A stretch of 64,000 bases of DNA. Origin: Atriophallophorus winterbourni. Its lineage: Eukaryota; Platyhelminthes; Trematoda; Plagiorchiida; Microphallidae. The position numbers and the translations under genes were made by a program. The notes beneath the pieces were generated by a model, which did not search any database, had not been told where the DNA came from, and was given only the letters and a program-made list of their open reading frames with translations. This document shows, piece after piece, positions 1-64,000 of the stretch. How positions within the stretch are numbered: the stretch's first letter is position 1; each line of letters starts with the position of its first letter. The stretch covers positions 99,243 to 163,242 of the forward strand of contig JACCGJ010013208.1 in NCBI GenBank assembly GCA_013407085.1, read 5' to 3'.

Positions 1-299
1 TAGATGGTATTTTGTTCACCTGGAAAATGTTACACCTATTAATCACGGTGTTAAAACTAGAATACATTGTTACATTAGACTTCTTTGCTGCTCCTACATC
101 GATTTATCACAAAACTCAACTGCGTTGTTGCGATCATTTGGTTCTAAGAAGCGAATAATGCAGTAGACGGTTTGCGAACAGACCCTTAGGACCGTGGACT
201 GTTGACGAACAGCTAAGGGATCGCGGTTTCAAAAGTATTCCATAAAATACGCAACTACCGGTGTACAGAATGCCACGATATTTTTTTAGAATTTCATCT

Positions 300-386
300 G
301 GTTAGCTTCGCGCTAACGAACCAGGATTCAAGATTCAAGATTGAGTTAATTGGGTTTTTTCAACCATAAAGCTTGAATCTTGAATC
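300..386. repeat. Short hairpins beside a CR1-like tail motif
   Basis: Two perfect inverted repeats lie here. A 6-bp hairpin (GTTAGC and GCTAAC) occupies 301-317. A 15-bp pair (gattcaagattcaag at 325-339 and its complement at 372-386) is separated by 32 bases. The right arm, preceded by a T-run and 'aaccataaa', resembles the 3' ends of CR1 elements elsewhere in the window (T-run, 'accattaaa', then TTGAAT repeats). The pair may be two CR1 tails facing each other. This is an inference from short motifs. Confidence 0.4.
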
Positions 387-671
387 AATATCTTCGGGGA
401 AACCGAGAAATATTAAACTACGTGAAGTAGACTTGTCGAGACTCTCGACAAGTGGAATGACCTTTTCTTTCCCACCAGGGTATGTCGGCTTGGGCTCGTC
501 AGTTCAAACCGGGACAAGATTTGAGTCAATACGCATTGAGGATTTAGTTCGTAATGTCACCCATAATAGACGCGGTTTCTCTACGTGTGGGGAGCTATTA
601 TGTGGAGTTAAGTGCGTAATTCAAGAGAGCACGTGAATGAGGTGCGTAAATTGCAAGACGCCTGTGAGTCC

Positions 672-832
672 TGGCCCAAGGAAATTTGAAGCAGAACGTT
701 GGAACACGAACTACATACACAAGGATTCACGGTGCAGACGGCAGCGGAAGCAGCGGCAGACCGGAACTACTGGCGTGGGGTTGTCTTCGCCTCATGTGCC
801 ACCCGGCACGGAGAGGATTGAGTGAGTGTGAG
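672..832 (+). mobile_element. RTE-C 3' end remnant
   Basis: This stretch closely matches the last 150 or so bases of the RTE-derived elements at 6807-7165 and 46491-46857. It covers the end of the RTE reverse transcriptase ORF, recognisable by a final TGA and the codons for a Cys-Ala-Thr-Arg-His-Gly motif. A short GTGA-type simple tail follows (821-832). The reading frame is shifted here relative to the better copy, so it codes for nothing. The 5' part is missing, as expected of a truncated non-LTR insertion. Confidence 0.75.
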
Positions 833-3224
833 TCCTGGCAGAGTATAATTGTATAAGACTTAAAACGTTCTAGTTCACTGAGAGCTCTTATCCGAGTCAA
901 ATTTCCAACACAGACAGTTCGCTGATAACTTGATTGAAGCTGGATTTGCTTTGTGTTGCTCTGTATCAAGAAAACTCATTTGGAATTCAAGAGTTGATAT
1001 GAAAACATGGTGAGAACGATTATTATAATGATGGAATATGTTCGCAAGCTCCTTACCTTCCACAAGTTGGTAAAGACGGGTTCTGCCAGGGGAAACTGAA
1101 ATTAAGGATTCATCATGAGAATCGTAGCTGACTCACTTCTTCAAATTGTTGCGGTACATAACCCCTCCACGTTCCCGATGCAATAATATCAAATCTCTGA
1201 AAATGAGGAGAAAATTTCACGGTAAGCCTGACGTGTGACGTACAATTGAGCATGATTTCAAAATCATTAACTGTGGAATACATTTTGGAATCGGTATAAT
1301 TGTAAAGCCAAAGATAAATCCTCATTTGCAACATTGAAAGTTGCCCTCATCTAGAGACTATGGTGATCAAACAATCGGCGGAATTTAGCCCCGGCGTCTG
1401 TTTGTAATATATAGCAATATTCCACTGAAATAGCGATGGTTGATTTTTGGTTGAAGCACGAAGTCAGAACGGCGTTCGAATGTCAGGTCCAGAATACGCA
1501 AAAGTGCTGATGGTAACACCCACGAAACCGGTCGTGTGCTTCCGCCCTGCTTTTCGAACGTCATATAGTACTCATTTATAGATTCTTACTCCTCCCAAAC
1601 ATCTGTATGATTGATCTGAAGCTTGCTGCTATGAAACAATGAAAAGCAACAGAGTGACCAGTCAACATCAAATTATTGCCATGTTTACTGAAAAATAAAG
1701 ATTTTAGCGTGATATGAATTGTTTGCTGTTATGAATGGCTAGGAAGATCGATGCAGAATCGTTGATGAACTTCTACGTTTTGTTGGTTGCGCAAAATGTT
1801 CATTGAAGCATGATCTGAAGAATTGGTGGTAATTGTGTAGTGCGTTGTTAAAATTGTACCAGGCTTCAAAAAGGGTACCACCTGCTCCGCAGTGCGAATC
1901 ATATGATGCATGACTCTTGACATCATATCGAGTAAAATCGTTGCCTAATTCACATCTAAGTATTTTAAATAATAATAAAGAAACTGATCTGCAAGATTCC
2001 ATCTGAGGTAAGGTATCACTGCACTATCGCGGCATATTCCGTGAACATGGACACGAGAAAAGGTTTATCAATTTCCCAAACCAAAGTGGTCATTGACCTT
2101 TTCCGTTTACTATCCGTGTACTTTCCAATTCCTGTTCTTGAATACGGCTTTGGGGAAAGGAACATTTATAGTGCCCAGTTCATGCAGTTGCAGCTGGCAA
2201 TTTATCCTTGTGTCCGGTGTCAACCTTGAAATTATGGGATGGTTTCACGTATTGTTTCTTATTATATTACATATCAAGCTCAGCTATCCTCGCAATTTAT
2301 AATTCCATTTCTTGAGTAGATAGGTTTTAAACCTTGTATGGAAATGGTTGTAGCATGTTTGGCTAACGTCTCGCTTCTGGTGAGGGTGATTGTGAGGACA
2401 GGCGATATGACTGGGTAGCTTTCCAGTCATCATCTGAGCTTGATCTTATCATTAGGTAGCCTATTGTAATCATAGTGAGGCATAATGTGGCAAATAATTT
2501 CGCTTCAAACTCAGATCCTACTGACTCTTGGGCTGTAATTTATCTAGGTTGATTTCAACTACGACCTGATACGTGATAGTTGATTCAGGAACGTGATAAT
2601 TCATAAACCATGGCATCCATTCGGGGAAGTGGCACTCAATAGCTCAAATGCCCAACGACATAAATCGTAACCCTGTTAGGCCACTTGAGAATTGTAAAAT
2701 AACGGTTCGCGTGACAACCCACTCTGGAAACCAGAACGAATAGACACATCTTTAATACTTTCATGATATGCAATTCTGCATTTCAGTCGAACGGGCCCAA
2801 GGTGGTGAGGGCAAGGATGGAACAGGTTGGAATATAATCGCATATCAAATCTAAACAACAAGCGGTACATGCACACCATGGAGTCCGTTGTGGGTAGGAA
2901 ATTGATCTATAAGGGATACATGCGCATTTCATTCTTTGTCATATGTACAAAAACTTAACCAACTGTGGTTTTTTCGTGATGGGATTTGAGGCTGAAACCT
3001 CTGAGAGTGCAAATTCGAACCCAATAAGCGTTCCAATTGGATAAGAAAGGTGAAAATAGTTAACGCTAACATGAGTGTCCAGGAAGTGTAGATAGACGAT
3101 ACATTCGACGTTTGGACGCGTCTGGACCTCATCTTACTAGAATAAGACATCGAAGAAGTTTCAAAAATTTTCAAACTGGCGTTCGGTCGTGTAGCGCACA
3201 TTTCCTTAGATTGCACGCTTTACG
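833..3224. other. No gene recognised; intergenic
   Basis: About 2.4 kb of AT-rich sequence. All open frames are short (under 96 codons) and none shows a motif I can name. The only structured item is a decayed hammerhead-like motif at 1504-1538, listed separately. Confidence 0.5.
1504..1538 (+). ncRNA. Decayed hammerhead-like motif, ACCGGU family
   Basis: The order of parts matches the intact motif at 10732-10773: a CTGATG-type core (1507-1513), a short stem II region, then CGAAACCGGTC and a GTG-rich stem I strand. Core position 9 is G instead of the required A and stem II pairs poorly, so self-cleavage is not expected. Sequence downstream shows weak similarity to that following the 10.7 kb copy, which suggests an old copy of the same repeat. 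Confidence 0.4.
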
Positions 3225-3425
3225 GTCTGCGTGTGAATGAGTGGATCAATTTTGACCGCACCTCCGAACAACAAGGACATACTCATCCGTGTCAAGCCCA
3301 TCGAACTATTCAAAAAGTTGATCACGACGGTCCATAATGGAAGCACTGGACTCGTGTTTCGCTCTTATTTGAGCTCATCAGCAGTGCATGGATGAGTAGT
3401 CACAAATATAAAGAACATATTCTCC
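3225..3425 (-). mobile_element. Sm-alpha-like SINE copy carrying a hammerhead
   Basis: On the minus strand the segment reads as a hammerhead motif followed by a stretch shared with the copy at 7484-7700: 'gtgcttccattatg', then a 'gatcaacttt' block and 'agttcgatgggctt'. Short inverted sequences ('tactcatcc' and 'ggatgagta') flank the ribozyme. A related tail occurs at 6740-6806 and 38660-38765. Schistosome Sm-alpha elements are SINE-like and carry a hammerhead of this kind. The assignment is by architecture, not by a sequence search. Confidence 0.65.
3343..3387 (-). ncRNA. Hammerhead ribozyme, type I, intact core
   Basis: Reading the minus strand: stem I strand GCACTG, core CTGATGA, stem II GCTC-AAATAA-GAGC (four perfect pairs), core GAAA, a short stem III region CACGAGT, cleavage triplet GTC, then the second stem I strand CAGTGC (six perfect pairs with the first). 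All nucleotides needed for catalysis are present: CUGANGA, GAAA, and the U and C before the cleavage site. Stem III is only two pairs. Such short stem III helices are typical of animal retroelement hammerheads, which often work better as dimers. Cleavage is expected after position 3349 on the minus strand. Confidence 0.8.
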
Positions 3426-3429
3426 AAAC

Positions 3430-5980
3430 ATCGCTTAAACGAGGACGTACTTGCGAAAGTGTCACACGCCTGTGTCTGTGTGTTATCGAGTCGAAATATT
3501 GATACTTGAGCGAAGTTTTGTTCATGACAAACTATAGGTGACTATTTCTGAATCCCACCTCACAACCTTAATATAACTCTGCTGCATTGAACATATTCGT
3601 GAACATCATATCTAGAACAACTCATCCTAAGTTTGACTAACAGCCGAGACGATTAATTAATGACGCAATCGATACACCATTCACGTTTCATATTTTGTTT
3701 GCGTCATTCAAACGTGTCATCCTTAATCGGCCTGTGCCATTCATACAGGAAACACCCAACAGCAGCTCTGCCGTGGCATATTTTGCTCGTCATTTATCCT
3801 TGTATTAGACAACACATTCCAATCATATGAACGATGGTTGATGGAGATACTGAGCTACGGTTGTCAATCAGTCTGACATTCAATTAAAGGGAAAGTTATT
3901 GATTGATTCATAAACTCTACACGAGCAAATTGGGCGTTTAACGGTATGCAAACAAATTTGTCAGTGAACTTGTGTCTTGTGTTGAAATTGAGGTTGGGAA
4001 GGTGACTTTAATTTAGGATTCAAATCAAAAACAATCCTCACAAGCGTGCCGCTAAAAAAATTTGTGTGGTGACGTTGGGTGATTTCAGTGGTGACATCGG
4101 TTAACGTGTCTAAAATGTTTTGGGTGTGTAAAAATATGAAAATGTGATAACTACTTTCAGAACTATGCACATATTTGTGTCACTAACCTCTGCTTCCAAC
4201 CAAAATTCACTGGATGAACTCTCTAGGAAACAGATCTTTCAAACTGTTATCATCAGGATTATCTTATTCTCGTTAGGCACGCTAATGTGAAAAGCGCACT
4301 GCTTACCAGGTCACGCCAGAGGGCAGATTGCGATACAGGCCATTCATTGGTGTACAAAATCAAGCAACACCAGATTAGATTTGACTTCGATAAATAGAGT
4401 GATATAAATTATTGTGCACTGGGACGAAAGAATGTGGATTTCGCACAATCTTATAGCATGCGAATCAACGAAAGCAAGCAGGTGTCTGTCTTGAATTGAT
4501 TGGCTAGATTCAAGTTTCGGTTTGGGTCCCTGAGCCTAGCTTGAAATCGATAGAGCAATCAAATTGTAGCTTCTCGCCATTGGTAAACTTGCTCTACGGA
4601 AAGCGAACTGACCACCTGCTCTATCCAAGTTAATGCATGATTCAATGTGTCCTATACAACTAACCCTAGTAAAAATCCCTATCAGGTTTCTATGGCTCGA
4701 CAGAGCTGTACGACAGCGAGACTATTGAGCTGGTATTGACCAAAATTAACTTGCCAACTCGCTGGAAGTCGTTTGGCTTGGTGCGCTGTTCTGTGGGTAC
4801 AATATCAAGGGTCAGTTCCTACGATAGCACCATTCATAGTTTGTTGTGATTGAAGGTTATGGTATATCTGAATAAAATACACGCTTCAAACTGTCGTTTG
4901 CTAAGTGCCATGGTGAATAAATGTGTACAAAATGGCTCACATTAGGATCCATTATTGGTGGTATTGGATTCATTTGACCGATATCAACAAGAAAATTTCA
5001 TATTATATAGTCGACGGGTTACCCCATCGATCGGAGGCGTTTTAACATTCTCGGCATGAACTTCGTTCAGAAGCCGACAGCACCAAACAACTTTCGCAAA
5101 CTTGAAATTGACGCCCTAAACGTTTCTCTGAAGTGACTCAAGGCACTCGAAAGCGTCAGATGTATGTCGCCGTAAGAGGCTGTGATGCACATATTAGAAA
5201 TGTGCTTGAGAACGGCCGGTCATCATAACTTAGGGCAAACTCTTTGGACAGTTGCCCGGGATAATAACCTCAACAGCCTAGAACGTATTCTTCATTCTTC
5301 AGAAGTTATCAAACTGGGGATTAAGTGACTGAAGATTAATTGACTAGGGATGAAGTAACTTACGGGGTAAATGTCGGGGGATTAAGTGTCAGTAAACCGT
5401 TTTCAATATCTATCATGTCCTGCATTCCGGGAGAATGCTGCAACCTCATATGATATTTTTGAAAATGGATAGACTCAGCTCAGACTTTCATATTTACGCA
5501 GTTTCCTACTACAATTAACACGACCGTGGTTTAGCGTACCTTGGAACAGTTGAAGAAGAAGCTGATCTTTGTAGCCAATGCCGTGTTAGTATGATGAAGT
5601 TAACTCTCTCCAGTCATGTGAACGCTCAATGTACAGATCGATGCGGAAAAATGCGAAGCTTGAATAAAATATCCTCCTATGCACATAGAAAACATACTTC
5701 AGCCAATTAGCTGCCAGTAATCTCACGTGATATCATAATAGATTATCTTATCTGCCGTTGAGATCTCGCAATCTCAAAACCCTTTCCTAATATCCATAAA
5801 GAAAAATTAGTGAGCGCGGTTATTATTCTAAATAATGCATAAAGATTACAGATGATGGAATAAATAATACCATGTGATGGCTCGGTTGACCAATGATAAA
5901 TTATGTGTCAAATAGCATACCATTCACCAACCAAATTTTGTTACAGTAATAGCTATGTTGAGATGTACGCCAGGTTAGTT
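3430..5980. other. No gene recognised; intergenic
   Basis: About 2.5 kb of AT-rich DNA without a convincing coding region. A few codons near 4735-4785 resemble the endonuclease segment of CR1 ORF2 (a Pro-Thr-Arg-Trp motif), but the match is too short to annotate as an element. Confidence 0.5.
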
Positions 5981-5984
5981 TAAT

Positions 5985-6560
5985 ATGGAGAACTAGCTGT
6001 TGCCCATGCAGCAAGTGCTCCCTCTCCACGGCACCATCAGAACCAAAGGATAGGCTGATACGTTTGGACAACGATGCCGTCGCAGGAGTTGGCAGGACGA
6101 AGTTGAACTTTGGACTACCTAACGGATTCGGGCTACGTATTTTTCATCGAGGTTGACTCCCGAAGCCTTTTGCATGATTGAATGTAGCCACAAGGCAGTT
6201 AAGGTTTGGGATAAGGGTTTTCTTTCTCCTAAGTGGACCGCCTTCATGGTCTTACGAGCTCCACCTGCTTGAAGCATGCTGATTTTGAGGCGCTAGCCAG
6301 CCACCATCGCCCTTTCTCCTGTCAGTAGAAGCAGTTCCGCCGGGTTACGCAAGATCACTTGTGCAGGTCAGTAGCTGGACTTGGTTGTCTGAGGTTATAT
6401 GAGACGTGCGCCATGAGAGCATTTTTAGAATTGGGAGCTTATCCCTAAAACCTCCCCTGCCGTGTCAACCTTGGAACCAGTAAGAGCAAGGAGTGGCAAA
6501 TTATTCAGGCCAAGAGATTAATCGGCCCTTTTATTGGCCACGATATTATAACCCACATTC
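5985..6560. repeat. GC-richer unclassified segment
   Basis: Base composition shifts clearly here: the segment is richer in G and C than the flanks on both sides and the edges are fairly sharp. No long open frame and no motif of a known element is visible. It could be an old repeat or a pseudogene. I cannot assign it. Confidence 0.3.
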
Positions 6561-6739
6561 CCTTAGTAATAAAATGCTGTCAAGGTCGTTTGGTATTGCC
6601 GCTCCCTAGTGTACTAGTATCAACATGGTGATTAATCTTGAATAATGTGAGATTTTCCGTTTCGTTTTTGTTCTTAAACAGCACCGTATTGTCGGGATTT
6701 ATGCCCCCGACCATCTTGCTGAATAAACGTTTTATGGAG

Positions 6740-6806
6740 AATATGTTGTTTATGTTTGTGACTACTCATCCGTGCTAAGCAAATTGATATATCACAAAGT
6801 TTAATC
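6740..6806 (-). mobile_element. Fragment of the hammerhead SINE
   Basis: The stretch around 6758-6780 carries the block 'gtgactactcatcc', which also flanks the ribozyme at 3388-3410 in the opposite orientation and recurs in altered form at 7680-7700. It directly precedes the RTE-derived element at 6807. Confidence 0.45.
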
Positions 6807-7165
6807 AACTCCGCCAAGGACGGTCCCAAGCCCGTCTGAGAAAGGAGGAGGAGGGTTGGGCTTAGGGCTAGCAACCCTATCCCGTAAAACCTACATTGCT
6901 ACGGAAACGATGACAACAGATCCGTGGTTCGGTCATGTCTGCAGGATGGATCCCAGTTCGCATACGAAGGTAGCCATGCACTGGCATCCGCAAGGTAAAC
7001 GAAAAAGGGGACGGCCCAAGGAAACTTGGCGCAGAACTTTGGAACGCGAACTACATGCACAAGGATTCACGGTGCAGACGGCAACGGAAGCAGCGACAGA
7101 CCGGAACCACTGGCGTGAAGTTGTCTTCGCCTCATGTGCCACCCGGCACGGAGAGGACTGAATGA
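6807..7165 (+). mobile_element. Short internally deleted RTE element (RTE-C)
   Basis: Two parts are joined. The first 110 bases or so (from 'aactccgccaagg') do not look like RTE coding sequence. The remainder encodes the C-terminal end of an RTE-type reverse transcriptase: Trp-Phe-Gly-His-Val near the start, then Gly-Lys-Arg-Lys-Arg-Gly-Arg-Pro and Thr-Trp-Arg-Arg, ending at TGA 7159-7161. The copy at 46491-46857 has the same start and the same internal junction, so this looks like a short non-autonomous family derived from a full RTE by internal deletion. It probably depends on the enzyme of the parent RTE. Confidence 0.7.
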
Positions 7166-7194
7166 AAAAGTTTATCCCCAGGGTCCATAAGGAA

Positions 7195-7235
7195 GCATGG
7201 ATCGATTTCGCCATTATTTTGCGCATCAGCAGTGC
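7195..7235 (-). ncRNA. Decayed hammerhead, left palindrome arm
   Basis: Minus strand: CACTG, then CTGATGC in place of CTGATGA, a weakened stem II, GCGAAA, and ATC where GTC is expected. Core position 9 is lost, so it should be inactive. Position and flanks match the intact motif at 3343-3387. Confidence 0.5.
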
Positions 7236-7585
7236 CTAACCTTCGCTCGGGTGGGCTCGAACCCTGACCATCACCGTTTGGTCCCACCGCCGTCAACTGT
7301 TGACCGATCAAAATAAGCGTTTATGAATTCTTTCTCCAGATTGGCACATTTGAGTAGCGCGCGACCAAACCAGAAGGAGCAAGCGTTTGGCGACCACAAC
7401 AAATGTTGCTGCCTCGTTCAAGACTGGTCGGGCGAACAAAGCTACTCAAATGTGCCAGTCTGGAGAACAGTTCATAAACGCTTAATTGCGATCGGTCAAA
7501 CGGTGGACGGTAGCCCATGTCGTTAATCGGGGAACTACAATGGTGGTGATCCTGGGTTCGAGTCCCACCCGAAGCGGAGGATATA

Positions 7586-7629
7586 CCCTGCTGATTTGCT
7601 CAAATAAAAGCGAAACTCGAGTCTAGTGC
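7586..7629 (+). ncRNA. Decayed hammerhead, right palindrome arm
   Basis: Reads CCCTG, CTGATTT (core changed at positions 8 and 9), TGCTCAAATAAAAGC, GAAACTCGAGTC, TAGTGC. Stem III (ACTCGAGT) is a perfect eight-base palindrome and the cleavage triplet GTC is kept, but the CUGANGA core is broken. The B-box lies about 20 bases upstream of the unit, as in Sm-alpha-type SINEs. Confidence 0.55.
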
Positions 7630-7700
7630 TTCCATTATGCATCGTCGTGATCAACTTTATGAATAGTTCGATGGGCTTGGCAAGGATGAATAGTCACAAA

Positions 7701-9510
7701 AAAATTGTTGATCTCACAAATAGTCACGTCTGGCACTGCCTCGTGTAGGTACTCCATATATCGTTTTTAAAACATAGTCTCATGTGACAGGCGTTAATAT
7801 GGTACACGCTGAAGCTTACGTAGAATCAAACGTAGGTCGATTAACCTTGTTGAATTCAATCTACGTGGGTTTAATTTTCATTTTATTTACAGTTCTTGCA
7901 ATCGATGCATGTGATTAGAATGAAGTTGATGAGCGAAAAAATCCGTGAAAATGGTGGTGAGATTTAATGTGATCGAATGCGAGAATAAAATTATCATGTT
8001 TAAAGCTGCAGTGGTGTGGTGGCTTACACTTTCGTCTCGGGAGAGATACGTGACACAATCTATACCACCAGAGTATATTGGTGATTATTATTTCACAGCA
8101 TGCCCACTCGTAAAAAGCTACAGGTAGATGGTAAAAATAGTTTCGACAGTGCCCATTGGAGGTGAACGTGTTGTAGAGGGCATGAAGTACGCAGAAAAGA
8201 GTACCAGTTAAGAGCCCTCAAATGATGTTTAACACTGTCCTGTCGCACAACGCAAGAGCGAGTAGTGCTGAAAAGACCGAGGTCAACAATCGCAATGCAA
8301 CGAGAATTCGTGTTACGACAAAATTTCATGAGGACGCTTTGTGTGAAAGCCCGTCTGGAAACAGGAACAAATAGAGGACATCGTCAGCTGCCAAACGAAC
8401 CCGACCTGTTGAGGCTCGGATTGAACTCGTTGGCAAGAATTCGCCTGTTGGATTATTTCGGAGTGACAACTGATGCCGACTAGTTCCAGACGCCCGTTGT
8501 GATTAGTTAATTCGCATATAAGTTATCTGTCTCGTTGTGTGAATCTTAGTCATTTGCGTAATGAAGATTTGACCATTTGGTGTTTTCGTGGGTTGCGAGA
8601 TTCGCGGATGGTTCACGACTGACATAATTTTCTTCAAGTTTGAATCGTAATGCAATGCACAGGTGAACCTTAAAGGAGAGTGGCATGATTAACCTTGGGT
8701 CGACTGTCCTTGAGGTGGGTGATCAACAGCATAATACACGTTAATGCCTGAAACGAGATTTGACCTCATTCGACATGGCCTAATCACCCCTACTGCTTCG
8801 TTCTATTGTAACCACAGATTATCGACAGCTCTATTAACCCAAGCGGCTTGTTTAGCGTGCGCATATGTTCCTTACATGAACTAATAAATCGTTGGATTCG
8901 TCAATGGTTTCCAGTTCCGACCTTGTCCGTCATCCCTTCACTGTGAGAACATCAACAGAGACTGCCTGCATTGATGCTGCGTCATGGGCTCACTCACTGG
9001 GTAGCCGGCTATATATCGCAGCTAAGTGAACTGTGCGATGCTGCTAATTATAAACGTGATCAAACAAACCAGCTTGAAAGGAAATACGCATGCTTAAAGA
9101 AGGTTTCACATAGATCAAAAGGATATGTGTTGATGATTAAACAGGGCTCGCGTGAACGGAACACTTCGCAGCAAGAGGCCGTTCTTCTCTGTTCCAATGT
9201 AACGAATAATATGTGTGTGGTAGTGTTGGCAGCATTTGTCCCATAATCTGCTTACCCTTAAACGAACCTGATTGGTTCATATGATCACGGGGGTGGTTGT
9301 GATTGGCTGTTATCTGTTTACGTTTGAGCGTCTGATGGGGTCATGTGAAGCTGTTTATGTCATTTGCCACACCCATATATGCTTGCCAACAAGGGCATCT
9401 TCACGTGGATTGACAGTCATACTAACTCAATAGCCTGTCTCCGATGTATAAATAACTTATCTTCTTGATCACGGTCTACGGAGATTTGAGTGGTCAGAAT
9501 TAAACTTAAC
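7701..9510. other. No gene recognised; intergenic
   Basis: About 1.8 kb. The open frames (largest 91 codons at 8971-9246) have no recognisable motif and no support from codon structure or neighbours. Confidence 0.5.
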
Positions 9511-9536
9511 ACTTGAAGCAACATGAGGCCCGTTTG

Positions 9537-9760
9537 AACTCTCGTGTCGGGGATAACCGCAAGTTGATTGTGAAGTCAAAAATAACGGTACACAGAGCGT
9601 GCGTACCAAATACTTCACTCTATGGCAGTTCAACCTGGACCATCTACACAAGAGACGAACGAAAGTGGAAGACATTTCATTTACTTAGCATCCGTCACAA
9701 CATGAAGAATTTGTGTATGGACAGAGTAGCGAATGCAGAAGTGCTCTCTAAAGTTTATCT
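9537..9760 (+). pseudogene. RTE reverse transcriptase C-terminal fragment
   Basis: The translation contains Leu-Tyr-Gly-Ser-Ser-Thr-Trp-Thr followed by Phe-His-Leu, a basic stretch and Val-Ala-Asn-Ala-Glu-Val-Leu. This is the order of conserved blocks in the region after the RT domain of RTE-type elements (LLYGSETW..., then ...VxNxEVL). Only about 70 codons survive, both ends are lost, and spacing is not fully kept. It belongs to a different RTE lineage from RTE-A and RTE-B. Confidence 0.6.
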
Positions 9761-9789
9761 CCAATATCCGTTTAGTCTACTGTAGAAAT

Positions 9790-10725
9790 GACTCCTATTC
9801 TGACTTGGTGGTGTCTTAATGTTGGCCTTCGCAGGTCGTTGTCGACCACGGATGTAAATCGAAAGCTCATAATCCATGGCCATGGAAAGCGGTCGTATTT
9901 CAGAAGTTCTCGTCTATGTGGAGTTGTAGTAAGAAATTCTGCGGTTGAGTGGGATCTACATGTGGTACAAAGATATTTTTAAAGATATATTTAAGCTACG
10001 GACATTGTCCTAACGTGACCAGTACTTGCTTTTGACCGCTTATTTTCTAGTCATAACTTGAAACGACATTTTCAAGCTTCTGAACCGCAGATAATGTTCT
10101 CGATTGTTATACGTAGATCACACCGATGTCGTAGAAACTCTGCCGACTGGCCCAAGTACTGCTTCTTGCTGTGAACGCTTCGCGAGAGACTTTATAGTCA
10201 GGTCAACCGTTCAGCGTATGAGATCGTAGCACGATGCCATCGCCATCAACAATCGCATCTTTGGGGAAATGTTTGTATACACACGATCCTTTTCGGACGA
10301 TAATTTCACAAGAATGTTTTTTTTTATTTTCTCACTGCAACGCACGGGAATCTCTACCTGACCCAGCCTTCCTGGTATCTAATCACCAAGACACTAAAAT
10401 GATCCATATACCACTGGGATAGTATAAATTTAGTTGAAAATACGATGGTTCAATAATTTTATTCACTGTAGCAATAATTTAAGGTTGTGTACGGGCTTCA
10501 CGATTCATGGTGAAAGGCAAATAGCTGTACAATACTATAAGACATACCCATATAATTCCAGTAAATGCTCAGCAATCGATTGGAATATGTTTGGGACTGA
10601 TCATATATTAATAATGCACGGCACTGATGTGAAAGTAAATATTTTTTATTCACCTTATACCTACTAGTTAATTAGATTTTTGTTTCTCTTCAAAAAATAG
10701 CCTTAGCGCATACAGATCCTGATCT
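9790..10725. other. No gene recognised; intergenic
   Basis: About 0.9 kb of AT-rich DNA. Frames at 10234-10422 and 10434-10667 are short and carry no motif I recognise. Confidence 0.5.
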
Positions 10726-10731
10726 TACTCT

Positions 10732-10773
10732 CCCTACCTGATGAGTGCAAACAGCACGAAACCGGTCGTGGGG
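10732..10773 (+). ncRNA. Hammerhead ribozyme, ACCGGU family, intact core
   Basis: Stem I strand CCCTAC, core CTGATGA (10738-10744), stem II GTGC-AAACA-GCAC (four perfect pairs), GAAA (10758-10761), then CCGGTC with cleavage expected after the C at 10767, then stem I strand GTGGGG (six pairs, one of them G-U). Stem III is ACCGGU, self-complementary with no room for a loop. A single copy would therefore fold poorly but two copies could pair as a dimer, as described for other animal retroelement hammerheads. Related motifs occur on the minus strand at 24231-24267, 24355-24396, 38431-38462, 38563-38601 and 39636-39680. Confidence 0.75.
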
Positions 10774-11057
10774 TGTGAATGACGGAAAAGCGTGCAAATG
10801 AATATTTTGAGCCTTAGCCCCGTTAGTGATGTACTTTTACTCATGCGGGCCGCTGTGTCAACTGACCTTGACTGTGTTCACTTGTATCAGTTTGATTTGG
10901 ATACACACTGTGAGGAAAATGGACCACTGATCCTGTTCATTCCCACGAGACGTGACACAGCGTAGGCGTACTATAGGCTGATTAGCGGTAAGGTCAAATA
11001 AGTGGTGGTGGTGGGTTGGCTACTACTTAATCATGTTCCCTGTCCTGACTATGACCC

Positions 11058-11100
11058 TTGGTCTGACGAAGCTTCTGTGTCAGAAGTGAAACGTTACCCA
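11058..11100 (+). ncRNA. Possible Penelope-type hammerhead
   Basis: The order is CTGACGA (position 7 is free to vary in hammerheads), a stem CTTCT-GTGTC-AGAAG, GAAA, then CGTT. Flanking TTGGT and ACCCAA could form stem I with one bulge. One extra A sits between the core and stem II. It lies about 1 kb upstream of the Penelope remnant at 12118-12605, and Penelope-like elements are known to carry small hammerheads in their terminal repeats. Activity is uncertain. Confidence 0.4.
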
Positions 11101-11109
11101 AAAACTGCT

Positions 11110-12110
11110 CTAACCGATTGCACTCAATTTTTTTTGCATCCATTAAATGGTATTTTCATATTTCGATCCTGGTGATTCTACTGAGGAGCATCAATAATGC
11201 TACATATTAAATAGAGTGGAAAATATATTGGGTAAATTGTTTTTCAATTGCTTGTATACCGAAAGCACTGATTATTATTAGTAAACCGGGGTCAACACAG
11301 TATTTCTCAACATGAAATTCGTATATTTTCTTTCAAAAGCATTACACTCACTGATGACATGATTTCTGAGGTTAGATAATTCCAGAGAAAGCATACAGGT
11401 AGTGAACAAAAGTTTGGACAAGAGTTGAAGCGGAAATGTGATAGTTAACGGGTAAGATTGTGGCTGCGTGTCGGGATAGTGGAATCAAATATAAATAGCT
11501 GACTTGGTTAGTGGTTAGTTAGCATTAGGTTACCTTGAATGCACCTACGCCCGCTAGTGCTCGATCTAAGTCCAGCCAGTTGCTGCTCAAAGGGTAGGGT
11601 ACGAACGGGTGTACTGAGACTACGATAATGACAGAACAATCTATGTATTTGAACCGTTCTCCACAGTCAATTCTGTGTTCTTTCGCTTCCTATGTGAAAT
11701 ATCGGTGGTGTTGTAAAGTATTAACTTTTTTAACCATAAATCTTTGAATCCTTGAATCCATGAAGCCACATAATTGTTATTGTTTTGTTCGCATCATACT
11801 AAATCCTAGTCTAGATTCACTACACAATGTTACGACATTTTGTGCGCGAAAATGTTACCAGTTTAAAGTGTTATTTGTTCGAATAGTTGAAATAGTTAAA
11901 CCAACAAAAACACTTGATTTCGAGTGGCTTAAAGATCAATCTCATGGTATGTAGCCACCAACTACCATCGAAAGCTAGATTCAAATATCAAGAGGAAGTC
12001 TGTTTTTGAGGTCAACATCATGACCACTTAGAGACAATGTACTTTAGTATTATTTTCGAGCGCATTTTACAAGTTTGATATAGGTTGGTAAATATAATCA
12101 ACATCATTTC
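11110..12110. other. No gene recognised; possible CR1 tail
   Basis: About 1 kb. At 11725-11760 a T-run, 'aaccataaa' and repeats of TTGAATC resemble the 3' tail of CR1 elements, but no coding part is attached. Nothing else is recognised. Confidence 0.4.
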
Positions 12111-12117
12111 AACAAAA

Positions 12118-12605
12118 TCATTGTTCACCTCAAGGTCCTCAAGAAAAGCGGTTACCCGAAGAACTTCCTACTAAGATAGAAATCGCCAAGAAGCATCTCT
12201 ACGGAACAATCAAAACCACATGTCAGCAAACCGCTACCATACATTGAGAATGTTTCAGAAATCGCTGCAAGAGTACTGCGACCACTTGGGATCAATGTTG
12301 CTCACAGACTGATGCAAACACTACGCTACGATCGTGCAAAGTTAAAGATGGGCTGAAACAAGAAGTCAAAATCTCATGCACGGAATGTGACGTGTATTAC
12401 GTGGGACAAACTGGAAGGAAATTGGATACCAGACTGATTGACCAGATGCTGACCACGAAGGTAATTAATGTAACTGGAATGAACCCAAGGTCATTGACAG
12501 TGGACGCACGAGCCACATATGGGAATTCCTCGAAGTGTGGCACACCACATCGCAGTCATTCAATCAACACGTTCAATTGGGTGACATCTATGTACGAATG
12601 AGGAA
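12118..12605 (+). pseudogene. Penelope-like element 3' remnant (RT end plus GIY-YIG)
   Basis: The first part translates to a Lys-Lys-Ser-Gly-Tyr-Pro block, then Leu-Pro-Tyr-Ile-Glu-Asn-Val-Ser-Glu followed by Leu-Arg-Pro-Leu-Gly-Ile. This is the hallmark linker downstream of the Penelope reverse transcriptase. After one frameshift near 12345 comes Cys-X2-Cys-Asp-Val-Tyr-Tyr-Val-Gly-Gln-Thr-Gly-Arg-Lys-Leu, the start of the GIY-YIG endonuclease. The frame ends at TGA 12599-12601. A stop near 12175 and the frameshift make it a pseudogene. The RT core is absent. Confidence 0.75.
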
Positions 12606-12609
12606 CCGA

Positions 12610-15600
12610 ATATTAAGAAGAAGAAGAATGACTTTATTCGTGTTATTCGAATATTAAGCCGTGTGACCTTGAGAACAACCAATGACGAGGAAAGAAACCG
12701 AATGGCCAGCGTCTAAATCCAAAAGATAAGACTATTCCGATTACTTCACAAGAAGTTAAGTTGACGATGTCATCTAGCCTGATGACAAAACGTCCTACTG
12801 CTACAATGCCAGCTCAGTTCAGCGAACACAGAACACCCAACATCTAATCTTTGAGCTACAATGTTCGCTTCAATATCATGTACGTGTGGTTAAACCCATG
12901 GGTGTGAACAAAATATCCATGATTGCATACATGATCGTGGAGGGTGCGTGGAAAAAGAGTACAAATATTCATATCTTCACATCATTTAAATCTGAAGATT
13001 GTGCCCTGAAATACTTTAGAGAATATGGTTGCAAAGACTCTTTGTATATTTTGTCCTGCATCGCCACATAAGTCCCCTGAATAACGATCGCTTCTGTATG
13101 GTTCACGGTAAAGTGCAGCATCCAATCTATCGCAACTATTCGCTCCAGTTCTCAGCAATGTTTCACAAGAAGGAGAGCCATACATAGCTAGGATGGCCGA
13201 TTGAGTGTTGCTAAACTCAGAAGTTACTCGAGGTTAGTTTCTGGCTGTCATCGGATGGAAACAGTAAGGTGAGGTTCAGTGAGCCTTGAAACATTGGAAA
13301 AGTATAAATTTATCTACCAAAGGTCGTTTGAACTTCGTTCTCAAAATCATTATGGGTGGCTTGTTTGGCTTCATCTCGCTATATTCACTGGAAAGTAGTG
13401 AAAATTGAATGACAGAAGGCAGAGATCATTTAATAAGCTGACGACTTTGAGAGGTTACTATTTTGGTGCAGTGGTATAAGTAATTTCGATAACTCAGGGA
13501 GTTGTAGAAATTCCTCCCAAAATTTCTAAGCGACTACATTCCAGGGATAATTTATAGCGAAGACCCAAAGTTCGATCAGGGTTCTACTTGAGCAATTGAT
13601 TGATAAAACCATGTAGATCAAACATCATTGACGCGTGGTAACAATGAGAGAGGATGAGATGGGAGTTCTGGATTTGGGTCATAACTGTTACTTGAAATCT
13701 TTTTCGGCGGAGCCTTCAAATCTGTCGTGCATACAATAGAATACAATACAATTAATTTATCCACACGTTTTAATCTGCTTTTTCGCACCATTTTAACGCG
13801 TTCAGAACAGAGCGCTACCTAATTCATCTGGATAGATCGATTGGTGGATATCTCAGTGTGGATGCGATGCTGTTTTAAATGAATTGTTCCAAAGGAGCCT
13901 ACGCTGTCGGCTTCATCTATGATATACAAAACGCGTATGAGTAGAAGATAAGCAACAGTGAGGTGAGTTGGGATAACATAACAGTTTTATTTACGGGGAC
14001 GTTAGGTACATCGATCAATCGCTGCTGTTTCCTCGACTAAGGACGGTCCGTATCATACACATAGATGCGGCAGGGAATCAGATCGAAACTCTATTAAACT
14101 CAAGAATGTGTGTGGTGTTAATGCATCATAGTGATATGAAAGAATCGTTGACATTTATCACTCGGTCAACATTTCTTTTCTGAATCAATTCTAGAATATC
14201 ATCTTTGGTTATAATAATGCATGCCCTCAACAATTCATAGCCTCTCTCGTATTGGATAAAAATGTCATGTGGTCAACTACTTTTGGATGTTGTCAAAACT
14301 GCTGTATTTACCCTCCAAGATAACAACAATGCCACCATTACCGGACAGTTTATCTTCGAAGTTGACCCTCCCGCCTAATGTTAACCTTAGCAAGGCAATG
14401 GTTTCAAATATACACGAGAGCACATATCCTATAAACAACGGAAACTCATTTTTCGAAACGATCATCAGAAGGGTCTCGAGCTGATATTTGATTATCAAGT
14501 GCCTTAGAATGATTTTTTTCCTCGAGGTGGTTAAGCAGCTCTTACTTCTTTTATTTTCGCTTATTGTTCATCAATCCCATGCAAGCCGATGTGAGGGGGG
14601 AACAGAACTAACTCAAGATTCCCACTCAGTGTGATCACCATTCACTATATTTCCGCAGTGCGACAGTTGCTCCATCACTGGACCTATGGTGAGCCCAACT
14701 GTTGGATTCCCTAAGGGAAAGCGAAGTTTATATCTGTTACTATACATTATCATTCGTGTTCAAAGATGGAATAAAAAGTTGGCAATATCCTATTAAAACT
14801 GGTAAATGAATTTGAAACGTAAGGAGGGATAGAACTACATAGACGTCAAAGAAAAGTGCATTCATCGTTGACCTTGACAGAACCGCCGTTTCATTAATAA
14901 TCCGTACCTCTTGAATCCTGGCAATAAAAATGGTGAGGTGGTTAACTTCGGATAGGGTGTCCTGGCGTTTTGGGCCAACAACTTTCATGGAAGTTAGAAC
15001 AGAAAAACGATTTGACCTTGAAAGACCGGACAATTATTCCCCGCATACCGGTGCCGTGAACAAACAATGAACGTGCCCCGAGTAATCCAAGAAGCTACCG
15101 CTTCCAATCCCATTTAACGAGCATGAACAGAATATGTGCAAATGGCTATAAACGGGTATCCCGAGGAAACATCTTCGAAGAGATTATGAGTGATTGCATA
15201 AAAACGGTTCAAGTAAAAAACTTGTTTGGGAAAAAGAAGCAGATGATAGACCTCGTAGGCTATCAAACCTTATGCGATTCGTCATGGTCGATCAATTAAG
15301 AGTATGTGTGGAATTGTTTTGCGTGATATTGCAAGGGAAATTCGACCGATTTGACAACCAGTGCATGCAGATTAAGGACTCCGTTGTGATTACGAGACTC
15401 GACTATAAAAGATAAGTGTGTTGCTTTTCATTTGACAATTGCGTGACAAACACTTGAGCATTTTGAGTTCTCTAGCCTTGTAGGAATCCGGTCGATGCTT
15501 TTTCTCGGAGTTTAAATCATAAAGAAATAAACGACTGGATAAAATTGCTGTCGCCCTTGTCTGTAGTAGAAGATAAAAAGCCACATTTATACGACGAAAG

Positions 15601-17955
15601 AATTTTTCGTACGCGTAGCCTAGCGGATCAAAAGAAGCTTTACCGCGAGTGATCTTAGAATCAATATTGTCAGGTTCGAACATGCTCTCTAGCCGTTTCA
15701 TACAAAATAATTAGCCTCAAATAGACACGCTCAGTCAAAATGTTAAAATGCCACGTATACGATTTTTTGTGAAATTCCGTAAGCATAACTGTTCCACCGT
15801 TACATCGAAGATTTTAATCCGCTAACCTTTGTTTTTGGTTTCATTCCGTCAATGTCGAACATTGGTTTTCATCGCAAACCGTGGGGAGTATCGAACTAAA
15901 AATTTCAGTTATTTCTTGCCAGCGATATTTTAGAAACTATATATGAATGACTCGTTCAATTTACTACTCAAACCCAGTGCCACGCTAAACGAGACAAATA
16001 AGTAGGTAGCAATATGTAGCCGAAAGCGCAACGGATATATTAAAGTTGAGTCAAAAGCCGAAATTTAGTTAGCAGTGCATACAATCGGTGAGCAACTTAC
16101 CGCAAACTTGGTTCGATTCAGCTATGGTTTTGCACGGGAAGTCAATACGTTCTCAGAACAAGTGAATTGTTTAGTACTTGCAGCTTGTTTAACGATCTTC
16201 TCACAGGTGCTTCTACGATGTCACGTGGAGTTAAATGGACACATGCTCGCAGAACTTATTCTTTTTACCGGTGCGTCTGTGCGTGCAAACGCGAGTGAGC
16301 GTGTGTTTGTGCATCAGCACTCGGTTTTCAATTGTTGGTAAAACAGAACGCCTACGCTATCGTATTTATCGATCAAGAAGTACGCAGTCACCTTTCAGTT
16401 TGCTTGTTTGCATCTGACAGTCGTGTGAGCCTACTCTACTAGACACCAATGTTTATCTTCGCAGACGAAGCGAAGCTGCGGTGCAAAAGTTCCACAGCTT
16501 ACAGGTTGAACCTAAAACGAGAGCTGGATGTGCTTTACGCCTGGGCCAGATAAAAATGTGTCATTGAGCATTACGGAGTGTAGCTTACTATAACTCGAGA
16601 GCAGATTGCACCGCGAAGGTTGGTCAAACAGCTAATTAACCCGTTTCTCGCGAAATAGATTCAGGAGTAATTAATCAATCCGATTTAGGGAAAACAATGC
16701 AGTGTCAACTTACAGTTAACATTGCTGAAAGCACATTGGAACTCCTCAGAAGGACTCGGGGTTTCGTTCGACGTTTATATCATTTGCATACTGATATCGA
16801 GATGCATCCCTCCCCACATTGAGTTTGTCGTACAATAATTGGATCCCTGGTTAAAAATGTGTGGTCAAAGAAGAAGAACAAGAAAATAGCTTCATTGTTG
16901 CAAACGAAATTATTGAAAAACCAACTAAAGCATTGCGCAGAAATCCTATTGCAAGATTAAAATCGTCGGTCGCGTTTTTGAATGCCAAACATCCTTTTTG
17001 TTCTTAAAAGGAGATGAAATATTAGATTAGAGGAGAATGATCTTCCGGTAATAAGGACCTCTTACAGTGGATCTGCATCGTCGGACGAAATGACTCTGAT
17101 CAACCTGTCACATTCACGAAATTTTTGATCAACGATCACATCCCGAATTAAATCCACAAAGAGGTAGTTCAGTTTGTAATTGGCTTAATACCTCTTCTGG
17201 TTAGCAATAATCCATTTCAACGAGACCGGGGGAAGCATAGAAGAGGTGGAAACAATGCAAGACAAAAGAAAACTCTAACTACATCAAGTGGGACTGAGAG
17301 GGAACAAGAGTAAAAAGCTTCGAATGAAATCCGGTGAATCTTCAAGAACTGAGCAGGCACAGGATTCGTTGAAGTTGCAGGACATCCTAACGCTAAGCCC
17401 CTTGGAACTGCTGCCTCTTTTAAACACTGAGTCATTATATTAAGCACGTGGATTTCTTCCGTGCAGAGCTGACCAACCAAGTTGAAAAAGAACACCTCGT
17501 AGCATTCTCGAGTAATTGAAATAATCCGAGTAAAATTTATCATTGACCAATGTTCTTAATCATGGATTATAACGCAGTACGATCGATCAGGCTACGGTGA
17601 TCGAATGTAACGGTATCGTCATTGGCGTGTTGAATAATAACTGTAGGCGGAAATCATGGACGGCTAGAAATATAGACAGAAAAAGGAAGAAGGAAGAAAT
17701 TAGTTCATCTTGCCGAAAAATACGTTCAATCGGTATCAAATGATGATGATGATAGCCTTCGATGTGTCAGCAATCCAGTGAAGTATCCTAAGTATGGCAC
17801 CACAGTGAGAAAGATTTTCGAGCGGTTTTCTTTGATATAAAAGTTGAGAGTTCGTTATATCCTGCAGTCTCAGCGCTTGAGACAGCAGAAAATGTAAAAG
17901 GAAAGAGGTAGTTAAATCAAATCAATTTTGAGCGCTAAAGATTTATTCAAGGGAT
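12610..17955. other. Gene-poor intergenic region
   Basis: More than 5 kb with no element or gene I can identify. Frames of up to 108 codons (17217-17543 minus, 15390-15701 minus) show no domain, no intron-exon logic and no repeat similarity. This is the longest stretch in the window apparently free of recognisable retroelements. Host regulatory sequence or exons too short to see cannot be excluded. Confidence 0.45.
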
Positions 17956-17960
17956 TTAAG

Positions 17961-17998
17961 ACGAAGAAGAAGAAAATGAAGAAGAAGAAGAAGAAGGA
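17961..17998 (+). repeat. GAA microsatellite
   Basis: An interrupted run of GAA triplets, with one GAAAAT interruption. A simple sequence repeat. Confidence 0.85.
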
Positions 17999-18077
17999 CA
18001 AAGTTTAATTTCGAAGATTTTCAAAATTTCAGCTCCAGACCAGCGTTGAAAAAGCCAACCAATACCGTACAAGTTAC

Positions 18078-19360
18078 TACTTACTTACTTATCAAAGGCG
18101 TAAGCCTTTTGTCCCGTCTGGGGCATATGCTGCCAACCAGCTCTCTCCAGGCACGACGATTCTGGGCGAGTCTCTCAGCTGGCCCCACGTCTTGTCAATC
18201 TGTTTGGCGTCTGCATCCAGCTCTCGGTGTCAGGTAGTTCTTGGCCGCCATCTCTTCCTCTTCCCTTGGGGCTTCCAGGTGAGGGATTGTCTGGTGATGA
18301 TTGATGCAGGTTGGCGGAGGGTGTGGCCAATCCATCGCCATCGTCTCTAAACGATGTCTATATCAACAAGCTGCTGCTTAGTTCGTTGCCACAATTCTTC
18401 AATGCTGATCTTGTCGGGCCAGCGGATCTTTAGGATCTTACTGAGGCAAGTGTTGATGAAGACCTCGATTTTCTCCATGATGGTGACTGTGGTTCTCCAG
18501 GTCTCTGCTCCGTATAGTAGTATTGGCTTTAGTAAGGTGTTGAAGAGCCTGATCTTAGCGGCAATGTTGATCTCGCTGGATCTCCTGATGTTCTGAAGCT
18601 AATGGAAGGCTGCTCGTGCTTAGTCGATGCGGGTTTTGAACTTTGCATCTGTTCCTCCAAGCTTAGAAGGATGCTATCGAGGTAGGTGAATATGGCTGCC
18701 TCTTCCAGCGACTCGCCTACGACTGTGATTAATGTCATGTTTGATGCGTTGATCTTGCTCTTTCTTCTGTTGATGTTGAGCCCCAGTCTAGCTCAGTTAA
18801 CCGCAACGATGCCGGTCTTTTCTTGCATCTGTTGTTGGGTGTAGGAGATAAAAGCCAGATCGTCGGTGAAGTCGAGGTCTTCCAACTGCTTCCAAACTGT
18901 CCACTGGATGCCGTTCCGCTTCTGGTCCATCGATATCCTCATGATCCGGTATATGGCCAGCAGGAACAGGGATGGGAAGAGTAAGTAACATCGCCTCACT
19001 CCGGTTCTCACTTCGAAGGTGTCAGCCAGCTGTCTGCCATGCTCTATTCTGCAGGTCATCCTTTCATATGATTTCCTGATGATGCTGGTGATCTTTTCTG
19101 GTACTCCGTAGTGTCTCAGTAGTCTTCAGAGGGTCAGTCTGTCGACGCTGTCAAACGCCTCCTCATAGTCGATGAATTTAAAGAAAAAAGTTCTATTCCA
19201 TGGACTGCTCCAGAATGATGCGCAGGGTTGCGATATGGTCTGTGCATGGTCTCTCCTTTCGAAAGCCGACTTGTTGATCACGAATATGTGGGTCAACAGT
19301 GTATTCCATTCTGTTCAGCAAGATGTGGTTAAACATCTTTTCTGGGATGGAGAGCAGCGA
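18078..19360 (-). mobile_element. RTE-B, 3' half (RT to tail), decayed
   Basis: On the minus strand the element ends in a TAAG repeat tail (18078-18092), typical of RTE elements. Upstream lie the C-terminal Gly-Lys-Arg-type block (near 18250), a Phe-Thr-Asp-Asp catalytic motif (normally FADD/YADD; 18793-19059 frame), Val-Arg-Thr-Gly-Val-Arg, an Ala-Phe-Asp-Ser-Val-Asp motif A (near 19150) and Gly-Phe-Arg-Lys-Glu-Arg (near 19245). Several frameshifts and stops break it. The other half is at 22552-24115; CR1-1a sits between them. About 70 codons of the RT fingers are missing at the junction. Confidence 0.8.
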
Positions 19361-19509
19361 AAAGAGCTTTACCGAAGGACGTTAGACTTAGTCCACCCAA
19401 ACCAAGTACCATGATCGAAACACATCCTCGTCTGGGGATAGCAGATGATAGCGTTCCCACCGAAATGGAAGAAATCGATGCATCAAAAAACGTCGTATGT
19501 CCGGCTTAA
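19360..19509 (+). pseudogene. CR1-1a ORF1, C-terminal end
   Basis: Fifty codons that align with the end of the ORF1 at 52991-53974: Leu-Pro-Lys-Asp-Val-Arg-Leu-Ser-Pro-Pro-Lys-Pro-Ser near the start, Glu-Met-Glu-Glu-Ile-Asp-Ala-Ser-Lys-Asn-Val-Val at the end. The stop TAA (19507-19509) overlaps the start of ORF2 by 13 bases. CR1 ORF1 proteins are thought to bind the element RNA. Only the tail is left because the insertion was 5'-truncated. Confidence 0.75.
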
Positions 19510-22445
19510 ACATAGTCGGACCAAATACGTCATACAGGGAACCAAATGTTGTTTCAAAAAGTCAGCGCGCAATAAGTAGCTCACAAGTTTCAAACTCATC
19601 GCGCGTCGGACCAATAGCTACAGTACATGATTCTACATTGTGTAAGACAAATACGATCAGGTGCATATATACAAATGCTCAGTGTTTAACTAACAAATTA
19701 GCTGAACTATGTGAGCTTTGTGATAGACTTTCACCCGATTTGGTTGCAGTTACAGAGACTTGGTTCCAGCCCTGCATGACTGATGCTGAGCTTTTGATTC
19801 CGAAAATGTCACTACTTCGTCGCGATCGTGATCGAAGATCTGGTGGTGAAGTTGCAGTCTACTATCACAAACGTTTAGCGCAGTGTAACGTCATCGATCA
19901 TCCTGATGTCAGCCTTCCTGATACGATGTGGTGTTCAGTAAAACTAGTCAATGGAGATGAATGTACGATCAACATCATTTACCGCTCGCCATCATTCGAA
20001 AGCTCATACAATGATAAGCTCATCGAATCATTGCAACACATCACAAGATGCCAGACTATGCAATTGCTGATCATTGGCGATTTTAATCTCCCGCATCTGT
20101 TTTCGAGAGGTGAGCACTCCCTGCATTCGTTTGAACATAAATTCAAGGAGGTTATAGAATTTGCTTCACTACACAATCACGTTAACCAGCCAACTCGCTG
20201 GCGGGGTCTTGACCAACCTTCAACCCTTGACCTTGTCTTAACGCCTGAGGCAACCGCAGTAGAGGGTATACAATACCTGGCACCACTGGGGAAGAGTGAT
20301 CATGTTGTGCTTTTGTTTGATTATGTATGTAGTGCGGAACGATTGTGTGAACAGACGAAAGTCATAAGGAAAATACAATTTGAATCCTTAAATATCAGTC
20401 TCCGGGATGCACACACTCATGAGTTTGATTCAATGGATCCTGGCTCATATTACAATTCGTTTCTAAATTATCTCAATTCGAAGATTTACGAAAACTCGAT
20501 TTTTGTACCACACAAATGCAGCTACAACAACCAGTTTGTTATTCGGAGTAGAACGAAGAAATGGTTAGCTGTTAAGCGAGAGTCTTGGGTAACTCATAAG
20601 AAGTTTGGTACGGAAGAAACTTGGAAGCGATTCTGTAAGATACGGAATAACGTCACGACTCTTGTAAGAGAAGATCGCATGCAATTCCAATGGAACTTGC
20701 TTAAGAGAATGGAAAAGAATCCTAAGCTTCTCTACAAGATAGTAAATGAACGATCAAAGATTAAACCAGGTGTATTCTCTGTCCTAGCACCTCATGGATT
20801 GACCCACACTGCCCAAGATACCGCCGATTCTTTAGCAACGTTTTACTCATTTGTATTCAATCCCAAGCGTTGTATACCATATCAAGTTTCATCAAGTTCG
20901 CCACATTTCGAATTATTAAGTGAAATGACTATCAACGAATACATGGTTGGGCGGGAACTTTGTCGACTAAACGAAAAGAAGTCCCCTGGCGCAGACAAAA
21001 TTACCCCCGCCGTACTTCGCAGGTGTCGCGTTGCTTTGACTGCTCCTCTCACTCGCATATTCAATCTCAGCTTAAATGAAGGAAAAATACCACCGCAATG
21101 GAAAGCAGGGATGATAACTCCTATTTATAAAGGCGGTAGCCGTTCAGACACAGCAAACTATAGACCGGTAACGTTACTTCCTGTGATCACCAAATTAATG
21201 GAACGCATTGTGACTGCGCGCATAAGAGAACATTTTGAAAACCAAAATATTTTGACTGCAGCACACCACGGTTTTCGAAGAGGTCGTTGTTGTTTATCTA
21301 ACCTTCTTACGAAGTTCGAGGTTTGGACCAAGGCACTAGACGAAGGTGAGGCTGTACATGCTTGCTACATCGATATTTCCAAAGCTTTCGATAGAGTCAA
21401 CCATGACATCTTAATTAAAAAGCTCGAATCCTATGGAATAACGGGAATATTGCTGAATTGGATAAGGGACTATCTTACTGATAGACACGTCCAAGTTCGC
21501 GTTGGCAGCACCTTATCTAGAAAAATAGACGTCACGAGTGGAGTTCCGCAAGGCTCGGTGCTTGGACCTCTTCTATTCTTGGTGTATATGAACGATATAG
21601 TAGAGGATATTGGATGCAACTTGATACTATTTGTCGATGATATTAAAATATGGAAACGTGTAAGGTCTGTTAATGACTGTATGGCATTACAACGGGATCT
21701 GTGCACCTTATTTCGTTGGTCCCAGTTAGATGAGTTACCATTTAACCCTGCGAAATGTAAAATGCTGCAGCTTGGAAAATCTCTACACCACATGTATCAG
21801 CTTGGCACGCAAGATCTCGTCTGAACCGCCGCAGAAAAAGATCTCGGTATATGGGTTTCGTTTAACCTGAAGCCGGGACAGCATTGCCGGATGGTGTACA
21901 ATAAAGCTTGCCGTATCTTGAGTCTTCTCAAAAGAATATTCCGGATTTTTACGCCCGAAACCCTACCCCGGGTAATTAACACGTATATACGTCCTGTTAT
22001 GGAATATTCCATCCAAGCCTGGGCACCATGGCTGAGGAAGGATATCGAACTACTCGACAGGATTTATCATCGTGCTACAAAGTTGGTCTCCCGGTACAGA
22101 AATTTGCCTTTCACAGAACGAATGTTAAAACTGAACCCACACGATTTTACCCAACGACGGATACGTAGTGACTTCCTGTTGACATTCAAAATCCTGCATA
22201 CTGAAAACCAACCGCTTAAACACCTGCTAAATCCCAATGGCCTTACTCGAACACGAACACATTCAAATGCTTTAAGCATTCCGCATTCTCAATTGGATAT
22301 TCGTCGTAATTTTTTCTCGGTAAGAATTTGATTCACTTGGAACTATTTGCCTGAAGAAATCACACGATCAGAATCTGTTAAGGTTTTCGCTTCCAAACTC
22401 GATGAGTTTATGACGAACCATGCTGTATGTGACTGTCCCTATTAA
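19497..22445 (+). pseudogene. CR1-1a ORF2: endonuclease-reverse transcriptase
   Basis: A single frame of 982 codons with no frameshift, broken only by TGA at 21822-21824 and TGA at 22329-22331. The N-terminal part is an apurinic-type (EEP) endonuclease: Tyr-Thr-Asn-Ala-Gln near residue 55, Thr-Glu-Thr-Trp near 85, Gly-Asp-Phe-Asn near 198, Ser-Asp-His near 268. The RT domain follows: Lys-Ser-Pro-Gly-Ala-Asp near 495, Tyr-Arg-Pro-Val near 557, His-Gly-Phe-Arg near 590, Ala-Phe-Asp-Arg-Val-Asn-His, Gly-Val-Pro-Gln-Gly-Ser, and Phe-Val-Asp-Asp as the catalytic box (usually FADD; the other copy keeps FADD). The first stop replaces a Trp codon (TGG in CR1-1b), the second a Cys codon (TGT in CR1-1b). 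It would have copied element RNA at nicked chromosomal sites. Confidence 0.88.
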
Positions 22446-22551
22446 TTTTTGAGATATTTTATATATATTTATATATTCCATATACCTTGTCATCCTATGG
22501 TTATTGTTAGGCTTACTGCTTTTTCTACTAAAAAATTTTCTGAGTTCTGAG

Positions 22552-24115
22552 TTTCTGAATTGCTTAATGGCGCTGCGGATCTCTTCCTTCGTGGGTACAC
22601 AGCACCTGATTGGCAGATGGCTTCCAGCTGGAAATATCTCAGATGGGTTTGAAGAAGCTGGTCCGTTGAGTAACTCGTGAAAGTGCTCGATCCACCTCTT
22701 TTTCTTTCCTTCTTCGTCTGTCATCACTTCTCCATCTATGTTCCTCACATGCTTTTCTGGCTTGGTAAACTTTCCTGATAGCTTATTTGATAGTGTATTA
22801 CAGGTCCTCGGTGTTGTTCTGATGCGCTGCTTCTTCTGCTTCTATGGCTAGTGTCTCTACGAAATTCTGTTTGTCTGCTCTGACGCTCCGCTTGACAATT
22901 CTATTTGCTTCTGTATATTCTTCGCTTTTGTTGTTCTAGTTCTGCTGTTGCTCACCGTTGCTTTCTTTTCTATTCTTTCTTCTATCTTCTGTATCGTCCT
23001 TGCTGAGATCCATTCCTTGTGCATGAATGTTTTGAGGCCGAGTACTTTTTGACATGCTGAGGTCAGCGCTTCTTTCATTTCCGGCCACTTCTGTTATATC
23101 GCCTCCTATTCAAGTAGCCCTTCCAGGACCTGGAACTTGTTGAAGAGGGTGACCTTGAACTCTTCTTCCTTCTTCTGTTATTCAGGATAGTGGTGTTATA
23201 GTGTTGTCGTTGGCTGGACTCCTCTATCCAGTTTTTCAACTTCAGCTTCAACTTGGCGACAAGTCGAAAGCAACGTCAGCTCCTTGTTTGAGGCTTACAT
23301 CTTGAAGAGAGTGTCAAAACTTCTTCTCGATGCACTTGTAGCCGATCTGTTTTTTTGTCATCAGGTCTGGTGACATCCAATTCGCCTTGTGTATCCTTAT
23401 ATGGTGAAAAATACTTCCTCTGATGACCAGATTGCTTGCGGCACATAGGTCGGTGAATCTCTCCCAGTTGTCATTCATCTCACCTAACCCTTGCTGCCAC
23501 ATGACATCCTAATACCTTTTTGTTTTCACTGCCATTCTTGGCGTTGAAGTCACTTATTACAATGACGAAGTCCCACTTTGGTCTGTCTTGTATGATGGTT
23601 GATAGTCTGTTGTAAAAAGCCTCCTTCTCATCATCTTCACTGTCGTTTGTCGGGGCGTAGCACTGGATTATGTCCATATTGTTCCTCTTCTTCTCTGTAT
23701 AGAATGAGGCTGTGATGACCCATGGTCCGTGCGCCTCCGATACAATGAGCGCTCTCTGTGCCTAGTTGGAAACCATCATGGCCACTCACTGGGTGTGTGC
23801 GGCATCTTCCTGCTTGTGGCCAGAGTACAACAGTAATTCACGCGAGGTCAGTCGCATCTGCCCGGAACCAATCCATCTTGACTCACTGATTCCTAAGACT
23901 TTTAGGTTATACTTCCTTATCTTTGCGACCAGTTACATTGTCCTTTCAGTCTTATAATGATCCGGAAGATTCATGTGGTAATGGCAGTGGTGGTCCTGAT
24001 GGAGACGATGGCCATCGGCCTGACTGCTTCCAGGTGACTCTGGCTTTCACCGTCTGACGTCATACACCTTCCAGCTGGGGGGGTCCACATGCATCCTCTT
24101 AACTTGCGGTACTTT
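22552..24115 (-). mobile_element. RTE-B, 5' half (endonuclease to linker), decayed
   Basis: Minus-strand continuation of RTE-B. From its 5' end it shows a Trp-Ile-Gly-Ser-Gly block (near 23870), Gln-Cys-Tyr-Ala-Pro-Thr-Asn and Asp-Phe-Asn-Ala-Lys (23480-23677), and a linker with Trp-Ile-Glu-His-Phe-His-Glu-Leu-Leu-Asn-Gly (near 22690), typical of RTE between endonuclease and RT. Frameshifts and stops are common. It ends abruptly at 22552, where the 3' end of CR1-1a begins. Confidence 0.8.
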
Positions 24116-24230
24116 GCTTAGATCATGCACGTGATTTCACATGCACACAGCATATTTCGAAATTCACGTTTTTGTCATTTGAAACATGAATAATGTATTT
24201 TTTGTGCTCACGTACCCATCAGTCACACAC

Positions 24231-24267
24231 CACAACCGGTTTTTAACTGTTTGCCGTCATCAGGTGG
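24231..24267 (-). ncRNA. Decayed hammerhead-like motif, ACCGGU family
   Basis: Minus strand: CACCTGATGA, CGGCAAACAG, TTAAAAA, CCGGTT, GTGG. The CUGAUGA core is complete but the second core box has lost its G (GAAA became AAAA) and stem II pairs weakly. Probably inactive. Confidence 0.5.
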
Positions 24268-24354
24268 GACGGTAATCTCGGATTAAGCGAGTCTTGAAAC
24301 AAGAAAAGTTTAAAACAAAAGGGTTTATTTGCTTGCATTTCCATCATACACTCG

Positions 24355-24396
24355 CCCCGTGACCGGTGTTTTGGTGTTTGCACTCATCAGGTAGGG
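24355..24396 (-). ncRNA. Decayed hammerhead-like motif, ACCGGU family
   Basis: Minus strand: CCCTACCTGATGAGTGC, identical over its 5' half to the intact motif at 10732, then AAACACCAAAACACCGGTC. The GAAA box and the 3' side of stem II are damaged, while the cleavage triplet GTC is kept. It is a degraded sister of the 10.7 kb ribozyme. Confidence 0.55.
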
Positions 24397-24428
24397 ACAG
24401 TAGGATCAGGATTGGCATGCGTTTGAAC

Positions 24429-26805
24429 TTACTGATACGCCGTCTATCTTGGACCTAATACTGACAAATGAAGAGCACGTGATTGAAAGTCTCACTTTGA
24501 AGCTCCTACAGGACTCAGTGACAACTTAGTTATTACGTTTGACTATATTTGCCAGGCAATCAGAACAAGTGACATCAACAAGGTGATTAGAAAAATTGAC
24601 TTTCCACAACTTAAATCCACTCTTATGAACGCCACAGACCCTGGTCTTAAGTCCGACAACGTGCACGATAAGTGACAGTGGATGATAACCGAACTTAAAT
24701 TTGCCGTTGAAATGCACTCTCATCTTGTTCCAAAGGTGCAAAAAATGGATATACATTTAAGCTGAGAAGCCGAACACGAAAATGATTGACCTTGCGAAAT
24801 GCTGCATGGCGAGCTCATCGACATGATACCACTGTTGAGAGTTAGGAGACTTTCCGTTTGCTGAGAAATAAGGTAAACAAACTTGTTGTTGATGACAAAC
24901 TGAATTGTCAAAATCATTTACTCAATAAAATGGAATCAAACCCCAAAATTCTCTACCAGATCATAAATAACCGGTCAAGGGTGAAACCAGGAGTTGCCGC
25001 TCTAAAGACACGTGATGGAACAACAACTACAGCATCGCAATCTGTCGAAGTTCTAGCCCATTTCTTCCCCACTGTGTTCACCCCACGAAACACCGTTACC
25101 TGTCCCTTAACTCCCGTCATCTCACCCGAAAATGTTTTACAACAACTAACTATTACATCGGAGAGTGTCCTCCGCACATTGCTAAATCTCAACACGATAA
25201 AATCTCCCGGAGCCGACGAAATTACCCCCCTGATTCTTAAAAACTGTGCTTATACTTTGTGTACGCCGCTCACATACTTGTTTAAACTCTCTTTAACCCA
25301 AAGTTTCGTTCCCTGTGATTGGAAGAATGACATCATTACCCCCATCCACAAAGGAGGAAACCGTTCCGAAGTATCCAACTATCGACCAGTAACACTACTA
25401 CCGGTGATCTCTAAAGTGATGGAGCGCCTCGTAGCAAACAGCGTCACAAAACATCTGGAAGACAATTGCTTGCTCACCTTCGAATAACACGGCTTCAGAA
25501 AAAAGACACTCTTGCCTTTCAAACCTTCTGCTCGCCCTCGATGAATGGACACAAGCTGTAGACAAATGTCTCACAATACACGCTTGTTATCTTGATATGT
25601 CAAAACATTCGATCGTGTCAACCACAGTTTGTTACTACAAAAGATGGAGCTATGTGGAATCAAGGGTTCATTACTAGCCTGGTTTGAGGATTATCTCCGC
25701 GACCGTGTCATTCGAGTAAGGGTTGATGGTGCTTTGTCATGACCTATTGCTTTAACGAGTGGGGTGCCGCAGGGATCAGTGCTTGGACCACTTCTTTGCG
25801 GATGACATCAAGCTGTGGACACAAGTAAGTACAACTGAGGATTGCAGAGAGCTTCAGCTGGACCTCGATGCCTTACATGACTGGTCAGTTAGAAATGAAC
25901 TACCTTTCAATGTCATAAAATGCAAGCTATTGACTGTTGGGAGACATTTTGAGTACCTCTACACCCTTGGTTCCCATATTCTTGAAAGCACTGACAAGGA
26001 GAAGGACTTGGGTGTGTGGGTGAGCAGCACTTTGAAACCGTCACATAACGTCACAGCTGTCTATGAAAAGACGTCACGAGTACTGCTACTGCAAAAACGC
26101 GTGTTCGGGAGTTTCACTAAGCAAACCGTTCATCGAATAGTTAATACGTACTTGAGGCCAACCATGGAGTATGCGGTTCAGGCTTGGTCACCCTGTCTAC
26201 AGAAGGACATCAGCCTCTTGCAGAGAATATATCATCGGATCACCAAGCTCGTACGCGGTTTAAAGCACAAACAATACGAAGATCGTATTGCAAGTCTCAA
26301 TCTATTCGACTTTCGCTACCGCCGTCTTAGAGGTGATTTGATACTTATGTTCAATATACTGCATACCCCCAATCATCCCTTAAATCAACTATTCACGCGA
26401 CTACCACCCAGAACCCGCTAGAGTCACGACTATACAGTACATATTCCCGACTCGAGACTAAACTGTCGAAGGTACTTTTATTCTGTACGTGTATGCTTTA
26501 CCTGGAACTACCTACCTTGTAATGTTGCACATTCGCCCAACTTGGATATATTCAAATCGAATTTGGACAATTTCATGTTGACCAATCCAAACTTTGAACC
26601 TATATATTTTACACCATAAAAGCTTTGAACTTTGTAACTAGTTTCTGTCCAATCGATTTTTGCTTGATTCCTAAACTGCTCATTAAGCAAACAAATCCCG
26701 TTTTTCTACCCTTGTTATTTGTAATTCCCATATTATTCTGTGGTTCTTGTCAAGCTATATACTTTTTAGACCATTAAAATTGAATTGTATTGAATTGAAT
26801 TACTT
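24429..26805 (+). mobile_element. CR1-2 copy (+), 5'-truncated, broken ORF2
   Basis: The element begins inside the endonuclease domain (Ser-Ile-Leu-Asp-Leu-Ile-Leu-Thr near 24450) and runs to a 3' tail of TTGAAT-type repeats ending about 26800. RT blocks are visible: Lys-Ser-Pro-Gly-Ala-Asp (near 25203), Tyr-Arg-Pro-Val-Thr-Leu-Leu-Pro-Val (near 25382), a damaged His-Gly-Phe-Arg (25490), and Phe-Ala-Asp-Asp (near 25795). At 25790 the Gly-Pro-Leu-Leu-Phe box joins directly to the FADD box, indicating a small deletion. C-terminal blocks run to about 26610. Same family as the minus-strand copy at 50263-54590. Confidence 0.8.
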
Positions 26806-27435
26806 ATAACTTAGACACGATTTTAGTATTAAAGGCCTAAAACATATCTTTTCGGGTGACATCATCTAGTTATAATAGGTGAAAATTTATAAATCTGAAA
26901 CTTTTTAGTGGACTAAGTGGATTTAATGAAAAAGGTATCAACAAATCAATTCGATCATTCGCTTTGGTTTTACGACCACGTACTGGACCCGCAAATGTTT
27001 ATAAGTCGAAGTTACTCGCGAGTAGTCATTTTTACCCAACATTTATTTATTCACATTCACTCCGAACCACATTTGAACGAACGCTTGCGCATACAACCGT
27101 AGTTTTATATCGCTAGCTTGAAAATAAAAGTAGAGTATAATGAGCATGGTAAGTGATGGAACGAAATGTTTTAGAGTTGAAATCCGTTTTAGTCGAGCCA
27201 CTGTCGTCGTTACCGAAAACTTCATGACCGTCCCATTATGAAAAAGTAAGTGTTGTTCCTGCTGTCTGTGAGCTCAAAGTCTTTGCATATCAAAGAGATA
27301 CAGTCCATTACCGACTAAACCTGCTTTTCTGAGTGAGTAATAATGGTTGCTTGATATGCAACCAAGAATCGTTAATTATAGCATTCCGTGCCACAAGTAT
27401 GGCATTTTTAAACAATTGGTATTAAAAATGCCATT
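26806..27435. other. No gene recognised
   Basis: About 0.6 kb between two CR1 fragments. AT-rich, no motif seen. It could be the 5' part of the CR1-3 fragment, too diverged to recognise. Confidence 0.4.
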
Positions 27436-28194
27436 ATGTGGATGTTTTACGATACCGCGATCTGACAACTATAAAGGGCAAGGTCCTAGCCCTTTGAAGC
27501 TAACCTTCTTCACGACCGAAATGATCGATACTATCAAATGTGAATAGGAAGCTAATAGAAAAAAACCTACCCCAAAACGTCAAGTTGAGCTTGCACAGGG
27601 TAATAGCCGGAAGCAAGCAAACGGATAGTACCATCCAAAATCGCCTAGTGATGAGGTTCAACCTGAATGTCATACTATAGCTCAAAAAAACTTGAGCATT
27701 CCGACTCTAACTGAGTCGTCCAATTGATAACTTTTCATGATTTGGATACCACAAACTTTATAAGATGTTTATATACAAATGCGCAAAGCCTTCCGAACAA
27801 ATTAGCTGAGTTGACCGATATATGTTCGCGCTACTCAGCTGACATTATCGCCATTACAGAAACATGGTATTTTTCCCAATTGATTGCAACGGAGATATCA
27901 ATTCCAAATATGAACTTGATGAGGAACGATCGAGAGAGAAGTGGTGGTGGTGTTGATCTTTATTATCATAATCGACTCCAGTGCCATTCAATGTACAACA
28001 CAGAATTCACCCTCGATGATACAATTTGGTGTTCTTTAACGTTGATGTCTGGTGAAGTTGCATTATTGGTATGGTCTACCGGTCTCCTTCATCTACGGAA
28101 TAGTACAACGAACGGTTGATCCAAGTGCTTCAGCGCTTGACTCGCACACAGCAAGCAACGACACTTATTATGGGTACTAACACCTAATGGATTG
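27436..28194 (+). mobile_element. CR1-3 fragment: ORF1 end plus endonuclease start
   Basis: The first part matches the C-terminal block of CR1 ORF1 (Tyr-Lys-Gly-Gln-Gly-Pro-Ser-Pro-Leu-Lys-Leu-Thr-Phe-Phe-Thr, near 27470). A new frame from 27724 to 28119 gives the start of the endonuclease: Tyr-Thr-Asn-Ala-Gln-Ser-Leu, Ile-Thr-Glu-Thr-Trp, Arg-Ser-Gly-Gly-Gly-Val. A frameshift near 28065 moves the Tyr-Arg-Ser-Pro-Ser block into another frame. The protein is only moderately like CR1-1, so this is a separate family. It breaks off at a 20-bp tandem duplication and continues as CR1-1b. Confidence 0.75.
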
Positions 28195-28214
28195 TACTAA
28201 CACCTAATGGATTG
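28175..28214 (+). repeat. 20-bp perfect tandem duplication at a CR1-CR1 junction
   Basis: The 20-mer tactaacacctaatggattg occurs twice head to tail (28175-28194 and 28195-28214). The end of the unit ('ctaatggattg') corresponds to the CR1-1 sequence 'ctcatggattg' at 20800, so the duplication lies exactly where CR1-3 gives way to CR1-1b. This looks like a scar of strand slippage or end joining. Confidence 0.85.
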
Positions 28215-29046
28215 ACCCACACTGCCCAAGATACCACCGATTCTTTAGCAACGTTTTACTCATTTGTCTTCAATCCCAAGCGTTGTATACCATATCAAGT
28301 TTCATCAAGTTCGCCACATTTCGAATTATTAAGTGAAATGACTATCAACGAATACATGGTTGGGCGGGAACTTTGTCGACTAAACGAAAAGAAGTCCCCT
28401 GGCGCAGACAAAATTACCCCCGCCGTACTTCGCAGGTGTCGCGTTGCTTTGACTGCTCCTCTCACTCGCATATTCAATCTCAGCTTAAATGAAGGAAAAA
28501 TACCACCGCAATGGAAAGCAGGGATGATAACTCCTATTTATAAAGGCGGTAGCCGTTCAGACACAGCAAACTATAGACTGGTAACGTTACTTCCAGTGAT
28601 CGCTAAATTAATGGAACGCATTGTGACTGCGCGCATAAGAGAACATTTTGAAAACCAAAAAAAATTGACCGCAGCACAACACGGTTTTCGAAGAGATCGT
28701 TGCTGTTTATCTCACCTTCTTACAACGTTCGAGGATTGAACCAAGGCACTAGACGAAGGTATGGGTGTACATGCTTGCTACATCGATATTTCCAAAGCTT
28801 TCGATAGAGTCAACCATGACATCTTAATTAAAAAGCTCGAATCTTATGGAATAACGGGAATATTGCTAAATTGGATAAGGGACTATCTTACTGATAGACA
28901 CGTCCAAGTGCGCGTTTGCAGCACTTTATCTAGGAAAATAGACGTCACGAGTGGAGTTCCGCAAGGCTCGGTGCTTGGACCTCTTCTATTCTTGGTGTAT
29001 ATAAACGATATAGTAGAGGATATTGGATGCAACTTGATACTATTTG

Positions 29047-31661
29047 CCTACTTACTTTTGTGCGGCTGGCTCCACGGGTGGATTAGTCGGCTTCATTGAT
29101 GTCTCGGATCGCACCAGCCCACGCACGTCGATCGGAGGCGAGATCGTTGCAGATCGTGATCCAGTCTCGTTCCCACCTGCGAACTCCGTAGACGGTACGC
29201 AGACCCAGGGTGTCTACATCCTCTTTCACAGTTGACAGCCAGGTTTTCACTTGACCACCTTGCCGCCGACGCCAGGTGCGAACGGGTTTGGGGTCGAGGA
29301 CGAGTTTTGGAAGTGCTGTGTCTGTCTTTCGGAGGACGTGGCCAAACCATTGCAGCCTTCGCCGTTGTATGTGAGCGGAAAGTGGAGATAGTCCGCTGCA
29401 ACGCTCTCGTACGGCTGCGTTAGATACTCGGTCAGTATATCGGATGCCCAAGATTACCCTAAGGCACCAATGGTCGAACACTTCTAATGTGCGTACATCC
29501 TGTGACCTTAAAGGCCATGTCTCGCATCCATAAAGCAGTACAGGGCGGATCGCTGCTTGATAAACACGCGTCTTAGTTTTTAGGCTGATCCCGGGCTTGC
29601 GCCAAAGGGTGCCTTTCAACTGCAAAAACGCATTACGAGCACGATCGACCCTTAACTTCACTTCATCTTTCGCCTGACCATTGGGCAATATACTTGAGCC
29701 GAGATATTTAAAGACTGGAACGTATTCGATTGGACAACCCTGGACGCGAAGTGGCTGGATGCCTGGTGTGTCGGAATAAAAAAATGCCTTGGTCTTAGCC
29801 GCGTTTATCTCAAGACCGACTTTCGCGGCAGTGGCACTAATGCGGTCTAAAACGCTTTGCAGCATTTCGGTATTGTCGCCCAGAACGACTATATCGTCAG
29901 CGTAGTCAAGGTCGGAAATCCATAGATCCGTTGAAATTTGCACCCCTTGATACCCTGTTAACGCCTGGTTCATTATCCAGTCTACGACATAGTTAAACAT
30001 AACCGGCGATAACGGACAACCTTGCCTGACTCCTGTGTGCAAGTTAAATTCACGCGATTCTTCACCGTAGACACGAACCCGTGCCCTTGTAGAGCTGTAA
30101 TAGGCTCTGATTAGGTTGACGAGCTTTAATGGAACCCCATCCGCTAGCATGATGTCCCATAAACAACCACGGTCTACGGAGTCGAAGGCGGCGCGGAAGT
30201 CAATAAAGCAAGCTATCGTTTGCTGTTGATACCGTGCACGGTGCTCGAGGATCCTGCGCAAAGTAAATATTTGATCTACGCAACCCATCCCAGGGCGAAA
30301 TCCACCTTGGTTAACTCTGGTGCGCAGATTTCTTTCGGCGGAGAACCGATTAAGCAGGAGCGTTGCAAACACTTTAGCAGCGGTGTCGATTAGACTTATT
30401 CCGCGGTAATTGGAGCACACAGATTTATCTCCACGTTTCGGCAGTGGTAGAATGATAGACATCCCCCAGTCTGATGGGAAAACTTCCGTCTCCCAGATCG
30501 AACAAAACAGCCGATGTAGCGGAGATAATAATACGTCGGCACAGGCTTTAATAAGTTCAACGGAAATTCCGTCCGCACCTGGCGATTTACCATTCTGCAT
30601 TCGTCGTAAAACACTTGATATCTCGTATTCTGATGGTGCCTCGCAGTTGACCGGGTATTCACAGCTATTTATCGGGGAAGTGAATACTGCATTGATAGAT
30701 GACGGGCGGTTCAGTAGCTGACTGAAGTGCTCAACCCACCTATCGATCTTTTGATGAAGGTCAAATATCATCTGTCCTGACGAATCTCGAAGGTTCGTAC
30801 AAAAACCACAGCTTCCAGATGCTCTGCGAATCAGGCGAAACAGTCGTCCAAAGTCTCCTATACTTGCTGCGGCTTCCATTTCGGATGCGGTTTCCGCCCA
30901 GTATAGCTGACGATCCTTGCGGGCTGATCGTGTAGCAGCTCTCCTAAGGAGGCGATAATCAGATGCACCATGCATTCGGGCGTCTCTTGCCCGGGCAGAG
31001 AGCTCGATTGTGTTCTGAGAAATCCAATCTCGTCGGCGACGAGAGGCCGTGCCTAGGGTTTTTAGTGCTGCAGTCTGAGTAGCGGTCTTCAGTCTGGACC
31101 ACTGTTGTTCGACTGATGCATCACTCCCATCCAACCGCTCAGCGATATCGTCAATGAGCTTCTGACGTTGGGTCGGGTTTCCTAAGGCTTCCAAGTTTAA
31201 GCGCTTCCTAGGAGTTTTCCTTTGGCGGTTAAGCAGGCGAAGTCGGAGCTTTGCGCGAACAAGTGTGTGATCGGGGCCTGCTGCGTTCCCTGTTTCGGCT
31301 CCACGATAGGACCTACAGTCGAGCACCGAAGACATCCAACGTGCGCGAATTAGAACATAATCGATCTGGTTCGCCGTTCTACCATCGTTCGAGTACCATG
31401 TGACCAAGTGTTTTTTAGGGTGCTGGAAGTTAGTGTTACAGACGCATAGGTGATTGTAGGCCGCAAACTCGATCAGTCGATCGCCATTCGCGCAGCGCTG
31501 CCCTAGGCCAAATTTTCCCAGGATTCGGTTTGTTGCGGAATCTGCTGATCCTGTACGAGCGTTCCAGTCACCAGCCACAACCAGTACGTCGTTTCCAGCA
31601 ACTCTATCGACTACGGATTGAAGTTGGTTATAAAAATCATCTTTTGTAGTTTGGTCGGCTG
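29047..31661 (-). mobile_element. RTE-A, 5'-truncated, otherwise open
   Basis: Minus-strand RTE-type non-LTR element inserted into the FADD codons of CR1-1b. After the stop codon only about 35 bases remain, ending in an AAAGTAAGTA-type tail, as in RTE elements with very short 3' UTRs. The 5' end is cut within the endonuclease. Left and right CR1-1b edges read '...tttgc' and 'gctgatgat...', so at most a 2-base duplication (gc) is visible. This is the best-preserved RTE in the window. Confidence 0.88.
29083..31661 (-). CDS. RTE-A endonuclease-reverse transcriptase (5'-partial)
   Basis: About 860 codons without interruption. From the truncated start: the end of the 'YAPT' region, then Gly-Asp-Trp-Asn-Ala-Arg-Thr-Gly, Asn-Gln-Ile-Asp-Tyr-Val and Gly-Pro-Asp-His of the endonuclease. 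The RT domain has Lys-Ser-Pro-Gly-Ala-Asp, Tyr-Arg-Gly-Ile-Ser-Leu-Ile, Gly-Gly-Phe-Arg-Pro-Gly, Asp-Phe-Arg-Ala-Ala-Phe-Asp-Ser-Val, Gly-Val-Arg-Gln-Gly-Cys-Pro-Leu-Ser-Pro and an intact Tyr-Ala-Asp-Asp. The tail has Leu-Leu-Tyr-Gly-Cys-Glu-Thr-Trp and Arg-Leu-Gln-Trp-Phe-Gly-His-Val. The open frame extends upstream to 31818, but those extra 52 codons are antisense CR1-1b sequence. Without its own start the protein is unlikely to be made. GC content is higher than in the neighbours. Confidence 0.85.
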
Positions 31662-34496
31662 ATGATATTAAAATATGGAAACGTGTCAGTTCTGTTAATG
31701 AATGTATGGCATTACAACGGGATCTAATCATCTTATTTCGTTGGTCCCAGTTAAATGAGTTACCATTTAACCCTGCGAAATGTAAAATGCTGCAGCTTGG
31801 GAAATCTCTGCACCACACGTATCAGCTTGGCATGCAAGATCTCGTCTGGACCACAGCAGATAAAGATCTGGGTATCTGGGTTTCGTTTAACCTGAAGTCG
31901 GGACAGCATTGCCGGATGGTGTACAATAAAGCTTGCCGTATCTTGAGTCTTCTCAAAAGAATATTCTGGATTTTTACGCCCGAAACCCTACTCCGGGTAA
32001 TTAACACATATATACGTCCTGTTATGGAATATTCCATCCAAGCCTGGGCACCGTGGCTGAGGAAGGACATCGAACTACTCGACAGGATTTATCATTGTGC
32101 TACAAGTTGGTCCCCCCTTACAGAAATTTGCCTTTCACAGAACGAATGTTAAAACTGAACCTACACCATTTTACCCAACGACGGATACGTAGTGACTTCC
32201 TGTTGACATTCAAAATCCTGCATACTGAAAACCATCCGCTTAAACACTTGCTAAAGCAAAATGGCCTTACTCGAACACGAACACATTCAAAGGCTTTAAG
32301 CATTCCGCATTCTCGATTGGATATACGTCGTAATTTTTTATCCGTAAGAATTTGTTTCACTTGGAACTATTTGCCTGAAGAAATCACATGATCAGAATCT
32401 GTTGAGGTTTTCGCTTCCAAACTCGATGAGTTTATGACGAACCGTGCGGTATGTGGGACTGTCCCTATTAATATATATAGATTTATATTCAATATACCTT
32501 GTCATCCTATGGTTATTGTTAAGCTTACTGCTTTTTCTACAATAAAATTTTATGAGTTCTGAGCCACATTTTAGTTATGCTCCAGCATATATTCGGACGG
32601 GTCTCCCCTGAAACATTCCCCGTGGTTGATTACTCAGTGTAAGCTTAGGCAGCATGGCTGCAAAATGACAACAAACTGCTCGAGAGGATTTATCACCGAA
32701 CAACTAAAATGGTTCACGGTCTTCGCAACTTCACATATGAGGATCGACTCGGATACTTGGATTCGATTGGATTTAATCCGCAACTCTAAAATATAGGACT
32801 CATAGATCCATCCTCTGAAACATCTATTTTGTCTCCGCTAAAGCGATACCACACGCATTAACACATTGGCATAGGATATTCCACATTCTCACCGAAACTG
32901 CCGTCGGTTCTTCTATTCGGTGCGCGTTTGTTTCTTAAGAACGTTATACAATCATCTAGTGAATGGATTTTCGAGAACAAACTGGATATATTTATGCTTG
33001 GTAATTCCACACTACATCCCGTTTATATAACTTAGTTGAGCAATCTTACACGACATTTATCGGGACGATTATTTTTTCATCATACCGAGACAATACACGA
33101 CATTTTTTCTAACTACAAACCCGTCGATTTTCCTAGTGCATCAATTTTGGTATATATTCAGTGTCGTTATACGATGATGTTGTGTAGCTACAAGGTTTTT
33201 ATGCCATATATTCTGGAAAACTTCAAATTCCGGATGGTCCAGGGCTTATTACATTAAATGGTCTGCGATTTGCACTCATCCGACCGTTAATAGAGACAGA
33301 CTTATCGCAAGGTTTGCCGTGTTCATTCAGCTTTAGAGTGAAATTCGCAACAGATTATAAGAGTAAGATTTTTTCCGGCAAGGAGTTCAAATTGAAACAC
33401 ATTCTACCTAAATACAAATTAAGGGCGACTATCCAATCGAGAAAGCTGTAGTAAGCGATTACGTGGGTGATTTGGTGAATAGTTTTGAAGCCCTATGTGT
33501 GGTCACTTTGTCTCTGAGGAATATCTGCTAGTTTGAGTTGGACTATTCGCTTTTGTACTGGAAAATTCTAGTAAATTGAGGTCAGGGACTTCAATGTCCG
33601 AACGCAGCAACGGCGACCACTTAGATTAGATAATTATACAACGTATACGACTCACTCCCATGTGGTATAGCGCATACGGCTAGCTAGCCGAAATACCTCC
33701 AAGTTGGTGCCAGCTAGGTACTCGGTTCTCCGGGATCAGCGAAAGATTCCGCGGTGTTGTCTGCGGATGTGGTGTTTTCGCCTGGCAAGCGTACTCCCTA
33801 TAGCAAGCCACAAAAATCAAATGACATCATGATAGGGCGGATGTGACTCGCCGCATTAAGTCACTTCCCCTTGTCCTATCTAAGGACAAGGATAGCGAAA
33901 ACTGCAGTCACCAACCAATCGACGGGGTTATCCTAATCAAAGATAGTCTGAGGTGTGGCAGAGATTTGATGGAAGGAACAAGCCTCGGAGATGGAGAGCG
34001 TCAGCTATGGGCAACATGCGAAGGCTATACCAATTCAACAATGTCAGTGACCTAAAGCCGCAGGCCTTAGTGAAGCCTCGAGGTTGATGGCTCGCGCACG
34101 AGCCTTTATAGGCGTTTAGACACCGCCATCCCTTAATCTCCTTTGCAATTATCCGTGATGCTAGCAAAGACATTGGTCGCCATCCATCTTCACAGGCTTA
34201 CGCCGATTCGATGGCACTTCTCTCGAAGAGCTAGCTGGTTTTCGGTTAGGTCACGAGTGTATACCAAAGTAGCCGATTAGCTGCCAACTTATGCTTTGAC
34301 TGGTGGGCGCGCTCACCTGGATGGGGTGCAAAGTACGGCATAAACTAAAATATGCAGTTATCTTATCAGTTCCCTCCGGGATTATTGTACACTCCTGTTA
34401 AACAGCACCCTGAATGTACCTGGTGTACATACATACATAAAAACATTTCTCTAATACGATAAGGCATAGGAACAACATAATGTAAATCAAAGTGGT

Positions 34497-34512
34497 GGCC
34501 CTAAAGAGGACC
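34497..34512 (-). terminator. Histone 3' stem-loop, mutated copy
   Basis: Minus strand GGTCCTCTTTAGGGCC. The intact copy at 41281-41296 is GGCCCTCTTTAGGGCC, so one C-G pair has become a T-G wobble. It belongs to the truncated H2A copy in arm 1. Confidence 0.75.
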
Positions 34513-34550
34513 GTTGTCAACAATCTCTTCCTTCGCCGAAGGTTTGCACC

Positions 34551-34785
34551 TTAGGCCTTGACTTTGTCGGTCTTCTTAGGCAGAAGTACGGTCTGAATGT
34601 TAGGCAGTACACCACCTTGGGCAATTGTCACACCACCCAAAAGCTTGTTCAATTCCTCGTCGTTGCGGATAGCCAATTGCAAGTGACGGGGGATGATGCG
34701 GGTCTTCTTGTTGTCGCGAGCAGCATTGCCGGCCAACTTCAGCAGCCAGATATTCCAGCACTGCAGCGAGGTACACTGGGGCAGA
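34551..34785 (-). pseudogene. Histone H2A, truncated and frameshifted copy
   Basis: The minus strand carries the C-terminal 76 or so codons of H2A, matching the intact gene at 40865-41242 with one amino-acid change (Ala to Thr in the Asn-Ile-Gln-Ala-Val block near the C terminus). The N-terminal third is missing: the copy stops at 34785, exactly where the MULE sequence begins, with 'gca' shared by both sides. An 8-base deletion near 34736 (between the Glu-Val and Ala-Gly-Asn codons of the intact gene) shifts the frame. It still keeps its 3' UTR and stem-loop. It lacks a promoter and cannot encode H2A. Confidence 0.88.
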
Positions 34786-35709
34786 TGGGGAAATACGTCA
34801 CGCCGTGTGACGTAAGAAACATGCGATGGAAGCTGCTGGCGAGTCGCAAAACCACAAGTTCTTTATACGACTTGAGCTCCCAGCTCAATAACTCCGGCCG
34901 TTGTTCTATGGAAACTGATGCTGAGAGCAATCTCACTCATTTCATATTTATGACGAATGAACAGATAACGCTTTGCCGCCGGTTTCCTCATTTCATTGGC
35001 ATTGACTCAACTTTCAAGAGTTGCCGTGAAAAGTACCACTTATTTGTCATTGTTGTGGTAGATGGCTGCGGTAAGGGTATTCCTGTTTGCTTCGGATGGT
35101 TGCGGACGGAGACCACAGCGTCCATATCTTTGTTCCTACGCAAGTTTTTGGAATTCGCTAACCCTGTTAGCATTCTGTCGGTCATGATGGATGACAGCGC
35201 TGCCAGTAAGGCTGCAGTGAGAGCTGAAATGCCAGCAGCACATTATACGGAATGTTACCAAAAGAGTATGTTCATCTTAATTACTTAACATGTTTACAGC
35301 AACCTGGTGCCTTGTTTATGAAGTGGTTCTACGTAGCCATGAGCACGCGCAACAGGTGGAGATAAATTCTATCTTTGAATGCCATGAATAGGGTTAACGA
35401 AACCCTATACCAACAGTACGTGAGGCCAAGACTGATCCACCGAGCCTCAATGTGGACAACAATCAGATCGCCTCGAGTTCCCACTTTTGGCCGAAGGGAC
35501 AATAACTTCGTTGAAGCCACCCATCGGTCAATTAAGAGACAATTTGTCTCTGGCAAGCTGTAGAACGAACGAAGGACGTCTTCCAACAACGCCTTCAGAA
35601 TCGTCAGGCTCTATTTGACTCTACCAGTCGTGGGCCTCGCGAAATTCCTCAGCACCCTGAGCTCGATGGAATGTACTCCCTGTTAGTACCCAAAGCAGTG
35701 GAATTGCTG
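34783..35709 (+). pseudogene. MULE-type transposase copy A, truncated
   Basis: The copy starts at 'gcagatgggg', fused to the antisense H2A fragment. The frame 34778-35288 contains the MULE transposase core: Ile-Asp-Ser-Thr-Phe-Lys (first catalytic Asp), a Gly-Ile-Pro-Val-Cys-Phe-Gly-Trp block, and Met-Met-Asp-Asp-Ser-Ala (second Asp). After an apparent non-coding insert beginning GTATGT (35265) another frame carries Asp-Asn-Asn-Phe-Val-Glu-Ala-Thr-His with the catalytic Glu (near 35515). A 20-base deletion near 35540, compared with copy B, breaks the end. The family resembles the FAR1/ZSWIM-like MULE transposases. The copy ends where copy B begins, tail to tail. Confidence 0.75.
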
Positions 35710-36733
35710 TCTTGTAACCTTCAGTCACCGCGGATAATTCCTGTATGTGGACGCAAGTCATCAGACGGTTTTGCCGCAGGTGGTCGGTCAGCAATTCCAC
35801 TGCTTTGGGTACTAATGGAGTACATTCCATCGAGCTCAGGGTGCTGAGGAATTTCGCGAGGCCCACGACTGGTAGAGTCAAATAGAGCCTGACGATTCTG
35901 AAGGCGTTGTTGGAAGACGTCCTTCGTTCTTTCTACAGCTTGCCAGAGACAAAGGTTCCCACTCAAATTATGCCTCTTAATTGACCGATGGGTGGCTTCA
36001 ACGAAGTTATTGTCCCTTCGGCCAAAAGTGGGAACTCGAGGCGATCTGATTGTTGTCCACATTGAGGCTCGGTGGATCAGTCTTGGCCTCACGTACTGTT
36101 GGTATAGGGTTTCGTTAACCCTATTCATTGCATTCAAAGATAGAATATATCTCCACCTGTTGCGCGTGCTCATGGCTACGTAGAACCACTTCATAAACAA
36201 GGCACCAGGTTGCTGTAAACATGTTAAGTAATTAAGATGAACATACTCTTTTGGTAACATTCCGTATAATGTGCTGCTGGCATTTCAGCTCTCACTGCAG
36301 CCTTACTGGCAGCGCTGTCATCCATCATGACCGACAGAATGCTAACAGGGTTAGCGAATTCCAAAAACTTGCGTAGGAAAAAAGATATGGACGCTGTGGT
36401 CTCCGTCCGCAACCATCCGAAGCAAACAGGAATACCCTTACCGCAGCCATCTACCACAACAATGACGAATAAGTGGTACTTTTCACGGCCACTCTTGAAA
36501 GTTGAGTCAATGCATATGAAATGAGAAAACCGGCGGCAAAGCGTTATCTGTTCATTCGTCATAAATATGAAATGAGTGAGATTGCTCTCAGCATCAGTTT
36601 CTATAGAAAAACGGCCGGATGTATTGAGCTGGGAGCTCAAGTCGTATAAAGAAATTGTGGTTTTGCGACTCGCCAGCAGCTTCCATCGCATGTTTCTTAC
36701 GTCACACGGAGTGACGTATTTCCCCATCTGCGT
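34783..36733. repeat. MULE palindrome, arms about 0.93 kb
   Basis: Copy A (34783-35709) and the matching part of copy B (35789-36733) are near-identical inverted repeats separated by 79 bases. The innermost pairing is 35686-35709 against 35789-35812. Few substitutions separate the arms (for example Thr-Ser-Ser against Thr-Ile-Ser), so the palindrome is fairly young. It is nested inside the larger H2A inverted duplication. Confidence 0.85.
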
Positions 36734-37239
36734 TCGAATATAATTGCATATGTTGAACGATGGAGTATTGTTCAACAACCAAGGGGTTATCGTTGACATC
36801 TCGTCCAGTGAGAGGCGCCTATGAGTCGGTTCGTATTTAGCCATTAGTAAACTAATGGGATGGTAGTGCTCCAAGGAAACTCGAGGGACACCAAACCTTG
36901 CACTAGGCAACCTTGAGATGAGTATTCTTGACCCACATCTGATCTTACGGGATTGCGTTCGACGAATTCCTTGGGAAGATGGCCGGTGTCGTCCAGCTTT
37001 TACGCATTCTTAAGTCCGGGATCTGCAAATTATCAAAGTTAAGCTAACACAAACCTGGCATTTGGTGCTGTGCTCCGAATGTAATACGACGAACCAGTGG
37101 AGCTGGAAATAGCACCTGCTGCTTCAACTAGGGATTCAAATTTTATGGGGTCGGCAACGGTTCCGAAAATTTCTGCAAAAACATGAACTAGCGAAATCGT
37201 TAACATATGCTGCGTGTAAGCTATGCAGCCAGATGCCAT
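35710..37239 (-). pseudogene. MULE-type transposase copy B, longer
   Basis: The minus strand from ATG 37237-37239 starts with a FAR1-like region (Lys-Phe-Glu-Ser-Leu-Val-Glu... Thr-Gly-Ser-Ser-Tyr-Tyr-Ile-Arg-Ser). A 32-base GTTTGT...TTGCAG segment (37053-37022) looks like an intron. After it come a basic stretch and Ser-Leu-Glu-His-Tyr-His-Pro-Ile (near 36865). The DDE core follows in the frame 36910-36224 (Ile-Asp-Ser-Thr-Phe; Met-Met-Asp-Asp) and the catalytic Glu in Asn-Asn-Phe-Val-Glu-Ala-Thr-His in the frame 36260-35721. A second short GT-AG segment (34 bases, GTATGT to TTACAG) lies between these frames. Joining at the obvious sites leaves a stop or phase mismatch, so it is probably decayed. 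The SWIM domain was not seen. Confidence 0.65.
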
Positions 37240-37289
37240 GATTAGCTTAAAAATAAACGCATTCTGATTCGTGCCCCTTGAACGGATTC

Positions 37290-37590
37290 TGATTGGTCGG
37301 TGGAAAGTAATTGTAGCGGACGCCGAGATTTGGAGAGAAAGAAGGCTAACTAAACAACCAATCGCGACGATCGAACGAGAATATAGCACCGGGTAATGGG
37401 CCAATAAATCGAGGTCAACTTCAACCAATCAGCGCAGAGAGAACGGTGAACGCACACAAAGTATCATGAACAATAAATCGCACTATTAGCCAATAGCAAT
37501 CCTTGTTTCAACTAAATCAATGGACCAATCAGCACGAGGGTAACTGTTTATTGGATAATAGCGATTCGGTTATTTGCTTTTATATAAATA
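37290..37590 (+). promoter_or_regulatory. H2B promoter: CCAAT cluster and TATA box
   Basis: Six CCAAT boxes on the plus strand (37358, 37401, 37425, 37490, 37525 and, less exactly, CAAT at 37471) and ATTGG, its complement, at 37292 and 37550. A TATAAATA element lies at 37583-37590, about 43 bases before the ATG. Dense CCAAT boxes are usual in histone promoters. Boxes in both orientations would also suit a divergent H2A-H2B pair. The MULE copy B coding start lies inside the upstream part. Confidence 0.75.
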
Positions 37591-37632
37591 TTAAACTAGC
37601 ATTTTGTTCACCGATTGCGTTCATCAGCTACA

Positions 37633-38001
37633 ATGGCACCCAAGGTTGTTTCCGGAAAAGCCGCGAAGAAGGCCTCAAAGGTCAAAGTCCCCAAGGTTGA
37701 CAAGAAGAAGAAGCGAAGGAGGAAGGAATCCTACGCCATCTACATCTACAAGGTTCTGCGTCAAGTTCATCCCGACACCGGAATCTCGTCCAAGGCCATG
37801 TCCATCATGAACTCCTTCGTGAATGACATCTTCGAACGCATCGCTGCTGAATCCAGTCGCCTTGCTCATTACAACAAGCGGTCGACCATCACCAGCAGAG
37901 AGATCCAGACTGCTGTCCGTCTCTTGCTCCCTGGTGAATTGGCGAAACACGCTGTGTCCGAAGGCACCAAGGCTGTCACCAAGTACACCAGTACCAAGTA
38001 A
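37633..38001 (+). CDS. H2B: Histone H2B
   Basis: Core histone of 122 residues, partner of H2A in the nucleosome. A basic Lys/Ala-rich tail (residues 1-34, ending in a Lys-Lys-Lys-Lys-Arg-Arg-Arg-Lys run) is followed by the histone fold: [34 protein letters not shown] and the C-terminal Ala-Val-Thr-Lys-Tyr-Thr-Ser-Thr-Lys that is near-universal in animals. The start at 37633 gives the usual Met-Ala-Pro-Lys; an upstream TTG in frame is not a start. No intron. The stem-loop at 38033-38048 indicates replication-dependent expression without a poly(A) tail. Codons favour C and G more than the flanks. Confidence 0.97.
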
Positions 38002-38032
38002 ACGACCGTTGGCCGGTAGTGAACGCTTCCAC

Positions 38033-38048
38033 GGCCCTTTTCAGGGCC
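38033..38048 (+). terminator. Histone 3' stem-loop of H2B
   Basis: GGCCCTTTTCAGGGCC, followed by ACCACA. Six perfect pairs and a TTTC loop match the animal replication-dependent histone stem-loop bound by SLBP. It begins 31 bases after the stop codon. Confidence 0.93.
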
Positions 38049-38309
38049 ACCACATTGATTGCCCTATTCTGTTCCTATTGTCGATTTCGAAAGTACGATT
38101 GCATTCGGGGGTAGTGAGGGTTGTAGTTTTAGACTGCGTTGCGAATCATGTGACGTTCGTGTAGTCAAAACAGCGATAGTGGAAGATGAAAAAAACTTGC
38201 CAAGCCGGGATGGGGTTAGCTGGACATGTTGGTATGTTGTCTTGGAATTTACGATTGAGCTTGCGCCTCGGGAATTCAGTTTTAGTTTATACCACTAATT
38301 CTTGGGGCG

Positions 38310-38765
38310 CTTCTAGCGTGCCTCGTGGTGCAAAAGTTTGCGTTTCCTAGTTATAAATTTTTGAATCAGCCCCATCCCAGAGCGTGCGCGCTTCTGATGT
38401 AATTTGGTGCTTACATTCCCATCCATTACACGCCCCCTTTCTGGCTGTTTGCCGTCAAGTGGTAAACAATGGTATACTTTATTGCCAAAAAATACGGCGA
38501 ACCATGATCTACAAATAAAGTCCAATTGATACTTGGCCCAATTGTGGTGCTCACATTTGAAACCAATACCGGTTTCTGGCCGTATATCGTCATCAGGAGC
38601 CGACAGTGAGCCTTGAAGGTTGTTTTGTAACAAACTGCATGTCCGTTTGTGCGTACTCATTCGTGGCAAGCCCATCGAAATTTTGATCACAACGGCCCGT
38701 CATTGAAGCACTGGACTCGTTATCAAGGGGCTTGGCAAGGATGAGCAGTCATAAACATTAAAAAT
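38310..38765 (-). repeat. Hammerhead repeat cluster, degraded
   Basis: Two minus-strand motifs of the ACCGGU hammerhead family (38431-38462 and 38563-38601), each preceded by a 'ttggtgctcac'-like flank, are followed at 38660-38765 by a piece of the Sm-alpha-like SINE ('gcaagcccatcga' and 'agcactggactcg'). That last hammerhead is cut after 'ggactcg' and lacks its core. The arrangement shows the two repeat families next to each other or as parts of one compound repeat. Confidence 0.5.
38563..38601 (-). ncRNA. Hammerhead-like motif, ACCGGU family
   Basis: Minus strand: GGCTCCTGATGA, CGATATACGGCCA, GAAACCGGTA, TTGG. Both catalytic boxes (CUGAUGA and GAAA) are complete and A is allowed at the cleavage position. 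Stem II is weak and stem I is short, so activity is doubtful. Confidence 0.5.
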
Positions 38766-38875
38766 CTATTTTCTACTACACTTAAATATGCATGTAATCA
38801 CACCATACACTTGCTTTTAAAGCATTTATCGCAAAAATGAACTCGAACCATTACTGTCCCGTGTAAGCTCCGAAA

Positions 38876-39115
38876 TTGATTTACGGAGACCTAACATGTC
38901 AACGATTAAATCCGGTCAGTTGTGCCGTTGCTCACTCCACCGTCTTACATGAATTTAAAGCGAAATTAGACGAATTTTTTTTTGCATTATTCGTTTCCCG
39001 AACATTTATATACGGCTTAATCTACTTCCTTATCTTGTTAATACACTTAAATTTCAATTTTTACCATCCTATGTTTGTTAGGCTTGTTGCTTTTTAGACC
39101 ATTAAAACCCTTGAA
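38876..39115 (+). mobile_element. CR1 3' end fragment
   Basis: The translation near 38950 gives Phe-Lys-Ala-Lys-Leu-Asp-Glu-Phe, the block found at the very end of CR1 ORF2 in this window (for example at 22395 and 49372-48845). A 3' UTR follows with 'catcctatg', 'gttaggcttgttgctttttagaccattaaaac' split over 39064-39107, and a TTGAATTTC tail. Only the last 200 bases or so of the element are present. Confidence 0.6.
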
Positions 39116-40600
39116 TTTCTTAGGTGAAGGGGTTCTAAGTGGATTATTCGTGTCTAGTTTTACCAATATAAAGTCTCCGAATCCTTAGTTTTAATTATGG
39201 CAGTCGCTGTTGGAAAAACGAATTAGAAATCACCATACACCGGAATTTAGTGCAAGAATTTAAAATGAAATCGAACCATTACGGCTACCCCGCGTAAACC
39301 CCCGAAAATGATTTACAACCTAACAATTGATGATTCAAGTTGTAAAATTTATAGTTACAAGATCTTGGATTAACAAATATACGTGGGATTTCTTGATCGA
39401 TTATCCATTATTCGAGGTTGGCGCAACAATCGAGATTGTGAGATCGAAAGTCGAAGAGTTTCACGTGTGTATTTCCGGCATTCTATCATTGATTGTCTCC
39501 TAGACACTACATTCTCTTGGCATAATACTTATGCAATAAAATGATGCAGCTTTAAGGATAGGAACTTTAAACAAATTTCATCCACATTAACTAGTTGTCC
39601 AGATATATTGGGATGCTCACAACCTCTTCACCAACACGCCACAACAGGTTTCTGGCTGTCTGCCGTCATCAGCTGGAGACAGTGAGGTTTGTCTAGTCAG
39701 TTAGATGATGCGATCTACGCTTCGGGATTCTTGCTTTTGGATGTCTAAAAGCGATCTAAAATCGACACGTTTCCATTTAACTGCCTTAATCATCTCATCA
39801 AACGTAGCCAATGGTAAGAAATTTTCGTGTCATTTAATTTCTTTATTATTTATCTTTTGTGGGTGATGCATCAACACTGCATTTTTACGAAATTTAAAGA
39901 TTCCGTGATCACAAACGTCATTTAGGCACCATATGTGCATATTGTTGTTTTGAAGAGTAGTGGTTTTTCAGTATCATAGGAATGTTGAATCAAGATGAAT
40001 AAACCCTACAGGATAGATAGTGGTCTACTCTCATGACAACGCTAAATCTGTTTCGATATCACTGATGGACAAAAGCGAAACTGTTTCTCAAAATAAATGT
40101 AGCAAATCTGGCCATTGCATGAATTCGATGCTAAATATTTCTACAGGAACTCGTATGATCTGTAAAGTTTTTCAGCTGAAAATTCCTATTCAGTTTACCC
40201 ATCGACCTATCAAAGGGAAAACTCACATAGGTTTACTGCAAGAAAACGCAGTCAGTGCGAGTTGGAACACCTAAAATCATCAACCTTTAATACACTGAAG
40301 AAAGTAGATTAAAGCATAGTCACACTGCAACTCATCATACTGATTTAATACTCGCGTCATAGTTGACAGTTAAAATGCGGATTCCCTACACAAAAACATA
40401 CAAGATCACAAGCATATTCGCATTAGCAGTTACAAATAGCGAAATTTTGGGATAGTGATCTATGAAAACCAAAATAATAACTAAAAGCCTGGACTGAGCT
40501 AGTTGTTAAACGAAGGGTAATAATGGTAAGTCGAGGTCAAAACGAAACAAAGAAAATTGGACACGGGCGAACAAAAAACACTGCGTCACGTGGCTTATTT
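39116..40600. other. Intergenic; one hammerhead remnant
   Basis: About 1.5 kb between H2B and the H2A promoter. It contains a hammerhead-like motif at 39636-39680 and otherwise no recognisable gene. The frame 40020-40274 (84 codons) has no motif I know. Confidence 0.5.
39636..39680 (-). ncRNA. Hammerhead-like motif, ACCGGU family
   Basis: Minus strand: CCAGCTGATGA, CGGCAGACAGCCA (GGC pairs with GCC), GAAACCTGTT, GTGG. Both catalytic boxes are intact; stem III has one mismatch to the family (CCTGTT for CCGGTT) and the cleavage site is a U. Stem I is not well formed. Possibly weak or inactive. Confidence 0.5.
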
Positions 40601-40815
40601 TTTTGTCCAATGGGCAGCTAGACAAATGATCGATTTCAACCAATGGATGAACTGCGGTTAGGATTGATTCACGAAACAACTAACCAATCCATGACATGAA
40701 CACACTGAATATGTGGACCAATTAGATGCAGACATTGTTGTTTAAGCATATGGACCAATAGGAACATCATAAAGGAAGGATTTTGAAATAATGTTGATTC
40801 ACATCATATATATAC
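40600..40815 (+). promoter_or_regulatory. H2A promoter: five CCAAT boxes and TATA
   Basis: CCAAT boxes at 40607, 40640, 40684, 40718 and 40755, all in the same orientation, and a TATATATA element at 40806-40814, about 50 bases before the ATG. The regular CCAAT spacing (33-44 bases) suggests binding of NF-Y or a similar CCAAT factor, as known for animal histone promoters. Confidence 0.78.
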
Positions 40816-40831
40816 GCTCGCGCACTAGTAA

Positions 40832-41242
<411 letters not shown>

Positions 41243-41280
41243 GGTGTAAACCTTCGGCGAAGGAAGAGAACGTTGACAAC

Positions 41281-41296
41281 GGCCCTCTTTAGGGCC
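41281..41296 (+). terminator. Histone 3' stem-loop of H2A
   Basis: GGCCCTCTTTAGGGCC followed by ACCACT. Six perfect pairs, loop CTTT. It begins 38 bases after the stop codon. Confidence 0.92.
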
Positions 41297-41439
41297 ACCA
41301 CTTTGATTTACTTTATGTTCCTACGCCTTATCGTATTAGAGAAATGTTTTATGTATTCATGTACATAAGGTACATTCAGGGTGCTGTTTAACGAGAGTAG
41401 AATAATCTCGGGAATTGATGAGACAACTGCCTATTTTAG

Positions 41440-42250
41440 TTTATGCCATACTTTGGCTAGCATCACAGACCATTGCAAAGGAGATTAAGGGGTGTCGGCG
41501 GTATCTGGAAGGTGTTGACTAAAACATTCTCCTTTTACTAAACGCCTATAAAGGCTCGTGCTCGAGGCTTCACTAAGGCTATGGGTCACTGACATTGAAT
41601 TGGTATAGCCTTCGCATGTTGCCTATAGCTGACGCTCTTTCCATCTCCGAGGCTTTTTCCTTCCATCATATCTCTGCCACGACTATGAAGACACTTTCGA
41701 TCGTCTTCATACTCTAAACCACTTGGTAATGCACAGCGCGGTTCATGTAGCATGTGGAACTCAGCAGAGATCCATCGGTTGACGAGCGACTTTGTAGCAT
41801 TATGAAGTAGTGGTTGCCTACACCGAATTAGGGGAGATTTCGTTTGAAGGGTCCCACCCCGAGCTTTTAGCGCGTTGGCGTTACCCATAAGGCAGAGGAT
41901 CGCACCTATCGGTGACCGACGATCGGTTCCTACGCCGTTTTCCGGCAATTTCCAGTTCGGAGCCCGATAAACCAGTCGATTGGTTGGTGACTGCAGTTTT
42001 CGCTTGTGCGACAAGGGGAAGTGACTTAATGCGGCGAGTCACATCCGCCGCATCATGATGTCATTTGATTTTTGTGGCTTGCTATAGGGAGAACGCTTGC
42101 CAGGCGAAAACTCACCACATCCGCAGACAACACCGCGGAATCTTTCGCTGATCCCGGAGAACCGAGTCTACCTAGCTGGCACCAACTTGGAGGTATTTCG
42201 GCTAGCTAGCCGTTTGCGCTATACCACATGGGAGTGGGTCGTATACGTTG
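41440..42250 (-). repeat. Unclassified repeat segment within the arms
   Basis: An open frame of 142 codons (42014-41586, minus) has a basic composition and no domain I recognise. A shorter version is present in arm 1 (33660-34320), where about 260 bases are missing. A palindromic 'ggctagctagcc' lies at 42200-42212. The high GC content and sharp borders suggest a mobile or satellite-like segment rather than histone 3' sequence. Confidence 0.35.
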
Positions 42251-42435
42251 TATAATTATCTAATCTAAGTGGTCACCGTTGTTGCGTTCGGACATTGAAG
42301 TCCCTGACCTCAATTTACTAGAATTTTCCAGTACAAAAGCGAATAGTCCAACTCAAACTAGAAGATATTCCTCAGAGACAAAGTGACCACACATAGGCCT
42401 TCAAAACTATTCACCAAATCACCCACGTAATCGCT

Positions 42436-42600
42436 TACTACAGCTTTCTCGATTGGATAGTCGCCCTTAATTTGTATTTAGGTAGAATGTGTTTCAATTT
42501 GAACTCCTTGCCGGAAGAAATCTTATAATCTGTTGCGAATTTCACTCTAAAGCTGAATGAACACGGCAAACCTTGCTATAAGTCTGTCTCTATTAAAGAT
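42436..42600 (+). mobile_element. CR1 ORF2 C-terminal fragment (+)
   Basis: The translation gives Ser-Arg-Leu-Asp, then Arg-Met-Cys-Phe-Asn-Leu-Asn-Ser-Leu-Pro-Glu-Glu-Ile, matching the last block of CR1 ORF2 (for example Arg-Ile-Cys-Phe-Thr-Trp-Asn-Tyr-Leu-Pro-Glu-Glu-Ile near 32355). The mirrored copy lies in arm 1 near 33310-33465. It is a short fragment and is broken by a stop. Confidence 0.6.
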
Positions 42601-42789
42601 CGGATGAGTGCAAATCGCAGACCATTTAATGTAATAAGCCCTGGACCATCCGGAATTTGAAGTTTTCCAGAATATATGGCATAAAAACCTTATAGCTACA
42701 CAACATCATCGTATAACGACACTGAATATACACCAAAATTGATGCACTAGGAAAATCGACGGGTTTGTAGTTAGAAAAAATGTGTATTG

Positions 42790-44835
42790 TCTCGATATGA
42801 TGGGAAAATATTCGTCCCTATACCAATGTGTTAATGCGCATGGTATGGCTTCAGCGGAGACAAAATAGATGCTTCACAGAGGATGAATCTGTGAGTTCTA
42901 TATTTTAGAGTTGAGGATTAAATCCAATCGAATCCGGATGTCCAAATTAAGATGCACGAGTCGATCCTCGTATGTGAAGTTGCGAAGACTGAACCATTTT
43001 AGTTGTTCGGTGATAAATCCTCTCGAGCAGCTTGTTGTACTTTTGTAGCCATGGTGCCTAAGCTTACACTGAGTAATCAACCACTGGGTTAATATAAGTA
43101 TTTATGAGCATGGGGAATATTTCACGGGAGACCCGTCCGAATATACGCCGGAGCATAACTAGAATGTGGCTAGCTCGGTTGTACACTCCTTCACATTGCA
43201 TGCTATTAACGAGTTCCTGAAGGTCCTTGATGTAGAACAAAAAGAGAACCGGACCAAGTACCGAACCTTGTGGGACAGCACTAGTGGCTTCAATTGCCCC
43301 AGACATCACACCATCGATACGAGCAGTTGCCATGCGATCAGGAATACCTATACCCTGCAGTTTTCTCATGAGTTGAGAATGACCCACGCTGGTGATGTTC
43401 CAAGTAACACGCATGTACACTACCACCCTAATCCACTGCCTGGGTCCAGTCGTTCATTTTCTCCAGTAGGTTATTTGAGCAAGAATGTGACATCCTCTGT
43501 ATTTTGATAGCTGTCATCCAATGGTACATGCCAAATGGTTGCTTTTTTCTCTATAATTTCTTAATTCCGAAATCCATGTTGCTCTTTGGACAACTACTTT
43601 TCTGTTTCGAGATGGCTCACAATCCTTTCACACACAATTCGCTCCATAACTTTTGAGATCCCTGGAAGGAGTGTAACAGCAGTAATTTGCTGGATGTTAT
43701 GATTCCTCTCTTTCCGTACAACACCTTCCGTCACAGAGTGGTTCACACAATTGACTGCCGCATAACTTTATGATTTCAGATGTGATTCTGTCGGTACCCG
43801 GGGGCTTGTTGTCGTTCAACCTGCGTAGGTGGCGCCGCACTATTTTAGAATTGATACTGATATCGCTTATAGACTCCAGCAAAATTTGTGCTGACAATTC
43901 CGATGGTAGTAATGCATTATTTGGGTTGAAAACTCGAGACTATAAACTTGCTGGAGAGTTAGCGGTTTCCGGGACAGAATCAATTAGGTAGGCAGCAACA
44001 TAGGTAGAATTCTAATGTATCATGTTGATGATGTAATCTGTCAGGATTGTGCAATGCGATCCCGGATCACTAAAATTTATATTATGATCATCGAAAGCCC
44101 ATCAAACCAATAAAATCCACTTCTCAATTTTTTGCTTTACCATTCTACTGGCGTTGCGCACATATTGAAAAGGTACAGCGAAGTGGTCTCTTCGACCCAA
44201 CGGAGGGTGATACTGATCATCTTCCACGGCCGGGGTTAAAACTATGTCTAGGATAGATGTCTGTTGCAAATTTCTTTGTCGAGTATATTTGAAATCGTGA
44301 TTATACGTGGGGGTGTAATCGAACAGTTCGTAACATTTGTAGTTTAGTGATTCGGGTAGATGATCTACTCGGCTATACAGTTGAGGCAGTTTTAACTCTC
44401 CCATAATCAATAATTGCGAATTGCGCTATTTTCCAACGATCTGCATTGCTTTCAAAAGGCTTTCGTTATACGCATCCAATGATGATGGTGAACGGTAAAC
44501 TACACCAACGATGCAACTGTCGGCTGATTTGAGCTTCAGGTTGCACCATATACTGTCTTCCAAATCGAGTTCAGTGTCTGTAACTACCGTACAGTATAAA
44601 CGTTCATGGTGGTAAACAGCTACTCCACCACCTGTTCTTAAACGGCATCTCCGAAACAGGGTTATGTTTGGAATAGAGATCTTTCGAAGGCTCACGTGAG
44701 GTTGGAGCCGTGTCTCCGTTATTGCTATGACATCAAGCGAGTGCTGTTTACAGAGATCTTTCATTACAGCTTGTTTGTTTGTCGGGATTCAAGGATTAAT
44801 GGCTAAGAATTTAATGCTTTACAACAACGCAGGAT
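42790..44835 (-). mobile_element. CR1-G, broken ORF2
   Basis: The endonuclease occupies 44830-44100: Thr-Asn-Lys, Ile-Thr-Glu-Thr, Arg-Thr-Gly-Gly-Gly-Val-Ala-Val, Val-Tyr-Arg-Ser-Pro-Ser; the usual Gly-Asp-Phe-Asn has become Gly-Glu-Leu-Lys, so a catalytic Asp is lost. RT remnants: Lys-Pro-Pro-Gly-Thr-Asp (43800), Gly-Ser-Val-Leu-Gly-Pro-Val-Leu-Phe-Leu (43260). At about 43200 the motif jumps from the Leu-Phe-Leu-Phe-Tyr block straight to the post-RT Tyr-Asn-Arg-Ala-Ser block, deleting the catalytic FADD. The C-terminal part lies in arm 2. Confidence 0.75.
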
Positions 44836-46380
44836 TACGATATGCATGAAAATGTGAAAATATATTAGTATAAAAGGAATAGAGTATATCAAAAGTAAGG
44901 CTCATGAAAAATATTCTTTTGCTTATATAAACCCAATTTCGCTTTAAATATCGCCAGGCAAAGAGAGTCAACCACATGCGGAAAAAATGGCGCCTACCAT
45001 CAATACGGGAACTCGGGACGTTATGGCATAAGGTACGTCCGCGTGTCACTTTCCCATCACACCCATCAAGCAAGTGCTTTAGTGGATGTCTTTTGGAAGA
45101 CAATTCTATAGGTCAGAATAATATCGCGTGCGAAGGACATCACTAAGTTTGTTGCACCGTAACAGATTTTAACAAAGAGAGCAATATCTTTTCTCCAAGG
45201 AGCCCATACCTCTACCGCAAACTCAATCGTAGGGCAAAGGAAGACATTCATTATCCTTGGTATTATTCAGTATCCTTGTTAACGTTACCAGTGACAGATA
45301 TCTAGCAATCTGCTGGCTTATCGATATATATCCTGGCAGTGAAGAGTGCTCTTCGGATTTTCACTAATCCATACTCTAAAATATTTTTCCAACGAGCTCC
45401 ATGTCAAGTTTTCAGTTCACAATCCATATGTCAAAGGAATATTCTTGCCAAGGTGGAGCATCTTACTTTTCCGTATGTTGAATGTCATGCCATTCACGGC
45501 CGGCAAATTTGACACGTTGTCCAAATCCCTTTGCAGGTTCTCACAATCATTTGTAGAACTAATTTGCGTCCAAATTTTCAGATCATCCGCGAACAGGATC
45601 ATTTTGGATGATATGAGGTGGGTGGGTGGGGGTAAATCGTGTATGTATAATAGAAGGAGGAGCGGGCCTAGGACGGATCCTTGTTCCCACAAGGATGGTA
45701 GGCTGGTGGTTTTGAACATGTGGGATATCAATCCATTTACTTTAACTCGGGCGTGGCGATCTGACAGATAGGCATACAGCCATGAATGGAGTGGTTCACA
45801 TATTCCTAGACAAAGTGATTCAAAGTTGTAATGGTCTTAAAAGCATTTAGCTTAACAATAACCATAGGATGGTGATTGACTCTGTCAAAAGCATTAGAAA
45901 TGTCTAAGTAACAGACGTGAATACAAGAACCTCTATCCAAGTCCTTCGCCCACTCGTCTAACGCTATGAGAAGATTCGCTGGACAAGAGCTGTGAGATCG
46001 AAATCCATGCTACGCCGTCGAAAACAAATTACGCAATTCAAAGTGTGCAACCATTCTTTCCGTGACTATGCGTTCTATTACCTCGCCAATAACAGGTAAT
46101 GGTGTGACGGGACGATAATTTACTTTCTAGTTGGTCCTAATTGATTCCATCATACATCTCGTTAAAAATGCTATTTTTAGAGGTTTTGGCCCGTCACCTT
46201 TACAGTTTGGTGACCGATGTATTCTTAACGTGTCCACCACGATTGACTAGTAAGCTCCGATGTTGTTGGCAATCTTGAGCTACTGTCTGCAATCGTGGCA
46301 TTGTAAATCACTTCCCAAAAAATGTTAGTGTGTTCGGGAACACCAGGAAGAACCACGCTGCGTTGGCCAGATTTATCCCG

Positions 46381-46400
46381 ATTTATCCCGCTTCGGCGGT

Positions 46401-46440
<40 letters not shown>

Positions 46441-46490
46441 GGCCCCTGCGCAAGGATGACACGCAAAATCGTGAAGCGTTCCATATTTTT
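46381..46490 (+). ncRNA. U6: U6 snRNA, full-length retrocopy
   Basis: An essentially complete U6 sequence: a 5' hairpin with a TTCG loop (CCGC-TTCG-GCGG, 46388-46399), the ACAGAGA box that pairs with the 5' splice site (46423-46429), the AGC catalytic triad (46435-46437), the internal stem-loop, and the 3' end gcgttccatattttt. U6 is the catalytic RNA of the spliceosome. This copy lies inside a CR1 ORF1, without a visible proximal sequence element or TATA box, and its terminal T-run runs straight into the RTE-derived element at 46491. It is therefore a retroposed chimera and probably not expressed from its own promoter. Confidence 0.93.
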
Positions 46491-46857
46491 AACTCCGCCA
46501 AGGACGGTCCCAAGCCCGTCTGAGAAAGGAGGAGGGTTGGGCTTAGGGCTAGCCACCCTATCCCGTAAAACCTACATTGCTACGGAAACGATGACAACAG
46601 ATCCGTGGTTCGGTCATGTCTGCAGGATGGATCCCAGTTCGCATACGAAGGTAGCCATGCACTGGCGTCCGCAAGGTAAACGAAAAGGGGACGGCCCAAC
46701 GAAACTTGGCGCGAACGATGGAACGCGAACTACATGCACAAGGATTCACGGTGCAGACGGCAACGGAAGCAGCGACAGACCGGAACCACTGGCGTGAAGT
46801 TGTCTTCGCCTCATGTGCCACGCGGCACGGAGAGGGCTGAGTGAGTGAGTGAGTGAG
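46491..46857 (+). mobile_element. Short internally deleted RTE element, U6-fused
   Basis: Nearly the same sequence as 6807-7165, starting at the same base ('aactccgcc') and ending in a (GTGA)n tail (46841-46857). The RTE C-terminal frame is disturbed by small indels (for example near 46685 and 46712). The element and the U6 copy form one inserted unit in CR1-F. Possible target duplication: 'tttatccc' on the left (46383-46390) and 'ttttatctccc' on the right (46870-46880), which is imperfect. Confidence 0.85.
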
Positions 46858-47094
46858 TTTAAATTACCTTTTATCTCCCACTACGAATATCAGCATGTAT
46901 GCGACATTTAGTTTGCGGACCAGCACGGAGCAAATAAGACTTTAGAAGAACGTCTTCCATCTCTTTCTGGATTTTAAGAATTTTCCTCAGTAGACGCGGT
47001 TCGCCAAGATGAGGAGAATTGGGGCGCCGACTTAGGCGGGTTATTAAATCAAGCAGTACCGAGCTCATCCATCATTGAACAAAGGTGTTACCAT

Positions 47095-48728
47095 TGCTCA
47101 ATGTCGTCAGTTCAGTCTAATAAAATTTTAATGGTCTAGAAAGCATATAGCTTTAAAAAAACAGAATAATGTGGGAACTACGAATAATGTAACAAGCAAA
47201 AACGGGATTCGGTTGCTTACTGAGCAGTTCAAGAATCAGGTAAAAATCCAAAGGGCGGAAATTATTTTCAATTGGTGGGATGACAAATGTTGATGCATGG
47301 GGTCAAGATGTATAGTTTTCTTCGATGCACGGATTAAGGGTCAAAAAGGCATCAAGGCTTCTCTTGAAAGTTTGCTGATTTGGTGAGTTTAGAACATAAT
47401 CTGGCAGATTGTTCCAAGTAAAACAAACTCGCACGGCAAAAAATGGCGTCTACGGTTGAGTCGTGAGTGAGGGACACTTAGAATGTGTGAGCTCTTGTCT
47501 TATGCGAGCCCCGTAGATTAAATAAGCATTGTATTGGGTGATTTGCGGTATTCAAACCAAAATCAAATCCCCGGAGATGACGACGTGGATAATCGAATAA
47601 ACTCAGGGTTTTGATTCGCTCATTGTCTCCGACTGAGTCCGGCGACAAGTTTGGTAGCTCAATCGTGTATTCTTTGCAAAGTCGCAACATCTTTTTTAAG
47701 CTATGGCGACCATGCCTAAACTGTATATTCAATCGTGGGTCTGATGTACGAATTTATAATGCAGGGAATTATCTGTTTTGTGAGGAGCGACAATTTCTGT
47801 GATGTTTTGCGATAGACGGAGTTACAGTGGCTCGACATCCCTAAGGTGATGCTTATCAACACACCCAAGTCCTTTTGTTCCATGGTCCACGAGAGGCTGT
47901 GTGTACCAAGAAAATACTGGAACTCCACATATTTTCCAAGGTTTAACGTGTCACTTTTGGAAATTGAAAAATAGGCGATTTCTAGAGACCAAACCTGGAG
48001 TTTGTCCAGATCCTTCTGGAGCAGTTCGCAGTCTTCCGGCTTATTTATCCCCGACCACACTTTTATATTGTACGCGAACAGTACGATCTTACATTTGATG
48101 AGAGCCGGTATGTCATTGGCCTAAAGTGCGAAGATGATTGGTCCGAGGACGGGTTCCTGAGGCACTCCACTTGTCACGGCTACCGACTTCGATAAAGCTC
48201 CGTCCACAGAGACTTGATCAAGCCGATCAGTCAGATAATTTCCTAACCAAGCTAATAGTCTGCCTGTGCTACCAAAACGTTCCAGCTTCTGCAAGAGAAT
48301 ACTGTGGTTTACACGGTCAAACGCTTTCGACATATCGAGGTAACATACAAGGTTAGTAATGCCGGAGTATCCCTTTCTAAACCCGTGTTGCGCTCCCAAA
48401 ATAGCTTATATTCTTCAAAGTATTTGCTCAGTTTGTTCGACACGATCCTTTCGAGCACCTTGGATACGGCGGAAAACGAGGTAACAGGCCTGTAATTTGC
48501 GGGCTCTGAACGCGCCCCGCCTCTGAAAATCGGAGAGATTATACCTCATTTCCATTCCGTCGGTATGACACTTTGGGACAGCGATTCGCAAAACAACTGA
48601 CACAGAGGTCCGCATAGAATTTGTGCACAATGCTTGAGTATATTGGGGATAATTTTATCATAACCAAGGGATTTTCTGAGATTCAACGATAGTAGAGTTC
48701 CTCTTCTTTGGTAATGGTTACTGTGTCT
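47095..48728 (-). mobile_element. CR1-E, broken ORF2
   Basis: RT and C-terminal parts only. His-Gly-Phe-Arg-Lys, Ala-Phe-Asp-Arg-Val-Asn-His and Val-Ala-Val-Thr-Ser-Gly-Val-Pro-Gln (48399-48121), the thumb region with Lys-Asp-Leu-Gly-Val (48060-47716), and a C-terminal block (47732-47478). The FADD region near 48075 is damaged (Val-Arg-Tyr-Asn-Ile in place of it). The 3' end has the CR1 signature 'ttttaatggtcta' with a short tail at 47105-47130. It abuts CR1-F. Confidence 0.75.
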
Positions 48729-50262
48729 AATTCAAAGTAATTCAAAGTTTTAATGGTCCAAAAAGCAAATACTTTACAGTAACCACAGATTAAAAATATA
48801 GGGAATTCATAAAAACAACACAAATGTTTTATACATATGGAAAGTCAGCATGTGTATTCAGGTGCAAGGTTGGGTTCGGTCAACATATACTTGTCAAGTT
48901 CAGCCTTGAACATGTTCAGGCTTGTTGCGCAAATGATTTGTGGGGGCAGGGAGTTCCATAGAAAACAGACTCTGACAGCAAAGAAAAACCTTCGACAATT
49001 TGATCTGGAGTGTGGAATAATTAACTTGTATCCATGCGATCTGCTACCACGTGCTTCTTGCCGATGAAACAGGTGTTCAAGTGGGTGATCCACTGTATGC
49101 AGAATGTTGAAAAGCAGGATCAAGTCACCCCTGAGACGACGGTACGAAAAGTCAAAGAGGTTTAGTGTTGCAATCCGCTCCTCGTATGGCCTGTTGTATA
49201 GCCCGGTCACCAGTTTTGTAGCGCGGTGGTATACCCGTTGCAGCAAGGTCATGTCCTTTTGTAACCATGGGGACCATGCTTGAACAGCATACTCCATTGT
49301 TGGTCTGATATAGGTGTTAATTATACGTGGGAGTATCTGCTTTGAGAAACGACCAAAGATCCTTCTGAGCAATGCTAAGATTTGGCAGGACTTTTGTATA
49401 CAACAGAACAGTGCCGTGAAGACTTCAGGTTACTGCTAATCCACACGCCCAGGTCTTTCTCTTCAGTAACCCATGAAAGTTGCTGAGATCCCAGAGAGTA
49501 TGTGAATTCGAATGATTTACCGACGTTCAACATTTTACATTTTTGGATGTTGAATGGTAAGCAGTTCCGCAAGGACCAATTATGAAGTGCTTCGAGATCT
49601 TTTTGGAGAATTTGGCAATCTTCTATGGTGCGTATGCTAGTCCAGACTTTGATGTCATCCGCAAATAAAATGATTTTTCTGCGTACGATTTCGGGTATAT
49701 CATTCGCGTACACGAGGAAGAGTATTGGCCCCAAGACTGAGCCTTGAGGTACGCCACTTGTAACTTCTACTGGGCTGGATAGTGCCCCAGGATGCGTTAT
49801 TTCTGGATCCAGTTGTATATCCACGCTTTCTTTTGGACAAAATACTGTAGCATAATAATGTACTAGAACATCCGCGGTGTCAGCTGCATTTGTGGTCATT
49901 CCATAGGGCGCCCGTAAGGCCGCAACCCCTGGTTTCACTGGACACTACTTGTTCACAATCTGGTAAAAAAGCTTTGGATTCCGCTCCATTTTAGAAATTA
50001 TATCAGCTTGATACTGTATTTTGTCTTCAGTAATAGGTTTAATAACATGATTTCTAAGTGTTCGAAAGGTCTCCCGTGTGGTTTCGTTGGTTAACCGGCA
50101 ATGGTTTCTCCAAGCCATATTTCGCATTTTCGAGTGAGACTGCGGATTTTAAACCCGAATGCATTTCCACTCTGTTTTGGTACGAATGCCGAGTTAGCGT
50201 GGATTTCCCGGTTATGCTTAGTCAAAATGCTGGACCACTGCTCTTTTACTCAAATGCCAATC
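48729..50262 (-). mobile_element. CR1-D with large internal deletion
   Basis: From 50240 the frame shows the pre-RT linker (Thr-Arg-Lys, then Met-Glu-Arg-Asn-Pro-Lys-Leu-Phe-Tyr-Gln-Ile-Val-Asn-Lys). At about 49790 the sequence jumps from Glu-Ile-Thr-His-Pro-Gly-Ala to Val-Thr-Ser-Gly-Val-Pro-Gln-Gly-Ser, removing about 190 codons of RT including motif A. Phe-Ala-Asp-Asp is present (49665), and the C-terminal 176 codons (49372-48845) are open. The tail has two 'attcaaag' repeats at 48729-48750. CR1-C's 3' end lies directly at its 5' edge. Confidence 0.8.
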
Positions 50263-50433
50263 AATTCAATTCAATTTTAATGGTCTAAAAAGCATATAGC
50301 TTGACAAAACTACAGAATAATATAGGAGTTACGAATAACATGGGTAGAAAAACGGGGTTTGTTTGCTTACTGAGCAGTTCAGGAATCAAGTAAAAATCCA
50401 TTGGACAGAAACTGTTTTCAAAGTTCAAAGCTT

Positions 50434-52847
50434 TTATGGTGTAAAATATATGGGTTCAAAGTTTGGATTGGTCAACATGAAATTGTCCAAATTCGATTTG
50501 AATATATCCAAGTTGGGTGAGTGTGCAACATTACAAGGTAGGGAGTTCCAGGTAAAGCATACACGTAAGGAATAAAAGTACCTTCGACAGTTTAGTCTCG
50601 AGTCGGGAATATGTACTGTACAGTCGTGACTCCGACTGGTTTTGGGTGGTAGTCGCGTGAATAGTTGATTTGTGGGATGGTTGGGGGTATGCAGTATATT
50701 GAACATAAGTATCAAATCACCTCTAAGACGGTGGTAGCGAAAGTCGAATAGATTGAGACTTGCAATACGATCTTCGTATTGTTTGTGCTTTAAACCGCGT
50801 ACGAGCTTGGTGGTCCGATGATATAGAGGCTGATGTCCTTCTGTAGCCAGGGTGACCAAGCCTGAACCGCATACTCCATGGTTGGCCTCAAGTACGTATT
50901 AATTATTCGATGAACGGTTTGCTTAGTGAAACTCCCGAACACGGGTTTTAGCAGAAGCAGTAATCGTGACGTCTTTTCATAGACGCTATGTGACGGTTTC
51001 AAAGTGCTGCTCACCCACACACCTAAGTCCTTCTCCTTGTCAGTGCTTTCAAGAATATAGGAACCAAGGGTGTAGGAGTACTCGAAATGTCTTCCAACAG
51101 TCAATACCTTGCATTTTCTGACATTGAAAGGTAGTTCATTTCTAACTGACCAGTTTTGTAAGGCATCGAGGTCCAGCTGAAGCTCTCTGCAATCCTCAGT
51201 TGTACGTACTTGTGTCCACAGCTTGATGTCATCCGCAAATAACAAGATTTTGCAGCAAACAAGTTAAGGTAAGTCAGTGACATACATCAGGAAAAGAAGT
51301 GGTCCAAGCACTGATCCCTGCGGCACCCCACTCGTCAGTGCAATAGGTCGTGACAAAGCACCATCAACCCTCACTCGAATGACACGGTCTAGGATATAAT
51401 CCTGAAACCAGGCTAGTAATGAACCCTTGATTCCACATACCTCCATCTTTTGTAGTAACAGACTGTGGTTGACAAGATCGAATGCTTTTGACATATCAAG
51501 ATAACAAGCGTGTACTGTGAGACCTTTGTCTACAGCTTGTGTCCCGTCATCGAGGGCGAGCAGAAGGTTTGAAAGGCAAGAGTGTCTTTTTCTGAAGCCG
51601 TGTTGTTCGACTGTGAGCAAGCAATTTTCTTTCAGATGTATGTGACGCTGTTTGCTACGAGGCGCTCCATCACTTTAGAGATCACAGATAGTAGTGTTAC
51701 TGATCGATAGTTGGATACTTCGGAACGGTTTCCTCCTTTGTGCATGGGGGTAATGTTGCTATTCTTCCAATCACATGGAACGGAACTTTGGGTTTGTTTA
51801 CCTCATTTATCAGCAAACGGAATGTCTCCCAACTCTCAATAGTGGTATCATGTCGATGAGCTCGCCATGCAGCATTTCGCAAGGTTAACCATTTTCGTGT
51901 TCGGCTTCTCAGCTTAAATGTATATCCATTTGTTGCACCTTTGGAACAAGATGAGAGTGCATTTCAACGACAAATTTAAGTTCGGTTATCATCCACTGCC
52001 ACTGATCGTGCACGTTGTCGGACTTAAGACCATGGTCTGTGGCGTTCATAAGAGTAGATTTAAGTTGCGGAAAGTCAATTTTTCTAATCATCTTGTTGAT
52101 GTCACTTGTTCTGATTGCCTGGCAAATATAGTCAAACGTAATAACTAAGTGGTCACTAAGTCCTATTGGAGCTTCATAAGTGAGACTTTCAATCACGTGC
52201 TCTTCATTTGTCAGTATTAGGTCCAAGATAGACGGCGTATCAGTACCACGAAATCGGGTATTGTTGAAAATATGGTTGTAGAGTGGAATTTCTTCTAGCA
52301 ACTGTTGAAATAAAACATTTAAGGAATTTTCTGGATGAACTGAATTTCCCTTAAAGTTCGGCAGATTAAAGTCTCCGATCAGTAGAAGTCTGCCGCGGTA
52401 TCTGGTAGCCGCTAAGCGTATATTTACAAGTAATGCTGAATTGTAGGCTTTGTCGGCTGAGGGCGAACGGTAAATCACACCCACTATGCATTTTTCCCCT
52501 GCTGTTACATTCAGCGAACACCATAATGTGTCTTGCAGTTGTAAATCGTCATCAGTGATCTCTTGGCAGAGCAGTCTCCGAATGTGGTAAAGCGCAACAC
52601 CACCTCCTCGAGTCAGGCGATCGCGACGAAGTAGAGACATACCTTCAATGGCAACTTCATTGTCTGTTAAATTTGGATGAAACCATGTCTCAGTTACAGC
52701 AATCACGTCTGGCGAGTGTGTGGTAGTTAGTTCAGTCAATTCGTGTATTTTGTTTGTCAAGCATTTAGCATTCGTATACAAAAATCTGACAGTCGATGTT
52801 GACAGCGAAGACGGTTCATTTGAGCAGGTAATTTGAGTACGTGTCAA
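50434..52847 (-). pseudogene. CR1-C ORF2: endonuclease-reverse transcriptase
   Basis: The endonuclease is intact in a 312-codon frame (52847-51909): Tyr-Thr-Asn-Ala-Lys, Val-Thr-Glu-Thr-Trp, Arg-Gly-Gly-Gly-Val-Ala-Leu-Tyr, Val-Ile-Tyr-Arg-Ser-Pro-Ser, Ile-Gly-Asp-Phe-Asn, Ser-Asp-His. A one-base shift follows near 51925, then the 420-base deletion. RT blocks resume: His-Gly-Phe-Arg-Lys-Arg (51600), Ala-Phe-Asp-Leu-Val-Asn-His, Gly-Val-Pro-Gln-Gly-Ser-Val-Leu-Gly-Pro-Leu-Leu-Phe, Phe-Ala-Asp-Asp-Ile-Lys-Leu-Trp (51240). A second frameshift near 50835 precedes the C-terminal block. Confidence 0.85.
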
Positions 52848-52990
52848 AGATGGTGGGTAAATTACAACATCAAGTAATGACGGGGTGTAAATCGAAGTTA
52901 TTGGTCCGGCTTCTTTGGATGGTAAAACATGTGTGCGTCTTATTGGTCGCCGACGGCTTGAATCGACAATTAGTTTTCGGTGTGAATTGC

Positions 52991-54578
52991 TCAGTCCGAA
53001 TCGATTTGAGCCGGACCTACGACGTTTTTTGATGCATTGATTTCCTCCATTTGGATGGAAACGCTGCTATCCGCTATCTCCAAACGGGAGAGTGTTTGAC
53101 TTGGTTTGGGTGGGCTAAGTCTAACATCCTTGGGTAGTGTTCGTTTCCCTTTTGTCCATTCCGACCTTACTATTTCAGCCATAGCGCTGGTCAAGAACGT
53201 AATCTTCAGAGGTTTCGGTCCATCCCCCTTATATTTTGGCGAAAAAGGAACTCGAAAAGTGTCCACAACAACGGCATTAGAAATATCGAGAGAACACGCA
53301 ATGTAGCGCCATTGTTTGACGCCGTGCTTTACGGTTTCCTTATTGGATGCTCTAGAAGTATTTTCTGGTACACCAAGTAGAAATATACTTCGCGATACCG
53401 TTTGTTCCCTGTGGTTCAAGCTGCCCTTCCTTTCCCACCATGGTACATCGGGATATATGCGGCAGTTTGAGTCGGAATCTGACTTGAGTAGGTATGCATT
53501 CAGCAATACGTTCTCGATATCAGCCTCGCATTTTAGTGTTACCTTGAGCAAGCGAGGTTGACCAATATGAGGTGAAGTTGAATGGCGGGTTAGACGAGTC
53601 ACCTTTTCTGCGTTTACATGTTCAATTTTCATTAGGTGACAAAGTTCAGACCATTTATCGACATCATGTTTCTGTTTGCTATCAAACAGGCTTTCTTGGG
53701 ACTCGCTGACATTCGTACATATAACGTTCAGCCTGTATGGGGTGTTCTTTTTTCGTATCTGAAAGTCAGGCGTTTTAGAATTAAAAACCTTTGTGGCTTG
53801 ACTTTGTGAGTCGGGTACAGCAGTTTTGGAGTGTACAGCTGAGGTCGACCGTAACAGCATATCTCTGTAAGAATTTCCTACTTCTGTGGTCGTTTTAGCT
53901 GATTCCAAAACGGGAATAACCCTGCTTTTTTGCTTTTTTGGCACACGAATAGCCTCAGTCTTAGATTCCTTCAATGGTGGTTCCTAAATCGATGTATTGT
54001 TATGATGGTTTACATCAGTGATCACTTGCGTACTCACATGATTTACCAACATTTCTTCCACACGTCGAAGGCCCAACTCCAAACCGGCCATTCTGTTTTC
54101 TAATTTTGCTTCAAAAGTATCGGCATCGTGCAAAGATGTAGCTTTGCAACGAACACAGACATAGCATGCACCTGGAACCTATTCATTATTTAATAATGCT
54201 ATCGAGTCAGGGGCTAAGGTATGGTCGCATTTATCATGGATTTTACCCATACACGGAAAACACGTTATTACTTTACGCGCCATGAGACTCACCGGTTGTT
54301 CGCATGCTTTGCACGTGACTTCGGGACAATTCTGCGTGTCGAGGTTCGTCCTATCAGCTGGGCCTGCTGTGATCATTGTTGCGTTCCAGGCACTTGGAAA
54401 TGAGGTCAAGTTGGTCCGATGTCGCTGTCACAGTTTGATCGATCAATATTTTAGTCCGTATGTTGGTTTTCGTGATGCGGTCAAACACGTTAGTAGCCTG
54501 AATTGGGTTGTACGGTTGTGTGACGGGTTTTTGTTCGACGGGTCGAGGTGGCTGTTTTGGAACACGTGATTTCATCAT
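52991..54578 (-). pseudogene. CR1-C ORF1 with PHD-like zinc finger
   Basis: The N-terminal part (54578-54000) carries a Cys-X2-Cys, Cys-X2-Cys, His-X2-Cys, Cys-X2-Cys series near 54310-54150, resembling the PHD-like finger of CR1 ORF1 proteins. A short heptad-like stretch follows (Leu-Glu-Leu-Gly-Leu-Arg-Arg-Val-Glu-Glu-Met-Leu). The C-terminal 327 codons (53974-52991) are open and contain Pro-Arg-Leu-Leu-Lys-Val, Ile-Phe-Leu-Leu-Gly-Val-Pro-Glu and Gly-Asp-Gly-Pro-Lys-Pro-Leu-Lys-Ile. One frameshift (near 54360) and two stops break it. ORF1 likely bound element RNA. Confidence 0.75.
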
Positions 54579-54842
54579 GTATCAAATAATCCAATATAAC
54601 TCGTTAACTACACAAGCTAGAACACAGAAACAAGTATCAAAATGCGTAGCTCGACGCGATCGTAAAATAGTTAGCGATTGAAAAAAGTTTGCGTGCGTGA
54701 GCAAACTGTCAAATTTACGCCGATATGATAACTTAACTGCTAATCCGTTGACAAGAGCAAAACAGATAAATTCCGATAGATATGATCGAAAGTAGCACAG
54801 AATTCTTAGAATGAGAGAAATCCAAGCAGATTCGGCGAAGAT

Positions 54843-55730
54843 ATGAGCAGAAGTGTCAGAGCAACAAAAAAATGCGACTGCACAGTAGGTCAGTATGTTG
54901 TCTTGCTTACAATTATTGATGGACCAGAGAACGCCGTTGTGCATGCCTCTCGAAAGTTGACCAAAGCGGAACAACATTGCGAACAAATATTAATAGAGAC
55001 ACTTAAGATAATATCAGCCGTTAAGCGATTCCACAAACTATTTAATGGCTGCTATCTCACCCACTTGACAGATGATAAAACACTTCTAGCAGTTTTTGGA
55101 TCCAAAATTCGTATAGCAGCACATTAAGCAAATCGACTGCAGCAGTATGCAATCATGCTACTGGCTTACTTATACCACCAGCCTCAGTGAACAGAGATGC
55201 AGCCGACATCTTCAGATACCACTGGAGCACTGCCTGCCACGGCAATGAAGATTGAAATCCAAACACAATCTGATCCCGTTCTACAGATATTCATGCAATA
55301 CATGCTTACATGATGACCTAATACAATTCGGGAAGGCCCTCTCAAAGGGAGGAAATTTCATTTCCCTTGATAATGACTGCCTCATGTTTTCTAAGCGTGT
55401 CGTAATTACTCGTTCTCTTCATTCACGAGTCCTTGGGTAAGCAATCTCTGGGCATCCGAGAAGCGAACGCATGAAAGCGATTGTGCGATCTAATGTCGAC
55501 ACATTCAAATGGGCCATCCTTATTTGCGTGGGGACGGGACTTCATATGAAAAATTCCAATGTTTCATCTTAGTCTATCGCAAAACTACAAAGAGGGTAAC
55601 GGCATCAACAATCACCAAAGAGTTTCGCAAACTGCATACAACTTTAACAAGCATGTTGTCGACAGATGAAACGAACGAATTTTCAGTGGCTGCACAACAT
55701 TCATTTCCGTCAGCTTAAGGAACTCCATTT
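54843..55730 (+). pseudogene. Gypsy-type LTR retrotransposon pol remnant
   Basis: The frame 54843-55127 contains the RNase H signature of Gypsy elements: His-Ala-Ser-Arg-Lys-Leu-Thr-Lys-Ala-Glu, then Leu-Thr-Asp-Asp-Lys-Thr-Leu-Leu-Ala-Val-Phe-Gly-Ser-Lys, continuing past a stop with Asn-Arg-Leu-Gln-Gln. At 55325-55490 comes the integrase zinc-binding region: Cys-Leu-Met-Phe, Val-Val-Ile-Thr-Arg-Ser-Leu, Gly-His-Pro-Arg-Ser-Glu-Arg-Met-Lys. A weak integrase core follows to about 55715. Several stops and frameshifts. No LTR was found, so both ends are lost. Confidence 0.75.
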
Positions 55731-55839
55731 TCTACATGATATTTGAAACAAAAAGTAATATTGGTTCATTCCATTTATTCACCTCTTCACCCCTGAGCAA
55801 GCTAGAGCTTTACAAATTACATACACTACCTTCATTAGA

Positions 55840-55955
55840 TCACTGCAATTAATAGGACTGATAGTAATGCTTTAGAACGCATCCAAGGATCTTTCACACG
55901 ATCCGTTATCTCGAGTTCGGATAAGCATATATATAAGATATTAGGATTGGAACCA
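55840..55955 (+). mobile_element. CR1-I family C-terminal fragment (+)
   Basis: About 35 codons (Asp-Ser-Asn-Ala-Leu-Glu-Arg-Ile-Gln-Gly-Ser-Phe-Thr-Arg) match the minus-strand fragment at 60683-60937 (Asp-Ser-Ile-Val-Leu-Glu-Lys-Val-Gln-Arg-Thr-Phe-Thr). It comes from the segment after the RT domain, where non-LTR elements have an Ile/Leu-Glu-X-Val-Gln-X-X-Phe-Thr block. Confidence 0.55.
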
Positions 55956-55994
55956 TTGAATTTTCGTAGAATACGACAAAACCTTGTACTCAAA

Positions 55995-56160
55995 GTGAGG
56001 TTTTACGGTAGGTTTTAATCTATGATTTTCGCATTCACGTTTCATACGATCGGCCAATTCGGTTGTCAAGATGGTTAGCTTCAAAGGACTGGTATCTAGG
56101 CTTTTATAGATGACAGGCTGCTCTACCGTAATAGCATCCACAAATAAGGTACTTTTCATG
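55995..56160 (-). mobile_element. CR1 ORF1 fragment
   Basis: The minus frame 56159-55941 contains Ser-Pro-Leu-Lys-Leu-Thr-Ile-Leu-Thr-Thr-Glu-Leu-Ala-Asp-Arg-Met-Lys-Arg-Glu, matching the Pro-Leu-Lys-Ile-Thr-Phe-Leu-Thr block of the ORF1 at 52991-53974. It is only about 40 recognisable codons. Confidence 0.5.
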
Positions 56161-56559
56161 GCGATTTTTCAGAAGTAGAAGAAAATGGATTCATTTGTAC
56201 ACAAATTATTACCAATTATATTAATTCAATCACATAAATAATTTTTAAAACCGTTACGTAATCAATGTTAGGGTGTGTATTCAGTGTCAAAAATCACACA
56301 GTCATTCGCCTTATTAGATCATGAATAACTTTCGCTTGATCATCCAAATAGCGGGCAATACCAGTAGTGGAATGAGGGATTGGATATTGCCTTTACCGAG
56401 TTGTGAACGATTTGCAATCCATGAACCCTTCATGCAGTTGGTGTGCATTATCGAACAAAATGACTCTGACAAATCTGTCACATCTGTCTATCAATAAATT
56501 GTATATAACCAACAAATAAGTCACTCGTTTTCATGAAATGTAGACGAGAACTGACATTA

Positions 56560-56900
56560 CTGCGTTCGTGCCAGTTTGAACTAGGCATGTTGAGGAAACC
56601 TGCTAAGTTTGTGGCGTGTAGGATGTAAATACGCTTCGATAAAAGATTGAGTTAATGCATCTTGATTAGATGAAGTTGAAGCTGGTGGCTAGTAAATGTA
56701 ACCTATTAAAAGATCTCGCATAGGTATTCCTATCCATTTTGAATCTTCAAGTTCCGTTTAATTCAAAGATGTTATGCTATTAGCTCTAAATCTTGAATGC
56801 ACATAAATAAGGCAACCGCCGCCTCGTTCTAGAGTGCGGTTTTTCCTGGATATGAGGTACAATTGATCTAGCATTGATAACAAGAGAACGAACAAAACAG
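56560..56900 (-). mobile_element. Non-LTR endonuclease fragment
   Basis: The minus strand near 56860-56820 reads Arg-Gly-Gly-Gly-Cys-Leu-Ile-Tyr-Val, then Glu-Leu-Glu-Asp-Ser-Lys-Trp and Gly-Tyr-Ile-Tyr with a stop before Pro-Pro-Ala-Ser. This is the order in CR1/Jockey endonucleases. It may belong to the AT-rich CR1-I family. Confidence 0.5.
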
Positions 56901-57049
56901 ATGTTTGAAGTTGAGGGATCGGTGATTCGTGCATTCGACAATTTTCTAAGCTAAAATTTCAGTTCATATGTTTTTACCAAAATGTATTATCATCAAAGTA
57001 TTGTTCATAAGTGAATAAATAAATAAAAAATTTATTCTTCGATATCCAA

Positions 57050-57345
57050 GGTCAAATGTGCAAGGTAGTGCTTCAGGTCTATCACTTTTTCTATTATATA
57101 TTAACGATGTAAATACAGTCATGTCACAGTAAACTTTTCCTGTTTGCAGACGACATAAAAGTAGTCATTTCTTTTCCATATTCAGAAGCATAAAACTTGC
57201 ATTGCCAGGCCGAAGAAATATTTAGCTGCATTATCCAAATGGAGAAAAAATAATGGTCTCTCATTCTGTGTAGGTAAATCTAAGTTCATGCCTTCAATAT
57301 ATATATATAATATCTGTTAGATCAATCCTTCTTAATAATAAGCCC
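57050..57345 (+). mobile_element. CR1-I family RT fragment (+)
   Basis: Contains Leu-Phe-Leu-Leu-Tyr-type residues, then Cys-His-Ser-Lys-Leu-Phe-Leu-Phe-Ala-Asp-Asp-Ile-Lys-Val-Val-Ile-Ser-Phe (57130-57185) after a stop, matching the minus copy at 61379-61666. It ends in a TATATA run at 57298-57310. Several stops; not functional. Confidence 0.6.
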
Positions 57346-60300
57346 ATTCATATGATCGACTGCACAATAAAGGACCGATTTGAAAACGAAACTAGCAATC
57401 CGCACAGCGAAAACCTTTCTTGTTCTTGCACTGATGCTCAAGATTTCTTTAATATCAACATTAATGAAGGTGCTGCTAACCTCTGGCGCGAGGGCCTAAA
57501 CTGTCTCTACACCAACGCGCAGGGCCTATTGAGCAAACTTGCAGAACTCCGCTTGCGACATGCATCGTGTAAATTCCAAATGATAGCTGTGTCGGAAACG
57601 TGGTTAAGTTTTTCTATCACTGTTGCCGAGATTTCACTCCCGAATATGCTCATTTTCAGGAATGAACGTCCAACTAGAGGCGGCGGCGTCCTTTTATACT
57701 ATAACTCGCGTCTTTCCTGTGAGATTATATCGCATCAGCAACTTAACGTGTGGATTCACTTTGGTGTCGCGTGCAACTTAAAAATAAGGACTGTGCCCTC
57801 ATTGCGGTAATATATCGTCCTCCGAATACTCAACATTCGATGGATGGTGTCCTTTTGGCTTCCGTTCGCTTCGCCTTATCACTACCTCACACTCATGCCT
57901 TACTGATGGGGGATTTCAACTCTCTCGAGCTTTTCAGCGAACCTATCCCAAATACGTTTGCCGCGGATTTGGATTATCTTATCAACAGCCATCCTTTGTA
58001 CAATTATGTGAAGGTTGCTACACGTTTCCGAAGTAGCGACCGTCCATCTTTGCTCGATCTGGTGCTGACTAACGAAGAGCTGATGGTAGAAGAAATACAT
58101 TATGGACCACCCCTAGGGAAGAGTGACCACGTCGTCCTGACATTCTTTTTCGTTTTTTCACGCTGTATTCCTCGACGAAAAGGTAACTCTTGTCCGAACC
58201 GTCACAGACTACAAGGCTTTTCAAGAGATCATTGCGGCCAACAATTTTAACATTCTGCTTAATGACGATCCTGAGCTTGCCTGGTGCAGATTTGTCTCTC
58301 AGTGGCACCTTCTATTGCAACAATCATCGACTTCGGCCGAACTCAAAAGACGTATTCCGCAGACGTTCATTCGTAGTAGAACTCGCAAGTAGATTAGGTG
58401 CAGAAACACTGCCTGACATGTGTTCCGATCGGAAGAGTGTGTGCGAAATTGGGAAATTTATCGTCAATTACGCAACCACTGCACGTCTCTAGTGCGTAAA
58501 GACAGACGGGACTACCAGGAAAAGTTGACGACACGATTTCTACACAACAGAAAACTACTTTATCGTCTTATAAACGATAAACGAAAGGTAAAAACTTGTA
58601 TCCCGCCTCTGAAAATTTAAGGTGGTTCTACGTCGACTTCTTTAGAAGCCGCGAACACACTAAAGGATCACTACATGCCGGTTTTCTAGAATTGTTCACC
58701 ATCCACATTAAATATCATCACAACACCACCTAGACTCTTCACCGTCATATTCTTCGCTGAGAGCATACACAAAAATTTATGCAGCTCCGGGACAACTTAT
58801 CTCCGGGAATAGACCGGATAACGCCGAAAGCATTGCGTGCGGTTGCCGCACATATTTGTGAGCCACTTGCTGTCTACTTTCAACGCTTGTTTGATACCTC
58901 GCGTGTTCCCGAATTTTGGAAACAGGGTATTATTACCCCAATCTATAAAGGAGGAAACCGCAGCGACCCCGCGAATTACCGTCCAGTCACCTTGCTCCCC
59001 GTGCTTTCTAAAGTCATGGAATCGATCGTGTCCGACGAGTTGATGACTTTTATGGAGAACGAGAACGCTGTCGCTGTCGAGCAACATGGGTTTCGTCGCG
59101 GACACTCCTGTACGACAAACCTGCTTTTGGCCCGGGACAGCTGGACCAAAGCTGTCAACGCAGGCTACGGTGTTTATGCAATTTACCTGGATTTCTCCAA
59201 AGCTTTTGTTAGCGTAAACCACGCTATTTCACTACAAAAGCTTGCTCTTCTTGGAATCGGTAACCCACTTTTGTCTTGGATAGCCGAATTTCTCCGCGCC
59301 AGAACACTCCACGTTCGCGTCAGACAATCACTTTCTGATTGTTTTTCAATAAAATGTGGTTTACCCCAAGGTTCTGTACTCGGCCTGCGCTTGTTCTTGA
59401 TGTTCATCAACGACATTGGTGCATGTGTGAACTCACCGTTTTTTAATGTTCGCAGATGACCTCAAACTCTGGCGAATCCTCTCTTCCCCAAATGACTGTG
59501 ACGAATTGCAGATGGACCTCAACTCACTTAATAGTTGGGCAATTATGAACCAGCTACCTTTCAATCCACGAAAATGCCGATCTCTCCGCATTCGCCACCC
59601 CGTGAACCTAGGTATCAACTAGGGGGCACCGAAATTTCGGTATACTGGTTAAAAGTAACCTCGGGTGCTCTTCTCACTGTTCATACGCTTCTTTAGTCGC
59701 GAATCGAAACGTAAGCATTCTAAAACGAGTCTTCGGTTCTTTCGACCGCAGCCTTTCCCCCTCACTTCTCCACGCGTACGTCAGACCTCACCTAGAATAC
59801 GCTGTGTCCGTCTGGTCCCCGTGGTTAAAGCGTGATATTCACGTCCTGGAACAAGCTCAACGGAGATTCAGCAAAATCGTCAAAGGGCTTAGTTCGATGA
59901 ACTATGAAGATCGCCTGAAGGCACTTAATTTGTTTCCCATGAGTTACCGCCGCATCCGAGGGGATCTGATTTTGGTTTTCCTGATTCTCAAGAATGCCAA
60001 ACATTCGTGCTTCAGACTGCTTTCGATGGCCCCTAGTTCCGGAACCCGGGGACATGCCTTAAAGCTTGCCCATCTACCAAGTCGGTTAAACTGCCGAAAG
60101 TTTTTTTTCACAGTTCGCACTCCTTCTGCCTGGAATGATCTACCGTCTTTTATTGTAACCTCTCCTTCCCTTGCAATTTTTAAAGAACGCCTTGACTCTC
60201 ACCTATATCATTCTCAGGAAATTTGAATTTACCTTCACACATTTCTTTTTGTTCCCGATGCTGCACCCATTTTCTCTTTTCTCTTTCCCAGACCTACATA

Positions 60301-60500
60301 AGAATTGACGCCAATCCATCGTCCCCTGTATTGACTATCCTGTGTTTCCTCTGACCCCACCATTTACGGAACTTTGGTAACTGAAACTCAATTTCATGGA
60401 CTCCACCCGACCCCCTGTGCTGATTATCCTGTGGTTCTATTTTAAGCTCATAGCTTTTTGTTCCAAAATATACTATTGACTATTGGGTTCATATATTCCA
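57346..60500 (+). mobile_element. CR1-H, nearly full ORF2, frameshifted
   Basis: A CR1 lineage distinct from CR1-1 and CR1-2, with higher GC. It spans the whole endonuclease and RT and a 3' UTR that contains 'gtggttctattttaagctc' (60432-60450) and 'gctttttgttcc', which resemble the 3' UTR of CR1-2. No ORF1 is recognised upstream; instead a CR1-I fragment abuts the start. Confidence 0.8.
57352..60226 (+). pseudogene. CR1-H ORF2: endonuclease-reverse transcriptase
   Basis: Frames in order: 57352-57810 (Leu-Tyr-Thr-Asn-Ala-Gln-Gly-Leu, Val-Ser-Glu-Thr-Trp, Thr-Arg-Gly-Gly-Gly-Val), 57750-58250 (Val-Ile-Tyr-Arg-Pro-Pro, Met-Gly-Asp-Phe-Asn, Lys-Ser-Asp-His), a linker with two frames to 58620, 58779-59459 (Ser-Pro-Gly-Ile-Asp, Tyr-Arg-Pro-Val-Thr-Leu-Leu-Pro-Val, His-Gly-Phe-Arg-Arg-Gly, Leu-Asp-Phe-Ser-Lys-Ala-Phe-Val-Ser-Val), and 59804-60226 (C-terminal block). 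Motif A has Phe-Val where Phe-Asp is usual. Phe-Ala-Asp-Asp is reached only after a one-base shift at 59440-59446 in a T-run. At least five frameshifts and several stops (58390, 58618, 58688) show long decay. Confidence 0.8.
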
Positions 60501-60679
60501 CATCACTCACATTCAACGAGCATTTCTCTTTACTTCCGTGCGGAATCTTTCTAGTTCCACTATGTTATTTTGATTTCTTGAATTATACCTAGAACCTTGT
60601 CGGAAGCGAATAGTCGAATTTATATCTATATCAGAGGATATTATTCTAGAAAACAGTATTAGGTTAGTCTGATTCTACG

Positions 60680-62520
60680 GAATCATAATGGTTCTACCAT
60701 TAGCTGCTTACACCATTCTCTACATGTTTGATATGAGCTATTTCCGATGATTGATTCGGTAAAAGTACGTTGTACTTTCTCCAAAACGATGCTATCGGTT
60801 TCATTCATGCTGATATATTTTATATTACAGTAATCAAAGAGAGGCATAGTAAATAATGTATAATGTTCTAACTTACAGTGTTGAAGAGTAAAGAATATAT
60901 GAATCATATTTACCCTCTGTTTTGCCTTTGAGATCACGTGATATATATGCTAGTTAAATGTAAGCAATGTGAACCCAAGTTCATGTGTGCAGTCGGTTTT
61001 ATGAATGGGCTCACTTTTAAGGAGGATTAATCTAACTGGTATTATATATATTTACCCTTAACGGTCGAATGGGTCAAATTCGGTACACAAAATTTAAAGG
61101 TCTATGATAAGAAAAATTAGACGGATTACTTCCGTGTGCCGAGAGTATCGGATTCGGCACACTTTCTGCTCTCCTTTGATACGCGTTTGAGACGGCTGAT
61201 CCATGCGACGCGCCGGTTGTCAACAAACTTCGGAAGTGAGGTGACGCTTGTAAAATAATTCAGGCAGTTAAGGGTTGAAGGCAGAAACTTAGATTTATCT
61301 ACACAGAATGAGAGACCATTAATTTTACCCTAGTTGGATAATGCAGCTAAATCATTGTTCAGCCTGGCAATGTAAGATTTATGCGTCTGAAGATGGGAAA
61401 AAGATGACAACTTTCATGTCTTCTGCGAACAAAAATAGTTTACTATGACATATGAATGTATGTACATCGTTTGTATATAATAGAAAAAGTAATGGACCTG
61501 AAGCACTGCTTTGTATCAGGCCACTTGGAATCAGCAGGGTGCGCGATCTGTGACCATTGACTTCAACGCAGTATGTGCGATCTATAAGGAAATATGTCAA
61601 CCAGGAGATAAGATTCCCACCTATACCAAATAAACTCAGCTTTGATAGTAACAGTTTATGTGGCACTGTGTCGAAAGCTCAAGTATCAAGGAAGACAACT
61701 ATGACTGCTTAACCATTTTCAATTGAGCTTGTGATGCAGTCTAAATATTCTATCTTGCAAGCGATGCAGGATCTTTTGTTAAGTATGCCGTGCTGTGCCT
61801 TAGAAAAGATACAAGGTGTAAGGTATTCTTGTATAACTTTGTTTACAATTATTTTCAAATAATCTTGATAAGAAAGCTTTATGGTTTATCGGTCTGTAGT
61901 TTGTGACTAAGTGTTTGGAGCCAATTTTGTATCTAGGTATAACAATTGAGTTTTTCCTTTCTGTCGGGAAGATACCGGATTCGATAGATGTGTTGGATAA
62001 GTTGAAAGTCTTTGCCACGCATTTTGCATATGGCTGGAGATATGCCTGTTCTGTCAGGTTTACTACCGACAGTTGCTTTCTGACAGAACTTACTTGTCAC
62101 TCAGGTTTCTACTCACAGTATTCGGTATACCAGGCGAGGGATGTTGACTGGTTTTATAAACATAGTATGACTTGTTGTACCTAGAGTTAAAGTTTATAAA
62201 GAATTCTTCACAAATATCATCAGCGAAACTGGAAATTGTTTAAGCTTTGGATGAATTACAATATATGATATTGAAATCTATGTTGCTTGGTGAGTTGGAT
62301 GATGTTAGCTTGAAAAGCTTACCTAGTGATTTTAGCTTATCCCGGCTTATAATGGCTCTGTTTTCGTAAGCTCTGAGTGTGTTATCTAAAGCAGATCTGT
62401 GACTACGTAAAAGTTCATAAAAATGAAGAAGAGCAAAAATGTCATGCGTTTCCAGGGTAAAAAATGTAGCTTCATTATTTTTCCATTTTCTGGGCTTTCG
62501 TTAATTTTGTACGCCTAATG
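60680..62520 (-). mobile_element. CR1-I, AT-rich divergent non-LTR element
   Basis: On the minus strand: a linker (Asn-Glu-type block near 62200), Thr-Asn-Tyr-Arg-Pro-Ile (61900), His-Lys-Leu-Leu-Leu-Ser-Lys-Leu-Ser-Leu-Phe-Gly-Ile-Gly-Gly (61660), Ser-Gly-Pro-Leu-Leu-Phe-Leu-Leu-Tyr-Thr-Asn-Asp-Val and Phe-Ala-Glu-Asp (61400; usually FADD, so a catalytic Asp is replaced by Glu), and a post-RT block (60937-60683). The blocks are spaced as in CR1/Jockey RT, but the sequence is very different from the other families here and strongly AT-biased. Degenerate. Confidence 0.65.
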
Positions 62521-63555
62521 AGCTTATGGGACTCCACATAAGTGAACCTTTGATTTTTGAATGAAATGTTGAAGAGACCGATGTGAAATCACTAGAGAGG
62601 GAGTGAAGTGAGATATATATGGATTATAAAATAAAGGTTGGTATAGATAATGATGATAATAGGATGGATATTGTGTAATGGTCGCTGAATAATAATACAG
62701 TAGAATTGTACACAAAGGTATAGGAGAAATTGCTGAATGATGATACTTTTGCTTTGAGAAATATTGGAGTTAGTTTTTATCAAAGATTCACATTGCATCT
62801 GTTCATTCTTATTTGAGGTAATGTTAATTATATAGGAACTATTAAATTTGCGCTTTTTCATAGTTGAATTCACGTTGCATGGACGTCAAGTTGAGTTTCA
62901 TGACCACTTTTATCAAGTAAATAGGATGCAAATCTCTTATCCGAGAATTTTAATAAAACAAGAGTCCGCTGTTTAATATTGTTTTACGTGGACGGACTAA
63001 GATTAAACATTCCATATGTTGAAAATATACGATTTTTTAAAAATCGTTTAGACGGTAATCATCTGCAACGTTGAACATGATAACATTTTTCGAACGAACT
63101 TCTCTTTGACATATTTCTGTGCACAGGGTTTTTTAAATTTATTAGCTTGGATCAAAATATCTTGGTCAATACCTATATCAGGGTTCATGAGCGACAAAAG
63201 AGGTTTCAGAGAATAATAGGTGGAATTGCATGTTGTTTCTGAGTTCTAACACTTCCGATTATAACATTTTTAATTTATTCAGGATAACTGAAGTGTCATT
63301 GTTTAATCTGACAGTACAAATACTTGGCGTAGATATCTTACGAAATTTTATTCGAGAAGAGAGTAAGGTTTCAGAATGCATTATTCAACAAATTTATATC
63401 ATAGATTCAACATATATTATTTTAATAAGATTCAGGTAAAATATGTATAGAGAATACGTTGAATAAAACCGGCGTAAATGTAATAAGTGAAGATGGATCA
63501 CGTTACAAATTTGAGCAGCCCGCGACTTGTCTTTGTTTCTTTAACAGTAGCATTT
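62521..63555. other. No gene recognised; AT-rich
   Basis: About 1 kb of very AT-rich DNA. It may be the 5' part of CR1-I, but I cannot find endonuclease motifs with confidence. Confidence 0.4.
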
Positions 63556-63560
63556 AAGTC

Positions 63561-64000
63561 TTGCGACAATGGTACTTTTATGTCGTTTTTTTATCGCCAA
63601 GAACGTTGCCCACAATCATCAAAACCTACTTAATTCCAACCATGGAGCATGTATCTCAATCTTGGACTCAATTGTTACAAAAGGATATACAACTGCTTGA
63701 TAAAATGAACCATCGTGCAACCAAACCTGTAAGTGGTTTCCAGCAGGAAAGCACGAAAAATGATTGCAAATTTTGAGCCTTCTCAACCCCATCAAATAAG
63801 CTTTCGGTATAATGTGATACTGATGTACAAAATATTATATTCCCCATATATTCCTTTAAAACATTTTTTTGAATACGCTCAGTCACTCAGCGACACTACA
63901 AATTCCCCACTGCCGAATTTGCCGTCAGCGATCATTTTGCTATGTTCTTTCTATTTACTTTTTATAATGCTCAACCTCGAATCTATCGTTGCAGCTTTCA
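63561..64000 (+). mobile_element. CR1 ORF2 C-terminal fragment, runs off the window
   Basis: The frame 63561-63776 contains Arg-Thr-Leu-Pro-Thr-Ile-Ile-Lys-Thr-Tyr-Leu-Ile-Pro-Thr-Met-Glu and Leu-Leu-Gln-Lys-Asp-Ile-Gln-Leu-Leu-Asp-Lys, the post-RT block of CR1. After a frameshift near 63770 the C-terminal part continues (Leu-Leu-Asn-Pro-Ile-Lys, later Ser-Pro-Leu-Pro-Asn-Leu-Pro) up to the window edge. Confidence 0.7.

Follow-up and report, generated by a model that had tools for sequence, protein, structure and literature searches.

A U6 snRNA retrocopy joined to an RTE-derived element at a predicted twister cleavage step in Atriophallophorus winterbourni

The insertion and its surroundings

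The stretch of DNA analysed here (the window) comprises 64,000 nucleotides of contig JACCGJ010013208.1 from the trematode Atriophallophorus winterbourni (assembly GCA_013407085.1, positions 99,243 to 163,242, forward strand), and coordinates given below are those of the window. On the plus strand, a core histone gene (PF00125, H2B-like; 37615-38072) and an H2A-like ORF (40865-41318) are each followed by a match to the histone 3' stem-loop (28.4 and 28.9 bits; cut-off 34), and a third, weaker stem-loop match lies at 34472-34517 on the minus strand. A nearly 2-kb inverted self-match at 34781-36731, 94% identical, forms a large palindrome with similar ORFs on both strands. Two hammerhead matches, one to HH9 (3340-3389, minus strand; 34.2 bits, cut-off 52) and one to type I (10732-10773, plus strand; 32.9 bits, cut-off 34), probably belong to other ribozyme-bearing repeats.

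A U6 snRNA sequence and a short RTE-derived element, joined to one another, lie within the ORF1 of a CR1-type LINE, where a preliminary description of this DNA had placed them. The low-coordinate side of the host ORF1 (46200-46383, minus strand) was identified by tblastn against the window's minus-strand ORF1, and 12 of 12 CR1 copies align up to 46374-46383; the high-coordinate side (46857-47100, minus strand) adjoins base 46383 flush in the closest insert-free relative, L111, in which the left flank ends at query base 185 and the right flank begins at base 186. The relatives were obtained by a genome search with the low-coordinate CR1 flank, from which the best 40 of 508 candidates were scored and 12 fetched; they are about 77-85% identical over the flank matches and are paralogues, from loci other than that of the window. 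The site was uninterrupted, with neither U6 nor RTE sequence, in all 12, some of which differ by a few bases at the insertion point, with several bases missing there in L115. The CR1 element of the window thus gained bases 46384-46856, the insert proper, at a single position, where neither a duplication nor a loss is apparent. Because the CR1 relatives run through the site, the U6 and RTE parts represent one insertion: they were inserted as a single unit, with U6 in the sense orientation at the 5' end of the element, as had been proposed. Comparison of the flanks with each other and with the CR1 relatives, a check that had been suggested beforehand, revealed no target-site duplication at this chimera. 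The 5' junction of U6 carries a 7-nt filler, TATCCCG (46384-46390, plus strand), which, read against the CR1 copies, repeats the target bases 46374-46380; its last two bases (CG) are equally assignable to U6, and the filler looks like a product of the joining of the U6 end of the cDNA to the target.

The U6 part occupies 46389-46490 on the plus strand, corresponds to U6 positions 6-107 and ends in five T. It was delimited by a match to Rfam RF00026 (46383-46490; 110 bits, E 8.3e-28, above the gathering score of 44) and by the two best U6 matches in the genome, both of 116.5 bits with the start GTACTCGC and six terminal T, which served as the reference. The two begin GTACTCGCTTCGG and are 87% identical over about 440 bp that end with U6 itself, a common stretch for which they were taken as likely U6 genes. 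The window U6 is identical to both from position 6 onward, so that 102 of 107 nt are present; its description as complete holds through the terminal T-run but fails at the 5' end, where the first 5 nt are absent. With those bases missing and CR1 sequence abutting the 5' end, this sequence was filed as a retrocopy rather than as a U6 gene with its own promoter.

The RTE-derived element and its 5' end

The second part of the insert (46491 to about 46856, plus strand), delimited by blastn to other copies, is a non-autonomous, internally deleted element of RTE type that ends in a tail of (TGAG)n. It corresponds to both ends of a 3.16-kb element whose ORF encodes a 1000-aa endonuclease-reverse transcriptase, one end being matched by the first 102 bases of the short element and the other by its C-terminal part. 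Over 3.16 kb this full copy is 98.7% identical to another, and its ORF contains an endonuclease (PF03372), RVT_1 (PF00078) and DUF6451. The features found are those of an RTE-type element, namely a single ORF with endonuclease and RVT_1, target-site duplications and a tail of short repeats; its placement in the RTE clade is putative and follows the preliminary description. A protein search with a 101-aa piece gave 14 matches, one of which carried an organism name (the coral Oculina), and a search of viral contigs with the element 5' end gave none.

A second copy of the element in the window (6807-7165, plus strand) is 96.4% identical, begins at the same first base, lacks U6 and is flanked by AAAGTTTA repeats. 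In a genome search, the best 40 of 1191 candidates were scored, 35 of which begin at base 1. Nineteen of the first 20 copies fetched begin exactly at AACTCC and one is truncated; 18 of these 20 have duplications of 10-13 bp located at, or at most 3 bases from, the end of the element, and two of the 18 share one site. Fourteen further copies were picked because their match extended a few bases further to the left, and all 14 begin at the same base, nine of them with duplications of 11-14 bp and two pairs sharing a site. Combined, 33 of 34 fetched copies start at base 1 and 27 of 34 have target-site duplications of 10-14 bp. The claim that U6 abuts the first base of the element (46490/46491) is thereby borne out. 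U6 was present on none of the 34 copies, which are the best-scoring copies and no random sample; the case in which every copy of the element carries U6, named in the preliminary description as one that would undo its reading, did not arise. Two copies, L101 and L109, have three extra T between a clean duplication (12 and 14 bp) and the first base, possibly untemplated bases or the last remnants of a U6 tail.

The 5' end of the element matches the twister-P1 ribozyme (RF03160) at 46486-46540 on the plus strand with 47.0 bits, the E value being 2.5e-9 when 601 bases were searched and 2.6e-7 for the window as a whole. The 5' bases of this match are the tail of U6, and the ribozyme proper begins at A+1, base 46491, as element base 1 aligns to the adenine 3' of the twister U-A cleavage step. 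The second, U6-free copy gives a match at 6802-6859 on the plus strand (39.7 bits). Both window matches fall below the Rfam gathering score of 67.2 and are missing helix P3, and for these reasons the element was kept outside full RF03160 membership; stems P2 and P4 are present, as is the conserved core, in which A+1 sits at the cleavage step, and the 5' end is described as a truncated twister-like variant with predicted cleavage. Genome-wide, 62 twister matches were scored among 23,719 first-look candidates, the best of 56.6 bits and none above the cut-off, while the same search found no match in any of 14 control genomes. Twenty twister loci were fetched; an identical AAC opens 19 of them, and 12 of the 20 continue into an endonuclease-like start, the others into shorter or rearranged copies. 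In an alignment of 12 sequences, one P4 pair covaries (CG 7, AU 4, UG 1), the remaining pairs of P4 and those of P2 are nearly invariant, and the proportion of paired cells is 97.9% for P2, 100% for P4 and 55.6% for P1. The covariation and pairing give modest support to a ribozyme fold, as judged from the alignment. A review places A+1 of twister directly 3' of the scissile phosphate (PMC6707401, in the cited passage), and published work reports that twister can do without stem P1 and shows no conservation at the base 5' of the cut (U-1; PMC5408937, likewise). Furthermore, truncated but competent twisters at RTE 5' ends are mentioned in one sentence, as work 'in preparation', in the cited section of PMC7761336.

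U6 junctions across the genome

The junction in the window (46490-46491, plus strand) joins the last U of U6 to A+1 of the element, which in the RF03160 alignment is the predicted twister cleavage step. A genome search for U6 followed by the element, as had been suggested, found this junction at exactly three places, the window and two loci on other contigs (L095 and L096), with identical letters, zero mismatches and the same position relative to the cleavage step. Two further matches had 3 mismatches, compared with 3 matches for a reversed control pattern. When 0-12 free bases were allowed before the element, the same three places alone were recovered, each with zero extra bases, and the control gave 0. 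The three differ in their flanks and in the length of U6 retained, which is 102 nt in the window, the last 38 nt in L096 and the last 30 nt in L095; this loss on the 5' side is what would be left by a cDNA primed in the RTE tail and running into U6. All three junctions have five T, compared with six in the two best genome U6 matches, a difference that speaks for an RNA intermediate. An imperfect 8-bp repeat (TATATAGG) surrounds the L095 chimera, and no target-site duplication was found at L096. When the RTE part of each chimera was compared with those of the other two and with 32 copies free of U6, three truncated copies being left aside, none of the three were mutual nearest relatives, and they ranked 13-34 of 34 to one another; one rare element base is common to L095 and L096.

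Joins of U6 to other LINEs, which the preliminary description had listed as something to look for, were also found, and they are, like the ribozyme match and the 5-nt loss from U6, absent from that description. In a genome search with U6 the best 48 of 38,638 candidates were scored, so that the counts are a lower bound, and short remnants such as L095 and L096 are missed; 31 representatives were kept from the 48 places after two gene-like sequences and 15 duplicates were dropped. In 7 of the 31, a sense LINE protein match begins at the 3' end of U6 (in L035 a weak one, E 7e-4), compared with about 2.2% at random positions, or an estimated value nearer 2.5% after skipped draws are removed from the denominator; an antisense LINE match ending at the 3' end of U6 was found in 0 of the 31. 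U6 is joined in sense to 5'-truncated CR1 pieces at varied internal points, with no consistent target-site duplications at these U6/CR1 chimeras among the matches listed. L015 has CR1 sequence upstream as well and could be an insertion inside CR1. Three loci on one contig (L018, L019 and L020) represent a U6/CR1 chimera copied by duplication, 95-99% identical over at least 2 kb.

A second LINE-like repeat, which starts GGTTCCAAGG, is also joined to U6. The 5' part of this repeat is present, free of U6, at 6139-6478 of the window (minus strand), and 35 of its best 40 copies (of 3799 candidates) begin at base 1; compared by position, L011 alone among these 40 copies coincides with a place given by the U6 search or by the junction pattern search described next. 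A pattern search with at most 3 mismatches found U6 joined to base 1 of the repeat (U6 followed by GGTTCC) at 18 places, with 0 for the control; eight of the 18 had already been fetched and are partly duplicates of one event, and ten are known by the pattern alone. The T-run is four in several of the 18, so a run of five is not universal. The fetched loci with this abundant repeat, joined at the U6 T-run, are L011, L031, L025/L030/L032/L034/L047 and L043-L046. The group L025/L030/L032/L034/L047 shares 1.6-2.1 kb of upstream flank and is probably one event multiplied by duplication. No ribozyme was found at the start of the GGTTCCAAGG repeat in Rfam searches with E up to 1 at nine loci, five of them with that repeat. 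Since U6 is also found on 5'-truncated CR1 and on a repeat without an Rfam ribozyme, a twister is not required for the joining of U6. At L024 and L036, a second partial U6 5' hairpin lies downstream of the U6 copy, which suggests a U6-to-U6 jump or the U6-like head of another element.

Origin and meaning of the junction

U6/L1 chimeric retrogenes of mammals were reportedly described by Buzdin, Garcia-Perez and Moldovan. The LINE part of L1 chimeras often lacks its own 5' end, and the point at which U6 is joined therefore varies.

The chimera described here is like the mammalian ones, as these are presented in the cited parts of PMC4476161, PMC13174262 and PMC13247085, in that a sense-oriented U6 precedes a LINE at its 5' end, is connected to it through the U6 T-run and arrived with it as one insertion; it is unlike them in that the element is of RTE type, the join falls at element base 1 in all three cases found and at a predicted ribozyme cleavage site, U6 is 5'-truncated and there is no clean duplication. 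The preliminary description treated such chimeras as known for L1 and the RTE case as new; this does not hold, because chimeras of U6 with the RTE-like LINE RTEX-2_Acar (3 copies) and with L2 (3 copies) were published for Anolis in 2015, according to PMC4476161. Passages of the same paper also report, as unsure cases, two opossum copies of U6 that are truncated at the 5' end and lie next to RTE_Mdo and RTESINE1, and they already call U6 chimera formation a general property of non-LTR elements. They record a duplication in 19 of 21 U6/U6atac cases, a usual feature of such chimeras but no requirement. The Anolis and opossum cases resemble ours in combining U6 with an RTE-clade LINE or a short derivative, and the opossum cases also in the 5' truncation of U6 and the lack of an obvious duplication; however, they are from vertebrates, and the cited parts of that paper mention neither a ribozyme nor a fixed 5' junction. 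The truncated twisters of PMC7761336 are alike in position and in a proposed role in 5' processing, but the section cited contains no mention of U6 or of ligation to U6. The bipartite RTE families and RTE-mobilised SINEs of hagfish (PMC7245038, as cited) are similarly internally deleted RTEs with 5' and 3' parts and a small-RNA head upstream; there the head is fixed in the family, whereas here U6 is sporadic (3 events). The WEIRD/MGL chimeras of Magnaporthe (from the cited part of PMC2104539) are likewise LINE chimeras outside vertebrates, but with another RNA partner and junctions inside the LINE. In the open-access literature, subscription papers being outside its scope, no report was found that connects U6 chimeras to the cleavage site of a ribozyme, nor any on U6 retrotransposon sequences in trematodes. 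What is new here is the twister match at the junction, the three letter-identical junctions, the same start in U6-free copies and the other U6 joins.

The reading that we favour, if by little, is that U6 RNA was ligated to a freshly self-cut RTE RNA end before the LINE enzyme copied the fused RNA. A read-through RTE transcript would cleave itself through its twister, at the bond between N-1 and A+1, and so acquire a 5'-OH; with any base allowed at N-1 and no need for P1, a copy could cut wherever it had landed. An RtcB-type ligase would then join this 5'-OH to mature U6 ending in five U with a 2',3'-cyclic phosphate, and target-primed reverse transcription from the 3' tail would run across the junction into U6 and stop before its 5' end. 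The cleavage, the 5'-OH, the cyclic-phosphate U6 of this animal, the ligation and the ligase are steps that we infer, and the end chemistry of U6 is carried over by analogy from other organisms. U6 is among the RNAs captured by 2',3'-cyclic-phosphate sequencing (PMC9138997, in the cited part). Furthermore, a 2026 review, in the passage cited, lists the joining of U6 and L1 as a 'pro-transposon' RNA ligation beside reactions of RtcB and cites Moldovan 2019 (PMC13247085). Against ligation stand the missing or imperfect duplications at the three chimeras, as opposed to the 10-14 bp seen in most of the U6-free copies.

Nearly as credible, at somewhat less than an even chance, is template switching, in which the RTE enzyme copies the RTE RNA up to its 5' end, whether or not the ribozyme made that end, and then moves onto a U6 RNA at its 3' end; this is the model of PMC4476161, as set out in its cited part, and of the preliminary description, and a 2026 survey leaves both ligation and switching open for U6/LINE chimeras (PMC13174262, in the section cited). 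If the enzyme ran off the 5' end of a ribozyme-cut RNA and jumped from there, the same junction would result, and a jump made by the enzyme is also expected to give joins such as those of U6 to varied internal points of CR1 and to base 1 of a repeat without a known ribozyme; at the U6 5' end, at least, the filler suggests switching or slippage. The three RTE junctions, however, have no extra bases at all, and template jumps often add bases. U6 is the partner throughout the chimeras studied, yet all of them were found with a U6 query, so this gives no independent evidence. For this element we place ligation slightly ahead of template switching, because neither RNA end would need further preparation and no base was added or lost in any of the three.

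Far less probable is a composite SINE family with a U6 head that spread as a unit, which would make the three copies siblings. The common junction letters and the rare base shared by L095 and L096 are in keeping with such a family, but the 5' ends of U6 differ among the three, and it was rejected because the head is not in most family copies (0 of 34, these being the best-scoring ones) and the chimeras are not nearest relatives. Both sequences are retrocopies in a repeat-rich region, as would be expected had U6 and RTE been inserted independently, in either order; this was rejected as having next to no chance, given the threefold exact abutment and the single insert relative to the CR1 copies, and RTE insertion usually makes duplications of 10-13 bp, none of which separates U6 from the element. 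An assembly artefact at 46485-46495 is just as improbable, since the junction recurs letter for letter on two other contigs with different flanks.

If one base 5' of A+1 suffices for cleavage by this twister, as it does for the twister assayed in published work, the chimera transcript would be recut at the same bond, and the U6 head would be lost rather than inherited. Such recutting would account for the absence of a U6-headed family despite three U6 events, and it predicts that repeats without an active 5' ribozyme could retain U6 heads. More tentatively, ribozyme-cut RTE RNAs may be ready ligation partners, whose self-generated 5'-OH becomes joined to RNAs that carry a 2',3'-cyclic phosphate, U6 foremost; bipartite RTEs might thus keep gaining small-RNA heads and found SINEs, with an active twister stripping the head so that only lineages that lose the ribozyme keep it. 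With a fixed junction base at a predicted ribozyme product, the position of each end in the proposed ligation is defined, which makes the choice between ligation and template switching accessible to direct test. Altogether, such a mechanism would tie two separate literatures, on the 5' ribozymes of LINEs and on the origin of SINE heads, to one chemical step.
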